64,000 nucleotides of DNA, taken from contig JADQAV010000044.1 of NCBI GenBank assembly GCA_019775845.1, positions 1 through 64,000 on the forward strand, written 5' to 3'. Below the pieces are notes generated by a model. It ran no database searches. It was not told the DNA's origin and saw only the letters and a program-made list of their open reading frames with translations. Shown here in pieces: positions 1-64,000 of this stretch (the first letter of the stretch is position 1; every line of letters begins with the position of its first letter). Source of the stretch: Myrmaecium sp. VS I D KN 1 (taxonomy: Eukaryota; Ascomycota; Dothideomycetes; Valsariales; Valsariaceae). The translations under genes and the position numbers were made by a program.

Positions 1-891
1 GGGTGCGACGCAGCAGGGCGCGGGCGTGGGGGTGGAACCAGAGGTTGGTGTAGGTGATGTTGGTTTTGCTGTTGCTGTTGGACGGGATGAGGGGGTCCCG
101 GTGGTGGATGAGCGCCGGGACAACGGCGGCGGCGGGGGGGTGGCGGGTGTTGGTTAGTAGGGGGATGTGGGACCAGGATGTGTTGGCGGGGGGGAGGTCG
201 TCGAGGTTGGGTTCCAGGTCCGGTTGCAGCGGGACGGCATTGGGGGCGGGGGGGTTGTGGGTGGGATGGTGGGCGGCGTAGGGACCGGGGTGGGCGAGGA
301 GGGGTTTGGGGAGGTGGAGGTTGGCATGGGCGATGAATGCCAGCTCGTCGGAGGCGGTCGCGGCGAGCGGTTGCAGGAGCTGGTGGGCGTAGTCGAGTCC
401 GATGCCGTGTTCCGGCTCGTCGTCGAGGGTCACGTTCCGCGGGGAGGCGGCGGGGGCCTGCGCCGCCGGTCGAGCGGTCCAGGGGAGGAGGACCGGGAGC
501 CATGAGCGCCAGCGGGGCGCCGGGAGCGGCGCCGCCAATGCGCGGGCGGCTTCCTGCTCGGCGAAGACCATGGAGAAGAGCTGGCGCGCGTTCGTGAAGA
601 GGGAGGGGGATCGCTCGAACGTCCGCAGGGCCGCGCGGTGGACTTCCCGCACCTCTCGCGCCGGCCCCATGATTATGCCGGAGTCTAGGTACCGGGCCCT
701 GTTCCGCTCGCCGCCGGGACGGGCCTGATCGGCGGTGCGCGCGCCATAGAGATCCGTGGGCAGCGGCGGGTCCGGCACGGCGGACACGCAGACGCTGCGC
801 TCTTCCGGGGCCGCCGCCGGGCACACGGGCACTGTGCTGGCGCCGAACAGGACGGACTGGGTGAACTTGGGCCGCGGCGGCGGACGATCCC

Positions 892-923
<32 letters not shown>

Positions 924-1597
924 TCCTCCACCGCATCCCCGTACCGCTTCCGCAACCGTCGGTTCGCCTCCGCGATCGCGTGCGCGTACTGCCGCACGAG
1001 GACCGCGGCCGGCAGCTGGAACCAGACGTCGTACGCGTCGACGACGACGAGGACGAGGTCGTCATCGTCCCGAACCTTGCGGCGGTCACTCAGGTACTCG
1101 TGCACGCCGACCATCTTGCCGATCTCGTCGCCGCCCGCGCCGACGTACTCGGTGTCCCAGTTGATGAGCGTTGGGGCCGGGTAGTCGAGCAACAGGGCGG
1201 AGAGGAAGGTGCGGCAGAAGGCTGCGTTGCTCGTTGGCGCGACCATGAGCAGGTGGAAGGAGGGGTTTTGCTTGGTGAGCTTGGGCGGGATCACCGTTCG
1301 GTTTCCGCGCTCGAGCTCGAGGGTTGTGTTGGAGGGTGTGAGGACGGCTGGCTCGCCCGTGTCGTTGTCCTCGTCGTCGGCGCTCCATCGCTCATCGGAC
1401 GGCCAATGCGGTGATGATGATGATGATGATGGTGGTGCGGCGTTCCATCTTGTCGTTTCCGTTGTCGTCAAGAAGAAAAGGACGGAGGCGAGCAGCAGCG
1501 ACAACGTGAGGACCCGGCCCCGCCGCCCTTTGGCGAACTGCAACAGAGCGCTGCCAACCTGCCTAGCGCTCTCTGGGGCTTCATCCGGTAGCCTCAT
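1..1597 (-). CDS. PLOD-like membrane-anchored glycosyltransferase, C-terminus beyond window
   Basis: The reading frame is open without a break from an ATG at 1597 to the left edge, at least 532 residues, so the stop lies outside the window. Residues about 28-43 form a single hydrophobic segment after a basic N-terminus (KGRRGR), which suggests a type II Golgi-type anchor. A Ser run (six TCA codons) and an acidic linker follow. From about residue 112 the catalytic-type region begins (NPSFHLLMVAPTSNAAFC). An acidic DAYD motif in VVVDAYDVWFQLP (about residue 187) fits the metal/nucleotide-sugar-binding DxD of the fungal glycosyltransferases related to the lysyl-hydroxylase (PLOD) GT domain. A second conserved-looking block is RYLDSGIIMGPAREV. 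The donor sugar and acceptor cannot be told. No intron is needed. Family assignment is by pattern recognition; substrate is unknown. Confidence 0.75.
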
Positions 1598-3488
1598 CTC
1601 CTTCCTCTCCGGCTTTTTGCTCCGGCACCGGCGGCTAGATGAGCAGGGACGTCGTGTTGCTGGGAAAAGGATGTAATGTATATATGAACACGCAAGAGAG
1701 ACAGAAAAACAAAGAGCAAGCACAAGAGAACGACGAAAAAGGAAACGAGCAAGGAGAGAATTCGAGTAGACAAAACAAACGCAGATGGAATCTAGAAAAG
1801 ACCGTCGCCCTCAGAAGGAGAAGCAGAGACAGAGAACAAACAAAAAATGATGAGACCAAATCAGCAAAACCCGTGCTTCTAAACAAGTCGAACCAGGAGG
1901 CCCGGGGAAGGGGAAGGGGCAAGGAGGATCAACGCAACACAACGCAAGTGGAGAACCAATAGGTGGCATTGCTCGCAGTGCTCTTCCTCATTCACCAGTG
2001 TCACCATGCCCGACGATCCGTGGGGAACAGGAGGAGAATCATCAGCAGCTTAGCCTTTCCCGTTGTTTCGGAAGGCGGATGATGATGCGTAAGCCTGGGT
2101 GGTGGATCTGCAGGATGGATGATACATTATATGTTGTTTGCCTGACCGGGAGATCAACTTTCTTCTACCATGAATATCAAGGGAATCTGTGAATACGATA
2201 TACCTATTTATTCTCCGGATGTCTTAAAAAGTAGCCTCAGGGTGCGTGGGTTCATAGATGTAGCGGGGGAAGAGCGGGGCGGTGGGGCAGGATGGGATGG
2301 ATGTGGGTGAGCGGGTACGGAGTACGCAGCGTGGGTGCTGATCTCCTCTCTCCCCCTGGCGCTAAAAGGCAGCAAGCAATCCCTATGTGCCTATTCCTAG
2401 AGCATCTCACTGGATACTACGACCATATTGCTATACATCACCAAGTCTTTAGATTCACATTCATCCATGCTATCATTCATCCTCACTCTGCCATTCCCCC
2501 TTCTCCCAATCTCCCACACCCCTCCCATCCCGAATATACATACATACTATACTATAAGTAAGTATATGTGTATGTGTATACCCCAGAACACCACCCGAAG
2601 CGAACCCCTTCCTCTCTGTTCCAGAGATCGGTTTTTCCATGTATAACCTCCCCCCTACCCCCATCCAGCGACTGACCATCCAGGGCTTCTGGCGTCAAGC
2701 GTTAAGGAAGAGGACGCCGAAAAAGAAAAAGTAAAAAGAGAAGAAGAAAGAAGAAGGGAGAGAAATAAAAGACGAATGCCCCATCGGCGTTTCCCTTTTT
2801 CTGTTCTGTTCGCGTGTGTGTGCTATCTCGAGAGAGGAGAGATCTCAAGCCAAGTTAAGCTAAGCCAACACTCTTCTTCCTCTAACCCCCCTTTCCGCCC
2901 CTAAGAGCAGAAGAAAACCAACCGTGTGATAGTAGTGGTAGAACTAGCAAAACCATGCAAAACAAAGAAGACAACCTGGTCTGAAGGCTGCAGATAGAAG
3001 ATAATAGCGGGGTGTGGATATGGGGCGATGACCCCCCGAAAAGAAGAAGGAAAAAAAAGAAGAAGAAGAAAAAGTGAGAAATGGAAAAGGATGATATCAT
3101 AAGCAGCAGGCAGTAAGGTAGAACTCCACTCCCCTCTGCTTCATTTTCCCCCATACCCCTATACCCCATCCCCCATTCCACTAAAGATGCACATAATGAA
3201 AAGAAGGAGAAAAGAAAGAAGCAGTACCAGTACCAGCACTAGCACCAGCACCAAAAACAAAGAAACACCGACCCACTCTAGAGAAGAGTTGATGAAGATG
3301 CCGAGACCTCAAGCGGAAGCACGAAAGAAAAAAAGAAAGAAAAGAAGCGTCCAAGCTGACGCAGGGGCAGTCCACATCTCAGAATCCGTCATCACGCACA
3401 TGTTATCGCCATATGAAAGACAGCGCAGAGGGAAGTGATGTCTCATCCGCGCTCACACCGAACAAGCTCCCAACTTATCGCTACGCAC
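1598..3488. other. Intergenic: 5' region of the glycosyltransferase gene and 3' region of the J-domain gene
   Basis: No gene seen. On the minus strand the stretch just upstream of the glycosyltransferase ATG (about 1690-1900) is pyrimidine-rich, as is common in fungal promoters and 5' leaders. Purine-rich (AAG/GA) tracts at about 2700-2770, 3040-3075 and 3190-3360 produce small low-complexity reading frames with no protein-like composition. Confidence 0.5.
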
Positions 3489-6257
3489 TCAGTTCGTCAG
3501 CCCGTACTTAAGCACGCGAGCCCGAACGTCAGAGAACTTGCTCATCGCAACATTATGCATCTTGCACGCCATCTCCCACTGCGCACGGGCCTTGGCGTTC
3601 TGCCTGAGCGAATCCATGTACCGGTCGAGGCCGCCCTCGCTCGTGTCGCCGAGGGCGGCGAAATGGTGGGCGGTCAGCCGGTCGGCCTCGAACTGATGCG
3701 TCTGCATCTGGCCCAGCATCGCCTTGTTGAACTTGTTCCACTCCGTCCAGTACGCCATGAACTTCTGCAGGTACTCCTTCCACGTCTGCGCGTCCAGCCG
3801 CTCCTGCGTCGGCGGCGGCGGCCCTTTCGGACATTGAAGTGGCCTTGGCGTTTCGGGGGTCGACGGCTTCGTCGGGTACTGGTTTGACGGTTTCGATGGA
3901 AACGGTAGGGTGGAGGTCAGATCCTCTAGATTGCCCAGCCCTTCTTGCGTCGTGCTCGTGAACGGGGCAACATTCTTCAGGTTGCCAAGCTTGAAAGTCG
4001 CCGGGTCATCGTCGGTCATTTTCGTTCCTTCCGCGTGTGTCTGCGCAGAGTTCTTGAAGGTAGGTCGCATAGGGCTGACGGGTACAACGCGAGGCTCTCT
4101 CATCGGTGGCGGTGCGGCCTTCGGAGGGAGGACCTCTTCATCGATATCCATAGCGTTGTCGTAGGCATCAGCTGCACCATTAGGGGAAGGCGACACGGGC
4201 TGGTTGGCACCAAAAGTCCCATTTGGCGTCTCTGCATCTTCGGAGTCGTCACTGACAGTAGCTGGTCGTGGGACGGTAGGTCTCCGAGATTTGGGAGGCA
4301 ATTTCGGCCGGGTCGGTGAGCCTGGTCTGGTAGGGAACACCCACGTCGGCTCCTTGAAGTGCTGTTTCCATTGCTCGGGGGAGAACCGTCCTTGACCTGG
4401 AAGACCGTTTGCAGCAGGATGAGCAGTTGGCGGCGGTGGCGGCGGCGCCGGGGCCGGTGGCGGGATGTCGTCGGTGGAGAATGCATTCGGGTTGCGTGGA
4501 CTAGCGAATTCGGAACGTACCGGAGAGGCTTTCGTCCGGGACGTTTTGCTGGTGTGAGTGGACTTATAGTTGGGACTGCCTTCGAATTTGCCGTTCCAAT
4601 CGCTGGCAACAAACCTCGTGTTGATACTCTCCTCGCTCTTGCTCTTGAACTCTGGAGCACGCATCGGCTTGAATGTATTCTCATCGATGGGAAAACTGAA
4701 ACTGTGATTTGCGTCAGCGACATTCTGTTGCCGAATTGGCCGAGAGACCGGTGGTGGTGACTGAGGACGAGATGCAGGAAAGGAATGCTGAGAGTCTGAA
4801 TCAAAATCTTTGCGCAGCTTTGACGGCGGGGTACGGGGATCCTTTCCCGAAGGGCGTGTCGAGCACCCGTAAGGCTTGATGCTGGACGGAATCGCCCAGA
4901 GAGGAAAGCGGTTGCGTCCATTGCCGACTCCCGCGTCTTCCGCCAAACCAGAGTGCGAATATCGAGACGATAAACGAAAAGTACTAGAAACTGGGAAGGA
5001 AGGAACAGGGGGAATGTGTGAGAAAAAGTTGTCGTACATGTTGCTCTTCGTAGGAGCTTTGCCTTGGGGGCTGCTGGGCTGATTCCCATTGCTGGCACCG
5101 TTCTCTCGGTGGGTAGGATTCTGACCGAAGGTGGCGGATGGATGTCGAGGGGTCCCAAGGATCTCATCCTCGTCAGATGAATCGTAATTGTTGTGGCTGA
5201 AGAACGGACGCGTCGCATTGCCGCCCTTCCTGGACTGAGCGGTTGTAGGCGAGTCTGCAGAAGCTTTGGACTGCGGCCGAGGGGTGGGAGAGCCCGTCCC
5301 CGAAAATGGCTTTCGGGTTCCCGGGCTGGCGCTGCGATGGCGCGGGGACTTGACTTTGGCCGAACTCGGAGGCTGCACAGGCTCCCCGGATTCTGGCCGT
5401 CTGGGGGAATGTCTCATGCTTGGAGAAGTTGTGAAGATCCGTTCACCACTACCATTGGACGCATAGGGGGCGCGAGCACGAGGCCTGCCCTCCGTGAAGG
5501 GAACGTCGTCTTCAGGCGCTTTGTGGGCGCTCGGAGTGGCGGGTCTCGTGCGCGGAGGCGATGGAACCGGTCGGTCAGACCAGCGGGTGCTGGTGTAATA
5601 AGAGGTTCCCGGGGCGGGGGGTTCGTCTGCTCCCGGAGCCATTGGGTCAAAGCCCGTCTTCCTGGTCGCGCGAGTTGTGCTGCTCCTGCCCATGTTCGGG
5701 CCCGTCCCCCACGTAGTGTGTGGCCTCGGTGGTGGTTCCTCCTGAGTGGTCTGCTGCTTCTTCCGGTTCATGTTTTGCCACGCGGTGAAGACGTTCGCTT
5801 TGGCGCTCGGGTCGTCCCGCATGGACGTGCGCGCCGAGGTGGGTGGCGGCGGGAAGTTGCTGAACCGACTGGCGCCATTTGAGGCCGTTGATGTGTATTC
5901 CGGTCTTGTGCGTGGTGGAGGGGCCTGCGTGCGTCGGGGCGGCGGCGGGAACGGACTGTTCGCGGTGTACAGGTTGGTCCGTGGAGAGGCGGTGGTGCGC
6001 GCGAAGGAGGAGTAGTAATCGGGCTGTCTCCGTCGCTCCGCATCGTACTTGGAGCGTTGTGAGGGATCTGTCAGAATCTCGTGGGCGGCTTGGATTGCCT
6101 GAAACCTAGGGACGCATTCGGCCTCCCGACCGGGGTTGCGGTCCGGATGGTATTTGAGCGCGAGCTTGCGAAACTGCTTCTTGATCTCCTCAACGTCGGC
6201 GGTCGACGAGACGTCCAGCTCGGCGTAGTAGTCTTTCTTAGCGTCGATTTTCACCAT
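3489..6257 (-). CDS. J-domain (DnaJ-like) protein with long disordered region
   Basis: A single 922-residue frame begins at the ATG at 6257. Residues about 9-75 are a J domain: DYYAELDVSSTADVEEIKK, then the HPD motif in KYHPDRNPG, then FQAIQAAHEILTDPSQRSKYD. HPD stimulates Hsp70 ATPase, so the protein is expected to be an Hsp70 co-chaperone. The next 700 residues are rich in Pro, Ser, Arg and Thr and look disordered. The last ~110 residues (WKEYLQKFMAYWTEWNKFN onward) are predicted helical, a conserved tail of this filamentous-fungal family. Around 4960-5080 the sequence changes character (FRLSSRYSHSGLAEDAG); an unremoved short intron there is possible, so the middle of the model is less certain than its ends. 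There is no Gly/Phe region, zinc-finger or DnaJ C-terminal domain, so it is a class III J protein. Confidence 0.85.
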   Translation of the reverse strand: MVKIDAKKDYYAELDVSSTADVEEIKKQFRKLALKYHPDRNPGREAECVPRFQAIQAAHEILTDPSQRSKYDAERRRQPDYYSSFARTTASPRTNLYTANSPFPPPPRRTQAPPPRTRPEYTSTASNGASRFSNFPPPPTSARTSMRDDPSAKANVFTAWQNMNRKKQQTTQEEPPPRPHTTWGTGPNMGRSSTTRATRKTGFDPMAPGADEPPAPGTSYYTSTRWSDRPVPSPPRTRPATPSAHKAPEDDVPFTEGRPRARAPYASNGSGERIFTTSPSMRHSPRRPESGEPVQPPSSAKVKSPRHRSASPGTRKPFSGTGSPTPRPQSKASADSPTTAQSRKGGNATRPFFSHNNYDSSDEDEILGTPRHPSATFGQNPTHRENGASNGNQPSSPQGKAPTKSNMYDNFFSHIPPVPSFPVSSTFRLSSRYSHSGLAEDAGVGNGRNRFPLWAIPSSIKPYGCSTRPSGKDPRTPPSKLRKDFDSDSQHSFPASRPQSPPPVSRPIRQQNVADANHSFSFPIDENTFKPMRAPEFKSKSEESINTRFVASDWNGKFEGSPNYKSTHTSKTSRTKASPVRSEFASPRNPNAFSTDDIPPPAPAPPPPPPTAHPAANGLPGQGRFSPEQWKQHFKEPTWVFPTRPGSPTRPKLPPKSRRPTVPRPATVSDDSEDAETPNGTFGANQPVSPSPNGAADAYDNAMDIDEEVLPPKAAPPPMREPRVVPVSPMRPTFKNSAQTHAEGTKMTDDDPATFKLGNLKNVAPFTSTTQEGLGNLEDLTSTLPFPSKPSNQYPTKPSTPETPRPLQCPKGPPPPTQERLDAQTWKEYLQKFMAYWTEWNKFNKAMLGQMQTHQFEADRLTAHHFAALGDTSEGGLDRYMDSLRQNAKARAQWEMACKMHNVAMSKFSDVRARVLKYGLTN

Positions 6258-7712
6258 CGTGGCAGCATCCGTGCCGGCAAGAGCACGGCGAAGTTAGAGC
6301 GAAAGTGGACGGTGGTGGGTGGGAGAGTGGTCCGCAGCGAGGGTGCGGGATAGGCGAGTTACTATAGGTAGGCCGAACGCAGGCAGCGAGCGTGGTCGGA
6401 TCGTGCTCAGAGGGAGCGGCCCAGGCGAGCGAGTGAATGGAAGGAGGAGGGTCGGCGTTGGGTCGAGTGCATGTCGCTTCGGCCAGTGAAGACGGAGGCT
6501 GTGAGGTTTACCGGACCGGGAGGAGTCGTGGCGGTCGGTTGGCGGGGCAGGACAGCAAAAAGAGCTGTGTAGGGTGAGTGGTGAGTGGTGAGTGAATGAG
6601 AGAGGATGATGAACGGTCAAGGGACGGTGGAAGGTTACGATGTACGTTCAGCGGTACATCATCCGTACTACGTCGCAGTACCGTAAGGTTGAGTAAGTGG
6701 GAGGACTGACGTGAGTAGAGGTTTTTCGGTTGGCAGTAAAACTTGTTGTAAACACCCGGGGCCGATCGATAAGGCAGCTGAGGATTATCGCCCAGGCAGC
6801 GCTCGGGGGTCCGCGCGGTGCGGGTGGGGAGGACTAGCAGAGGGCCCGTACCTTGTTTCTGACTAAGTCACTTTGAGCATCACCTCAGGTACCACACGTT
6901 CTTACTAAGTCACCTTGACCAACAGGTACAGTACCTACGCATAAAAGAAAGACAAAGAAGCCAGTGCAAGTGAACATCCCATCCAACGCAAACCAATCAC
7001 CCCAGCAAGGACAGAGACAGGCCGTGGACCAAAAGAGAAGACGACCGAAAAGCAGGGACGGGATCCAGGTGTGTGCGTGGTCGCCGTTCACTCGACGACA
7101 TGGGCGGTGGCAGACGGTCAGGTACACCCACACATCCACACGCATACACAGATGTCGTTGGGCTGAAAGCGAGAAGAGAAAAAAGAAAGAAAGAAAGGGA
7201 GAAAGAGCTGGAGAGGCTGGCAAACCTCATCCGTTCATTGATCTATTCAAGGCTATGACCGCATCGCATCGCATCGCATGGTCTGGCCGGGATGCATCCG
7301 CCAGCCAACCGGCCAGCCAGCGCAACACCTGCCTGCCGACAATGACGACGAGGAATTCGTGATGAATAGCAAGCCTCTGTTTAAGTACTTACAGTATTTC
7401 TTGGGCGCTCTATACCACTCACTGTACGTACTATACAGGTAAGTAATATCATCTCATAACGAGAGAAAAAGAAAGGACAAATTGAAATGCAAAATCAATT
7501 TCTTCTTTCAGATCTTTTGTAGCAAACATCTATCCCTTCCGTGGCTTTAGATCATATATATCTTCCTTCCATATTCTGTCTCACCTCTCTCTTTTCCTTG
7601 TCTCAGCAATCCATTTGCTCGTCCTTTTCCAGCAGCAAACACACCAGCAACTTCCCTTCTCTTTCCCTCCCACGAGCAATCATCCTCTCATAAGAAGAAC
7701 CTGTCCCAGCAA
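6258..7712. other. Intergenic: promoter side of the J-domain gene and 3' side of the coiled-coil gene
   Basis: No gene seen. It holds a short (GCATC) pentanucleotide tract at about 7261-7280 and a purine-rich run at about 7168-7215. Small frames on both strands are low-complexity. Confidence 0.5.
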
Positions 7713-8689
7713 TCACATCCCACCCATCTCATCAGGTAACCCCTTCACCAACCGCCTCACCCCCTTCTCCGCATACCGCAGCGTCTCCCCCACACTCCCC
7801 CTCCCAACCACATCCCCATCACCCTCCATAACTTCCCTCACCACCTCCTCCAACTCCCCCATCACCTCCCCACCCTCCCTCACCAGCCCACCAAGCCCCA
7901 GCGCCTCCCTAACCCACCCCTCCACCAACCTCTCCCCGCCCAAAACCAACTCCCTCATCCCCTCCCCCTCCTCCCTCCACTCCCTCTCCACCTGCACCAC
8001 CCCCTTCACCCCCATCTCCCCCGTCAACCGACTCAACCCCTCGTACTCCGCCCTCAATTCTCGCGCCGCCCCCAACAAGCCCTTTACCTGCCGGTCCGCC
8101 GCCCCCTTCGCCCGCGCCACCCCGCCCACCGCCTCCGCCATCAGTCCCGCGAACTCCGTCCGAAACTCCTCTTCCTCCCGCTTGCCCTCCGCCATCCGGC
8201 GCTCGAGCTGCTGTTCCACGCGTTCCCGCTCCGCCTCGACTCGCGCTCGGAAGCGCGCGAGGTACCGCGCGTCTGCCGTGGGCGTCGTTGTGAGCGCTTT
8301 GGAGAGCGTCATGAACTGCCTGTGGAATCCGATAATTAGCGACGTCGCGTCGCCGTGAAGAAAGGGGGGAGAAAACGCAACTGGCTCTCCGTCATCCCCG
8401 GATCCTCCGTCTGATCCGGGAGCACATCTTCCTCGGCCCCCTCGTTCGGCATGTCAGACTCCTCGCTCATGTCACGCGAGGGTCTCGCTGGTGAGGGTCT
8501 CGCTCGCGCAGGCCGCTTTTTCGTCGTCTTCTTCGGCCTTCCTCTTCCCTTTCCCTTCCCAACAGCCGCTGAGGAGCGAGGCGGCGGCGATGAGCCGGGG
8601 GAAGAAGATGCAGAAGACGTGTCCGTGACGCTAACCATACGCTTGCGTTTCCGCCTACCTGCAGCAGCGGTAGTAGCAGTAGCAGGCAT
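7713..8689 (-). CDS. AT-hook and coiled-coil protein, function unrecognised
   Basis: Two exons: 8382-8689 and 7713-8319, 304 residues. The 62-nt intron has donor GTTGCG, a GCTAAT branch-like site and acceptor CACAG; removing it joins ...TES-Q-QFMTLSKAL in frame, whereas both unspliced frames fail (the first exon otherwise ends in a stop). The N-terminal ~100 residues are basic and Ser/Pro-rich with an AT-hook-like core (KGRGRPKKTTKKRP), which suggests nuclear DNA binding in the minor groove of AT-rich DNA. The second exon is strongly helical with heptad character (RFRARVEAERERVEQQLERR), a long coiled coil. I do not recognise the family; the shape would fit a chromosome, kinetochore or recombination accessory protein, but that is only inference. 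The start is the ATG at 8689; an in-frame ATG upstream (8740) adds 17 residues. Confidence 0.65.
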
Positions 8690-9761
8690 CTTTTCGCTTC
8701 GGGATTCAAAGTGGCGGATAGTGATGTAGATGGACGTCACTGACCTGTGCTGGTTTCAAGGGGAATGGCTGGGTTCTCGGCGGTGGGAAGGGTTGAGGGT
8801 GAGGGTGAGGTTTGAGCTTGAGGCTTGCGGTTGAGGTCGTGGTTGAGGTGCCTGCCTACCTAAGTAGGTACCCCGGGAGGTAGGTACGGAGGTTGAGCGG
8901 GCTGGGACGAGAACGTGGAGTTCGGACGGCGCAGGGCCTCTTCAGAGAGGCAAATCTATAAAACGAACAACGAAAAGCGCGCACACATGATGGCAGCAGA
9001 GCGTAATAAGAACTTCCCATAGAAATAGAATTCATTTTTGCTTTCTCATGGAATGCCGCAACGCCTCCTGCATTTACTTTCGCGACAAAGCGCTCGACGA
9101 CTGAGAGGGGAGTATAATATATTCGATGAAGAGAGTGGATTTTCGGTTCTAAACTAGTGCCAGGGGGATAGAAGTAGTATGTGAACTCAACGATATCATC
9201 GTAACGTCCTCCTCAGCAGACTAAAAAGGCAGGGGAGGGGAGAGGATTGGGAACCGTGAAGGAAGAAAAATGAAGAAGAGGAACAAAGAGTGAGCAGCAC
9301 GAAAAGAGACCGTACAAAGGGAAAAGAAGATTCAAAAGCAAACAACTCCCATCGCCATTCTCAATCTTTGATTTCTTTTTTCCTAGATAAGCAATCATGA
9401 AAAGCAAGTTAAAAACCCCGTCTGCAAAACCTTCTGCAACCCGCCCGTATAGAAGAAAAAAGAAGAGAAGTGAAGAGGTAAAAGGAAAAGTAGAAGAAGA
9501 GAAAGAAAGTGAAAAAAACCACCCGCCGGACCGCCATAGTCCCGCCCGTAAATATCACGAATCCAGTGTCCAGTTTCCAGTTTCCAGTTCAGAGAAGTTT
9601 TCATAGCCTCATAGCTCTGCCAGAAATGACCGAATAACTAACCTGACTAACTAACTAACCGTTCCATCCACAGAGAATGAAAGGAAAAAAGGAGAAGAAA
9701 TCAGGGGGAGATCCTTGCCCCACCCAAAAAAATCCAGAAAGAAGCGAATGAGGGGAAAAAT
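8690..9761. other. Intergenic between the coiled-coil gene and the PSP1-domain gene
   Basis: No gene seen. The plus strand is A/G-rich between about 9225 and 9520, giving short Lys/Glu-rich frames. It should contain the promoter of the upstream-facing coiled-coil gene (near 8690-8960) and the 3' UTR of the PSP1 gene. Confidence 0.5.
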
Positions 9762-12700
9762 CTAGTTGCCATTGTGATCGTCACCGATCGACAGGCTCGA
9801 AAAAGAAGAATACCACGGCGACAAGCTGTCATGGGCGGCGGTCGGGGTGGATTCGTAGCTGGCCGACGGCGACGCGCCGGAGTGAGCGAGCGTCGAGGTG
9901 GTGCGATGACCGGCGCTGCTGGCGGGGTTGAAGGCTTGCGGGCTGAACGCCGAGGATTGGAAGCTGCCCACGGCTCCGATGTTGGGAGCTTGCGGCGTGG
10001 GGAAAGCGTTCGAAGAGTACGCCGGCGAGGAGTACGGAGGGACGCCATACGGAGGGGGGATCCCGCGGCCATAGGGTTGGTTGCTCCACCCTTGGCCTAG
10101 TTGACCGTAGTTCGTCACGTCAACCTGGGAGCCGAAGGTCGGAGGATTGAACGCGGTTGCTGCAGGATGAACTTCAGATCGTAAGCCTATGTCGCAAGGG
10201 AATTGTGGGCGAGTAAAAGATGGAAGAGTCAACCCGGACGAGCCGCCCTGCGTCGCAAGCGGCAAGGCAGAAAGCGAGAGTTGATGGTGAAATGGTTGGC
10301 CTGAGCCCGGAAACGGCTGACTTAAAGAGTGATGTAGGAAAGAAAGATAATTACCTCCACCGTAATGGTCATTTGCAGTGTAGAGACCACCAGTGAACCC
10401 AGTGGTCGCCGACGTGCCGAGGGACATGGGTTGAGTGACCGGTGCGTGGATCCGACGGCCACCAGTGCTGACTGGCGTTCGTCCAGCACCGCTGAAACCG
10501 TGAGCGCCATGAGTACCGTGGGCCCCATGAGCTCCAGAAGGCGCAGGGAAAGAGGCAGGGTTGACTGCCGACAGCCAGATTCGTGTCTTATACATCTTAA
10601 AGAGGTCCGTTACGAGTTCGTTGAAATTAATGTACGCTTCAGCGTAGTAGAAGAAGGTCAACTTCTTCATATCACTATAACGACGTTAGCAGGGTGCTTG
10701 GATTCGAACAACAGTGACTTACATTTGGTATTCTGCATCCAGAATCTCCATGGGTAGATTATGCTCAATCGTCTTCTGCTGGCAAACGCGCTTGGCCTTC
10801 GCCTCATTCCCTTCTTTCTCGCGCAAGGCATGAATCTCGTGGTTCTGGGCCAAGCGCTTAATCATCTTAGGTCGAAGGATCTCCTCGAGGGACAAGGCTA
10901 CCGCCTGAGCAAAAGGTGCTTCTGGGCCCATGCCGCCCACTGCGCTACCGTGCTGGCCTCCGGACGCGGCGAACATGCCGGACGGATTAGAAACGCCGCT
11001 GTTCAGGGACTGATTGTGTCGCGAAAACATCATCAGCCACTTGTAGTGCTGTTCGACCGATTCGTCCTTCAGCCGTTTGGCCTCTTCCCATGTCACCTTC
11101 GCATGGGTGACGGTGCCAAGGTCGATGCCACGGTCACCTTCAACAATGACCAAATCCCCCTTCTTCACCTCCAACCCAGTATTCTCGGGGATGTAAAACA
11201 CGTCCGCGCGAGCACACTTGAAGGAGACCATGTACAAATCTTTATGTGAGCTCTGAAGGACGCTAGGGACCGCGTAGGGATTATCCTCGACGGCGGCGCT
11301 CGTGTTGAAAGTGTAATCTCTGCTTTTGAGGGCGGGCCCAACTCCATTGAAGTAGTTGGCTGCGTGGATACGGTTACTGTCAAACTCTTTCACGAGGGTA
11401 CCTTCCATACTGCGAGCAGCTTCAAGAAACGTCGTTGACTCACTATTGTCGAGATCGTGGGGCTGACCGGGGGAGATCTGCCGCGGGATTCCGGCGCCGA
11501 TGATGCCGGCATCGTCATACTCTTCGTAGGTCTTGGAAAGCGACGGGAAGCCCGGGCGAGACGCACGCATGTACGAAGGCACATCAGCAAAGGAATGACG
11601 GCGGCTTTGCGCACCTTCTGGCCCAAAGCCACCGAAGCCGAGGGAGCTTTGCCACCGAGCTTTCGTGTCTCTGAGCATCTCTTCGTCTGCTGCCTCCGGT
11701 GATCGCAGCTGTTCGCTGAACCGTCTGCCCAGAGAGTTCTGCGGATAGGCACGGTTGAGGCCGTAATCTTGGGGCTGTGTGTCTTCCACCTCCTCGATGG
11801 CGTAATCCGAGTCACCAAAAGGGATGCTTTTGAGACGTTGGCGATTGCGGCTCAGCGGAGAGCTAGCCAGAGGAGGTGGGTGTGCGTGAGCATTCCTAAC
11901 AGTAGTCTGCCGCAGAAGACCGTGCGAGTCCAAATCAGGCTTTGCATGGTACGTGGGTGGCAACCTGACGCCCTGTTCAGACCCAGTCAGGCTTTCTTCA
12001 TCATCTTCATCTTCAGGCAAAAGACTGAGGCTAGTTGCATTCTGCGGAGGTTCACTGAGCAAGCTAGGCTGGGAAGGTCTGTGGCGCAGGGGAGGAAGTG
12101 GAGGACGTACCCGTCCAGTGAAGGCAGGTGCTGCCTCCGACTCCATCTGGCCAACAGAGTAAGACTGCGATCGCACAGCCTTGCGCTGAGGGCTCTCCGG
12201 AAACTTGAACGGTATCGAACCCCCATCGCGGAGGGTAGGCGACCGCAACGGTTGCTCGTCAGGCCCGAGAACCGATGTGGGAGACTGGGGAACACCGGCC
12301 AACACTGGGGTAGCTTTATTCCATGCTGAGTAAGTGTTGTTGCTAGCACTCCCTCGTGAAGGACCCCAGGGCCCAGGATCGCCGGACGGTGTCACTGGTT
12401 GCGATCCATTCGAAGTGTGTGAAGCGGCTCCGATGGACATCTTTCGGGGCTGCACTTCGCTCAACCACGATGTCGACAACCGCCTCGGCCCGGGTTGGGT
12501 GCCGGGTTGGGTGCTGGCGACAGAGTGCATCGACTGAGAAAGGGCTGAGTGATTGTCGTGCTCCTCATCGGATGAGGCTAGCGCTTCGGAGTCAGGGGTC
12601 GAGGTTCGAGCAGCGTGCGTCTTCGCTTTCTGTAGTAAGAGCGACCCGTTGCCACCATATGCCCCGAACGATCCTCGGTTGGTTCTGAGCCCGTGCGGAT

Positions 12701-12824
12701 TCAACGTCGACGTCATGTTAAGGCCTTTCGCGGGCGCCGCAGCGCTCGTGGGTTCAAGCATGCGGGGGTTGTGCTTCCAAAAATTGCTTTGAGCTAGGTT
12801 GCAGGCCTGAGCTCGCGAAAGCAC
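9762..12824 (-). CDS. PSP1 C-terminal domain protein
   Basis: Two exons: 10723-12824 and 9762-10674, about 1004 residues. The 48-nt intron has GTAAGT, a GCTAAC branch site and TATAG; splicing joins ...AEYQI-DMKKLTFFYYAEAY. Residues about 1-520 are Ser/Pro-rich and disordered, with short blocks typical of the family (TSTPDSEALASSDEE, RRLSTSWLSEV). The PSP1 domain starts near residue 530 (LYMVSFKCARADVFYIPE, then KKGDLVIVEGDRGIDLGT) and runs through FNELVTDLFKMYKTRIWLSA. The family is named after yeast Psp1, a suppressor of DNA polymerase alpha mutations; a molecular role in fungi is not firmly known. The start is uncertain: ATGs at 12824, 12764 and 12713 share the frame. A further optional intron (GGTAATTATC...CTCAGGCC, about 10301-10354) inside the second exon is possible. 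Confidence 0.85.
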
Positions 12825-14904
12825 GCGAATATACGGACCTTATCTCGTATAAATCAACAACTGGGTTGAAATCTTCTTTCTCTGCGCGAACCAAGATGAA
12901 AGAGAGAAAGCAGTGCTGGCTTCGTGTCCTTGAGATGTCTGGGAGCGCCCGTCCCTGATCGACTAGGGTTATTGGTCAGTGACACGTATGAGATATATGA
13001 CCCGAAGAATCACATGTGACGGAGGTATCCTCGATGAATCTGTTGAGTCAAGGCGAATCCAACGGGACATGACAAGCGTGAAACAGGACTGGAGGTGGAG
13101 AGGTAACGGAGTATAGGCCGGGCTGGGGAACCAAAGACAGCTTGTGGCCGCCAAGGTCACGATTAACAGGGGGAGGGGAGCAGATGTCACAGTACCAACC
13201 ATGCGCACGTGACCGGAGTATAAGAAAGAAAGCTCTTTGCAAACTGAACACTTGACTTACTGTTTCGCGACAACGCACTCGGTCCTTGCCTCTGATATTC
13301 GAAAGAAGCAAGGTGACGCGCTTTTATCAAGTGGGATGGCCAGATACACGACTTGAACAGCAGCCGCGTATGAGCTGGCGGGATGTACGCGGCAATCGTA
13401 ATTGTCGTACGATATTGGAGGGAACGGATAACAGGAACGGTTGAAGTGAACGGAATAAACGATAACCACTTAACGAGCCCGCGTATTACTAGGAACCGTA
13501 TGGTTTAGTACGCGAAGAAGCCAGCATTGGACGAAGATCAAAGGTAAGGAAAAAAATTGGAGATGGACAGAAGGAAATCGATTCAAAAGAGGCAACGAGC
13601 GACCATGTGCTTATAAACTGCCGAGCCAGCGAAGCGCATGTCCAGTAAACAGACGGAGCAGCAAACTAGCTCGCTAATCACAAGCTTACAACTAAAGTTG
13701 GCGCTCAGTCGCCTCTGCGAGGACCGTGAAGTCTCGATTCTCTTTGTAGCGCCCTCATGGGACCTTGAGACTGTGACCCGCTGCCACACTCGAAGATCAT
13801 CCAGCGATTGATAGCACTACTGCAGGCTGGTCCCCAAGTCGAAACGGGCTCTGCCGTGCTGAACGCAGGCCATACGCAACAAACGAGTTCGTGTGCAAAG
13901 AAGAATGAGGAGCAAACAAAGGAATCGTGCTTACCAGTGTACAGTGATTGCTTTCGCTATTGGAGAACACGAGGGAAGGATGAAGACACAAAGCAAATAG
14001 CCTCTATTTTTGATCGTCCAGCTGGAGGAAAAGTATGAGGTCAGCCACCGTCCGTCAACCCAGGACGTCAAACCAGCCGGCTTCACGAAACATACCCAGT
14101 GTCGTGATTATTCTAATGGAACCGTTTTTGCTCGCGGCCAGAGTCTGTGCAGGTCCTAGTCTACAGGACTGTTACATGAGTTAGCGCCACCACAAGCCAG
14201 ACCTCCCACGATGGTAACCCTCGTTGTGCCGTACCTGGATCTACCTCGAATATCATGCGCCGCTGTTTTTAAAAGCCGTCTATCCCCAAACGAGAAGCGC
14301 AAAGGACGGGTGAAAGGGACGAAGGATGTTTGTTTGGTACAGGGGGGAAACGTGAATCGTGTGAAGGAGCGAAGCTCGCGTGTACAACAGGCCGTCCGGG
14401 AGCTCGAGGATATTTTTCGAGGATATTGGCGACAGGGAAGGAGGGCCGACGTGAGAAAAGGAGGGAGGAGTGAATATAAGCGGGCCAGGCAGGACTGGGG
14501 GGTAGAGCGTGTTATCGGGGTCGCATGGTCGTCGCCTCGGCGTCGAAGCAACCGCAGAAATGAGCGTCGTCGAGTGCGACGCAGGGGCGTGGCGAACTTC
14601 TGGAGCGGTCTCCTGAACGGATGGTAGGCGGTTCGCAGCGCAGGGGTGTGGAGGGGGGGGCGGAGATGGGAGGCGGTGGCAGTTTCGATCGCGTGTTGTG
14701 GCCACGAGAGGAGGTGCGGCGAATGTCGAGGAGAGGAAAGGAAGAGGAAAAGAGGAGCAGAGAGGAGGGAGAGGAAGGCGTCGAGCTTATATCAGGTCGT
14801 GTGAAGCTGTTGGAGAGGGTCGGGTGCGGGCAAGAGGTCAGGGTAGCGGGCAGGGAGAGCAACCGAGCTGGGAGCTGAGCCGAATAACTACCTTAGCTCG
14901 AGGC

Positions 14905-14950
14905 GAAGGGGCCAAGGGGTGAGGGGGGGGGCAAGAGGGGGCAAGGGGAG
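14905..14950. promoter_or_regulatory. Cluster of five AGGGG (STRE-like) motifs
   Basis: Five copies of AGGGG occur within about 46 bases, most as AAGGGG. AGGGG is the stress-response element bound by Msn2/Msn4/Seb1-type zinc-finger factors in fungi. The site lies 3 kb upstream of the MARVEL gene and 2 kb upstream of the PSP1 gene, so assignment to either is weak, and in a G-rich stretch such motifs arise easily. Confidence 0.25.
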
Positions 14951-17680
14951 TCAAATGCGGGGAAGGAGCGTTAAAACTGGACGGGGAAGCCCTGATGAGG
15001 CCCCGCCCGCTGGCCTGAGATGCCCGCTTGGCTGCTTGGCTGGCCACCAACTCCCCCTCTGTATGTAACTGTACGAACATTCACACTCCTGGGCTCGCTA
15101 TGTCTTCCCCTTCCCCTTCCCCTCTCCGCCTCCGCAACCGTTCCAGCTCCCCCTGCCTGCCACCCCCTCCACTCGCTTGCCCCTTTCCCCAACCTTTCCC
15201 CGACTCCTTCTTCCCGCTCCGAGCTCCCCCAGCCCCAACGTCTAACCAACCACCCGCTGGTCCGTCACGCTCAATCAGAAGGAACGGAAGCGTTCCTCCG
15301 GTCTGAGCCAACCTCCTACACCTACAATACCAAACCATCGCGAGGCTGGGCCCATCTCCAACGCTCGAAAGCTGATGCCAACGCTCGGTCTGGTCAGCAG
15401 AGTACATTATGTAGGTACAGTAATAACTAGACGGGTACGACGACCGCAGCAAGCGTCCGTCCATTCGATTGGGACCCGCGCGTCCCCCTCATCCGCCTGT
15501 TCGCAGGGTCACCTCAGACCAAATCGAACGGAATGGCTCGATCGGAATCTACCTACCCTCATGATTTGAACATATTTACATCCGCGGTACTCTCCGTCGC
15601 CTTCTTTTTCTCGCGTGTTGCTCCCCCGCTCGCGAGTTGGGATGCGTTTTAGCGCCCGCAACCCGGCGTGTCGTGCAGCCAGCCCATCCATCATTAACAG
15701 CTGTCCAGGGTCTCTAGTGAAGCACCCACCGCACATTCCTTCGCCGACGAGCCATGCGTGGGAGAGTTCATAATAACGACTATAGCACGATAAAGCGCGG
15801 CATGGGCTCTCCTCTTATTAGCCGGCTTCGGTCTCGTCGCCGCGATCCTGGGGGGGGAGAGACGTCAATTAGTGATGTGTGTTCCCTTCCGCGCGCCCCA
15901 GAAGCAATGCAAACCGCCTTTCGAGGACCTTCTGCTTCCGTTTCCCATCACCGATATCAATCGAACTAGTTCGTACCTCAGTACTGCTACTCAGGCATCG
16001 TCACGCGCCCTGGCTGCTCTGCTCGTACGAGATCTCCTGTTTGCGTAAATCATTCCATCAGGCAAAAAAAGTTGTCCATCGCCGAACCCCGCTCTCTCCA
16101 CGATCATTTGCCTCGTCCTCCTCCCCGCCGCCGCCCGCGCGGGGAGAGGCTGGGCGACTGGTGGCTTTTGCGGCGCGCTGCAGTCAGCTCTCCGCACCCG
16201 TCACCCACGGATCGCCCGCCAGAGAACCCGCGAATGCAGCCGCCTCGTTAACGTCCGTCATGCTCCGGGGGGAAGATCAGAACGCACCCAGCTGCTTTGG
16301 GATCATTTTGTGTATACCTCGAACTGTAATCCAGTTGTCCGATACTCCCTATGGCGTCCCAGGAGACGCCGTGCCTCCTCGCGACATGTTGATTCTCCAG
16401 GTACAACAAGTGGACATCCACGTGAAGTGTGTCTGGTGCTGGTCGTTATTTGGTTTCGCATCCAAAGCGACTCATCTCATACGTGAAAAAAAAACGAAGC
16501 TTTTCCGTCACCGTTGAAAGTTTCAGGGCTTGAAAACCAGCAGGAGAAGACCTGGACCAGAGCCTAGTAAAGAGCTTTGTTTGGTTTGCTGCTGCAGTCC
16601 TGTGGATCAGCTTCGACCGTGGTGAGGTACTTATGACCTTTTTTCGTTGTCTGCGCATGTTCCAAGACACCAAAGCCTTGACCACACTTCCAAGCGGACC
16701 AGCTCAGTCAGGGCTGAGAGAACATCCCGTCTTCCGGCGTCAGGCGGTTGAGTTGTCGTGGGCGCTCACAAGGCTGACCGTTCATGGTGCGCGTCGGATG
16801 GATCATCAATGGGTGAGCGGACCAGGACGATCCAGATTGGTGTGGAGGTCGTTGCGCCAGCTTTCGCAGATCGGCTCGTTCGCACACGCTCCCTTTTGAT
16901 CCCATCATGATGGCCCGGGAAAGGGCTCCTGCATCGGCCGCCCGGGCGCTGGATGCCGTCAAGGAGAACTAGCGCAACGCCTTAGCTCCCGGATGGTGGC
17001 TCCACGGGGGGCATCGCACACCAATGATGCGCGGTTGGTGACAAAGCCAGGCAGGAAGGTTGATGTGTGATTTTCCGGGGACAGCCAACTAGGCGTGCCA
17101 ACCCGACGTTCGGTGACGATCCCAGACTTTTCCGAATCCCTTTGTCGCTGAGGTGGAGGGGACGTCATGGCCGTTTCTCTTCTTCTTCTTCCCCCCCCGT
17201 CCCTTCAAGATTTTCCGTCGGTTGCGACATCTGCTCCGATTCCCGTCCGGACACCATCACGTGATGGCTTCGGCCCCTCGTCATTGAGATGCCGGGCGCG
17301 GCCCCCAGGTCGGGATGCAGGATGTGAGGTGGGCCGGTCGCTTGCTTGTCCGAGCTGGAGGCCCAGCGTCCAGCAGCACAGACAGTGCAAATGCCAGCAC
17401 CAGCCTTCTGCGTGCGGAGGACCTGACCGACCACTTTTTAAATAATGAAGTCGACAGGACCTCCCGCTCAAACTGCTTGCTTCGTCCGTCCCATCTGCAA
17501 TTCATTTATTTGGTTTGCGAGCGACGCTTACAGATGAGCTGTACTTGTACATGACGGTGCCTACATCATCAGCCTGTTCGGCCACGCTAAGTTGAGGCCT
17601 TCCATCACTGGCCCATCGGCGTGACGTCTGGGATTTCGCCTACGTCACCTGCCCTCCGCATCTTCCGCTGCGTCCCTGCC

Positions 17681-17690
17681 TATTTTATAA
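17681..17690 (+). promoter_or_regulatory. TATA-like element upstream of the MARVEL gene
   Basis: TATTTTATAA lies 177 bases before the ATG at 17867. Two CRE-like ACGTCA/TGACGT half sites (about 17620 and 17642) sit just upstream. Spacing fits a core promoter with a leader of about 150 nt. Confidence 0.35.
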
Positions 17691-17866
17691 CCGCCCAGGC
17701 CTCATCTTTTTTTGGAGCTGCACAACTGCACAACTGCACCACCATCGTCCCGCATCCCGCATTCCGATCGATCCATCGAACGGACAGTACCACTCCGCTG
17801 CCCTCTTCAAGCATCCAACCCGAACAACCTCAGATCCCTCGTCCCACTTCACCACACACTGCCGAA

Positions 17867-18508
17867 ATGGCCTCCAGAGCTGTCAACCTCGCCTTGCGGG
17901 CGTCAGAGGTATGTTGCCCGTTCATCGCACGCTTCCCCTCCCTGCGTCCCATCGAACGTCCGCTGACCCTGACTCGCCATGCATAGTTCATCTGGGCCCT
18001 GCTCATCATGGCGCTCGTCGGCAACATGATCGCCGAAGCCACGGGCGGAAACCCCAGCATCGTCAACTACGACATGTTCGTTTCCGTGTTCGCCATGCTC
18101 TCGCTCTTCTACCTCATCCCCGTCACATGGAACGAAGGCTTCGGCATCCCGATCGTCACCATCGCCCTCGACGTCCTCAATATCATTTTCTTCCTCTGCG
18201 GCGCCATCGCGACCGCCGCATACCTGGGCGTCCACAGCTGCAGCAATAGCGTGAGTGGTCCTTCATCTAGTATCTTCGGTCGCACTCGAGGCTAACCTAT
18301 TCGACAGTCGTACACCGCCCACAACGTCGTAACTAACGGCTCCAACCACCGCGAGACCCGCTGCCGCGAGGCTCAGGCCTCCACTGCCTTCCTCTGGTTC
18401 GCTTTCGCCTCGTTCTGCGCGTCGGCCGTCTTCTCTTTCCTTCAGAGCCGAGGAAGCGTCAACGTCCGCGGCGTTCGCCGGGGCGGCCCTGCGATGAGCC
18501 AGGTCTAA
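17867..18508 (+). CDS. MARVEL-domain tetraspan membrane protein, Nce102-like
   Basis: Three exons: 17867-17908, 17987-18250, 18308-18508; 168 residues. Introns of 78 and 57 nt have GTATGT/CATAG and GTGAGT/GACAG with CTGAC and GCTAACC branch sites; both junctions are phase 0. Four hydrophobic segments are visible: FIWALLIMALVGNMIAEA, MFVSVFAMLSLFYLIP, IVTIALDVLNIIFFLCGAI and AFLWFAFASFCASAVF, the arrangement of MARVEL proteins. Length and spacing match the fungal Nce102/FhnA group, which acts at eisosomes and in plasma-membrane sphingolipid sensing. A Cys/Asn-rich loop (SCSNSSYTAHN) lies between helices 3 and 4. The first exon codes for 14 residues only, so the gene would be missed by single-frame searches. 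The Nce102 role is inferred from architecture. Confidence 0.85.
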
Positions 18509-19607
18509 GTGTGGAGTCTGAACGGCGCGAATCGCACACAGCACCGCCGCAGCTCAGACCATAATAGCCTTGCCGGAGGCGATGGAGGAACGCCTTTACA
18601 GCTTGACGCTTGTACGATGATGAGGAATATGGTATTGGGATAATATTTTGGATGGCTTTACGAGACCTCGTTCCCCCGGCACGTTTAATCCTTTTGAGGG
18701 AGTTTGGCTGGAGACTGGGGGGTCTTTGGACATACTACATGGGAAAGGACTGCTCGGCTGGCGTTTGCGATTTCTTTTCTTTCTAGTCTGGAACTAGTGC
18801 ATGATTTATGGTGGACGTAATGACAGGAGGAGGTTTTATTTAATGGACGACGCGGTCAGATGGTATGCATACATACGGCTTTCCATGTGCCAACATGATT
18901 ATTATACTGCCTCCATTTCATGTATATCGATCGTTGTTAGTGAGGGTGACGACGATCTGTGACCGTCACTGTCTTCCCTTTTTCTTCCGTTTCTTTTGCT
19001 TCGAGGCTTCTCGCGGAGATGGTCGCCCTCCTTTTTTATCTTCATCCTCATTCTTATTCTATCCGCCAATCGCTTCTGCTTCTCCTTGATTCTTGCTCCT
19101 CTTCCCCGCAATAACACCGTCCGGGGTGGGAAGCTACGATGGGTGTGGCCCTTAGGGGTATATAAGTGTACTCAGATAGACTACCAACCAACCAACAAGC
19201 ATCCTACCACCACATCACTATCCCACACCGGGGTACGAGGTAGGCATGTCAATTGACCTGGTTCGCCGCCCGTACAGATTCATAATCTGCAGGTGCCGAG
19301 CGGGCTGAACTTTTTCGGTGTCTTATCTGCGCCTTCTGATGCCAAATGAGGCGTCTTGCTTTTGTTTTCCCTTCCAATTTCGTTCCGTTCGTGGCTTTTC
19401 CGCCTCCCGTCGTCTTACTCTATCCTTCTCTCTCCTTTTCTCTCTCTCCCATAGCTAAGCTCTCTCGCTTCTACCTCACCGCGTCCGTTTGATTCGGACC
19501 TGCAGTGCCGGTTGATCAACACGACTCGATCTCCATCCCCATCTCCATCCCCATCCCCACCTCCACCTCCCCCACAACCACCATCACCACCCACAACCGC
19601 CGCCATC
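18509..19607. other. Intergenic between the MARVEL gene and the short-chain dehydrogenase gene
   Basis: No gene seen. It contains the 3' UTR of the MARVEL gene, a pyrimidine-rich stretch (about 19380-19460) and, just before the dehydrogenase ATG, a CCATCT/CCATCC-type repetitive leader (about 19530-19575). Confidence 0.5.
19159..19166 (+). promoter_or_regulatory. TATA box candidate for the short-chain dehydrogenase gene
   Basis: TATATAAG, a near-perfect TATA box, is 442 bases before the ATG at 19608. The leader would be about 400 nt, long but acceptable for a filamentous fungus. No other TATA-like element is closer. Confidence 0.35.
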
Positions 19608-20732
19608 ATGACCGACCTCACCGACGCCGCCCACCTCTCCCCACCCATCGACCTCTCCAAGCCCTACGACCCCTCCCAGCTACGCGGGAAGACCATCCTC
19701 ATCACGGGAGGATCCTCCGGGATCGGCGCCGGCTTCGTCACGCACTGGGCCACGCACGGCGCCACCGTGATCAACGGCGACATCGACGTGGCGCGCGGGG
19801 AAGCTCTCGCGGAGACTGTCAACGCCTCCGCCGCCACCGCGCGCGCGGGCGGGCACGTCCACTTCGTCCGCTGCGACGTGACCGACTGGGCGGGCCAGGT
19901 GCGGCTGTTCCAGCGCGCGGTCGCGCTCAGCCCGCACGGCGGGCTCGACGTCGTGGTTGCCAACGCCGGCATCAGCGGCGCCGGGGCGGATCACCTCGAG
20001 CGCCCCGGAGACCTATCCGCCGACGACCCGCCCCCGCCCCCGCCCAATCTCCGCGTCATCGACGTCAACCTCATCGGCGTCCTGTACACCACGCACCTGG
20101 CCTACTACTGGCTACCGCGGAACCCGGGAAGCGCGCCCGCGCAGGCCAACAATCCCAACAACCCCAACCCGCAACGCGACCGCCACCTCCTCCTCCTCGG
20201 CAGCCTCGCGAGCTTCAGCCCCATCATCACCCTCCCGCTCTACGGCGTCACCAAACACGGCGTGCTCGGCCTGTGGCGGTGCCTGCGGGGCACCGCCTTC
20301 GCCCACGGCAACGGCATCCGCGTCAACCTCCTCGCCCCCTACTTCGTCGACACGCCGCTGCTCGGCGCGGGGGGTCGGGCCCTGCTCGCCGGCGGCGCCG
20401 TCGGCGCCGTCGCCGACGTCGTCGACGCCGCCACCCGCCTCCTGGCCGACCGGGCCATCGTGGGCCGGGCGCTGTTCGTGGGCCCGCGCGCGTGGGTGCG
20501 CCGGGGGGATGCGTTGGAGAGCGTGCCCGAGGGGGTGCCGGAGGGGGAGGAGGTCACGGTCTGGGAGCCGTTCGCGGAGGATTGGTGTCATACGGAGGTG
20601 TTCACGCGCCGCATCGTGGCGGTGTTGAATGCGGTGGAGGGGGCGAGGGGGTGGGCGGGGTGGGTGGGGGATGTGGTTGGGGCGGTAAGGGAGGGGTTGG
20701 GGTTGCGGGGGTGGTTGTGGGGCAGGCGGTGA
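19608..20732 (+). CDS. Short-chain dehydrogenase/reductase (SDR)
   Basis: A single exon of 374 residues. The ATG at 19608 sits in a good context (CATCATGACC); an upstream in-frame ATG at 19512 would add a low-complexity Ser/Pro stretch that looks like leader. The Rossmann nucleotide-binding motif TGGSSGIG is at about residues 35-42, the NAG motif in VVANAGISG near 118, and the active site pair Ser (LLGSLASFSP) and YGVTK near 225. This is the classical SDR tetrad, so an NAD(P)-dependent oxidoreductase acting on a hydroxyl or keto group is expected. The acidic residue after beta-strand 2 (NGDID) favours NAD over NADP. The spacing resembles 15-hydroxyprostaglandin-dehydrogenase-type fungal SDRs. 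An extra ~100-residue C-terminal part, Gly/Trp-rich at the end, exceeds the usual SDR length. Substrate unknown. Confidence 0.88.
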   Translation: MTDLTDAAHLSPPIDLSKPYDPSQLRGKTILITGGSSGIGAGFVTHWATHGATVINGDIDVARGEALAETVNASAATARAGGHVHFVRCDVTDWAGQVRLFQRAVALSPHGGLDVVVANAGISGAGADHLERPGDLSADDPPPPPPNLRVIDVNLIGVLYTTHLAYYWLPRNPGSAPAQANNPNNPNPQRDRHLLLLGSLASFSPIITLPLYGVTKHGVLGLWRCLRGTAFAHGNGIRVNLLAPYFVDTPLLGAGGRALLAGGAVGAVADVVDAATRLLADRAIVGRALFVGPRAWVRRGDALESVPEGVPEGEEVTVWEPFAEDWCHTEVFTRRIVAVLNAVEGARGWAGWVGDVVGAVREGLGLRGWLWGRR

Positions 20733-21495
20733 TGAGGTTGGGAGTTGGTGTGGTGTTGTACGATGCGGGTAGTTGCAGGTTCGAGCGGAGGGGGGTTGTT
20801 ATATGGGATGGGCGGGATTCGATTGATCCTTTCGGTAGGTAAAAGGGAACCGTGCTGCGATCCTGAAGGGTCGGGTAGTGGGTACATCAGACGTCGTTCT
20901 TCGACACAGTGAGCACGCTTCGAAGGGGTTAAGAGGTATCCAGCGTCTTTCCCTCCACTAGCCTCTGTGGTGCGGATCAGAAAGAAAGAAACTATCATAC
21001 ACTCCTCTCACCCAGCAGAAGGAATGCCGATGGCTGAGACCGCTTCAAACAGAACGATCTCTTCAGCGAGCGCAGTTGAAAGATCTTTAGCTTCCAGCTT
21101 ATTATGTATATAATCACCGTCTATATAATTATACCAATCTTATTAGATCTCATTCCCCTTCCTCTGTCCTGCTTCATCTAGAAATAAACCCATTACACTA
21201 CTCATCACCTTATTAATAAACCCATACCATGCCGTGTGAGAAGATTCATATGCAATAGAAACCAACAATAATAGGGTATCTGTTGATCTTCCCAGACGCC
21301 TCGCTATGAAGAAAGAAGAAAGAAGGAAATGAAGAACGCCCTTCCCACCATCATGCCATGCCATTACGATGCAAGATGCAATGAGCAGAGAAACAGAGGA
21401 ACAGAGGAGAGCGGATAGAGAGAAAGAGGAAGGAAGAGGTAAGAAGAAACCCAGAGAAGAGTAAACCCAACGTCCCAACACTGCACCCAAGCAAC
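20733..21495. other. Intergenic between convergent SDR and glucosyltransferase-like genes
   Basis: No gene seen. It should hold the two 3' UTRs. AT-rich sequence at about 21090-21160 (TATATAAT, TTATTAG) may carry poly(A) signals for both. Confidence 0.45.
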
Positions 21496-24400
21496 CTACG
21501 CCGCCGCCGCCGTCGCCGTCGTCGTCGTCGTTGGCCGCCCATCCATCGCCCAATCCCTCGCCTCCGTCAAACTGCGCTCCGCGCGTCCCGGCTCCCCCGC
21601 ACCATTCAAACACGGCCTCTTCCCCTCCGTCGCCGTCGCCGTCGTCGCAGTAGCAGTAGCAGTAGCAGTAGGACTACCATTCCCCAACCCCCGCACCCCA
21701 CTCAACACGCGCCCATTCTCCAATGTCGGCACCCCCTCCTCCTCCGCGGGATCCTGCAGCGCCGGAAGCCTCGGCAAGTTCGCCTTCTCCGCCGCCACGC
21801 GGTCCGCCTTCAGGGCGCGACCGACGTCCTGCCCGCGCCGGGACGCCTCGAGCGCGCGCTGGGCCGTGTCGACGCTCTCGGCGGCGCCGGAGCGGTAGAA
21901 GGTGCGCTTCGCCTGCAGGAGCGCGAGGCGGCCCTTGATCGGGCCCTGCTCCTGCTTCTTCTTCAGCGCATCCAGGACGGCCTCGATGGTTTCCCAGGCC
22001 TTGGCGACGCGCGCGTCGACCTCGTGACGTTCGTCCGGGGTGAGGGATTGGAGGTCGAGTTGCCCTTGGTGGATGCGGGCGCGTCGGATGAGCTGGATGG
22101 GTTGGTGGGATTTTTCGAGTTCTTTTTGGATGCCTTTGAGGGAATAGCCGAAGGGCCCGATGATGGCGGCGATGTCTTTGAGGACGAAGCCACCGAGGCC
22201 CATGCCGAGGCCTTTCACCAGCCCGAGAGGGCCGTGCTTCTGCACCTGTCGGTAAGGCTGAAGCCAGAGGCCGCTGACGCCATCGTAGATCTGATGCTCA
22301 GGTTAGCCGCCTATCTCAAATACAGCTACGGCAAAAGTCCCTCTTACCCCGTAAACAAACTCATTCCGCCCAGCCTTCAAGCCAGATTTCCACCCGGTGA
22401 TGCGGATCGGTCGACGGACGGTGTCATCGCCATACAAGCGCGGCGCATTGTGGAAGCCCTGGCTGATGGCGACCGCGAGATCCATCGGCGCGCGCACCAC
22501 CGCGATCCCGGTACTCAGAAAACCTCGACCGGTCTCTTCTAGGATTTCCCCTGCAACGGTGCCCTCCGGCTCTGCCGAAAGTGCGGACAGATCGGTGTCG
22601 TGCCTCCGCGGTGCGCCGGGTCTGACATCTGCCTCGCGGCCTCCTTTGACCGTCCCGTTCTGTTGAGCAGCTTGCTTGAGCTTCTTCTTTTCCAGATGCT
22701 TGCGCTTCTTCTCCTCATGTCTGCGTCTCTTCTCAAGTTTGCGGGCAACATGGACTGGCACGGACCCCACGCCTTTGCCAATCCCTGTGATAGTGGAAAG
22801 AATACCAGTAATAGGCTCACCAGGGCCATCAAAATCGGTCCAGTCGCAATGCCTCAGCAAGCTCAAGTCATGCCACTTGATCTTCTTCATCTCCACGAGA
22901 CGTTCCGCGGCCAAGGGAGACAGTCTCACCTTTGTGCGGTTCAAGTGCCACGCCGCAATGCGATCTGTCAGAATAGTGCAGCGCATCGAGTTCTGTCCTC
23001 TCAACGGCAGGGATCGGTGGAAAGATTTGACCGCGTTAATGGCCCCATCTCCTTCCTAGAGCAAGGTTAGCCGTGCGTGGAAAACTGCGATATACCCATC
23101 CTCCTGACTTACCTTCTCAATTTGCTCAGCAATCTTCTTCGCATTCGTTCGAGCCTCCTCAGAAAGGCATTGCTTGATACCCTTGGCAAGCTTCTCCGCC
23201 GTCAAATCTTTATACGGCACAAAGTCCGCACCCGCTTTGGCCCGCGAGACCATCGCACCCCAGAACGGCTGGTCTCCAAAGAAAGGCACGATCATGGTGG
23301 GCTTGCCGCATTTCAAACCGATCGCCGTCGTTCCCGCACCGCCATGATGCACAACCGCGCTCACACGCGGGAATAGCCAGTCATGCGGAGTGTTCTCGAG
23401 CATGTAGATATTGTCGGGGGTATGCTGACCGCCAAGACCACCCCAGCCTTTGCTCACCAGTGCACGCACTCCCGCTAGTCGAACGGCCTCGAAAATCATT
23501 TCTGTGAATTTTTCTGGGTCATCAACGACGATGCTGCCGAAGCCGATATAGACGGGGGGCTCTCCTGCTTCCAGGAACTTTACTAAGGAATCCGGAGGTT
23601 TGAATGAGGAAGCAAGATCTAGGAAGACGAAACCTCCGATATCGATTTCTGGTCCCCAGTCGCGTGGTTTGGGCACTAGAGCCGGTGACCACTAGAAGTC
23701 CGTCAGCAAGGGAAATAGGTATTTAGGAAGGCAGCTCGCTTACCATATACGTAAAAGGCACCTTCAACCGGAACAGCTGGCCCGGCGCCCACAGCCTCGA
23801 GACCGGCTCTAAGCCCAAGGTCTTCTCTCGGAATTTATTAACCAGATCCCCCAGTCCTTGCCATGTCATCATCTCAACCAGTGGGTAGCTGATGAGGTTT
23901 GTATAATTAGGGTCCATGTTGCTCCGCCTGATATTCGCTAGCGGGTGCGGGAACTGCTGAGTTGGCGTCCATGGAAAGGTAAACATCATATGCAAAGGCA
24001 CCCCGAGACGTTCGGCGATGTGGATCGGAGCCATACTCGGAGGGTTGGCGATGATGGCATCTGCGACGAATGGACTCTTACTCCCCACTGTATGTTTTGT
24101 CAGTACTGGGCTGTGCTAGATAGAAGCCATGTCTATACGTACTCATCTTCATATTCTCCTTGTCCCGCTCGTCATCAGTGGCGTTGATGCAAGCGCGCCA
24201 CATGCCCTGAAACATCTCGTACATCGCCGCTCGCCTCCGGCCGATTTCACCCGCTTTGACGGTGTCGATCGATGGGATCAAGCCAGGATTCTTGACCATG
24301 AAAGCCATGAGCTCGGATGGATTTCCACCAATGGAGAAGAACTCCAATCCCGAATCTTTCTCCACAAATTCTTTGAAGGCCGGGTGCGTTGCAAGCCGTA

Positions 24401-25274
24401 CTCGATGACCATAATCGTTCTTGAGAACCTGCGCAATCCGGAGGAACGGCTGAATATCGCCCCGAGAACCGATGACCATGATCACGATGTTCATCTTGGG
24501 TCTAGGCTGGCTATCGAGTCGAAGTAGATCTGCCCCAATTTCATCGAGGCTAGACGCCTCGGTGATTGGGGAAGAAGTCTCTTGATCATCAGTATACTCA
24601 GACCCTCGCACCAAGTGACGCTTTATCCCCAAGCCCAACGCTTTAGCCAGATAGCCCTTATCCGATGTGTCGCTCAGTGAGATCTTCAACCGCCCATCTT
24701 TCCTTGACACTCTCCCCTTCGTCTTGAAGTGGTCATTACTGACTGAGAAGCGCGAGAACTGTCCCGGATCTTTCGATGCTTGCTCCCTGGCTTTCTTGTC
24801 CTTCTCGGCTTTGTCCGAGCCTTTCCCTGATTGCGCTGCACTATCCCTCCTCTTCTTCGCACCCTCATCTTCAGTCGCGACACTTGAATCCGAGTCGGAC
24901 GAGTAGTCCTCGTGGTTGTATGGTCTAGGTTTGCCCGCATCCTTCTTACTTGGGATCAAGCCAAGCAGCGACGAATGTTTCCGGGCGGAAGGTCGTCCCG
25001 TGTTCACATGCAGGCCAGTCCCGGGGATCGGAGCAGTTCCAGCGCGCGAAGCAAGAAAGGGGCGGGGTTCGGCTGTGGCGGTCGGGAGAGTGTTCTGCTG
25101 TTGGACGGAGGGACGTGAAAGGTCGGTCTGAGTTTCGCTCGCTGAGATGTTGCGCGACGGCGACTCGGGTGGTGTCGGTTCGGTCGTCACGACTTGCGGG
25201 AAAGGAAAATCGGTCGTCGGTGGGATTAATGACGGAACAATAGGGTTGCCCTGTGCATCGCGGAGTTCGGTCAT
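21496..25274 (-). CDS. UDP-glucose:sterol glucosyltransferase-like protein (GT1 family)
   Basis: Five exons: 24143-25274, 23744-24087, 23113-23691, 22348-23055, 21496-22290; 1185 residues. Introns of 55, 52, 57 and 57 nt all have GT..AG ends and keep the frame. A disordered N-terminus of ~270 residues precedes the glycosyltransferase: MNIVIMVIGSRGDIQPF begins the N-terminal Rossmann lobe, and HHGGAGTTAIGLKCGKPTMI followed by FFGDQPFW is the nucleotide-sugar (PSPG-like) site of sterol 3-beta-glucosyltransferases. Unlike Atg26 it has no recognisable GRAM or PH domain. After the GT part comes a very basic helix (RKLEKRRRHEEKKRKHLEKK) and a ~330-residue C-terminal region with a second helical domain, found in this filamentous-fungal subgroup. 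Expected reaction: transfer of glucose from UDP-glucose to a sterol or similar lipid at a membrane; substrate is inferred from family. Confidence 0.87.
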
Positions 25275-27243
25275 GGTGTCCGCTGACGTGCAAGAAGCAT
25301 AAAATTAAGAGTAATCGGGTATTAAGAGACGGATGAATAGGTGGAAGGTACGAGCGGAAGGAGTAGCAAAGATATTAGCTGATCAAGTAGCGACGAAAGG
25401 CATGGTAGTTGCACGTCCTGCGGAATGTCGGCATGGACAGAAGGTGAAGGCGAAAACACTTCGTGTCAGACAAGACACGGCGTTTTGCTTCGTGCGCCCG
25501 TGTTCCTTGCGGAATGAGGTCATTCGCATCGGCGCCAGGGACACCCGACCACTGCAGGGCCCGAGCGCCGCTGTCTACCTACCGTACCAGTGCCAGACCA
25601 CCCGACCCGGATCGGCCTTAGTCGAGCGCGGGAGTCGGGCCTAGTCGGATTCCGGGGGGGAACTTCCATTCGCGCCCTCGCTTCCGGCCTGGGGCCAATA
25701 TCCGTAGCCTTATTTCACCGCGGAAAGGGGCAATGAGGTCACCAGCGGAAATTTCGAGCCTAGTCATCAACTTAACTCCGACCCAGGGCTCCCTACGTCC
25801 TCCAAGGCTGTTGTGGTCCTCACATTTGTTCTAAATGTCTTTTACGATCACGAATACCTTTCAGTAGATCAATAGCACTTCTTCATCGCTCGCACAAGGA
25901 AGTGTGATCAGGTTGACTCGCGAGGAGCCCTAGCCAGCTCATCATAGCTAGAGAGATCAACAACACTCCGCCTCGTCCCACCGTGTATCTTACCCAAAAC
26001 GGTTGGGAAGATGGAGAGAGAGAGTGAGAGTGAGAGAGAGAGCTGGCCGTCGCACGACCGCCAACGGGGGGCGGGGAAAAGAAGCATGAAAAAGACGAAA
26101 AAGCAAAATGGTCACATAACTCAAGTTATCGAATGGCAAGTCGTCGTCAACACTACCTAGAATCTGTTGGCATGCACCGCACCGTAGTCGCATCATGCGA
26201 GGCATCATCGCGCCGCGCGGCTGACTTTAGCCATGCTTGCTCGGTCGCTTGGAAGGCGGTATCTGGGTACAGGAGCGAGGAATGCTTTGACATCCCGTCG
26301 TCAGTCAATATCAATGCGTTGAAAGGAAGAAAGAGTCGTAGTCACAGTCGCTACATAAAGTCAAGGTAAGGTAAAGAGAAGGCCAACAGCTGCCGGAAGC
26401 AACAGCGAACAAATCTGGGGAAACCCCCCATGCATCCCCGCAGCAGCTGAAAACAGAAGGTGGATAGGTATGGTATGCCCATGCACCTGCTTGCATGCAT
26501 GCAATGCACCGCACCACACAGCACCAACACACTGAACCTTAAGTCCTCCCCTTCCTTTGGGAAGTACCTAAGTATCCAATGTAGGAAGTAACTTACTTAC
26601 AAACATGAGCGGGCTCGGCAACTGCCCCCAGCTACACGGGCGGTGGTAAACATCTCCTGCTATCAACATACCTTCAGATGTGATCCACTCCACTTCTACT
26701 CCATCCATCGACCGTCTAGGTGTGTTGTGTGTTACTCCTGTGTTGGTGCCGGCTGGGCTGATAATTATCCGGTCCACGTAGGCACGGAAGGCTCCAGCTG
26801 AGGTCCACGTCTTTGCGGGTTGCGGTGAACACGGTGCGTACGAGCCCTTCACAAACTACATACTTCTCCCACTCCAACCCATAACAAACTCAAGGCAGCC
26901 TTCGTGAGAGGGCTGTCGTTACCTCCAACGCCCTGCATAGATCCGCACATGAGTAGCGTAGCTTGGGTGAACCGTTGATCCCACAGCACTTAATCTACTG
27001 AGAACCAGTAACATGAGACACATGCGGCAAAGCTTACATAGTATGCTTCACAGCTCAACGGCAACAGGGTTCGCCTTTCACGCACGTCGTCAGCAAAAAA
27101 GGTGTCTGTACGACTTTCCAATTCAGCTGTTCCACTAGGAATAGTAGGTGTCGACCGCTGCTGCATTCCACGCTTCTCGATAAAGGCAACCCCACATCCG
27201 CCCGCCGCGACCGTCAAACAGAAAGAAAAATCCACACGCAAAC
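25275..27243. other. Intergenic between divergent glucosyltransferase-like gene and hypothetical gene
   Basis: No gene seen. It contains both promoters and a (GA)n tract at about 26013-26042. Confidence 0.5.
26013..26042. repeat. (GA)n dinucleotide tract
   Basis: About 30 bases of GAGA with occasional T interruptions (GAGAGTGAGAGTGAGAG). A simple repeat in the intergenic region. Confidence 0.8.
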
Positions 27244-28542
27244 ATGATGCAGCAGCAGCAGGCACGCTTACGCGACCCCATGCCACGAGATGATTCCGCC
27301 ATCTCCCTCCCCTCGCACTGCGGAGCCAGCGGCAACCCAAAACGCGCAAGCATCCCAGCCTTCACGTTCCCTACACCCGGCATCTCAAAGCCTCCAACAA
27401 CCCAAGCCAGATCCTCAGGACATAACGCTTCCGAAAGCGAAGCCTCCCTCCTCAGCACCTTCCACACCCTCAAGACCCGCGCCGAAGCCGTGATCCAACA
27501 CCGCGGCATCCTGCGCGCCTCCGGCACGTCGCTCCTCCAATCCGCCTCCCCCCAGCGCTGGCTCGGCGTGCCTCTGATCCAGCGTCGGGCCCGCAGCTAC
27601 GCCGCCGTCGACATGATCCTGCACGCTCTCACGCTGGAACACGACGGCGTCGTTTCGAGTGGTGGTGGACATAACAAGGACGGGCTGCTGCCGGATGCGG
27701 ACGTGCGGCTGTTTGCGGACTTGCGGCGGTGCGCGACGCGCTTGCTGGTGCGGTGGGGTGAGGCGGAGCGCCTGGAGGCGATTGGAGTGGTGAACTTTGC
27801 GTGGGGAGTTGTGGGGCTGATGGCGGGGTGGATCAAAGAACCGGATCCGAAGGCGTGGGCGTTGAAGCAGCAGATTGTGGCGCATCTGAGGAAGGCGCAA
27901 TGTTCCGAGGTAGAGAAGACGGCGGATACGGAGGGCTTCAAGAAAATGGTGATGCAGCTCTTCGGCGTCGTGCGTGAGAACTTCGACAAGATCGGCACGC
28001 TCTACATCGCCGACATCTGTCAGAAGTGGGCGGACGTGATGGAAGAGAAGCGGCGTGAAGCGAAGACCGAAGAAGAAGCCCAGAGAACCGCCACGCCGAC
28101 GAAAGTCCACCCCTCACGGCCACTCCTCGACTTCAAATTCCCCTCCGACAGTGCCGCGATTGAAGGGTCCTTCCACGCGAAGTTCAAAACAACCCACTAC
28201 GACCCAGCACCCCACGACGCCACGCCGGAGGCCGACAGCGAGAAGAAAACCGCGGAGGAGAAAGGAGAAGCGGAGAATGGCGGCGCGCCGCCGACATCCG
28301 ACCCCCTCGGGGCCCCCGTCGCCGACCAGCGTCTCCGCTTCGCGCAGGATCTGGCGGGCGAGAGCGACGAGGAGCAGATGCACCGCGTGGAGATGACGTG
28401 TCGGGGCCGGACGCGGCGGCCGAAGCGGACGACGTCGAGCAATGAGCTTCGGAATGGCTTTTTACGGTCTGCGCGCGGTGGGCCCGATAAAAGGGATGGT
28501 GAGGAGGGGAGGCGTGGAGGGTCTGATGGTGGGCTTCGGTAG
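27244..28542 (+). CDS. Hypothetical protein, helical core with acidic/Arg-rich tail
   Basis: One continuous frame of 432 residues. I do not recognise the family. Residues about 60-275 look like a folded, helix-rich region (SLLSTFHTLKTRAEAVIQHR; MVMQLFGVVRENFDKIGTLY). Residues beyond 280 are polar, Pro/Glu/Lys-rich and probably disordered, ending in a basic segment. No signal peptide, membrane segment or metal-binding motif is seen. Codon usage is GC-rich like neighbours, and the third-position bias supports coding. The start could be the first or second ATG (27244 or 27247). It converges on the single-pass membrane gene downstream, leaving 263 bases between stops. Confidence 0.65.
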   Translation: MMQQQQARLRDPMPRDDSAISLPSHCGASGNPKRASIPAFTFPTPGISKPPTTQARSSGHNASESEASLLSTFHTLKTRAEAVIQHRGILRASGTSLLQSASPQRWLGVPLIQRRARSYAAVDMILHALTLEHDGVVSSGGGHNKDGLLPDADVRLFADLRRCATRLLVRWGEAERLEAIGVVNFAWGVVGLMAGWIKEPDPKAWALKQQIVAHLRKAQCSEVEKTADTEGFKKMVMQLFGVVRENFDKIGTLYIADICQKWADVMEEKRREAKTEEEAQRTATPTKVHPSRPLLDFKFPSDSAAIEGSFHAKFKTTHYDPAPHDATPEADSEKKTAEEKGEAENGGAPPTSDPLGAPVADQRLRFAQDLAGESDEEQMHRVEMTCRGRTRRPKRTTSSNELRNGFLRSARGGPDKRDGEEGRRGGSDGGLR

Positions 28543-28805
28543 ATGAGGCGGATGCTGTAGGGTGTACAGAGGTCATCGCCGTATCATGGGACCAAGTACA
28601 GTGGCTTGGGGGTTCCTGAATGATCCGGTCAGAGGATACGAAGGTGACGTTCCTGCTCCCACGATGAAGGCGCGCGTGCATATTGTACATGTAGTATCTC
28701 CTCATTCCTCACATTAAGCCGGTGGAGTTTCTGTAGTGAAAACATTACTGTACAGGAAAGGTCAGTCGGAGACTCTTTTCCGTTTTTATTTTCTTCTTCC
28801 TGTGT

Positions 28806-29630
28806 TCAATCGACTGCGGAGGATCGTGTATGTGATGTCTCGCCGGCAGGTGGCTGTGCGCTTGCGAGACTCGCGGGTGGCGCGAGCGACGACGGCGTTG
28901 CGACGGGGTGACTTGACGTCGAGGCAACAGCCGAAGGCGGTTCTGGAACGGAGTATGGAAGCGGTGCGGACGAGCTTGCCGCGCCGAGATCGCGAACGGA
29001 TTCCTGGTAGTCTGGCGGTTTCATCGTGGCGGCTCGACCGTCTCTCGTCAGCGCGCGTAGAGGGATGGCCAGGCCTGCGCTGGCCGGCTCGCTGCCGTGT
29101 GCGATACCGCTGCCGTGTGCGATACCGCTGCCGCTGCCGCTGCCGCTGGCACGGCCATCATCTGCTTCCACTGCCCCCGGCGCTCGCGCGACGACCACTT
29201 CCGCTGCCTCCGCCTTGGGTTGATACGGCGGCGGGGCCTCGCCGAACTCGTTCAACCCTTCCTCGATCCTCGCCTCGGCGGCGTCCGCGCCCGGCCGCCA
29301 GTTGCCCTGCACCCACCGCCGGCGACCCGGCCAGCCGCTCACATCGCGGGCCAGGGCGTTCTGGCTGCTGTGGCGGAGCAGCTCCTTCTGCCGCTTCTTC
29401 CGCTTGTGCATGCCGTAGATGACGATGGCGACGAGGATGCCGGCGACGATGAGGAAGACGAAGTAGGAGTTCACCAGGCCGGACTTGCTGCTGCTGCTGC
29501 TGCTGTCTCCGGACCCGTCGTCGCCGTTCGTGGCGCGCTTGCGCCACCAATCGTGTCGGGCGTGCACGGGGACGTGCCGTGGGGTGGAGGAGGAGGAGGA
29601 GGAGGAGGAGACTGGCGGTGGTGTGGTCAT
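28806..29630 (-). CDS. Single-pass membrane protein with two PPxY motifs
   Basis: The predicted protein has 274 residues from the ATG at 29630; an in-frame ATG at 29810 would add 60 residues but that stretch reads like leader (CAACACCATGACC surrounds the inner ATG). A Ser-rich N-terminus is followed by one membrane segment (YFVFLIVAGILVAIVIYGMH) and a stop-transfer KRKKRQK, so the rest is cytosolic. The conserved juxtamembrane block GWPGRRRWVQGNWRPG and EEGLNEFGEAPPPYQPK is one I associate with a filamentous-fungal family of unknown role. PPPY and, further on, PPDY are PPxY motifs, the ligand of WW domains such as those of Rsp5/HulA-type ubiquitin ligases. An adaptor role resembling yeast Rcr1/Ssh4/Bul proteins is inference. 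The Gly-Ser-Gly-Ser/IAHGSGIAHGSE stretch is an imperfect repeat. Confidence 0.72.
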   Translation of the reverse strand: MTTPPPVSSSSSSSSTPRHVPVHARHDWWRKRATNGDDGSGDSSSSSSKSGLVNSYFVFLIVAGILVAIVIYGMHKRKKRQKELLRHSSQNALARDVSGWPGRRRWVQGNWRPGADAAEARIEEGLNEFGEAPPPYQPKAEAAEVVVARAPGAVEADDGRASGSGSGSGIAHGSGIAHGSEPASAGLAIPLRALTRDGRAATMKPPDYQESVRDLGAASSSAPLPYSVPEPPSAVASTSSHPVATPSSLAPPASLASAQPPAGETSHTRSSAVD

Positions 29631-30203
29631 GGTGTTGAGACTTGAAGGTGATGATGGTGAGAGGGTGGCGGATGTTGCGGAATCGGCGTGCTGGGCGTAT
29701 TGCGCATGAAAGAAAGTAGGCGTGGAAGATGAGGGTGATGGAGGAGGCTGCGAGTGCTTCCTTGTCCTTCTGCGAAAGTTGGGTCTTGGAGAGCGCTCTT
29801 CGCCTATCATGATATCACGATAGCATGCCCGGACCCGTTGGGCGGACGAAGTGACGACGGATCAGCAAGGTGAAAATTGAATCAAAGAAAAGTTCCCGAA
29901 GAGGAGGCTCTGCAGTCAAGACAGCGGATTTCAGGAAGAAAGTTGAGTTGCTGCGTGCCAGTGCAGCGACAGCAGCGTCGGTTTGTAAATGGTTGTTGGT
30001 TGGAGATGCATGTGCACAGACGACTTGATCGAGTGACGACGCTCCGACGGATGACCCGGGGACGGGGACAAACGCGCGCGCGGCCGGGCGGGACCTGCTT
30101 ACCTCCGTGACCCTCCGACCGAACTCCATCCCTTGTCATTGGCTCACAACCACCTCCAACGTCGATTGTCGACAAGCACAAGGCGAGACCAGCCACCAAC
30201 ACG
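29631..30203. other. Divergent promoter between the PPxY membrane gene and tfb5
   Basis: No gene seen in these 573 bases. The two genes are transcribed away from each other, so they may share control sequences; I see no clear TATA box. Confidence 0.45.
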
Positions 30204-30553
30204 ATGCCGAAAGCAATAAAAGGTATGCTGGATGGATCTGTTTCCTTCTCTATTATTAGGAAACTCTGGCGTCAGCTTAGCATGGCACTGAACTCTGACC
30301 AGGTATTCTAATTGAGTGCGATGCATCTATCAAGGCTATTATCTTGAAGATTGATGCTCAAGATCACGCTTTTATCATTGAGGATCTTGATGAAGAGCAT
30401 GTCATGATCAAGCAAGACAAACTCCCCGAGCTCCAACAGAGACTACGAGAGGTATGATATTTTCTGGAGAATGTCTCTTCGTCAGTCTTGCTCATCTTGT
30501 CGTAGGCTCTCAAGGATACCGTCCGTGAACCGGAGGAGTCCGATTCGGAATAA
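30204..30553 (+). CDS. tfb5: TFIIH subunit Tfb5 (TTDA/GTF2H5 family)
   Basis: Three exons: 30204-30222, 30303-30451, 30506-30553; 71 residues, the usual Tfb5 length. Introns are 80 nt (GTATGC...CTGACCAG) and 54 nt (GTATGA...TCGTAG). The spliced protein reads MPKAIKG-ILIECDASIKAI, then FIIEDLDEEHVMIKQDK, ending in EEALKDTVREPEESDSE; this matches Tfb5, which folds as a small alpha/beta dimerisation module with Tfb2 (p52) and stabilises TFIIH in nucleotide excision repair and transcription initiation. The core motif IIEDLDEEH is diagnostic. The acidic C-terminal extension is typical of fungal copies. Because the first exon codes for six residues and no exon exceeds 150 nt, the gene is invisible to a plain frame scan. 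Confidence 0.95.
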
Positions 30554-31888
30554 TGATGCTGCAGCATCAGATGCGATAGCCCCCAGTCAAGTAATGAGAT
30601 CATTTCTGGTCACTGCCTCGATATGTCCGCGCGGTTGATCATGCATGCGGCCTTGGGCTGTCTCCTATTCCAGCTCTCGTTGATCATGAGACTGTGAGGA
30701 CCGCCTGCGCTGCTCCGGGCAGTCATTGTTAGTCCAGTCATACCCTGGCGACGCTTTGGAATCCAGTGCAGCGCCGGAAAGCCCATAACTTGAGAGGCAT
30801 GATGATTCTCTCGACGGGTGAAACTATATCTAATTCATGCGGCTTCGCGGCACCACAGTCGCCAACGAGCGGGTCCCGTCCGCCGCAGTCCTTGTCCAAT
30901 TCTAAGTTCCCTGGGTCCCGCCTTGACATGTCTACGGAGAGCGGCTCGAGGCTTGCTTACGGAACCCAAATCTCAGTACTGGATGTGCTAGCATTGGTCC
31001 AAGGGCGATATAAGCTGCCATTGAGTATTTATCCTATGCTTAGCTTGACCGATAAAAGCTGTGGTCATGGCATGTCTCTATCACAGGTCTTGGTCTTTAG
31101 GAGTCTTCCACAGGGTAAAGCACCCTCAAGCCCGACGGCATGGGTAGTTTGCTGGGTCGAGGTCGCATGCCTTAGAGCTACCCACAGAGAAGGATGTATC
31201 AGCAGCTCCATTATGATAACAATTTCTTTTATGTGTAAACAGATAGAGCTCGCTTCTTGCCAAGAGCTTTGCAAAAAGGACCATCAGTCAAAGATGTTCA
31301 AGAACTACTCCGTACTCTGAGCTTCTATATTCTGCCCAGACGGCGTTCCAGTGGTCTTCGGCAGAGAAGAGACTCCAATAAATCCGTATACTACCATGAT
31401 GACAATCGCTCATGTTCATATGAATCTTCGCAACTGACAAACGCCCCGAATACATAGTCCACGATCAGAAAGTCCCACGGAGTCGACGTGGCCGAGGTCA
31501 CCAAAAGCTGATCAGTGCCCGGGCATCTCTGCATCTGGAACGGAGATCATCTGGCCTTCCGTGCCTACAGGTCACTGCAAATTTTGTAGACATCGCATCT
31601 TATGCCTAGTTCTAAAACGCATTTACTCAGAAATGCATGCGCAGGCGCTTTTTTGGCAGTATTTTGGTGGCGACTTTTCGTTGTGCCTATTTGTGTTGGC
31701 CTTGCCGAAGCTCGAAAGGTTCGTGGTGCGAAGGACTCGCTTACGGAGGTGGCCCTAGCGCACCCGATTTTTGGCAGTCGCACACTCCGCCCATCTTCTA
31801 TCAAGAGACCGCCGACATTGGAAGTTCAACCCCTCAACGTCCTCCCTTCCATCACCAGTACCGTGCAAGCAGGCAAGGTATAGCAAAA
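30554..31888. other. Intergenic upstream of cpcB/RACK1
   Basis: No gene seen. It should hold the tfb5 3' UTR and the promoter and leader of the RACK1 gene. Base composition is more AT-rich than the flanking genes; short frames are not protein-like. Confidence 0.45.
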
Positions 31889-33198
31889 ATGGCCGAGCAA
31901 TTGGTTCTCCGCGGTACCCTCGAGGGTCACAACGGCTGGGTTACCTGCCTGGCTACCTCTCTCGAGAAGTATGTCCTGCCGACGAAGAAAAGATCCTCAG
32001 GATCGCACACCTCCAGAGCGAGAGCATCATGGCTAATGACCAGATAGCCCCAACATGCTTCTGTCCGGTTCCCGCGACAAGACTCTCATCATCTGGAACC
32101 TTACCCGTGATGAGACCGCCTACGGCTACCCCAAGCGCAGCCTCCACGGTCACTCCCACATCGTCTCCGACTGTGTATGTTCCTTTCCGACGGAGAAAGC
32201 AGAAAATTTCAGGCGAAGGCGAACAAAGTGCTGATGATAGTGAAGGTGATCTCCTCCGACGGTGCCTACGCTCTCTCTTCTTCCTGGGACAAGACTCTCC
32301 GCCTCTGGGAGCTCTCCACCGGTGTCACCACCAGGCGCTTCGTCGGCCACGAGAAGGACGTCCTCTCCGTTTCTTTCTCCGCCGACAACCGCCAGATCGT
32401 CTCCGGTTCCCGCGACAAGACCATCAAGCTCTGGAACACTCTTGGTGACTGCAAGTACACCATCACCGACAAGGGCCACTCCGAGTGGGTTTCTTGTGTC
32501 AGGTTCTCCCCGAACCCCCAGAACCCCGTCATCGTCTCCGCTGGCTGGGACAAGATGGTCAAGGTGCGTTCCCACTTCGTTTGCGCCGTTCTGGCGCTTC
32601 ACCATTCCCCCGACATCACATGATGCTATGCAACCTAAAGTATTTGCTACTTCAGAGCCTTTTGGCTATGAGACCAACCTTCACCAAAGCACTGATCTGT
32701 CTTATCTTCAATCGCACGTTCTACGCCATATTATCTGGCATTTGAACAACTCTTCTAACGCCAATATAATAGGTTTGGGAGCTCGCCACCTGCCGTATCC
32801 AGACCGACCACATCGGTCACACCGGTTATATCAACACCGTCACCATCTCCCCTGACGGTTCTCTCTGCGCCTCTGGTGGTAAGGATGGTACCACCATGCT
32901 CTGGGACCTTAACGAGTCCAAGCACCTCTACTCCCTCAGCGCTGGTGACGAGATCCACGCTCTTGTCTTCTCCCCCAACCGCTACTGGTTGTGCGCTGCT
33001 ACCGCTAGCAGCATCATCATCTTCGACCTCGAGAAGAAGAGCAAGGTTGATGAGCTCAAGCCCGAGTTCCTCGACGTTGGCAAGAAGAGCCGCGAGCCCG
33101 AGTGTGTCTCCCTCGCCTGGTCCGCCGACGGCCAGACTCTCTTCGCCGGTTACACCGACAACAAGATTCGCTGCTGGGGTGTTATGGCTAGGGCATAA
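31889..33198 (+). CDS. cpcB: RACK1/CpcB, ribosome-associated Gbeta-like WD40 protein
   Basis: Four exons: 31889-31968, 32048-32174, 32246-32563, 32773-33198; 316 residues, exactly the family length. Introns are 79, 71 and 209 nt. The protein is a seven-bladed WD40 propeller: [88 protein letters not shown] and [14 protein letters not shown] each carry the GH..WD pattern. RACK1 binds the head of the 40S subunit near the mRNA exit site and acts in translation control and signalling; in Aspergillus and Neurospora the orthologue (CpcB/CPC-2) is also needed for cross-pathway control and development. The third intron is unusually long for this window and encodes a snoRNA (next entry), as the yeast orthologue ASC1 does. 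Confidence 0.97.
32612..32701 (+). ncRNA. snR24: U24 (snR24-type) C/D box snoRNA inside RACK1 intron 3
   Basis: Within the 209-nt intron all parts of a C/D box snoRNA occur in order: box C ATGATGC (32620-32626), first guide TATTTGCTAC (32641-32650), box D'-like CAGA (32653-32656), box C' ATGAGAC (32668-32674), second guide TCACCAA (32681-32687) and box D CTGA (32692-32695). GACA (32612-32615) and TGTC (32698-32701) can close a terminal stem. The two guides are complementary to TTGGTG and GTAGCAAATA, neighbouring segments of the 25S rRNA site that U24 methylates (yeast 25S positions near 1437, 1449 and 1450, from memory). In yeast, snR24 lies in the intron of ASC1, the RACK1 orthologue, so host gene and guide RNA both match. 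The ends are estimates; processing would be by debranching and exonuclease trimming. Confidence 0.92.
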
Positions 33199-33745
33199 AC
33201 GGGTTAAAGGGGTTCTCAGGAGGTTGTTGCATCTTGCGTGCTGGAACGTGAACAAAAGCTTGTCATGTGCTACGAAAAGGGATATGGAAGGGACGACCAT
33301 TTCCGGCGCATATGCTTGAAAGCTCAGCTGAGGCTGCACTGCCTTTGTGCACATTTGAGGGTAAACTGTAACTTCGGCCGGCGCTATCCAAGTGAATTCA
33401 ATACAATTCAATATCCTGTTCTTCCAAGGTGATGTCCAGCCCTTGGGGTGAATTCATTCATATACCTCGATCGTATGTGAGGAGTTGCATTTATCAAGTA
33501 CATTTTTCCTCTTGATTCCAAATCTTCCTGATCAAGACTCGTGCTCCGTTCGTGATTTGTTTTAAAGCCCTCCTCACTACACGCTTATGCGCCCTAATCT
33601 TACAATGGTACATCCTGTCGGATTCTGCCCGTCCGTCCGTCCGCCTGATTTTCAAGTGCCTTCAGGAAATATCCCCTAACCTGCCCGCTGCGATGGAAAA
33701 CGAAGAAGAAAAGATCTCCCACCATCCGCTATGATCCCACCCTCC
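33199..33745. other. Intergenic between convergent RACK1 and Mgr3-like genes
   Basis: No gene seen. It should hold the 3' UTRs of both genes. Confidence 0.5.
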
Positions 33746-35168
33746 TCACTTCCCCCCACCCTTCCCTTTCACCCTCTCCAACGCCTCCCGCGCATTCGCC
33801 TCGCCCTCGGCAAATCCAGCGGCGGCAGCAAGACGGGCGGCATCGGCGTACCGACGCCGGGCCTCGGCGAGGTCGCCGGCCATCTCGGCGAACTCGCCCA
33901 GGTTGTGGGTGGCGACGGCGCAGCCGAGGTCGCACTCTTCGTCGCGAGAGGCGGCGGGGACGGTGCGGGCGAGGTCGAGGGCTTTGCGGGCCCAGCGGGT
34001 GGCTTGGGTGAGGAGGATGGCGCGGCTGGGGGGTTGGGGGGAGGTTGGGTCTGTGAAGGGGGAGGACGGGGAGGCGAGGATGCTGGATGGGGGATGTTGT
34101 TGGGCGAGGGAGATGGAGAGGTTGTTCATGAGGACGACTTGGTGGCAGGTGTTGGGGGGGCAGAGGTTGAGGGCTTGGAGGAAGAGCGGGGTGGCGAGGT
34201 AGTGTTGGTCTTTGGATTCGTAGTTGTGCGCGAGGGCTGGGGTGGGAAGAGGTTAGTTGAGCTTGTGTGTGTGTGGTACAGGAGTGGGGGGAGGATGATG
34301 AGGACGTACATTCGAGGGTCATGCCGATTTCCTCGTCGGTCATCCAGGGCCCTTCGCTGGGCTTCACGCCCTCGACCGTCCGGCGTTGCTTCTCCTTCAG
34401 CGCGCTTTCGACCGCCCAGATCAGACGTTCCTCCGCCAGGTCCGGCGCGCCGAGATGTTCGGCATACAGCTCGCCGAGCTTCACGCTGATGGCGATCGCC
34501 TTCGCCAGCACCTTCGTCCGCTGACCGTCCTCATGGTGCGCCGGCCCCCGTTCCTCCAGCCAGCGCAGGCAGTCCTTGCGCACGATCTCCAGCACCTCGC
34601 TGGCGCGCTTGTAGTTCTGGACCTTCTCGAACAGGGCGGCGATCTGGATCTTGACGCCGAGGATCTCGTCGCTGAAGGGGTCCATGCCGACCTCGTCGGC
34701 GACCTCGATGGCTTGCCGGTAGTACCGGAGCGCCTCCTTGACGTCGAGCTGGATGATGGTGTAGTAGACGGCCCGGCGAAGCTTCTGCGCCACCGGCTCG
34801 GGGAAGTTGTGGTACTGCGCGACCATGTACTTTTGGTAGACGTACGGCGCGTACAGGAGGACGCCGGAGGCGAAGAGGATGCTGCAGCAAACGAAACGGG
34901 TCAGCGTCGCTGTGTGTGCGGCGGAATGGCGGGTGCCTTACATGACTCCTGCGAGCGGGACCAGGAATGGGTGCTTGCGGCGGAGGTTCTTCAGCTCGAC
35001 CATGGTCGAGGCGTTGCGCGTGCGGGTGCATGGGCGGAGCGGGATGCGCGCCCGCGAGGGCAGCTGTCGGAGGACGCTGACATTGGGATGGGGATGGTGG
35101 AAGCGGACCTGCTGAGACGCACACTGGGAAAGCCGGCCAGCGGCTCGGGGAACGCTTCGAGAGAACAT
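33746..35168 (-). CDS. Mgr3-like mitochondrial inner-membrane TPR protein
   Basis: Three exons: 34942-35168, 34310-34881, 33746-34236; 429 residues. Introns of 60 and 73 nt (GTAAGG...CTGCAG; GTACGT...CTAACC...CCCAG) keep the frame. The N-terminus is Arg/Ser-rich with few acids (MFSRSVPRAAGRLSQCASQQ), a mitochondrial presequence. One membrane segment spans the first junction (FLVPLAGVIILFASGVLLYA), followed by YVYQKYMVAQYHNFPEP. The rest is TPR-type helices: VKEALRYYRQAIEVADEVGM, YKRASEVLEIVRKDCLRW, HYLATPLFLQALNLCPP and AVATHNLGEFAEMAGDL. In yeast Mgr3 with Mgr1 delivers substrates to the i-AAA protease Yme1; the fungal family shares this plan, so an i-AAA adaptor role facing the intermembrane space is likely. 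The gene is divergent from the HMCES gene. Confidence 0.82.
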
Positions 35169-35592
35169 GACCTCGACGGCGTTGTGGATGGGCTCACGAG
35201 AAGAGGAGGGTTGATGGTCGCAAGCGGGAATTGAGGAATGTGAGGATCCTCCGTTCGCCAAGCCTTAACCTCCGCAGTGATCCATGATGACGCAGGGCTC
35301 TGATGCCTGAGGCTGTCAATTAACGAGATACCCAGCATCACTCCAGTCCAAATACCAATGGCGTTGCGAAGCTCAAGTTGCCTAACATCAACCGGCTTGC
35401 CCTTAATATCCGCAATTGACTGACTCATTGCACATTTGGCGCTCTATCACGAACTTCAATGGCACCGTTCAAACGGTGTTGTATGTTGTAATGACTGGAC
35501 CCTGACATGTGCTCCCGCGAGACCGCATTCCGATTCTCTCCAGTACATCATGTTCTTTCAACCTCTCACCTGCTAATACTTTGACGGTCATC
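35169..35592. other. Divergent promoter between Mgr3-like and HMCES genes
   Basis: No gene seen in 424 bases. A minus-strand frame starting at 35428 overlaps the first exon of the Mgr3-like gene in another frame and is not protein-like. Confidence 0.45.
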
Positions 35593-37167
35593 ATGTGCGG
35601 GCGATACGCTTTATACCAGGTATGCTCCGTGTGCTCTCCCAAAACCCGGCGCGCATGATTGTAGTAGTACCTAATCCCATGCTCATAGCGGCCTTCCGTC
35701 GTCCGAAGGCAGCTGGAAGAGGCGAATATGCCTGTCGATGACGCGCCAGGCGACGAGGACGTGCGCCAAAGCTACAACTTCGCGCCGGGCTACGTGGGCT
35801 TGGTGTACCACGCAGATGCTCCGGAGCCTCGTGCTGCTGACTCGCCGGTTGATGGTGCTGGAGCGGATGGTGTATCGTCGCCGCCGGACGAGGTTGCGAC
35901 GAAGACGGCTGCGCACGCTGAACAAGAGACCAGTCCGCGCCATGATGCCAGATATAAGCTCCAAGCTATGAAATGGGGTATGTGATTTCTTCGGGTCACT
36001 TCTACATCCATCTACGACGAGCCCTGCTTCATCATCGCAGTCGAAAATGTACCATGAATACTAAGATCGGTTCTTCTTCACCCCGTGTGCAGGTCTCGTG
36101 CCATTCTGGACGAAGAGAAACCCCAACCACGGGTCCACAATGAAGACGATCAACTGCCGGGACGACTCCCTGCTGGAGAACCGCGGAATGTGGACGTCGA
36201 TGAAGCACAAGAAGCGCTGCGTCGTCGTCTGCCAAGGCTTCTACGAATGGCTGAAGAAGAACGGCGGGAAGGAGAAGATACCCCATTTCGTCAAGCGCAA
36301 GGACGGGCAGCCCATGTGCTTCGCCGGGCTTTGGGATTGTGTCCAGTTCGAGGGTGAGAATTGTCGTCCGTGACCGTATGTATGGTAAAATCGACTGACT
36401 TCCGCTCCCAAGGCTCGGAGGAGAAGCTGTACACGTATACCATCATCACGACGGACTCGAACAAACAGCTCAAGTTCTTGCATGACCGCATGCCCGTGAT
36501 CCTTGAGAATGGGTCGGATGAGCTACGTACGTGGTTGAGTCCCGAGCGGACGGAGTGGAGCAAGGAGCTGCAGGCTCTGCTCCGACCTTACCAAGGCGAG
36601 CTGGAGTGCTATCCGGTCTCGAAGGAGGTGGGCAAGGTGGGTAACAACTCGCCTGCTTTCATCGTCCCGGTTGATAGTGCGGAGAATAAGAGCAATATCG
36701 CCAATTTCTTTGGGAAACAGAAGCAGATGGCAAAGGTGCCAGAAGTGAAGAAGGAGTTGCAGGCGGCGGAGGAGCAGTTGACGTCGGAAGGCATCCAGGT
36801 CCACCAGGACCGCGATGAGACCAGAGAAACCACCAAGCACGAAAGCACAGAGGACAACGCCCCGCTACCGGGACGCAGTCAGGAAACCCCGAAAGGCGTG
36901 AAACGAGAGCATGAAGAGGACAGTCGGGGAGAAAGCGACACAGCAGACGATCACCGGGACCGCAAAGCACGCCGCACCACAACGAAAGAAGAAGATCACA
37001 CCCCTTCCACGCCCCGCAACGGTCCTTTGGCAAGGACGCGCAGCGCAACGAGCAACGGAACACAGTCCAAGACCGGGTCGGCGAAGAAGAAGAAGAAGAA
37101 GAAGACGGAGACCGCCGGGGCCGGGGCCGGGGGCAGCCAGAAGATCACGGCCTTCTTTGGCAAGTGA
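35593..37167 (+). CDS. HMCES/YedK-type SRAP domain protein, abasic-site DNA-protein crosslink sensor
   Basis: Four exons: 35593-35619, 35689-35977, 36093-36353, 36413-37167; 443 residues. Introns are 69, 115 and 59 nt. The start must be the ATG giving MCGRYALYQ because the catalytic Cys2 has to become the N-terminal residue after Met removal; it forms a thiazolidine bond with abasic sites in single-stranded DNA. Other SRAP residues are present: Asn126 and Arg128 in TINCRDDS, Glu157 in CQGFYEW and His216 in FLHDRMP. The SRAP domain ends near residue 275. The C-terminal ~170 residues are polar and Lys/Glu-rich with two PCNA-binding-like motifs: SNIANFFGK (about 286-294) and SQKITAFFGK (434-443, the very end). 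A Lys run (about 420-427) could be a nuclear localisation signal. Expected role: shields abasic sites at replication forks, recruited by PCNA. Confidence 0.93.
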
Positions 37168-37226
37168 GAGAAAAAAAGAAAGAGAAAAAATTCACCGGGG
37201 GCCGGGGTGAACCACCGCGTCGGGAC

Positions 37227-37273
37227 GGGGGGGGGGGGGGGGGGGGGNNCCCCCCCCCCCCCCCCCCCCCCCC
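37227..37273. other. Assembly gap flanked by poly-G and poly-C
   Basis: About 21 G, two N, then about 24 C. This looks like two contig ends, each carrying a poly-G tail on its own outward strand, joined head to head. Two-colour Illumina chemistry calls G when there is no signal, which generates such tails. The run is unlikely to be real genomic sequence. Confidence 0.8.
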
Positions 37274-38412
37274 GCAACGTGTCCTGCCTGCACTACTACT
37301 GCGCAGTGCTTGACTTGACTTGACTTGGTCATGTGCTCGCGGTTTGATGCGACCGGTTCGGTCAGGCCGAAGGAAGAGCTTTCTATGCGTGGTTTTCATG
37401 CAGTGCTGTGTGTGTGACGCGTGCTGGTAGGTTGGGCATGATGGGTTGGAGAGGGTGCTTCAGGGGAACCGCGGCATTCGGCGGCAGAGTACAGCAGCGG
37501 GCGTACATGTGACTGGAAGAGGGTGCCTTGCAGAAAGGAGTCATTTTCTCGAAGCGATATGGACCGGGTCTGGTTGGTGTGTGTGCTGTCCCAGCGAGAA
37601 AGGGCTGCTGCTGCACCGCCTGAACGTGCTCATAGAAAGGAGCGGACCTCACGTGGACGAAGGACGACATCGGTGGATTCACCATCGTATGGTGTGCGGC
37701 GGGACTTTCAATCCGTACGTGTAAGTATAGCAGCGCTTTATGCGCAGCAGGTGGAGGAGTGAATATGGCCGTAAAGGAGCGGATTCCGCGATGTCATGGC
37801 CAATTCACTGTTGTGGCTACAGCTGTGACGGCGGGTTCAACCGGTGTTTCTTTCTCTCCATGGTTTCGCTGTTGGGCATGCTTGTGAGGACGCAGTCCCT
37901 ACACCACACTCGCCATCACTACTAACTACTCGTGTACTGCTATCAAACACCGCACCGCCGTGAAGAGAACAGATGAAAGAACGAAGAGCGAGGGAGGTAA
38001 ATTCACACACTCAGTTGAAGCATGAATATTCATCGAAATAGAAGAGTGAATTGATCGCCATGAGTAGGATCGTCGGGCAACTCACTCACTCACTCGCCTC
38101 ACGGCGTGTCCCGGTTCCTTGGGTTGTTTGTTTCCTTCGCACTTGTTGGCAGTTAATCCGTTCACCATTGCTCCACAGCCTTCCTCCTTGGCGTGTTCGC
38201 TCGGTGTGAGCTGAGTCGAAGCGTGGAAGCGCATTCCTTTACAGATCCTTCTGTTTTTCACTCGCCGATTCTCTCTTCGCCCGGTTCATCGTTGTCCAGA
38301 TGCCTGGACAGTGTAAGAAGTGTGCCTGGGCAGTGTCGTTTCATGTGAATATCATGTGTGGTGGACCGGACCGGTTCTGTTCTGGTCCAGAGTCTGGTCT
38401 GGTTCTCCAGTC

Positions 38413-38460
38413 NNNNNNNNNNNNNNNNNNNNNNNNNNNNNNCCCCCCCCCCCCCCCCCC
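38413..38460. other. Assembly gap (30 N) followed by poly-C
   Basis: Thirty N followed by about 18 C. The C run is again what a reversed poly-G contig tail would look like. Confidence 0.85.
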
Positions 38461-38617
38461 CAGCGCCAGCGCCAGCGCCCACACCCAGGCCAGCAACCTG
38501 TCGATCCCCACGAGAGCCGGCCCCCTCCGTGCCCCTTTTTTCTTTCGTTTCTCGCCTCCCGGAAGTGCTGCCGCTTCCCTCTGGCCAGTCATCGCTCAGG
38601 CGAAGAAATCCACCGGG

Positions 38618-38655
38618 CCTTGCCCTGCCCTGCCCTGCCCTGCCCTGCCCTGGCC
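38618..38655. repeat. (CCCTG)n microsatellite
   Basis: Consecutive CCCTG pentamers (about six) right of the second assembly gap. Confidence 0.8.
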
Positions 38656-38962
38656 CCCACCCACCCGCCCACTCACCACGACCACCCACCATCCACCACC
38701 CACCACCCGGCCTGGCCTGCTGCAAGTCGTGAGATCCACCGGCCGGAGATGCGATGCAGCAGCAGCCCAACCGGCTCTTTCTATCACTTTCACACTTTTC
38801 TCCTTCGATCATCACCAACCCACCGTGCCACTGTGCCACCTCATCCTCCTCCTTCTCTTTCTCCCAGTCAACCCACCCATCCATCCCATCCCAACCTTCG
38901 ATCCAACGTCCAGCCAATGACTTGAAACGCCACACCAACCTTCCCTTCCCCGGCACGCTTGC

Positions 38963-39035
38963 ATCGCATCGCATCTCACATCGCATCGAAGCGCAGGGCA
39001 GCGCATCGTTCCTGCGCATCTGACATCGCATCGCA
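38963..39035. repeat. Interspersed CATCG pentamer repeats
   Basis: GCATC/CATCG units occur singly and in short runs over about 70 bases. The same pentamer forms a short run at 7261-7280. Confidence 0.65.
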
Positions 39036-39866
39036 GGGACTCGGATTCGGAACGTTTTTTCTATCTACTTTGGCTTGCGGGTGTAGGGATCATAACTACT
39101 CTCTGTACACTGCCATTGACAATAAACTGTAACGGACGTGGTTAAGCCTAAAGTAATGTATGTATCCACCACCATAAATACCTATCCTATCCCTTATACT
39201 TCAATTTTGATATGGATTTACCTATAATTATACATACAAACTCGATGCACGCCTGTAATCCGCGTCATCTGCATCTCTTTATCTGCACCTGCACATGCAC
39301 CTGCACCTGCACGCCCTTCCCCCCTCCCCTGCCCTCCATCTCCGTCCCTGCAGCACACCACTCGCTAATAAGGTCAGTCCTGCAGCAAGCAAAAGGAGCA
39401 AAGCTTTCCCCCCTTGGAGGGAGAGAGGATGTGATCCGGTCTCTCTGGATAGTTAGTGTGCAGTGCCGTCACTCAGCAGTACAGTGCAGTGCAGTGCAAC
39501 TTCTCCATGCTCGTGGCTCTGATCCTCTCTATCTGCCAACTCAAACTATTTGGACTCGTGCCTCCATCTTCACCAATTGAACTTTCTTTCCACCTCCTCA
39601 GCCTCTACTACCACCGCCTTCTCCCAATTCCTCCACCGTTTCTGTCGGCGGTTTGATCTTTACTACGGGGTACCTGACGTTCCCTTCTGGCCTTGCTGCC
39701 CTGGTCTAGTGCGTTCCATCCTTCGGCGAAATAACAAGAACCAACAAAAAAAATCGAGGGACGGGAAAGTCCACCTGGAGCTAGATTGCTACTACTCGTC
39801 CGGCAGCTAGTTTAGTAGGTAAACTTACCTCCGACCTCCTCCTGTCGCCCACTTTCGAACCACACC

Positions 39867-39868
39867 TC

Positions 39869-39901
<33 letters not shown>
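39867..39901 (+). repeat. (CT)n tract in leader of the isochorismatase-fold gene
   Basis: About 35 bases of CT dinucleotides ending 127 bases before the ATG at 40029. CT-rich stretches are common just around fungal transcription starts, so it may mark the core promoter or leader. Confidence 0.8.
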
Positions 39902-39906
<5 letters not shown>

Positions 39907-40028
39907 TCTTTCTTCGAAACGCCACCGCTCAACTCTGGAGTCATCTGTACCCTCTTACACCACATCTGCTCAGCTTCTGCAATTCCCCTCATGTGCGCCG
40001 TTGTTGTGCGGAGACACGCGCGAAGATC

Positions 40029-41576
40029 ATGAACGCCCTCTTCGACCTTCTGAAGCAGAACCAGCCGCAGTTCCAGACGAATCAGGCCCTGCTGGTCATC
40101 GGGCCGCAGAACGACTTCATCGCCGCGGACGGCAAGCTCCCCGTGGATACCGCCACCGGCTTCCTTGACCGGATCGCCAGCTTCGTGCCCGCGTTCCGGG
40201 ACAATGCTGGGGACATCATCTGGGTGCTTTCCGCGTTTGAGTCCGAGCGGAAGGTCAATGACCCGAGCGGTGTTGGCGACACCGTCCTGACCAAGCTTCC
40301 TAACAGCCGGGCGGGAAGCAACGCGGGTGATGAGAGCGATGGGACGTCTCGCTCTGCGGCTGGTCGAACTGGAAAGAGAAACTCAGGGAAAACTGCATCG
40401 TCTAAGACAACGCCAGCGCAAACGAGCCCGAAAGAGTCTACGCCCGCCGGTCCGGAAGACGAGCTATTCCTCTCACATCCGTCCGCCCACAAGGCGTGCT
40501 GCACGAAAGGATCAAACGGGTTCAAAATCGCCGACAGCATCAAACCGCTGATGGACATGTCCGTCGACACCATGGTGGTGACGACCAACTACTCCGCCTT
40601 CAACGGCACGGCTCTGCTGATGCGGCTCCGGGCCAAACTCATCACCGAGCTCTACGTCTGCGGGTGCATCACGAACATCTCCGTCTACGCAACGGTGCTG
40701 GACGCGGCCAAGCACGGCTTCACCATCAACCTGATCGAGGACTGTCTCGGCTATCGGCGGCGGGATCGACACACCGAGGCCATCCGCCAGATGGTCGATT
40801 TCATGGCGGCTGAGGTCGTCACTAGCGGCGAACTGCTCGCCCAGCTGGAGGAGCTGGAGGAAGACGAGCGCGCCGCTTCCGTGAAGGAGGCGACGGAGAC
40901 TGATGATGACGGCTTGAGTGCAATGGTCAGTAAGCTGGCTATCAACGAGTCCTCTCGCGTTCCGCCACCCAAAAACAAAAATGAAACTGATCAGCTGAGT
41001 GACCTGCTCGGAAAGCTGGAGGTGGACGACGATGGCGATGGCGATGACGATGACGAGCAGGACGAAGTGACACGCCAGGTGCAATCGATGAGGAGCATTC
41101 GCGACGCCAAACAACACATCTCCAAAACCTCCACAAGAACAACGCGGGAGCGCTCCGAGCGATCACGACCCAGCGACTCCGCTGCCGCGCCCGAAAGCTC
41201 AAGCCGCATGAGCAACCGGGACAAAGCCGCGCCCCCCGGCCCGTCGCGCGGTTCGCACACGGTCGAGAAGAAGAAGAGCTTCGTCCGGACGAAGATCCGG
41301 CGGAGGAAGATGCCGGAGGAGGGAGGGTCGAGTCGGACCTCGTCGCGGCCGACGTCGCGGGGCCAAGGTCCGGCCGAGGCCGTGCGGAATCTGGAGGTGG
41401 AGGAGCAGGCGGGATTGCCGCCGGCGGCGCCGGAGACGAGCCGGCTGGATCCGACGGGGCGGGACGCGGAACCGTCGTCGAAGAACAAAATACCGTCTGC
41501 TACTGGAGCTAGTGAGCCGCGGGATCGGAAGACGGAGCATGCGGCGGGGGCGACGGGTGAGGGCTTAGCCAGGTAG
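40029..41576 (+). CDS. Isochorismatase-fold (cysteine hydrolase-like) protein lacking catalytic Lys and Cys
   Basis: One frame, 515 residues from the ATG at 40029. Residues about 15-285 have the isochorismatase-like hydrolase fold: ALLVIGPQNDF (Asp29 is the triad Asp), GFLDRIASFVPAFRD, VVTTNYSAFNGTALLMRLR and ELYVCGCITNISVYATVLDA. Where active members have Lys (K-x-x-[FY]-SAF) this one has Thr185, and where they have the nucleophilic Cys (G-x-x-T-x-x-C-V) it has Ser218. It is therefore probably not a cysteine hydrolase. An inserted Ser/Thr/Gly-rich loop (about 95-150) interrupts the domain. The C-terminal ~230 residues are disordered, acidic (GDGDDDDEQDE) then basic (KSFVRTKIRRRKM). In related filamentous fungi, as I recall, this protein continues into an AlkB-like oxygenase domain; here a stop precedes the decayed remains of that domain. 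Confidence 0.82.
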   Translation: MNALFDLLKQNQPQFQTNQALLVIGPQNDFIAADGKLPVDTATGFLDRIASFVPAFRDNAGDIIWVLSAFESERKVNDPSGVGDTVLTKLPNSRAGSNAGDESDGTSRSAAGRTGKRNSGKTASSKTTPAQTSPKESTPAGPEDELFLSHPSAHKACCTKGSNGFKIADSIKPLMDMSVDTMVVTTNYSAFNGTALLMRLRAKLITELYVCGCITNISVYATVLDAAKHGFTINLIEDCLGYRRRDRHTEAIRQMVDFMAAEVVTSGELLAQLEELEEDERAASVKEATETDDDGLSAMVSKLAINESSRVPPPKNKNETDQLSDLLGKLEVDDDGDGDDDDEQDEVTRQVQSMRSIRDAKQHISKTSTRTTRERSERSRPSDSAAAPESSSRMSNRDKAAPPGPSRGSHTVEKKKSFVRTKIRRRKMPEEGGSSRTSSRPTSRGQGPAEAVRNLEVEEQAGLPPAAPETSRLDPTGRDAEPSSKNKIPSATGASEPRDRKTEHAAGATGEGLAR

Positions 41577-41879
41577 CTTGGGAGCTGCTGCTGTGGGAAG
41601 GCTTAGACACTACCTAGCCGATCGCGCCGTCCGGTCGGGGAGTTGCCAGCAGAATCAGCGCGCCAGCACCTCCACCGTCTGGACCGTCAGGCATGAGTGA
41701 GGGACACGAGCGGGACGCCGCTCCCGCAGGTGAGCGCAGCCATCCGGTGAAAGGAAAGAGGCCACAGTCACTGTCCAGCTTCCGTGCGCTGAGACCGTAA
41801 GACACGATCGGCGAGGGCCTCTGATTCACGCATCATCTCCAGTTAACTTTCTCACCTGCCGATACGCGTGATGGAGAGA

Positions 41880-42182
41880 CTGGAGAAACCGCTCAAGGAG
41901 GTTGCGTTTGATATGCTATTCATACCACGAGGTCCGAGGGCAGAAGATGTATTGCGCGACCGGCGACGTGCGCGCAAGGCGAGGTATCCGGGGACGGTTC
42001 CGTGAGGTACCCATCTACCGTTCTCCTCTGGTCAGATCCTCTGCAACCACCGTCCAGCGCCTCCGCGACCACGCCGCGCAGCTCGGCGGGCACGCCCTCA
42101 TTCACCTCTACCGCTCCAGCCAGCCAAGCCTTCCATCTCTCCGCTCGGGGTTTGTTGCACCGGCCGCTGGGTCGGGGGTTTG
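41880..42182 (+). pseudogene. Decayed AlkB-like 2OG-Fe(II) oxygenase domain, formerly C-terminal to the isochorismatase-fold gene
   Basis: Pieces in different plus-strand frames resemble consecutive parts of the AlkB-like domain fused to isochorismatase-fold proteins in other Pezizomycotina. One frame gives RLEKPLKEVAFDMLF, another QGEVSGDGSV, and a third VPIYRSP followed by TVQRLRDHAAQLGGHALIHLYRSS; the family has a GE(V/F)xEDGSxPVYRHP block followed by a helix and NHxLIQxYRSG. After LYRSS the family continues with the iron-binding HxD (SEHSDKTLD), which is absent here, replaced by unrelated sequence ending in a stop at 42180-42182. There are at least two frame changes and a missing active site, and I found no splice pattern that restores them. 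The similarity is from memory and short, so confidence is moderate. Confidence 0.5.
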
Positions 42183-42784
42183 AATGGAGGGGAAGGGGGA
42201 GGGGCGTGGATTCTGAACTTGAGCTGGGGGGGATTAGGGTGGGATGGAATGGAGTGGTGGGGGGTTTGAGATGCGAGGTAATGAAATGGGTATGGGGATG
42301 TGTATGGAGGACTGTGGTTTAGCATACTCATATTGCATTATGGCGGTCACGCTCTGTTTACGGATATAGATGAGATATATTCACAATTTATATCTAAAAG
42401 TATCACGCTGGCGTGCTGCACCAACGTGAAATATTATTGCCCAACTTGCATGTATGCTTACCTCTTCCTTCCGCCCCGGACTTTCCATCTTACCATGACC
42501 TTCTCAGTGCACCCCATACTTCGACCCATCCACCCTCACAGAGCATCACATCCCCCCAGACCACAGAAGAGAGAAAAAACCGATACAAGCCAACAACAAC
42601 AACAACCACAAAAGTTCACAACCTCAAATCCACCAGACCTCCTCCAAAAAGTCACCTCATCACCCGGGTAGGAAAAAAAATAGAAAATAAGGTGGGCGCC
42701 GGACCAACCTCCATCGTCAACGAATCAGAAGCACGCGCGATCGCCCGATGGGGAAATTTCCCTCCTCTACCGTTGAACGATTAG

Positions 42785-42937
42785 GAACTTTCGTGATGAA
42801 AGTTCCTCGCTGCTTGCGAAAGTTCCTCCTCGCGAAAGTTCTGCTAAAGTTCCTCCCTCCCTGCAAAAGTTCCTCCCTCCCTGCAAAAGTTCCTCGCGAA
42901 AGTTCCTCCCCCTCGCGAAAGTTCCTTGCGAAAGTTC
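42785..42937 (+). repeat. Minisatellite of GAAAGTTC units (heat-shock-element-like)
   Basis: Ten copies of (G)AAAGTTC lie in about 150 bases: one in inverse orientation (GAACTTTC, 42785-42792) and nine direct, starting at 42798, 42818, 42834, 42846, 42866, 42886, 42898, 42917 and 42930. Two neighbouring units are perfect 20-bp copies with CTCCCTCCCTGC spacers. GAAAGTTC fits the inverted pair GAAnnTTC, the minimal heat-shock element half pair. The array is about 270-425 bases upstream of the dienoyl-CoA isomerase ATG, so it may act in its promoter, but binding is unproven. Confidence 0.8.
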
Positions 42938-43209
42938 GTTCCGGGCACACCTTTTGCAACCCCCCCGTCCACACCCCCCACAAGCTCAGGTAACTACCAG
43001 CTAGTGTCGCGGGGAGTGGGGAAAGGGGAGTGGGTGGGGGAGAAGAGACGGGACCCTGTGCCGAGGCATCACGAACCCCATGTGTTCGTCCTCATACTCC
43101 TATTCAACGCCAGGAGAGAGTGAGAAGGGACATTTCTTCCTCACGTCTCTCAAACCCCTCCTCCACCTTCAACCATCCTCTCCTTCCCACCCAGCGGGAA
43201 ATTGTGACG

Positions 43210-44404
43210 ATGTCCGACAACAATAGCAGCAACAGCAGCAACAGCAGCAATCCTCTTCCTCCTCCTCCGGAGGAGCAGAAGCGAAAAGAAGCCTCCTACA
43301 CCTACAACTACTACAACATCACCTTTCCCCACCCAGGCGTCGCGCACGTCGAGATCAACCGGCCGGAGAAGTTGAACGCTTTCATCGAGCCGTATGTGCC
43401 TCCCTTTTCCTTCCCATCGGGAACCCCTCGCTAATCAACCCCCTTCAACAGGATGTGGATCAACCTCTCCCTCATCTTCGACCGACTCTCGCATGACCCG
43501 GATGTGCGCGCCGTCGTCCTGACGGGCGCGGGCGAGCGCGCGTTTAGTGCCGGGTTGGATGTGGAGGTGCGTTTGCCTTCCTTTTCCCGGGGAAGGAAAC
43601 GACAGGCTGACTTGTTTTCGTTTCTTTTATGCCGGATAGGCAGCAGCATCACATGGCGTACTTGCGCAGGACGATGGAGGTGGTGAGGATGTAGCGCGCG
43701 TTGAGTCCCCCCTTTTCTCACCTCCCTCCCTCCCACACGGCATACTGACCGTCAGAATAAGAAAGCGAACCGTTTCCGCCGCCAATGCCTCGCCTTCCAA
43801 CACTGCATCTCCTCGCTCGAACGCTGCGAGAAACGTACGTTTCCCCCCACCAAAAAACCCCATCCCCCTATCCCCCCACCCCCCATATCTAACCCCCCTC
43901 CCACCTCCAGCAACAATAACCATCCTCCACGGCACCGCCTACGGCCTCGCCCTCGACCTCGCCCTCGCCGCCGACATCCGCCACTGCACCGCCACCACCC
44001 GTCTCAGCATCAAAGAAGTCACCATCGGGCTCGCCGCCGACATCGGCACGCTCTCGCGCCTGCCCAAGGCCGTCGGCAACGCAAGTTGGATCAAAGAAGT
44101 CGCGCTGAGCGGGCGGAACTTCGACGGCGCCGAGGCCCTGCGCGTCGGGCTCGTGTCCGGTCTGCACGCGGATAAGCAGGCGGCGGTGGACGCGGGACTG
44201 GCGCTGGCGGCGCTGTTGGCGAGTCGCTCCCCCGTCGCGGTCGTGGGCACGAAGGAGCTGTTGAATTGGTCCCGCGATCGGTCGGTGGCGGATGGCTTGC
44301 GCTACACGGCGGTCTGGAATGCGGCGATGTGTCAGACGGAGGATTTGAGACGGGCGTTAAGGTCGGGGTTGCAGCGGCGGACGCCGCGGTTTGAGAAGTT
44401 GTGA
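43210..44404 (+). CDS. Delta(3,5)-delta(2,4)-dienoyl-CoA isomerase (enoyl-CoA hydratase family)
   Basis: Five exons: 43210-43391, 43452-43566, 43640-43699, 43756-43834, 43911-44404; 309 residues. Introns are 60, 73, 56 and 76 nt; the third uses a weaker donor (GTTGAG). Crotonase-fold blocks are clear: HVEINRPEKLNAF, AVVLTGAGERAFSAGLDVE, TITILHGTAYGLALDLALAA and IKEVTIGLAADIGTLSRLPK. The last carries the Glu and Asp that, with an Asp one helix earlier (AADIRHC), catalyse proton shuttling in dienoyl-CoA isomerase, so it should convert 3,5-dienoyl-CoA to 2,4-dienoyl-CoA in beta-oxidation of unsaturated fatty acids. The C-terminus is FEKL rather than a clear SKL-type peroxisome signal, and the N-terminus (MSDNNSSNSSNSSN) is not a mitochondrial presequence, so location is open. 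The poly-Ser/Asn N-terminus comes from AGC/AAC repeats. Confidence 0.93.
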
Positions 44405-44672
44405 TGGGGAGGAGATGGGGAAAAGGTCCGCTTGTTAGGCTGGCGGGGAATAGGGATAGGAGGGTACCACGGGTTATATATCAGACCCGGTGGTGTTGAA
44501 GTATATATATGTATATACTTGGCGTGGAACATGACAGCTCACAGATGGCCAATGGCGATCTATCCGGAGGGAGCGTGACAATGGTACAAGAACGGCAGTA
44601 TAATACAGCTCCCCACATTGGAGGGGCGAAAAGCGGAGCCTGAGGACAAAGAGGAGAAAAGAAAGTAGCTCC

Positions 44673-45700
44673 TTAGAACTTCTTCAAATCCGGCATAAAC
44701 CCCATCCCAGACGCCTGCTCCTTCCCCCCCGCACTACGATCACGAACATGCTGCCGCAGCATAGCCAAAATCGCACTGTCCTTCCACCGCGACGGCACCG
44801 GCCGATACGCCGGCTTAAACGTGCCGACCGTCTGCGCCCACTCGCCACGAGCCGGCGCGCGCTTCCACTCATCCTGGGCCGGGTAAGCTTTCCCCTGGGC
44901 GGTGGGGGTCGCCCCGGCGTCGGGCCCGGCGCCCTCGGCGTACTCGGCCGACGTCGGCGTGACCGGCTCCTGCGTCGCCCAGTAGTAGATGTCCCAGTCG
45001 TTCTCGTCGAGGAAGCGGTCGTACTGCTCGAGCTCGTCCCGCGTCATCCGGCCCAGGTGCGCGTCCGCGAAGGTTGACATCAGCAGCTCGCTCTCCAGCG
45101 TGCCGCGCTTGCGGCTTTGGTCTGTGTGGTTTGGCTTCTGGTTAGTCTGTGATCTGGCTCGATGTTTTTCGAGCTCAAGGAAGCGGATGGGAGGGGGATG
45201 TTGGTGGGTTGTGCATAGGGGGGGAGCGATGCATGCGGCATCAGCAACGCACATAATAACCTAGCCCTCATCGTGCTCAAGTCTTCCCCCGTGCGACGGA
45301 GAGGCTCAACCCGAAAGGATGCTCCTTCGAGCTCACCCACGCCCAATTCAGCCCCGGCCGCAGCCCCCGCTTGTTGGGTACCTCCCGTCATCCTCTCCGT
45401 GTTCTCCGGCACGCTGTCCTTGGGGACGGCATGGGGGTCGGCGGCCGACAGCAGGTCCGGCGGGGCCGACTCCTCGCCCACGCTCGGCACCTCGTTCGCG
45501 ATCGTCGAGGTGGTGTTGGTCAGGCGCGGGTTGAGCGGTCGCTCCGTCTGCTTCTGGCGGTGCTGGGCGGTGGTGTCCTGGCTCCGGTCGTTGACGTTGT
45601 CCGGGCTGTTGAAGCGAGCGGCGGTCGTGCTGAACGGACGGAGCGGGGAGCTGCGGAGGGCGCGGAAAGAGGAGCGGAGGAGAAGTCGTGAGGTCGCCAT
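44673..45700 (-). CDS. Succinate dehydrogenase assembly factor 2 (SdhAF2/Sdh5/Emi5)
   Basis: Two exons: 45253-45700 and 44673-45121; 298 residues. The 131-nt intron has GTGCGT, a GACTAAC branch site and ACACAG, joining ...[19 protein letters not shown]. The N-terminus is a mitochondrial presequence ([20 protein letters not shown]). The conserved SdhAF2 core follows the junction: [20 protein letters not shown], then [20 protein letters not shown]. This factor promotes covalent FAD attachment to Sdh1 (complex II flavoprotein) in the matrix. The [15 protein letters not shown] helix is diagnostic. Between presequence and core lies a fungal-type spacer of ~110 residues, and a ~100-residue C-terminal tail ends in GFMPDLKKF. 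The family's bacterial members (SdhE) are ~90 residues, so the rest is eukaryotic addition. Confidence 0.95.
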
Positions 45701-46266
45701 GTTGCGTCGAATCGCTCGGGCGTCCTGTGGTGCTGCGGCGGCGATGCGAAGCTGTTTGGGATGGGTGTGCAGTTCCTACGATGTCGGGGAAAAGTTGGTT
45801 GACATCATGTTCCTCGGCTGTCATTAGCGATCAGATAGCGTCCATTGGCCAGCCGAGCTCGTCGTCACCATCGAACCAAGCTGTTCTTTTTATTTAGACC
45901 ATCAAACCAATCAAGTCGCAGGTGCAGAGTAGAAATATTCTGATAATTTAGAAGAGGAAAGTCATTATCACATATATGCGGGAGTTAGCGTGGAACCACG
46001 GTGACTCCCTAAAAGCAGAGATACTCGGAACATGACCATACTCCAAGCCATATCCGTGACCTTCAAACGAGCGACTGTGCAGTAACCATGGAAGGCAGGA
46101 CAGACTGTTCGAACGCGCAGAAGCCATCCCATCCCACCAGCATATCAAAGAGCCAAAGGAACACGAATATCAAACTGAACCTAAGTAACACCGCAGATCA
46201 TCCCTCACTCACAGTCGCCCATGTTTAGGAGTGTGCCGATGCGGTGGCCTATTCCACCGGACGTGC
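45701..46266. other. Intergenic between SdhAF2 and NBR1 genes
   Basis: No gene seen. It should hold the SdhAF2 promoter and the NBR1 3' UTR. Confidence 0.5.
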
Positions 46267-49211
46267 TTACACGACATGCTCCTCGTCGCTCGCGTCGAGG
46301 ATGTCATACTCCTCGTCGGTCAAGAAGCTATCCTCGCTTGAGGCATCCATGATTTCCACGCTTTCCGCATCTTCGAAGAATTCCAAATCATCGTCAGACG
46401 TCGAAGACTCGGATGGAGGCGACTGTCCCTTAAGGGTCTCCTGAGTTGCCGCCACGGCCACTCCATGTGTACTGGATGCCGGTGACTCTTTCTCCAGGGT
46501 CGGGAAGATCATAGTACTATGTGCAAGCTCAGACCGAGTCTCCTCAGCATTCGGCATTTCGAGCGCAACACCCCTCCCATTAACGGACGCGGACGGCTGC
46601 TCTGCCGCTGCCACGGAAGGTTCGGAAGTATGTTCGGGCGCAGGAGACGGTTCCGGAGTAGGCAGCGCAACCTTATCGACGACCTCGACATGACACCACA
46701 GTCGGTGACCGAATGGTGTGCCATCGGGCGCCTTCAGACGCCAGTAAGAGATTGCGGTGCCAGTACGTCTCGGAGTCTTCAACGACACCTTAAATACAAC
46801 CTCCTCACCAACCTCGACCTTGCCAGCGATGTTGCTTTCGGTGGCTTGAGCGATGTCACCGGCGCTGAAGGGATGGCTGTCGTCCACATCGAGCATGTTA
46901 TCCCCACCCACATATTTGACGCTGCACCCAGCAGGCCAGGCATGAGGCCCTGGGTTTCTCAATGTCCAGAATTGAATGAAAGACTCATTGGCACCCATCT
47001 GGGTCCCGTCAGCCACAAGGTCGCGGATGTAGTGTGCATTGAGCAGATGAGACGCCGTCTCCTTGGGCGTCGCGACAGTGTTATCGGCCTTGGCCTGGTC
47101 AGCGTTGGGCGTGGGAAGCAGATCCTCGACCTTGACCTCTTCCTGTATCGGCTCGGCAAGGAGGTCCTTGATCTCAATCTTTTCCTTGGCAACCTTCACG
47201 GCGACTTCCTCGCAAGGCTTGACGTCCAGGATGGTTTGCACCTCAGTGGCCGCATTAACGGTAGATACGGGGACCGTCTCCGTTGATGCGGACCTGCTGG
47301 ATGGCTGGTCACCCATGGTCGCCAAAGAGACACCGTTCTTGTCTTCTCCCATCGTTGTCACACTGACATTCCTAACAGGCGTCTTGAACTTGATCAATGG
47401 ATGAGTACGGTTGTGCTTGTTTGAGGGCAATGCTTCGCAATTAGCGCAGAAGTCAGTGTCATGACAGACAGCACATTTGTAGCGAACCCCTTCAATGTAG
47501 GACTGGTTCATTCTGTCCTTGCAGAGGGGACCATCGCAGTAGATTCCGTAGTGGCGAGAAGAGTTCGCTCGAGGCTCGGGCAGTGGTTCGTAAATAGGTA
47601 CGAAGCGATGACGTGGATGGATATATTTAGCGTTCTTCATGCACTGGGAGCAATAATCCCAATCCGGACAGTTAAGACACTTATGGCGAACTCCGTAGAT
47701 AAATTTGTCACAGCCATCGCAGACAGCAGCGTGGCGGACATTACGGCCTGGCGCGCAAAGGAACTCTGCCAGAGCACCAATGGTGGCATCTTCAGTAGCC
47801 GGCTGGAACGTATGGCCAGGATGGTGACCGTGCTTGGAGCCTACATGGCAGGGAATGCAAAGATCAAAGTCGTCGCAATCCAGGCATGTGACGAACTCTC
47901 GTTCAGGCAAATCTACATAACGTCAGACACGTTTTCAGTCGAAGGGCACGAAGTGTGAGAGAACATACCCTTGATGCACGAGTTGCATGTGCGAGAAGGT
48001 TCTTCATCGCAGGGGAGCTCAGTCTCCGAGGAGGCCTTCTCATCTTCTTCGGTGAAAGCTTCAGGCGCCTCGTTTTCAGGCTCTTCGTCAAGTCTGGGTC
48101 TGGCGGCCACCTTCTCAGTCACGCTGTTGATGACTTGACCGTCCTGAACGGTGCGTTTGATCAGCCAGTGTCCGTCACCAGGGCAATGAACACCGGCATC
48201 CACGCAAGACGGGCAGAGATCATAGTCGCCGTGGTCACAAACACTGCAGTGGAAGTGGTCACCGGCGATGGGGTCATCACAAGCGTTGCAATAGACAGTC
48301 CAGGAGCAACCAGTAAGGCTCGCAGGCTCTTTGACACGGTAAGCAAGGGTCTGCTCATTCGATTTGCCATTGACGGCGGGGAAGCATCCTTCAATCATGT
48401 CAGTACGGATATTGAGCCGAGCTGCGAGGAATAGCACCTACTCAGCGATTCGATTCCCATGCCCATCTGCGTACGGGGATCAAGGAATGGTGAGGGGACG
48501 TTTGCAGGCCTCTCCGACTCGGGTCCGGACCTCATAGACTGGGCCGATGGAACATATGGAACGGGACCCGTCCCGAGAAGATTCGGGATTGTGCCAAACT
48601 GCAGCGGTGGGGTCGTCATATTCATGCTCAAGTAAGTGTAATTTGGAGGTGAACCCAAAGTAGCTGCTTGGTCTGAGGATACACAAGGTCCTACGTTATG
48701 AGCGTTCAGGCTATTGATAAAAGCGGCAGCACGCGCTGAAGGGATGAGAGGCAATGTAGACGGTTCTGGTGCCTTTGGTACGAGGTGTGAAGGGGATGAT
48801 GCTTTCTCCGATGCGAGCGTTGCTCTAAGACGAAGCTTAAGTTTAGCTTTGGCGGCTCTGAATAGAGTCTTATACACCTGAGCGTTGTTCGAATCTAGGG
48901 TGATGTAGGCGCCGGCACTGTCCGAGTAGCGCTCGAAGATGACTTCTTCATCGGATGGTATGGAAAGGAGCAGTCGTAGCTGGCGGAGGACATCTTAGTT
49001 AGTCGTGATGCTGAGACGCAGTGAGACCAGCCCTTGCCACCGTCGACGAGGACCGAGCTGATGACAAGTTTGGAGGGTGCGCTCTCACCTTGTCAGGAAG
49101 ACTGTTTGCCCCCAGCTCTCGAAGAGGGACCTTAAACTTCCTGTTGCTTCCTCGGATAGAGACCTTGATGGTGATCAAGGTGTCCAAGGTGACCGGCACC
49201 GTTGTTGCCAT
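46267..49211 (-). CDS. NBR1-type selective autophagy receptor: PB1, four ZZ fingers, NBR1 domain
   Basis: Four exons: 49089-49211, 48442-48979, 47969-48388, 46267-47912; 908 residues. Introns are 109, 53 and 56 nt. A PB1-like domain opens the protein and crosses the first junction (ITIKVSIRGSNRKFKVPL; IPSDEEVIFERYSDSAG). Four ZZ-type zinc fingers follow: CNACDDPIAGDHFHCSVC, CNSCIKDLPEREFVTCLDC, CDGCDKFIYGVRHKCLNC, and a fourth with YKCAVCHDTDFCANC. Next is the four-tryptophan NBR1 domain (FIQFWTLRNPGPHAWPAGC; AISYWRLKAPDGTPFGHRLW). The acidic C-terminus contains EEYDILDASDEE, a candidate Atg8-interacting motif (Tyr896, Leu899). This is the fungal NBR1 plan: a cargo receptor linking ubiquitinated or other cargo, peroxisomes or vacuolar hydrolases to Atg8 membranes. 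No UBA domain is seen, as expected for fungal forms. Confidence 0.94.
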
Positions 49212-51047
49212 CTCGATACGGAGTCTGGTGGTCTTACGGTGTGACGTAGGCCTGATAAGGGGCGGCCGTCACGTTCGACTGATCAGTTTCGATAACCGAG
49301 AGACAGAACAAAGATGGAGCGGCTTTGCGGCGATGAGCTTGTCATGAAAAGCTCCAAGGCAGATGGCAGAGAGAAGGGAGGTCAAGAAGAGGAGAGAGGT
49401 TGGAGCCTGGAGCACAGGAGGGAGATGGAACAGCTCGGCAGCACCAGAAACCCCGTCGCCAGTCAGCTACCACTTGTACTATGCCTTGTTGATCGATTAC
49501 GTGCACGGCGGATGGTGGCGGCATCACGGGAAGTCAGGATCCCAGCAGATAGCAAGATCCTATTAGCGGCAAGCCTAGCATGCTGGACAGTCCATGTCCC
49601 TCGCCGAGCACATACAGCAAAGAAGTAGGTACCACCACGCAATACCAGGCCTACACGGTACCTACACGACTCCGGAGAAACTGCTGTGGACCTCGGGCCA
49701 ACAGCCCAAAGAGTGGAGAACCTGAATGCGAGCCACGATCACGTGCGAGCGCCAGGCAGCTGAAAGCTCGGCCATCCGCTAGCTTACTAACCTTATCAAA
49801 CTCGCTCCGTGATGAGTCCGTGGTTATGTTCTCCACTTCGCCGTCCGGGCAGTGGACCTCGTTGCGAGGCTGAGTGGCGGTGTCTGGAGTGGGTTGTCAA
49901 CTGAACACCTGTGAAGGCGGACACTTCTTCCCCTCTTCTCGGAGTGTTTGCTGTTGCCGGTATCCTCACGCACCACACAACAGGCTGCATTACATGGGAG
50001 TTTCTCTGCGTCGCACGAGATGCCTTGTTGATCGGGTCAGCGAAGCTTCGGGTGGTGCAACGCAGACTTGATTGGTCTTTGTACTCGCGAATGAAGCACA
50101 ACAGAGTGAGATGGGAAACATGGTGAAAGATGCCCGGCCTCTTGGTTGGGCAGCGCCTTGCTTGGCTCAACCATCTGGCCAACACTGCCTTTAAAGCAGT
50201 TCACTGTTTCGGCTTTTAAGTGCCGTTACGGACCGACAAAGGGGTCCTCAGTCTGTGTACGGGGTTAGTTGATGGGTGGAATGTACTGTATGGAGAACAG
50301 GTGTGTCTGTGGGCGTCTGCGGACGTGCGGCAGACGAAGGGTATATTTGGCCACTCTAGGCTGTACATTCTGAATAGAATCAACCTTGACCGAAAAGCCG
50401 TCCTGTACGCTTCACTTTCTTGAGGACATTAGTTATATACGGTATCATGTCTTGTCAGTTTCGCGCCAAATCAATACTGCATAGTAGACAGATACTGTAG
50501 GGTTTTGTAGGAGCGAGAAGTAAACCGTTACGCTGGCCGAGAAAGGCAAATACAGTACGCTTTGCGCAATTCCAACGATTAATACCCCGTCTATATCATC
50601 TGGGACCGGCAATTTTAGATCTTTCAGCATGCCTATTGCCCTCAGATCCGGTGACGATGAATCCCTAATACTCCCTCCTCACAACAGAAATCTTCTGTAG
50701 TATGTAAGTAGTATCCGCACTCCTACGAGTGCGACGACGGTCACTATCGTCTATCGATTAATCTGATAAGAGTTCCCTCGCCGCGACTTCTCCGGGTTCT
50801 GGGCTGAACCCTTGGCCACTTGCGGCTCTTAGCGCCTTTTGATAAGGTCGCCCCCGAGAAAAGTTTCCTTTTCACCTGTCCCCTTCTTCTCCGCGCATAA
50901 TTTGGTCCTGCAACACCTTCCTGGTATCACCAGGCATTCATTCATCTTCTGGAATTCAGTTCGGGACTTCCATTCCGCATTCTCCAACTGATTGCCATCA
51001 TTTTCCTGCATCTTCACTTCTGAAGCTGCATCCTCATTCAGTCAACC
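49212..51047. other. Divergent intergenic region between NBR1 and the DEAD-box helicase gene
   Basis: No gene seen in about 1.8 kb. Small frames are not protein-like; both promoters should be here. Confidence 0.5.
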
Positions 51048-53221
51048 ATGCTTGCAGCCCTCCGGAGATGCTCTGCATCTCTTCCACGTACTGTCTCGTC
51101 AGTGGCAGTACACTCGAGAGTTCTTCGCGCCGGTACATCATCGACTCCCCTCGGCGCGATCCGGATATGTGTTGCACGACCGCCCGGCGTCGTCGCTGCG
51201 TTTCATCAGGCTGCTCAGTGGCGAAACCAAGCTGCTGCAGCCACCGAGGCAGATGTCGGATTAGAAGACGCATCGCAGGAGGTCACTAAGTTTGCCGACC
51301 TAGAGGCTCGTGGCCTCATCGATCCCACCATTATCAGGACGATCACGCGCGATATGGGCTTTGAGACGATGACGCCTGTGCAGGCCGCATCGATCAACTC
51401 GGCTCTTGCGGGAACAGACATGTAAGTGCATTTGTCGAGTGTGGGCTCCTTTGGCGGAACTAATCAGCCCTTAGGATTGCGCAAGCCAAGACAGGTACCG
51501 GAAAAACCATGGGTTTCCTCCTTCCTGTCGTCCAAAATGTCATACAGAAGGATCCTCGTCTTGCTCGGGGTGGCAGGGTCCGGGCGAACGCCTCGGACAT
51601 TCGGGCGATCATCATCTCCCCCACGCGCGAGTTGGCTGAGCAGATCGCTGCTGAGGCATCGAGGCTGACAAGGAACACAAGCATCATCGTTCAGACTGCT
51701 GTAGGCGGAACCAGAAAGAGGGAGCACCTCGAGCGGATAAGGAGAAATGGCTGCCATATCCTTGTGGGTACGCCCGGACGACTGGCAGACATCTTCAACG
51801 ATCCATACTCTGGCGTCTCAGCTCCCAAGATTGATACTTTGGTCTATGACGAGGCCGATCGTCTGCTCGACCAGGGCTTCCAGGATGAATTGGAGAAAAT
51901 CCAGTCGGCCTTGCCCCCTATTAAGGAGCGCCCCCGCCAGACTCTTATGTTCTCTGCGACCGTGCCTCGCGAAGTTGTTTCCCTGGTTCGTCAAACTCTC
52001 CGGCCTGGCTTTCAGTTTGTGAAAACCATCCGGGATGACGAGGAGCCCACGCATCACCGAGTCCCTCAGAAGGTGATCAATGTTCCTGGATTCGAAAATA
52101 TGCTGCCTACTGTTCTGGAACTCGCGCAGCGCGAGATCAGAAAGGCAGAGCAGGATGGTACTCGGCCGTTCAAAGCGATTGTTTTCTTCAACTCTACTGC
52201 CGAGGTCAAGCTGTGGTACGATATCATTGACGGCATGGAGTCCAGCGGGGGCTTCCGCCGAGGCCAAGGCTCACATCCACTTTACCCGGCACACGTCCTC
52301 CAGATCCACTCCAGGCTGACGCAGGCTCAGCGCACAAGGTCTTCTGAGTCCTTCCGCCGCGCAAAGTCTGCGATCCTGCTCTCTTCCGACGTTGCCGCTC
52401 GCGGCATGGATTTCCCCAACGTCACTCACGTCATCCAAGTTGGTCTACCGCGAGATGATGATACTTACATCCATCGTCTCGGTCGAACTGCTCGTGCTGG
52501 TAAAGAGGGTGAGGGTTGGTTACTGATCACCGAGCTTGAGGCACCTGTGTTTCACTCAAGGTTCCGTCACATTCCTTTGGTCCCGGCTCACGATGAACTT
52601 GAGTCCGCCCGGATCGACATGTCCAAGGAGGCTAACGTGCCTGAGAGCGTTGCCACCCTGCTGAACCAGGTTGGGTCTTCTATGAAGAAGATACCCCCTT
52701 CAGACCTCAGCGACACGTACAAATCCTACTTTGGTGGCTATGACCACATCAAAGACAAGCAGGGGCTAGTCGAGGCTATGAACAACCTCGCCAAGTATGG
52801 CTGGGGCATGCCTCAACCTCCGCCTCTCTCCGCAGCCCTGGTTCAGCGACTTGGACTGAACAGACTGCGTAATCTCCAAGTCCGTTCGGGCCGTCCCCAG
52901 GGTGGTTTCAACAGCGACAGGCGTGGCTCTGACCGTTACGGAGGAGGATATACCGATCGCCGTGGCGGTAGCAGCTTCGGTGATCGTAGCGGCGGCCGTG
53001 ACTTTGCTGATCGCCGGGGTGGACGTAGCTTTGATGATCGTCAGGGCGGTCGTGGCTTCGATAATCGCCAAGGCGGTCGTGGCTTCGATAACCGTCAGGG
53101 CGTCCGTGGCTTCAACGATCGGAGAGATGGACGTGGTTTCAATGATCGTGGTCGCAGCTCGTTCGGAAGGGACTTTGAATCAAAGCCCCGAAGAGATTAC
53201 AATGCCTTCGGGTCCGAATAA
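51048..53221 (+). CDS. Mitochondrial DEAD-box RNA helicase, Mss116-like
   Basis: Two exons: 51048-51421 and 51475-53221; 706 residues. The 53-nt intron (GTAAGT...CTAATC...TTAG) splits the codon before IAQAKTGTGKT. The N-terminus is a mitochondrial presequence (MLAALRRCSASLPRTVSSVA). Helicase motifs appear in order: Q motif (FETMTPVQ), motif I AKTGTGKT, Ia SPTRELAEQ, Ib TPGR, II DEAD (VYDEADRLL), III SAT, IV VFFNS, V DVAARGMDFP and VI HRLGRTARAG. The region after motif VI (FRHIPLV to YGWGMPQPP) matches the Mss116/Cyt-19 C-terminal extension that helps unwind and chaperone group I and II introns. The tail is built of 9-residue Arg/Gly/Phe repeats (see next entry), a basic RNA-binding tail. Confidence 0.93.
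52964..53152 (+). repeat. Seven 27-bp repeats coding for a GGRGFDNRQ-like tail
   Basis: Seven tandem 27-bp units inside the helicase gene encode 9-residue repeats with consensus GGRGF(D/N)(D/N)R(Q/G). The two central copies (from about 53045 to 53098) are nearly identical in DNA, so the array appears to expand and contract. Arg-Gly-rich tails bind RNA non-specifically. Confidence 0.85.
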
Positions 53222-53742
53222 CTGTCCGGGTAGGGGTTGTTAGGTCTTAGCGTGTGAAGGGCGCTCAGTGTGTAAAACGCCTGATGGTGTTGCACGTAGT
53301 ATTTCCGTACGTCAGCTCAGGATGCTGGTCCAGGAATTCGGCATTCTCGCGTGGGTGGATTGGCGCTATCAGGTTTACTAATTGCTATGGGTTGGTCTTT
53401 GTATGATACTCTCTCCAATCTCAAGAAAAGTTTCCAATGTTCACAAAATTATCTCGTATTTGGACTCATATGTCCGAGACCTTGTGCGTGTGTTCATGTT
53501 GGGCCTTATTGCCTGAAGAGATGTCCTTGAGAGAGTAGGGTCACATGACGATCCCTCGTTCGACGATCCAGTAACTTCCGTAGCCCGCCCGTCAATAAAT
53601 CGCCTCCATACCCTTCGTCAACCCCGAGAAGCAACTCTACTTTCCCCATATTACCTGCTTTCGCGACTACACTCAAAAACAACTGTTTACGATAGTTCAC
53701 GATTGCTCGACCTGCACATCTTCTACTCCTTCCTCGGTCATC
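53222..53742. other. Intergenic between helicase and Rad6 genes
   Basis: No gene seen. It holds the helicase 3' UTR and the Rad6 promoter. Confidence 0.5.
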
Positions 53743-54413
53743 ATGTCCACAGCAGCACGCCGCCGTCTGATGCGCGACTTCAAGGTGAGCAGCTCCATGC
53801 CCTATCGCACCGCAAGAGGCCTTGAAAAGGCAGCTTGGACGCTCCCCATGTGAGGTGTACCTGATCTGTTGCTGACTTGGTTTCTCCGATGTAGCGCATG
53901 CAAACTGATCCTCCCGCCGGTGTTTCCGCATCGCCAGTTGCCGATAACGTCATGACTTGGTATGGCGCCCACCTATTCGGTTTTTGAAAACGGTGGCTTA
54001 CGGAGTCTAGGAATGCGGTCATCATAGGTCCGGCCGACACACCTTTCGAGGATGGTACTTTCAGGCTGGTCATGCACTTTGAAGAAGCATACCCCAACAA
54101 GCCCCCCGGGGTCAAGTTCATCAGCCAGATGTTCCACCCGAACGTCTACGGCACTGGAGAACTCTGTCTCGACATCCTACAAAACCGCTGGAGCCCCACA
54201 TACGATGTCGCAGCTATCTTGACAAGCATTCAGAGGTAAGACCATGCATGAGCCTGTTCTCTGGCGACTCGGCTGACAGACATTCATAGTCTTCTTAACG
54301 ACCCGAACACATCGTCTCCTGCCAACGTTGAAGCTTCGAACCTTTACAAGGACAATCGCCGTGAATATACCAAGCGCGTCCGCGAGACCGTCGAGAAGAG
54401 TTGGGAGGACTAG
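53743..54413 (+). CDS. rad6: Ubiquitin-conjugating enzyme E2, Rad6/Ubc2
   Basis: Four exons: 53743-53784, 53895-53959, 54011-54235, 54290-54413; 151 residues, the family length. Introns are 110, 51 and 54 nt. The E2 fold is complete: [20 protein letters not shown], then [19 protein letters not shown] with the HPN motif and the active-site Cys88, then [16 protein letters not shown]. The N-terminal [13 protein letters not shown] helix, used with Ubr1 and Rad18, is nearly universal in Rad6. The protein ends at KSWED without the long acidic tail of the yeast form, as in other filamentous fungi (UvsJ, Mus-8). Role: with Rad18 monoubiquitinates PCNA for damage tolerance, with Bre1 monoubiquitinates histone H2B, and with Ubr1 acts in the N-degron pathway. 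The two-residue-phase introns place the first exon at 14 residues. Confidence 0.97.
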
Positions 54414-55214
54414 TACTGGATTTTCTTGTTGGGGATAGTCTAGCGGCTCTTTTCGAATGGATGTATTACGGATAAGGTTGGCGCACATGTGCTCAGAAGC
54501 ATAGGAGGATTCAATTGCTAGTAGTGTTGTCTTTCAAGCATGGCGTCAAGGACACGGGCGTTGGAGGTTCGCAGTACATATTCTTTAACCTTCTTAAACT
54601 CGATCTCAAGTATCCTTTTGTTTCTCTGTCGATATGATTCGTGGTGCCATGTCCCTTGCTGGAACGGGTTGCAAGTAAGTCATGAAGAGAGTGTACAGTT
54701 TTAAGCTATAAACCTATATAGGTATTGTATGCTCGAAGCGGACCGACAACGGCGTTTCTCCCCAACAGCAAGGGTGCAGGAGACCCTGCGGGCGGCCTCG
54801 CGCTAACTAGTCCCAGACCAATCTCCAAACAGACCGACAGCCACCAAACCATCAACATCCTGAAACACTCTCAGCACCCTGGCCCCCTGCATGCAAGAGT
54901 GTCCCGGCATCGTCTTGCTGCTCTCTTTGCTCCCACGCAGGGCTGTCTTTTGAACTTGCTGGCGGCGACTCTCTCGCTCAAGATTTTGCTCACCACCCTA
55001 CGAGCTTCTTCGGGCCCCCTTACCAAATAAACGCGGAGGCCACCCCGGTTGCAACCCAACACCACCTGTGCAACCACGGCTGTGTGCGTTCACCGCAGCG
55101 GAAGCACAGGGGCACGGCAACACCCGCGCGTGTGTGCCACCAGACACTTTTTAGGATTCCATCTCCAAAGGACCTGCCCTCTGGGCCAAGGGCAACCTCT
55201 CTACAGGAATCACC
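54414..55214. other. Intergenic between Rad6 and kinesin-1 genes
   Basis: No gene seen. It holds the Rad6 3' UTR and the kinesin promoter and leader. Confidence 0.5.
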
Positions 55215-58200
55215 ATGGCGTGAGTACCCTAGATAATCCCAGGAGATAGGGCCAGATAGCTGATCATATGTCTTTGCAGGAGCTCCAACACCATCAAAGG
55301 TTTGGGAAACCCTGCCGCCGACGTAAACAATTGAGATCATGTACTGATATCTGCTGCGTCACAGTTGTTGCTCGGTTTCGACCGCAGAACAAGGTCGAGA
55401 TAGCAAGTGGCGGTGAGCCCATAGTGAGGTTCGAGAGCGAAGACACATGTGCTATCGAAGTATGTAGACATTCGAGCCTCAGCAACCACGACGGGCTGCA
55501 ACTGTAGGCTGCAAGTGCTGACGATGGCTTCAGTCCAAGGAGGCCTCCGGGTCCTTCACCTTCGACCGAGTCTTCGGAATGGACTCGCGACAGATGGATG
55601 TGTTTGAGTTCTCCATTCGACCTACTGTGGACGATATTCTCAATGGGTATAACGGCACGGTATTTGCGTACGGTCAGACCGGCGCGGGTAAATCATACAC
55701 GATGATGGGCAGCGATATTGACGATCCGGAGGGCAAGGGTATTATCCCGCGCATCGTGGAACAAATCTTCGCCAGCATCCTTTCGAGTCCAGGGAATATT
55801 GAGTATACCGTGCGCGTGAGCTACATGGAGATCTATATGGAAAAGATTCGAGATCTGCTGGCGCCGCAGAACGACAACCTACCAGTCCATGAGGAGAAGA
55901 ACCGCGGCGTCTATGTCAAAGGCCTGCTGGAGATATACGTCTCCAGCGTCGCTGAGGTGTACGAAGTGATGCGGCGAGGCGGTCAAGCGCGTGCGGTTGC
56001 GGCCACGAACATGAACCAGGAGTCTTCTCGGTCACACTCTATATTCGTTATCACGGTCACCCAGAAGGACGTGGAGACGGGTTCGATGAAGAGTGGGCAG
56101 CTGTTCCTCGTAGATTTGGCCGGTAGTGAAAAGGTCGGGAAGACAGGCGCAAGCGGGCAGACCCTCGAGGAGGCGAAAAAGATCAACAAGAGTTTGAGTG
56201 CCTTGGGAATGGTCATCAACGCCCTAACGGACGGGAAGTCGAAGCACATCCCGTACAGAGATTCGAAGTTGACCAGAATCCTGCAAGAATCACTCGGTGG
56301 TAACTCTCGGACTACGCTCATCATCAACTGTTCTCCGAGCAGTTACAACGATGCTGAAACCGTCAGCACTCTCAGGTTCGGCGTGCGTGCGAAGTCTATC
56401 AAGAACAAGGCGAAGGTCAACGCCGAGCTGAGCCCGGCAGAACTCAAAGCGCTGCTCAAGAAGGCGCAGCATCAGGTTACTACGTTCGAAACTTACATTT
56501 CCTCTTTGGAAGGCGAAGTGCAAGCGTGGCGAGGGGGAGAAAGCGTGCCCAAGGAGAAATGGGCTGCCCCGCCGTCCTCGGAGCTCGTCTCAACCAAGAA
56601 GTCGACAGATCAGCGACCGCGCTCGGACACACCATCAAGGCTACAGAACGAGTTGAGGAAATCGGATCCTCCTTCGAGGCCGGACTCGCGGGCAGACTTT
56701 GAGCGTGCCGGCACCCCAAGCGTGATCCTGGAAAAAGACGAGAGAGAAGAATTCCTTCGCCGGGAGAACGAACTGCAAGACCAACTCGCGGAGAAGGAAA
56801 CGCAACTCACGAACGTGGAGAAGACCTTGCAGGATACAAAGGAAGAGCTCAAATACGTTAAGGAGCGCGAAGGGCGGATGAGCAAGGAGAACGAAAAGCT
56901 GACCTCCGACGTGAACGAATTGAAGATGCAAATCGAGAAGATCAACTTCGAGACTAAGGAGGCAGCCATCACCATGGACAGCTTGAAGGAAGCCAACGCT
57001 GAGCTGACAGCCGAACTCGACGACGTCAAGCAACAACTCCTGGACGCTAAGATGAGTGCCAAGGAGACCAGTGCGCTCTTGGACGAGAAGGAGAAGAAGA
57101 AGGCAGAGCGGATGGCGCAAATGATGGCCGGTTTCGACCTTGGAGGGGAGATCTTCAGCGACAACGAGCGTAGCATTCGGAAGGTCATCGAGCAAGTGGA
57201 CTCCCTCCACGAGACTGCTGCGGCTGGCGAGGCTATCGCCCCCGATGCGCTTCGCGAGTTGAGGCAGAAGCTGCTCGAGACTCAAGGCATCGTCAGGCAG
57301 GCGGAGCTGTCCGTGGCTGAGCGCAGCGAGCAGGATGAGATGCACCTTCAACGTCGTGAGGCCCTTGAACAGCGTCTGGAGACGCTGCAGCGAGAGTACG
57401 AGGAGCTTCTCGAGCGTAACCTTGGTGAAGGCGATGTCGAGGAGATCCGTAACAGGCTCGCGGACGCTTATGCCGCTCGCCAGACCTCGCAGGCGGAGCT
57501 GGTCGAAGAGCTGAAGAGCGACCTTGCCCGCAGAGTTGAAGAGAGCCAGAAGCTGCGAGCCGAGGTCGAGGACCTGCGGCAGAAGGTCAAGAGCGGTGCC
57601 TTGGCCAACGGCGTTGCTTCGAACGGCATCAACGGCAAGACTGTCCAGCAGCAGATTGCCGAGTTTGACCAGATGAAGAAGAGCCTCATGCGGGACTTGC
57701 AGAACCGCTGCGAGCGCGTGGTGGAGCTCGAGATCTCTCTGGACGAGACTCGTGAGCAGTACAACAACGTGCTCCGCACGTCCAACAACCGTGCCCAGCA
57801 GAAGAAGATGGCGTTCCTGGAGCGCAACCTGGAGCAGCTCACGGTGGTGCAGCGGCAGTTGGTCGAGCAGAACAGCAGCCTGAAGAAGGAGGTTGCCATC
57901 GCGGAGCGTAAGCTCAGCGCGCGCAACGAGCGTATCCAGTCGTTAGAGAGCCTGCTCCAGGACTCCCAGGAGAAGTTGACGGCGGCGAACCACCGGTATG
58001 TGGCCTGATTCCCCTCCCCGATTGGCAACACTAACCCTTCGCTCCTTTATAGGTTCGAGGCCCAGCTCACGGCCGTCAAGGAGCGCCTCGAGGCGGCCAA
58101 GCAGGGCAGCACCCGCGGCCTCGGCGGCTTCGGTGCGCCCGCCGGCGCCGGCACGACGGCCAGCTTCGCCAGCTTCGCCGGCGGCGCTGGCTCCCGCATT

Positions 58201-58326
58201 GCCAAGCCCCTCCGCGGTGGCGGCGGCGAGGCCTCTGCCCCGGTGCCGGTGCTGTCTGGCCTGCAACAGCAGGAGAGCACTGGTGGTGGTAAGCGGAGCA
58301 GCTGGTTCTTCAACCAGCGTTCGTGA
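55215..58326 (+). CDS. kinA: Conventional kinesin (kinesin-1 heavy chain)
   Basis: Five exons: 55215-55219, 55280-55299, 55365-55459, 55534-57995, 58053-58326; 951 residues. The first coding exon is five bases (ATGGC) and the second 20; together they give MASSNTIK-VVARFRPQNK, as in fungal kinesin-1. The motor has the P-loop GQTGAGKSYT, switch I NQESSRSH and switch II DLAGSE, then the neck (VRAKSIKNKAKVNAELSPAE) and long coiled coils. The tail carries the autoinhibitory IAK motif (GSRIAKPLRGG, about 907-917). Fungal kinesin-1 moves toward microtubule plus ends without light chains, and carries vesicles, dynein and tip components to the hyphal apex. All introns have GT..AG ends; the donors of exons 2 (GTTTGG) and 3 (GTATGT) differ in strength. 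Confidence 0.96.
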
Positions 58327-59124
58327 ATGGAGTCGTGGGCGAACATGGGTTCCATGGGTGCTCTGTAAATGTGATTGGGGGCGGGAGGCTTTTTGGTATG
58401 GGCATGTCGGTGGGGTGTGGGAGGGCTCGCTGCGGCGATTTATGTATGAGAGGGATGACGCATATGTGTGCATGTATGTATCTCGTTGTCACGCCAGATG
58501 AGAGGGTAGGCAGAGGGGGAGCGGGGGTGATTAGGGGGAGTAGGTTGGTGATGGTGATGGAGCGGAAGGGGCTCTGAGGAATGAGGGACGCGGGAAACGT
58601 TGGATCATGAAGAATGAAACGAGGTTTTCTTTTTGTTTTCTGTCGACGACGGTGGAGAAATTCATTTATGACTCTAGACTTGCTTGCTTCTATAGATGAG
58701 GGAGGGCTGCGCATGAATGAATGAAACTTGATTTCTTTCTAGCTGTTTCTCTATTAGTCTTTATTCCGTTCTCCCTTAGATTTCTATTTCCCCTTGGTGA
58801 ATCTAACAAGACGAGGTAGGTAGACACATAGGTAGGTGGGTATAGTCAGTTAAGGAACGACTCTTCTCTTCTTCTCTTCTTCTCTTCTTCTCTTCTTCTC
58901 TTCTTCTCTTCTTCTCTTCTTCTCTTCTTCTCTTTTTCTTTCCACACCCTCCCTCTCCTCGTTCTCTCGTCCTTCCTTTCTTTTTTTCTCCTTTCCTCTT
59001 CCGTCCTCTTCCTCTCCCCCTCTCTCCCGCACTCTACTACACCACTACTACAACGCTACCAAACCAGAAGGGTCGGAGTGGTCGTGCTACTTCCCACAGC
59101 ATGTGTGCCAGCGCCAGCGTACAT
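58327..59124. other. Intergenic between kinesin-1 and the mucin-like gene (convergent)
   Basis: No gene seen. It holds two 3' UTRs and the TCTTCTCT repeat listed separately. Confidence 0.5.
58861..58935. repeat. Period-8 TCTTCTCT microsatellite
   Basis: About nine copies of the 8-base unit TCTTCTCT in a pure pyrimidine strand, followed by less regular pyrimidine sequence up to about 59030. Confidence 0.9.
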
Positions 59125-60643
59125 TCAACCACAAGAACGTATCCGCAACGGCGGAGAAGCAGCCGTCACAGGCGCCGGCAGCAGCGGCGAATGTCCCGGC
59201 TCGTAATCACTCCCAGAGGCAGGCCTCACAGGCATCATCGGCGGCGCCGAAGTCGTCCGCTCATAGCTATCCGCTCGTGGAAAAAGCGAGCTGATCCCCA
59301 GCCCCACGTCTCCGCCACCGGATCCAGTCACAGGCGGATCGTACAAATACGCCTCCTCCGGGTAGACTCTCTGCGCCGAGCCTGGACGCTTATGCCGGCG
59401 CCGGCGGTGGCGGAGAAGGTAGCTGATCCCGGCGGCGGCGAGTAGTGCGGCCCCGCAGGCGCCGAGGGTGAGGCCAGCGATTTGGCCGGGGGTGTGCAGC
59501 GCGCTGTTGGAGCTGCTCGTTGCCGCTTGCGCGTTGAGAGTGCTTCCTGCTGCGGCGGCGGTGGTGGTGGTTGGGCTGGGTGGTGAGGATGTGGATATGG
59601 CTGTGGCTGCTGCTGGGGAGAGGGTCGATGGCGTGTGGGTTGTGGAGAGTGTGGGGATTAGGGTGAGTGTGGTGGAGGAGGAGTGGGAGGAGGAGGAGGA
59701 GTGGAAGGAGGAGGAGGAGGCAGCGGTGCTCATGGAGATGCTTGGTGTGGAGCTGCTTGTCAGGGTTTGCTCTGCTGTTATGCATTCGCCGCTAGGGGTA
59801 CTAAGGGGGATGGTCATAGGCGAAATTGAGGAGTGAGAGATAGTACTGTTCCCTGTCGATGAGGAGGCGATTGTTGCATAGCTCGAGATCGGGGCTGTCA
59901 TGGGAGAAGTGGTTGAGGAGTTATATGTCGTCTCCGATGCGTTGCTGACTCCCGCCGGCACAGTCACAGGAGGGTCGGACACATTGCCGACTACCGACAC
60001 GCTTGTAGAGGAAGTCAAGGTCCACCCTGCCGAGGTGCTTAAAGGCGAACCATCCAAGCTTGTCGATTCCGACACCAAAGGCACAGTGACGTTACCACCG
60101 CCAGACACCCCAGGAGCATCTCCAGCAGCGGTGCTCAAGGGCACTGCAGTCGTCAGGCTCAACGACGCCGTGCCATTCGATCTCACAACCCACGATTCCA
60201 GCGCCGCCGCCAATGCCGACGCGGCCGACGGTGGGAGTGCAAGTGTCACCTGGGTGGGAGTGAGAGTCTGGGTGCTCGCCGAGGCGGGCGGTGTTTCGTT
60301 CACGACGACTACGATTGCTGCGGTGGAAGCTGTGGCCGGACCGGTCGTACCTGGTAGCCAGGGATGGTTGGAGAAGCTGATGGGAGTCGTCTGGTGCGGG
60401 ATCAGAGGCGCCCAGGCGGTGGGATCGAGCTGGCTAAACCATGTTGCTGGTCTGGGTAGGCTTGAAAGGGATGCAGAATAGGGGGAGATGGTGGCGATGG
60501 TGGTGTTTCGCCAAGGGATATCTGCGGTGGTGTGTGAGCGTGGATGAAGCACGATGGGGGGGAGTGAACGCACAGTGAGCGATGGAGAGGGTGGATTGGA
60601 GCAGCAGGGTGAAGAAAGGACGGTGACGGGCTGATGCCCACAT
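59125..60643 (-). CDS. Mucin-like single-pass (type I) membrane protein, function unrecognised
   Basis: Two exons: 60574-60643 and 59125-60521; 488 residues. The first exon supplies a signal peptide (MWASARHRPFFTLLLQSTLS then IAHY) in a frame different from the long open frame; a 52-nt intron (GTGCGT...CGCAG) joins it to IPWRNTTIATISPY. The ectodomain has several N-glycosylation sequons (NTT, NETT, NSS) and becomes almost pure Ser/Thr/Pro before the membrane, as in heavily O-mannosylated surface proteins. One membrane segment (IAGLTLGACGAALLAAAGIS) and a basic stop-transfer (RHRRRRHKRPG) precede a cytosolic tail of ~90 residues (YPEEAYLYDPP, SYERTTSAPPMMP). The plan resembles cell-wall stress sensors, but no WSC or other known domain is seen. 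The longer single-exon model starting at 60783 lacks a signal peptide. Confidence 0.72.
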
Positions 60644-61688
60644 TGCATCCTCGTCCCGTGTGAAAGAGGAGGCTTGACAGGCGTTGGGCAGGTGGTAAAT
60701 GACAGGATGGGAGAGGAGACTGATCGGCTCGTGTCCGGATACGAGCGTCCTCGGATAGGGAGAGATGAGAGGATGGTGTACAAAGACGATGGACAAGGAG
60801 ACTCAGTAGGACATATCAGACGAAGGATCAGGAACTAGGCTGCTGCAAATAAGATCGAGAGAAAGGAGGAAATAGCAGAGAATATAGAGAGGACGACAAT
60901 AGGAGAAAATACAGCAAACACGCATAAGCAAAGTAAAGATGGTTCATCCGATGAGAACATAATGAAGACGGTGGCTGTGATAGTGGCGATAGTCCAAGAC
61001 AATACACATACAACGCCAACACCGCCGCTCGAAGGTGTTGGGATGTAAATATACACCGCCATAAGTATATGTACATGTATAAATGGATCTATATGGCTTG
61101 CCTGACAGCCTTAGCGACGAGGCTGGGCCGCCATGCTGTGGGTGAGACGGGAGGCGAGCCAATGAGATGCGAGTGGCTGACCTAAGAATAACTTCAGCCG
61201 GGGATCTCATTCACGGACTACCTGACCTTGTTATACATATGTATCCGCTTACGCTGGGTGTGAGGGAAGAGTAAATACGTATGGCTGAAAGAATAGAGAG
61301 AGAAGGAGAAGGGGAAGAGAAGAAAAGAAGAAAAGGACCAAAGAGAGGATAAAGAAAGCTCAATCACGACTCCAGACGCTTCTTCCCTTGCTTTTTATAT
61401 GCCATTCGCCATGGTAGGACGAGCAGGGCAGGCCTAGCCATCCTATCAACGTCAGCATGATGATCATTCACATCTGGATATCAGAGCCAAACCATGCAAG
61501 CTAATGCACACATACATACCTCCCTCCGCATCCAGACCATTTTCCTTATGACGATGCGATGCCAGTGTGAATAGAAAACCTCCTCATCACCATCACCACC
61601 GGGTATCACGGTATCACCACGCCCTCACACTTCTTCCCATCCACCCGTCCCTCCACACCACGCATCCCACCAGCCTGACCACCTCACC
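60644..61688. other. Intergenic between the mucin-like gene and med1
   Basis: No gene seen. It should hold the promoter of the mucin-like gene and the med1 3' UTR. A purine-rich tract lies at about 61280-61350. Confidence 0.5.
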
Positions 61689-64000
61689 TCAGCAATACTC
61701 CCTCCGCACCCACTCAACCCACACCCCCAAATCGCCCAGGAGATCCAACGCCCTCGCCATACGCGCCCGTCTCCGCATCTTCCCCTCCTCATCCTCCTCC
61801 CTCTCCACCCCCTCCCCACGCTTCACCCCCACCCCCAACCCATCATCCACCACCGCGATCTGCCCATGCATCCCTACTTCCACCGCAACCCACACGATCC
61901 CCAGATCATCCTCCGCCGGGGCCGGGTCCGCGCCGCCGCTGCCGTCTAAGAAAGCATCGATGCTCTCGACCGCATCCAGCATCGTCGAATCGCCAGCCTC
62001 GGCCACCACTCCGTTCGCCTGGCCAAAGAAATCCTGTACCCGATCATCCTCTGCCTCTTCCTCCTCCCCGTCTTCCTCCGCCGGGGTCATCATCTCCACA
62101 TCCTCCCCCACCCCATCCCGGCGCAGCCCGCGTACCTCCCGGGGAAACACCACCGTAAACGCGAAATGCGGCACAAACGCCGTGACCTTCACATCCACAT
62201 CCAGCACGCCCTGGACCTGCCCCTTATCCCCCCTATCCCTCCTATCCCTCCCTTCCCCCTCCTCATCCCCACCTCCATCCTCCCCACCACCAAACATACC
62301 CCGCAACAACCCATTCACCACCGCCCACTGCCGCAGCACGCCCAACGCCTGCACCAGCTGCCGCGGATGCGCGAACGGCATCTCCTCCAGCACCCGGCCG
62401 AACTCCGCCTTCGTCACGAACAAGGCGTTCCGATGCTCATGCTGCGGCGCCGAGGCGACGCCCGTCGGGACCACACGGCGACTGCGGATCTCGCGTGGCG
62501 CGCCGGCGGCACCATCCACACCCATGCCCACCAGCGCGCCGGCGACGGGGTCGGCTGCGCTCGTTGGGGATGCAGTGGAGAGTAGCAGCCCCTCCACCGT
62601 CGTCGGTCGGATCGAGTCCTGCGGGATCTGCGCGTCGACCGCGCCGAGGAGCTGCACGGCCGTCGCAAGCGGCACGACCAGCGGCGGGTGCAGCTTGGCG
62701 ACGAAGCGGACGTTCGGCTGCGCGCCGTGGGTGCCGCCGACGCCGACGCCGACACCTACGCCGCCAGTACCACCAACCCCACCGCTCGCTAGGTGCTGCG
62801 CCGCGTCTGGGGGCGGATGGTGGTCCCCGCCGCTCTGGAGGAACGTCGGCGGGGGCTCGAGCCAGTCGATCAGCGCGGCGGCGCCGTGCGCGGGTTCGCC
62901 GTCCGGCGGGAAGAGACTCTCCGCTGCCGCGGCCGGCTTCTCCACCGCCGGGGAGAGCCAGGCGTCGGAGATGCGGATGGCGGGGTAGAGGCTCGCGGGG
63001 GAGGCCTCGGTCTCGATGACGAGGGAGTACACCCGGTGGAAGGGGTGGTGGTGGAGGCGGTCGGGCGCGGCGGGGAGGTCGGCGGGCGTGGTGTCGACGT
63101 CCATGCGTGTGTCGCTGTCCTTGGTCGTGTCGTGTGCTGTGGGCGCCGTCGTGGCGGGGTGGTCGAGGTGCTGCAGCCGGTGCTCCATCCAGTATTCCAG
63201 CGACAGGCCGACCTGCTCGTGACAGTTCATGGCGGGACGACCGCTGCGCTTGCAGAGCACCTCGCGCTCCGCGCGGGCCTCGCGGTGCGGCTTGTGATCC
63301 GGGATCAGGGCGAGCGCGGCCCGCTTCTCGTGCTCGAACAGCCGGCGCAGGCTCTTGTAGACGCCGGAGATGGCCTCGAAGCAGTTGATCCCGTTCGTGC
63401 TCAGCTTGTCCATCCGCGCCAGCCGCTCCAGGTTCACTGCGAACCGGTCCAGCTTGAGGCAGATGCCGTCGAGGCCCGGGCGCGGGCCCAGGTTCGTGAA
63501 CAGCGCGTGGCTCGCCGACTTGCCGAACGCCTCCGTCACGCTCGGGTTCTCCGGGGTGGTGAAGTCGACCCGCTCGACCTTGTTGCCGTTGAACAGAACC
63601 TGCCCGCACGCGATCAGCACTGCTCTCTCCCTTTCCAACACCGTACATCCCAGCCCGCATCATCCCATACATACATCCAACAGCATACAATTGCCCGCGA
63701 TCGCCAACGCCTTCGTTTCGCCCTTCACATCCTCCAACGCATCCAGATGGTAACGCTTACAAAGGCGCTCCACGCCCTCGAAGCTGACCCGGCCCGGCCG
63801 GCCGCCGACGAGCGCGACCACGGCCTCGAGCCGCTTCCGCATCTCCTCGTCGTCCGGCCGCGCCCCGAGCCCGGGTAGCCCGCCGCCGCCGGGCCCCAGC
63901 CCCAGCCCGCTCATCCCGCTCATGCTGATGTGCATCTGCATCCCCATCCCCACCCCCATCCCCATTCCCAGCGCGTCCAGGTTCGCGGGCGAGTCGAAGA
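61689..64000 (-). CDS. med1: Mediator complex subunit 1 (fungal Med1), N-terminus beyond window
   Basis: Two exons are visible: 63675 to the right edge, and 61689-63599; at least 744 residues. The 75-nt intron (GTATGT...GCTGATC...GGCAG) joins GNCMLLD-VLFNGNKVERVDF. Before it, VSFEGVERLCKRYHLDALE and TKALAIAGN match the start of the fungal Med1 domain; after it come LVMx-type helices with LARMDKLSTNGINCFEAISG, then VLCKRSGRPAMNCHEQVGLS and LEYWMEHRL, the strongest family block. Med1 is part of the Mediator middle module and bridges activators to RNA polymerase II. A Met/Gly-rich stretch (GMGMGVGMGMQMH) lies upstream of the domain near the window edge. The C-terminal part has Gly/Asp-rich inserts (GEDGGGDEEGEGRDRRDRGD) and ends in WVEWVRREYC. 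Confidence 0.92.

Follow-up and report, generated by a model that had tools for sequence, protein, structure and literature searches.

U24-type snoRNAs in fungi and the RACK1 intron

In yeast, the RACK1 orthologue ASC1 hosts the snoRNA snR24, with a D guide for C1437 of 25S rRNA. Two RNAs are described for Neurospora crassa (PMC2780460): CD50 (26S-Cm1418), which is intergenic, uses a D' guide and has S. pombe U24 as its counterpart, and CD51 (26S-Am1430), which is intronic, 87 nt long, also uses a D' guide and corresponds to S. pombe U24b. The authors of that study discuss the split of U24 in N. crassa and S. pombe. A fungal “atypical snoRNA motif” was reported in 2017 from 52 species, with the boxes AUGAUGY, CUGA, AUGAGAC and CAGA (PMC5640933); it is mostly intronic and mostly found with guanine nucleotide-binding protein genes, including S. 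pombe cpc2. The section on this motif names neither U24 nor U24b nor CD51, and suggests 5.8S, 18S and 28S rRNA as targets without giving sites. In Fusarium graminearum lacking the debranching enzyme, a putative intronic U24, whose host gene is not named in the account, falls and lariats carrying snoRNAs accumulate (PMC9606315). There is no mention of U24, snR24 or RACK1 in PMC3596301, PMC8216456 or PMC5033589, nor of U24, SNORD24 or cpc2 in PMC12309372, and nothing joining RACK1, snoRNA, intron, filamentous fungi and methylation was found in the literature covered, which did not extend to the catalogue “The fungal snoRNAome”. This catalogue (PMC5824354) and a study of A. fumigatus (PMC2377427) may already list the RNA described here.

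The window (the whole stretch of 64 kb analyzed) contains a RACK1 gene with three introns (Table 1). Comparison of its product with PDB sequences at E<=1e-80 gave 53 matches. The top two (679 and 676 bits across residues 1-316) bear the name guanine nucleotide-binding protein (beta-like), and we take them to be the Chaetomium and Neurospora ribosome entries, which would put the mould among the Sordariomycetes; those ranked after them (541 bits) are called RACK1, and a few low-ranked ones are other WD-repeat proteins. A sequence-only reading of this DNA had singled out the third intron as much longer than its siblings, as containing boxes C, D', C' and D in that order, and as belonging to the same host gene as yeast snR24. 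These points hold: the intron has 209 nt versus 79 and 71 nt, boxes C and D lie near the ends of the element with D' and C' inside, and the host gene is shared with yeast, as are TTGCTACTTCAGA and the heptamer TCACCAA. The further claim of that reading, a common host intron, holds at the level of the host gene. The “atypical snoRNA motif” has the same boxes and likewise occurs in introns of RACK1-type genes, and the intron RNA agrees with it in every one of these features.

Table 1. Features of the RACK1 gene and of the box C/D element in its third intron (positions in the window)
Feature	Position	Strand	Remarks
RACK1 host gene CDS	31889..33198	+	316 aa, four exons, three introns
RACK1 intron 1	31969-32047	+	79 nt, GT-AG
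RACK1 intron 2	32175-32245	+	71 nt, GT-AG
RACK1 intron 3	32564..32772	+	209 nt, GT-AG
Box C/D snoRNA, U24b/CD51/U76-like	32612..32701	+	about 90 nt; ends inferred from terminal stem
Terminal stem, 5' side (GACA)	32612..32615	+	
Box C (ATGATGC)	32620..32626	+	
D' guide	32639..32651	+	13 bp (12 Watson-Crick, 1 G-U) to equivalent of yeast 25S 1446-1458
Box D' (CAGA)	32653..32656	+	matches D' consensus of PMC5640933
Small hairpin AGCC-TTTT-GGCT between D' and C'	32656..32667	+	from fold
Box C' (ATGAGAC)	32668..32674	+	matches C' consensus of PMC5640933
TCACCAA, 7-bp D-guide remnant (25S 1438-1444)	32681..32687	+	not in register for C1437; may be an accessory pairing
Box D (CTGA)	32692..32695	+	from sequence
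Terminal stem, 3' side (TGTC)	32698..32701	+	
Branch-point-like CTAAC	32755..32759	+	branch A = 32758, 14 nt before intron 3 end

Box C has C in place of A at its final position, and boxes C' and D' are degenerate. In box C/D RNAs, a terminal stem brings C and D together; here, an internal loop lies between the boxes and the 4-bp GACA/TGTC stem, which folds in the 90-nt stretch, being absent when 149 nt (32564-32712) are folded; the AGCC-TTTT-GGCT hairpin is present in both folds. The folding energy of the element is unremarkable (z -0.23), as is expected of a C/D RNA. The 5' end lies 48 nt past the 5' splice site, inside the main range of 41-60 nt given for N. crassa (PMC2780460), and the branch-point-like A is 57 nt downstream of the 3' end. 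Another small hairpin, GCGCC-GTTCT-GGCGC, was seen in the fold of the intron at 32583-32597, 5' of the snoRNA; it might space or protect the snoRNA, or might arise by chance. With a search pattern composed after the element had been seen, a scan of the 64-kb window on both strands found the ordered C-D'-C'-D arrangement once, and none of 2,000 dinucleotide shuffles of the intron contained it. The search of the genome for a further copy returned only the element itself. Judged by its sequence, the intron RNA appears to be a real C/D snoRNA and is very probably functional.

The D' guide and its predicted 25S target

The guides of box C/D RNAs form helices of some 10-21 bp, with the target nucleotide at position +5 from box D or D'. 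Here, the D' helix has 13 bp and puts the A1449 equivalent at D'+5 and the G1450 equivalent at D'+6, on a conserved eukaryotic segment rather than on the rRNA of this species itself. The yeast numbering was set by taking the C of GATCTT as C1437. Against the 33-nt rRNA segment, the best helix has 12 Watson-Crick pairs, a number reached by 13 of 6,000 shuffles, and TTGCTACTTCAGA (13 nt, guide plus box D') is identical to the printed primer sequence for yeast SNR24. The pattern of guide plus box D', TTTGCTACNNCNGA, was found at 6 places in the genome versus 7 for its backward control, so that alone it is not rare; boxes C, C' and D surround only one of the six, which is the window's own.

The 25S segment of this genome was found at 0 places with two patterns and one DNA query, and the assembly may lack the rDNA. 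The stand-in target came from conserved LSU contigs retrieved by pattern search (one among viral_contigs and three among genome_contigs), all four of which match the eukaryotic LSU rRNA family across the segment. They are identical over the 33 nt of GTGCAGATCTTGGTGGTAGTAGCAAATATTCAA, 26 of which were demanded by the pattern search and are identical by selection. Our reading of the D' guide would require GTAGCAAATA in the 25S gene of this species. The LSU segment is at odds with PMC4848094, which names the last two yeast sites C1449 and C1450. As for the number of sites, the C'/D' motif of yeast U24 alone is reported to have modified a single one in a test RNA, six nucleotides upstream of D' (PMC5389607). 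Eukaryotic rRNA was noticed inside contigs filed as bacterial MAGs or virus (L037, L038, L039 and L034), which is a probable contamination of those records.

The D side and a separate candidate for C1437

The sequence-only reading also had two guides fitting adjacent 25S segments. This stands for the D' guide, with 13 bp in register, but not for TCACCAA, whose 7 bp with 25S 1438-1444 (one G-U) leave an A opposite C1437 and U1438 at D+5. Of 500 shuffles, 448 formed a helix with this segment that had 7 bp or more, 6 or more of them Watson-Crick, and because the shuffles do as well, the match is no evidence of a guide. The D guide for C1437 of yeast snR24, where the D-side stretch in the printed primer pairs over 16 nt including G-U, is broken in the intron RNA. 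A further stretch, GATCTGT (32694-32700), shares bases with box D and can pair with 25S 1431-1437 (one G-U); helices as long as this one are common in shuffles. By its sequence, the former C1437 guide looks as if it had been split in two around box D.

We searched the genome for a C1437 guide elsewhere. The pattern ACCACCAAGATC was found at 12 places versus 2 for the backward control, and no CTGA was seen within a few bases after the guide in these 12 stretches. CACCAAGATCNCTGA, with one mismatch allowed, occurred at 12 places versus 0 for its control; among these, L014 has a box C and a stem, L023 has a box C without a stem and the other 10 have neither. L014:1441-1520 (contig C12 of G000, about 81310-81389) is a separate candidate for a U24-like C/D snoRNA, with a variant box C, ATGATTA, a matching 5-bp stem (TGTCC/GGACA) and the guide CACCAAGATC, itself part of the searched pattern, that forms 10 Watson-Crick bp and places C1437 exactly at D+5. 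ATGATTA had been seen before the pattern for box C was broadened to include it, and L014 was hence chosen with hindsight; a stricter box C was not found in it, in a scan of 6 of the 12 places on one strand. The SNORD24 model matches L014 over its whole length with 29.0 bits (E 0.0042 for a stretch of 261 bases; the gathering cutoff of 41 is not reached), which is independent support for the candidate, albeit with a sub-gathering score and from a stretch picked for its guide. L014 may occupy an intron of a noncoding transcript (possible host intron 1395-1585). Close to it, on the opposite strand, there is a reading frame that we take to be RPL14-like.

Searches of Rfam returned 0 matches at gathering in the entire window and 0 at E<=1 in positions 31500-34000. 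The U24 model had been expected to find the intron, and this failed: SNORD24 (RF00069) is not among the 4 matches listed at E<=10. The best of them, to snR61 (15.1 bits, E 4), was discarded as chance, since a snR61 above the Rfam cutoff occurs elsewhere in the genome (L026, G000:C66:1146117-1146197, 49.7 bits). Because snR61 is found there above cutoff, Rfam does work here for another C/D family; the genome search for snR61 at E<=1 also gave matches in 10 of 14 prokaryote controls, above cutoff in 0 of 14. RF00069, run genome-wide at E<=0.001 with 59 of 3,654 candidates scored, gave 0 matches, so missing L014, and likewise none in the 14 controls. SNORD24 belongs to the same functional lineage as the intron RNA, and its sub-threshold match here is L014. 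Two contigs of the viral collection (L035 and L036) share the letters of the guide and box C'; by tblastn neither is RACK1 (best E 1.8 and 1.9), and Rfam gave 0 matches for both at gathering. Of the claim that annotation misses this RNA, the part that concerns Rfam is borne out, whereas the motif itself is already in print (PMC5640933).

Alternative readings and the half of the U24 family probably represented here

The sequence-only reading took the RNA for a U24 with two guides, like that of yeast, which would methylate C1437, A1449 and G1450. The heptamer directly 5' of box D, complementary to 1438-1444 and present in the D-side stretch of yeast snR24, speaks for it. Against it stand a helix of only 7 bp, one of them G-U, with A opposite C1437 and U1438 at D+5, and a yeast stretch that pairs over 16 nt with G-U included. 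A C1437 guide is also present in the separate candidate L014, and we regard this reading as very unlikely. What can be kept of the U24-type label is the lineage, the C/D class and a good D' guide, but not the two guides. We give even less credence to a decayed relic, no longer made or no longer guiding. The degenerate C' and D', the imperfect terminal stem and the absent Rfam match could be taken that way, but identical deviations make up the published consensus of the motif in 52 species (PMC5640933), and 13 nt of guide and D' are common to yeast. Least probable of all seems the view that the intron is long and its motifs arose by chance, or that it holds an element controlling the splicing of RACK1. 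The GCGCC-GTTCT-GGCGC hairpin would agree with such a role, but the guide sits in the expected register, the box order appeared in none of the shuffles (with the pattern composed after the fact), and work on the A. nidulans relative saw the spliced product alone (PMC5640933, as data not shown).

Our preferred reading, with a probability of about 0.87, is a box C/D snoRNA of U24 descent, encoded in an intron, that would be specialized to one guide, for A1449 and possibly G1450, with C1437 served elsewhere. The better label for it is the U24b/N. crassa CD51/U76 half of the family, in that its D' guide fits the A1449 equivalent while the C1437 guide is found in another RNA (the candidate L014). 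The likeness to N. crassa CD51, S. pombe U24b and human U76 is one of described features: CD51 has a single D' guide (13/0), is intronic and measures 87 nt, and its Am1430 sits 12 nt after Cm1418, just as A1449 sits 12 nt after C1437. The arrangement in two RNAs matches the U24 split described in Neurospora and S. pombe, with the difference that the C1437 guide of L014 precedes box D whereas CD50 uses a D' guide.

The host gene, the box order, the D' pairing with its register and a second candidate with a C1437 guide can be read directly from the DNA. From there, the pre-mRNA of RACK1 would be spliced and the lariat debranched and trimmed to an RNA of about 90 nt within a snoRNP, presumably expressed and assembled with fibrillarin; box C/D snoRNAs in general are stable RNAs bound by fibrillarin, Nop56, Nop58 and Snu13. 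By its pairing and register, the D' guide would direct fibrillarin to methylate the A1449 equivalent of 25S, and G1450 might also be targeted through the unusual C'/D' motif. The former D-side guide would have decayed to 7 bp and lost its function, C1437 being most likely handled by another U24-like snoRNA that is encoded elsewhere.

A tentative and rather unlikely extension is that TCACCAA was retained as an accessory pairing. The RNA would then bind 25S 1438-1444 and 1446-1458 at once, strengthening or shifting the modification of A1449/G1450, with the sister gene serving C1437. Extra pairing is reported to stimulate methylation in other snoRNAs and to shape the target choice of snR13, with no role for U18 (PMC5389607), and simultaneous binding through both sites may occur in dual-element snoRNAs, Arabidopsis U24 among them (PMC8053127). 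If true, the accessory heptamer would make visible a stage at which a two-guide snoRNA is splitting.

The intron RNA is another case of an already known kind of fungal snoRNA; the gain is chiefly one of annotation, and the biology is conventional. On the preferred reading, the “atypical snoRNA motif” of PMC5640933 would thereby be tied to the U24/U24b/CD51 family, and this would be a genome where both halves of a split U24 can be pointed at.
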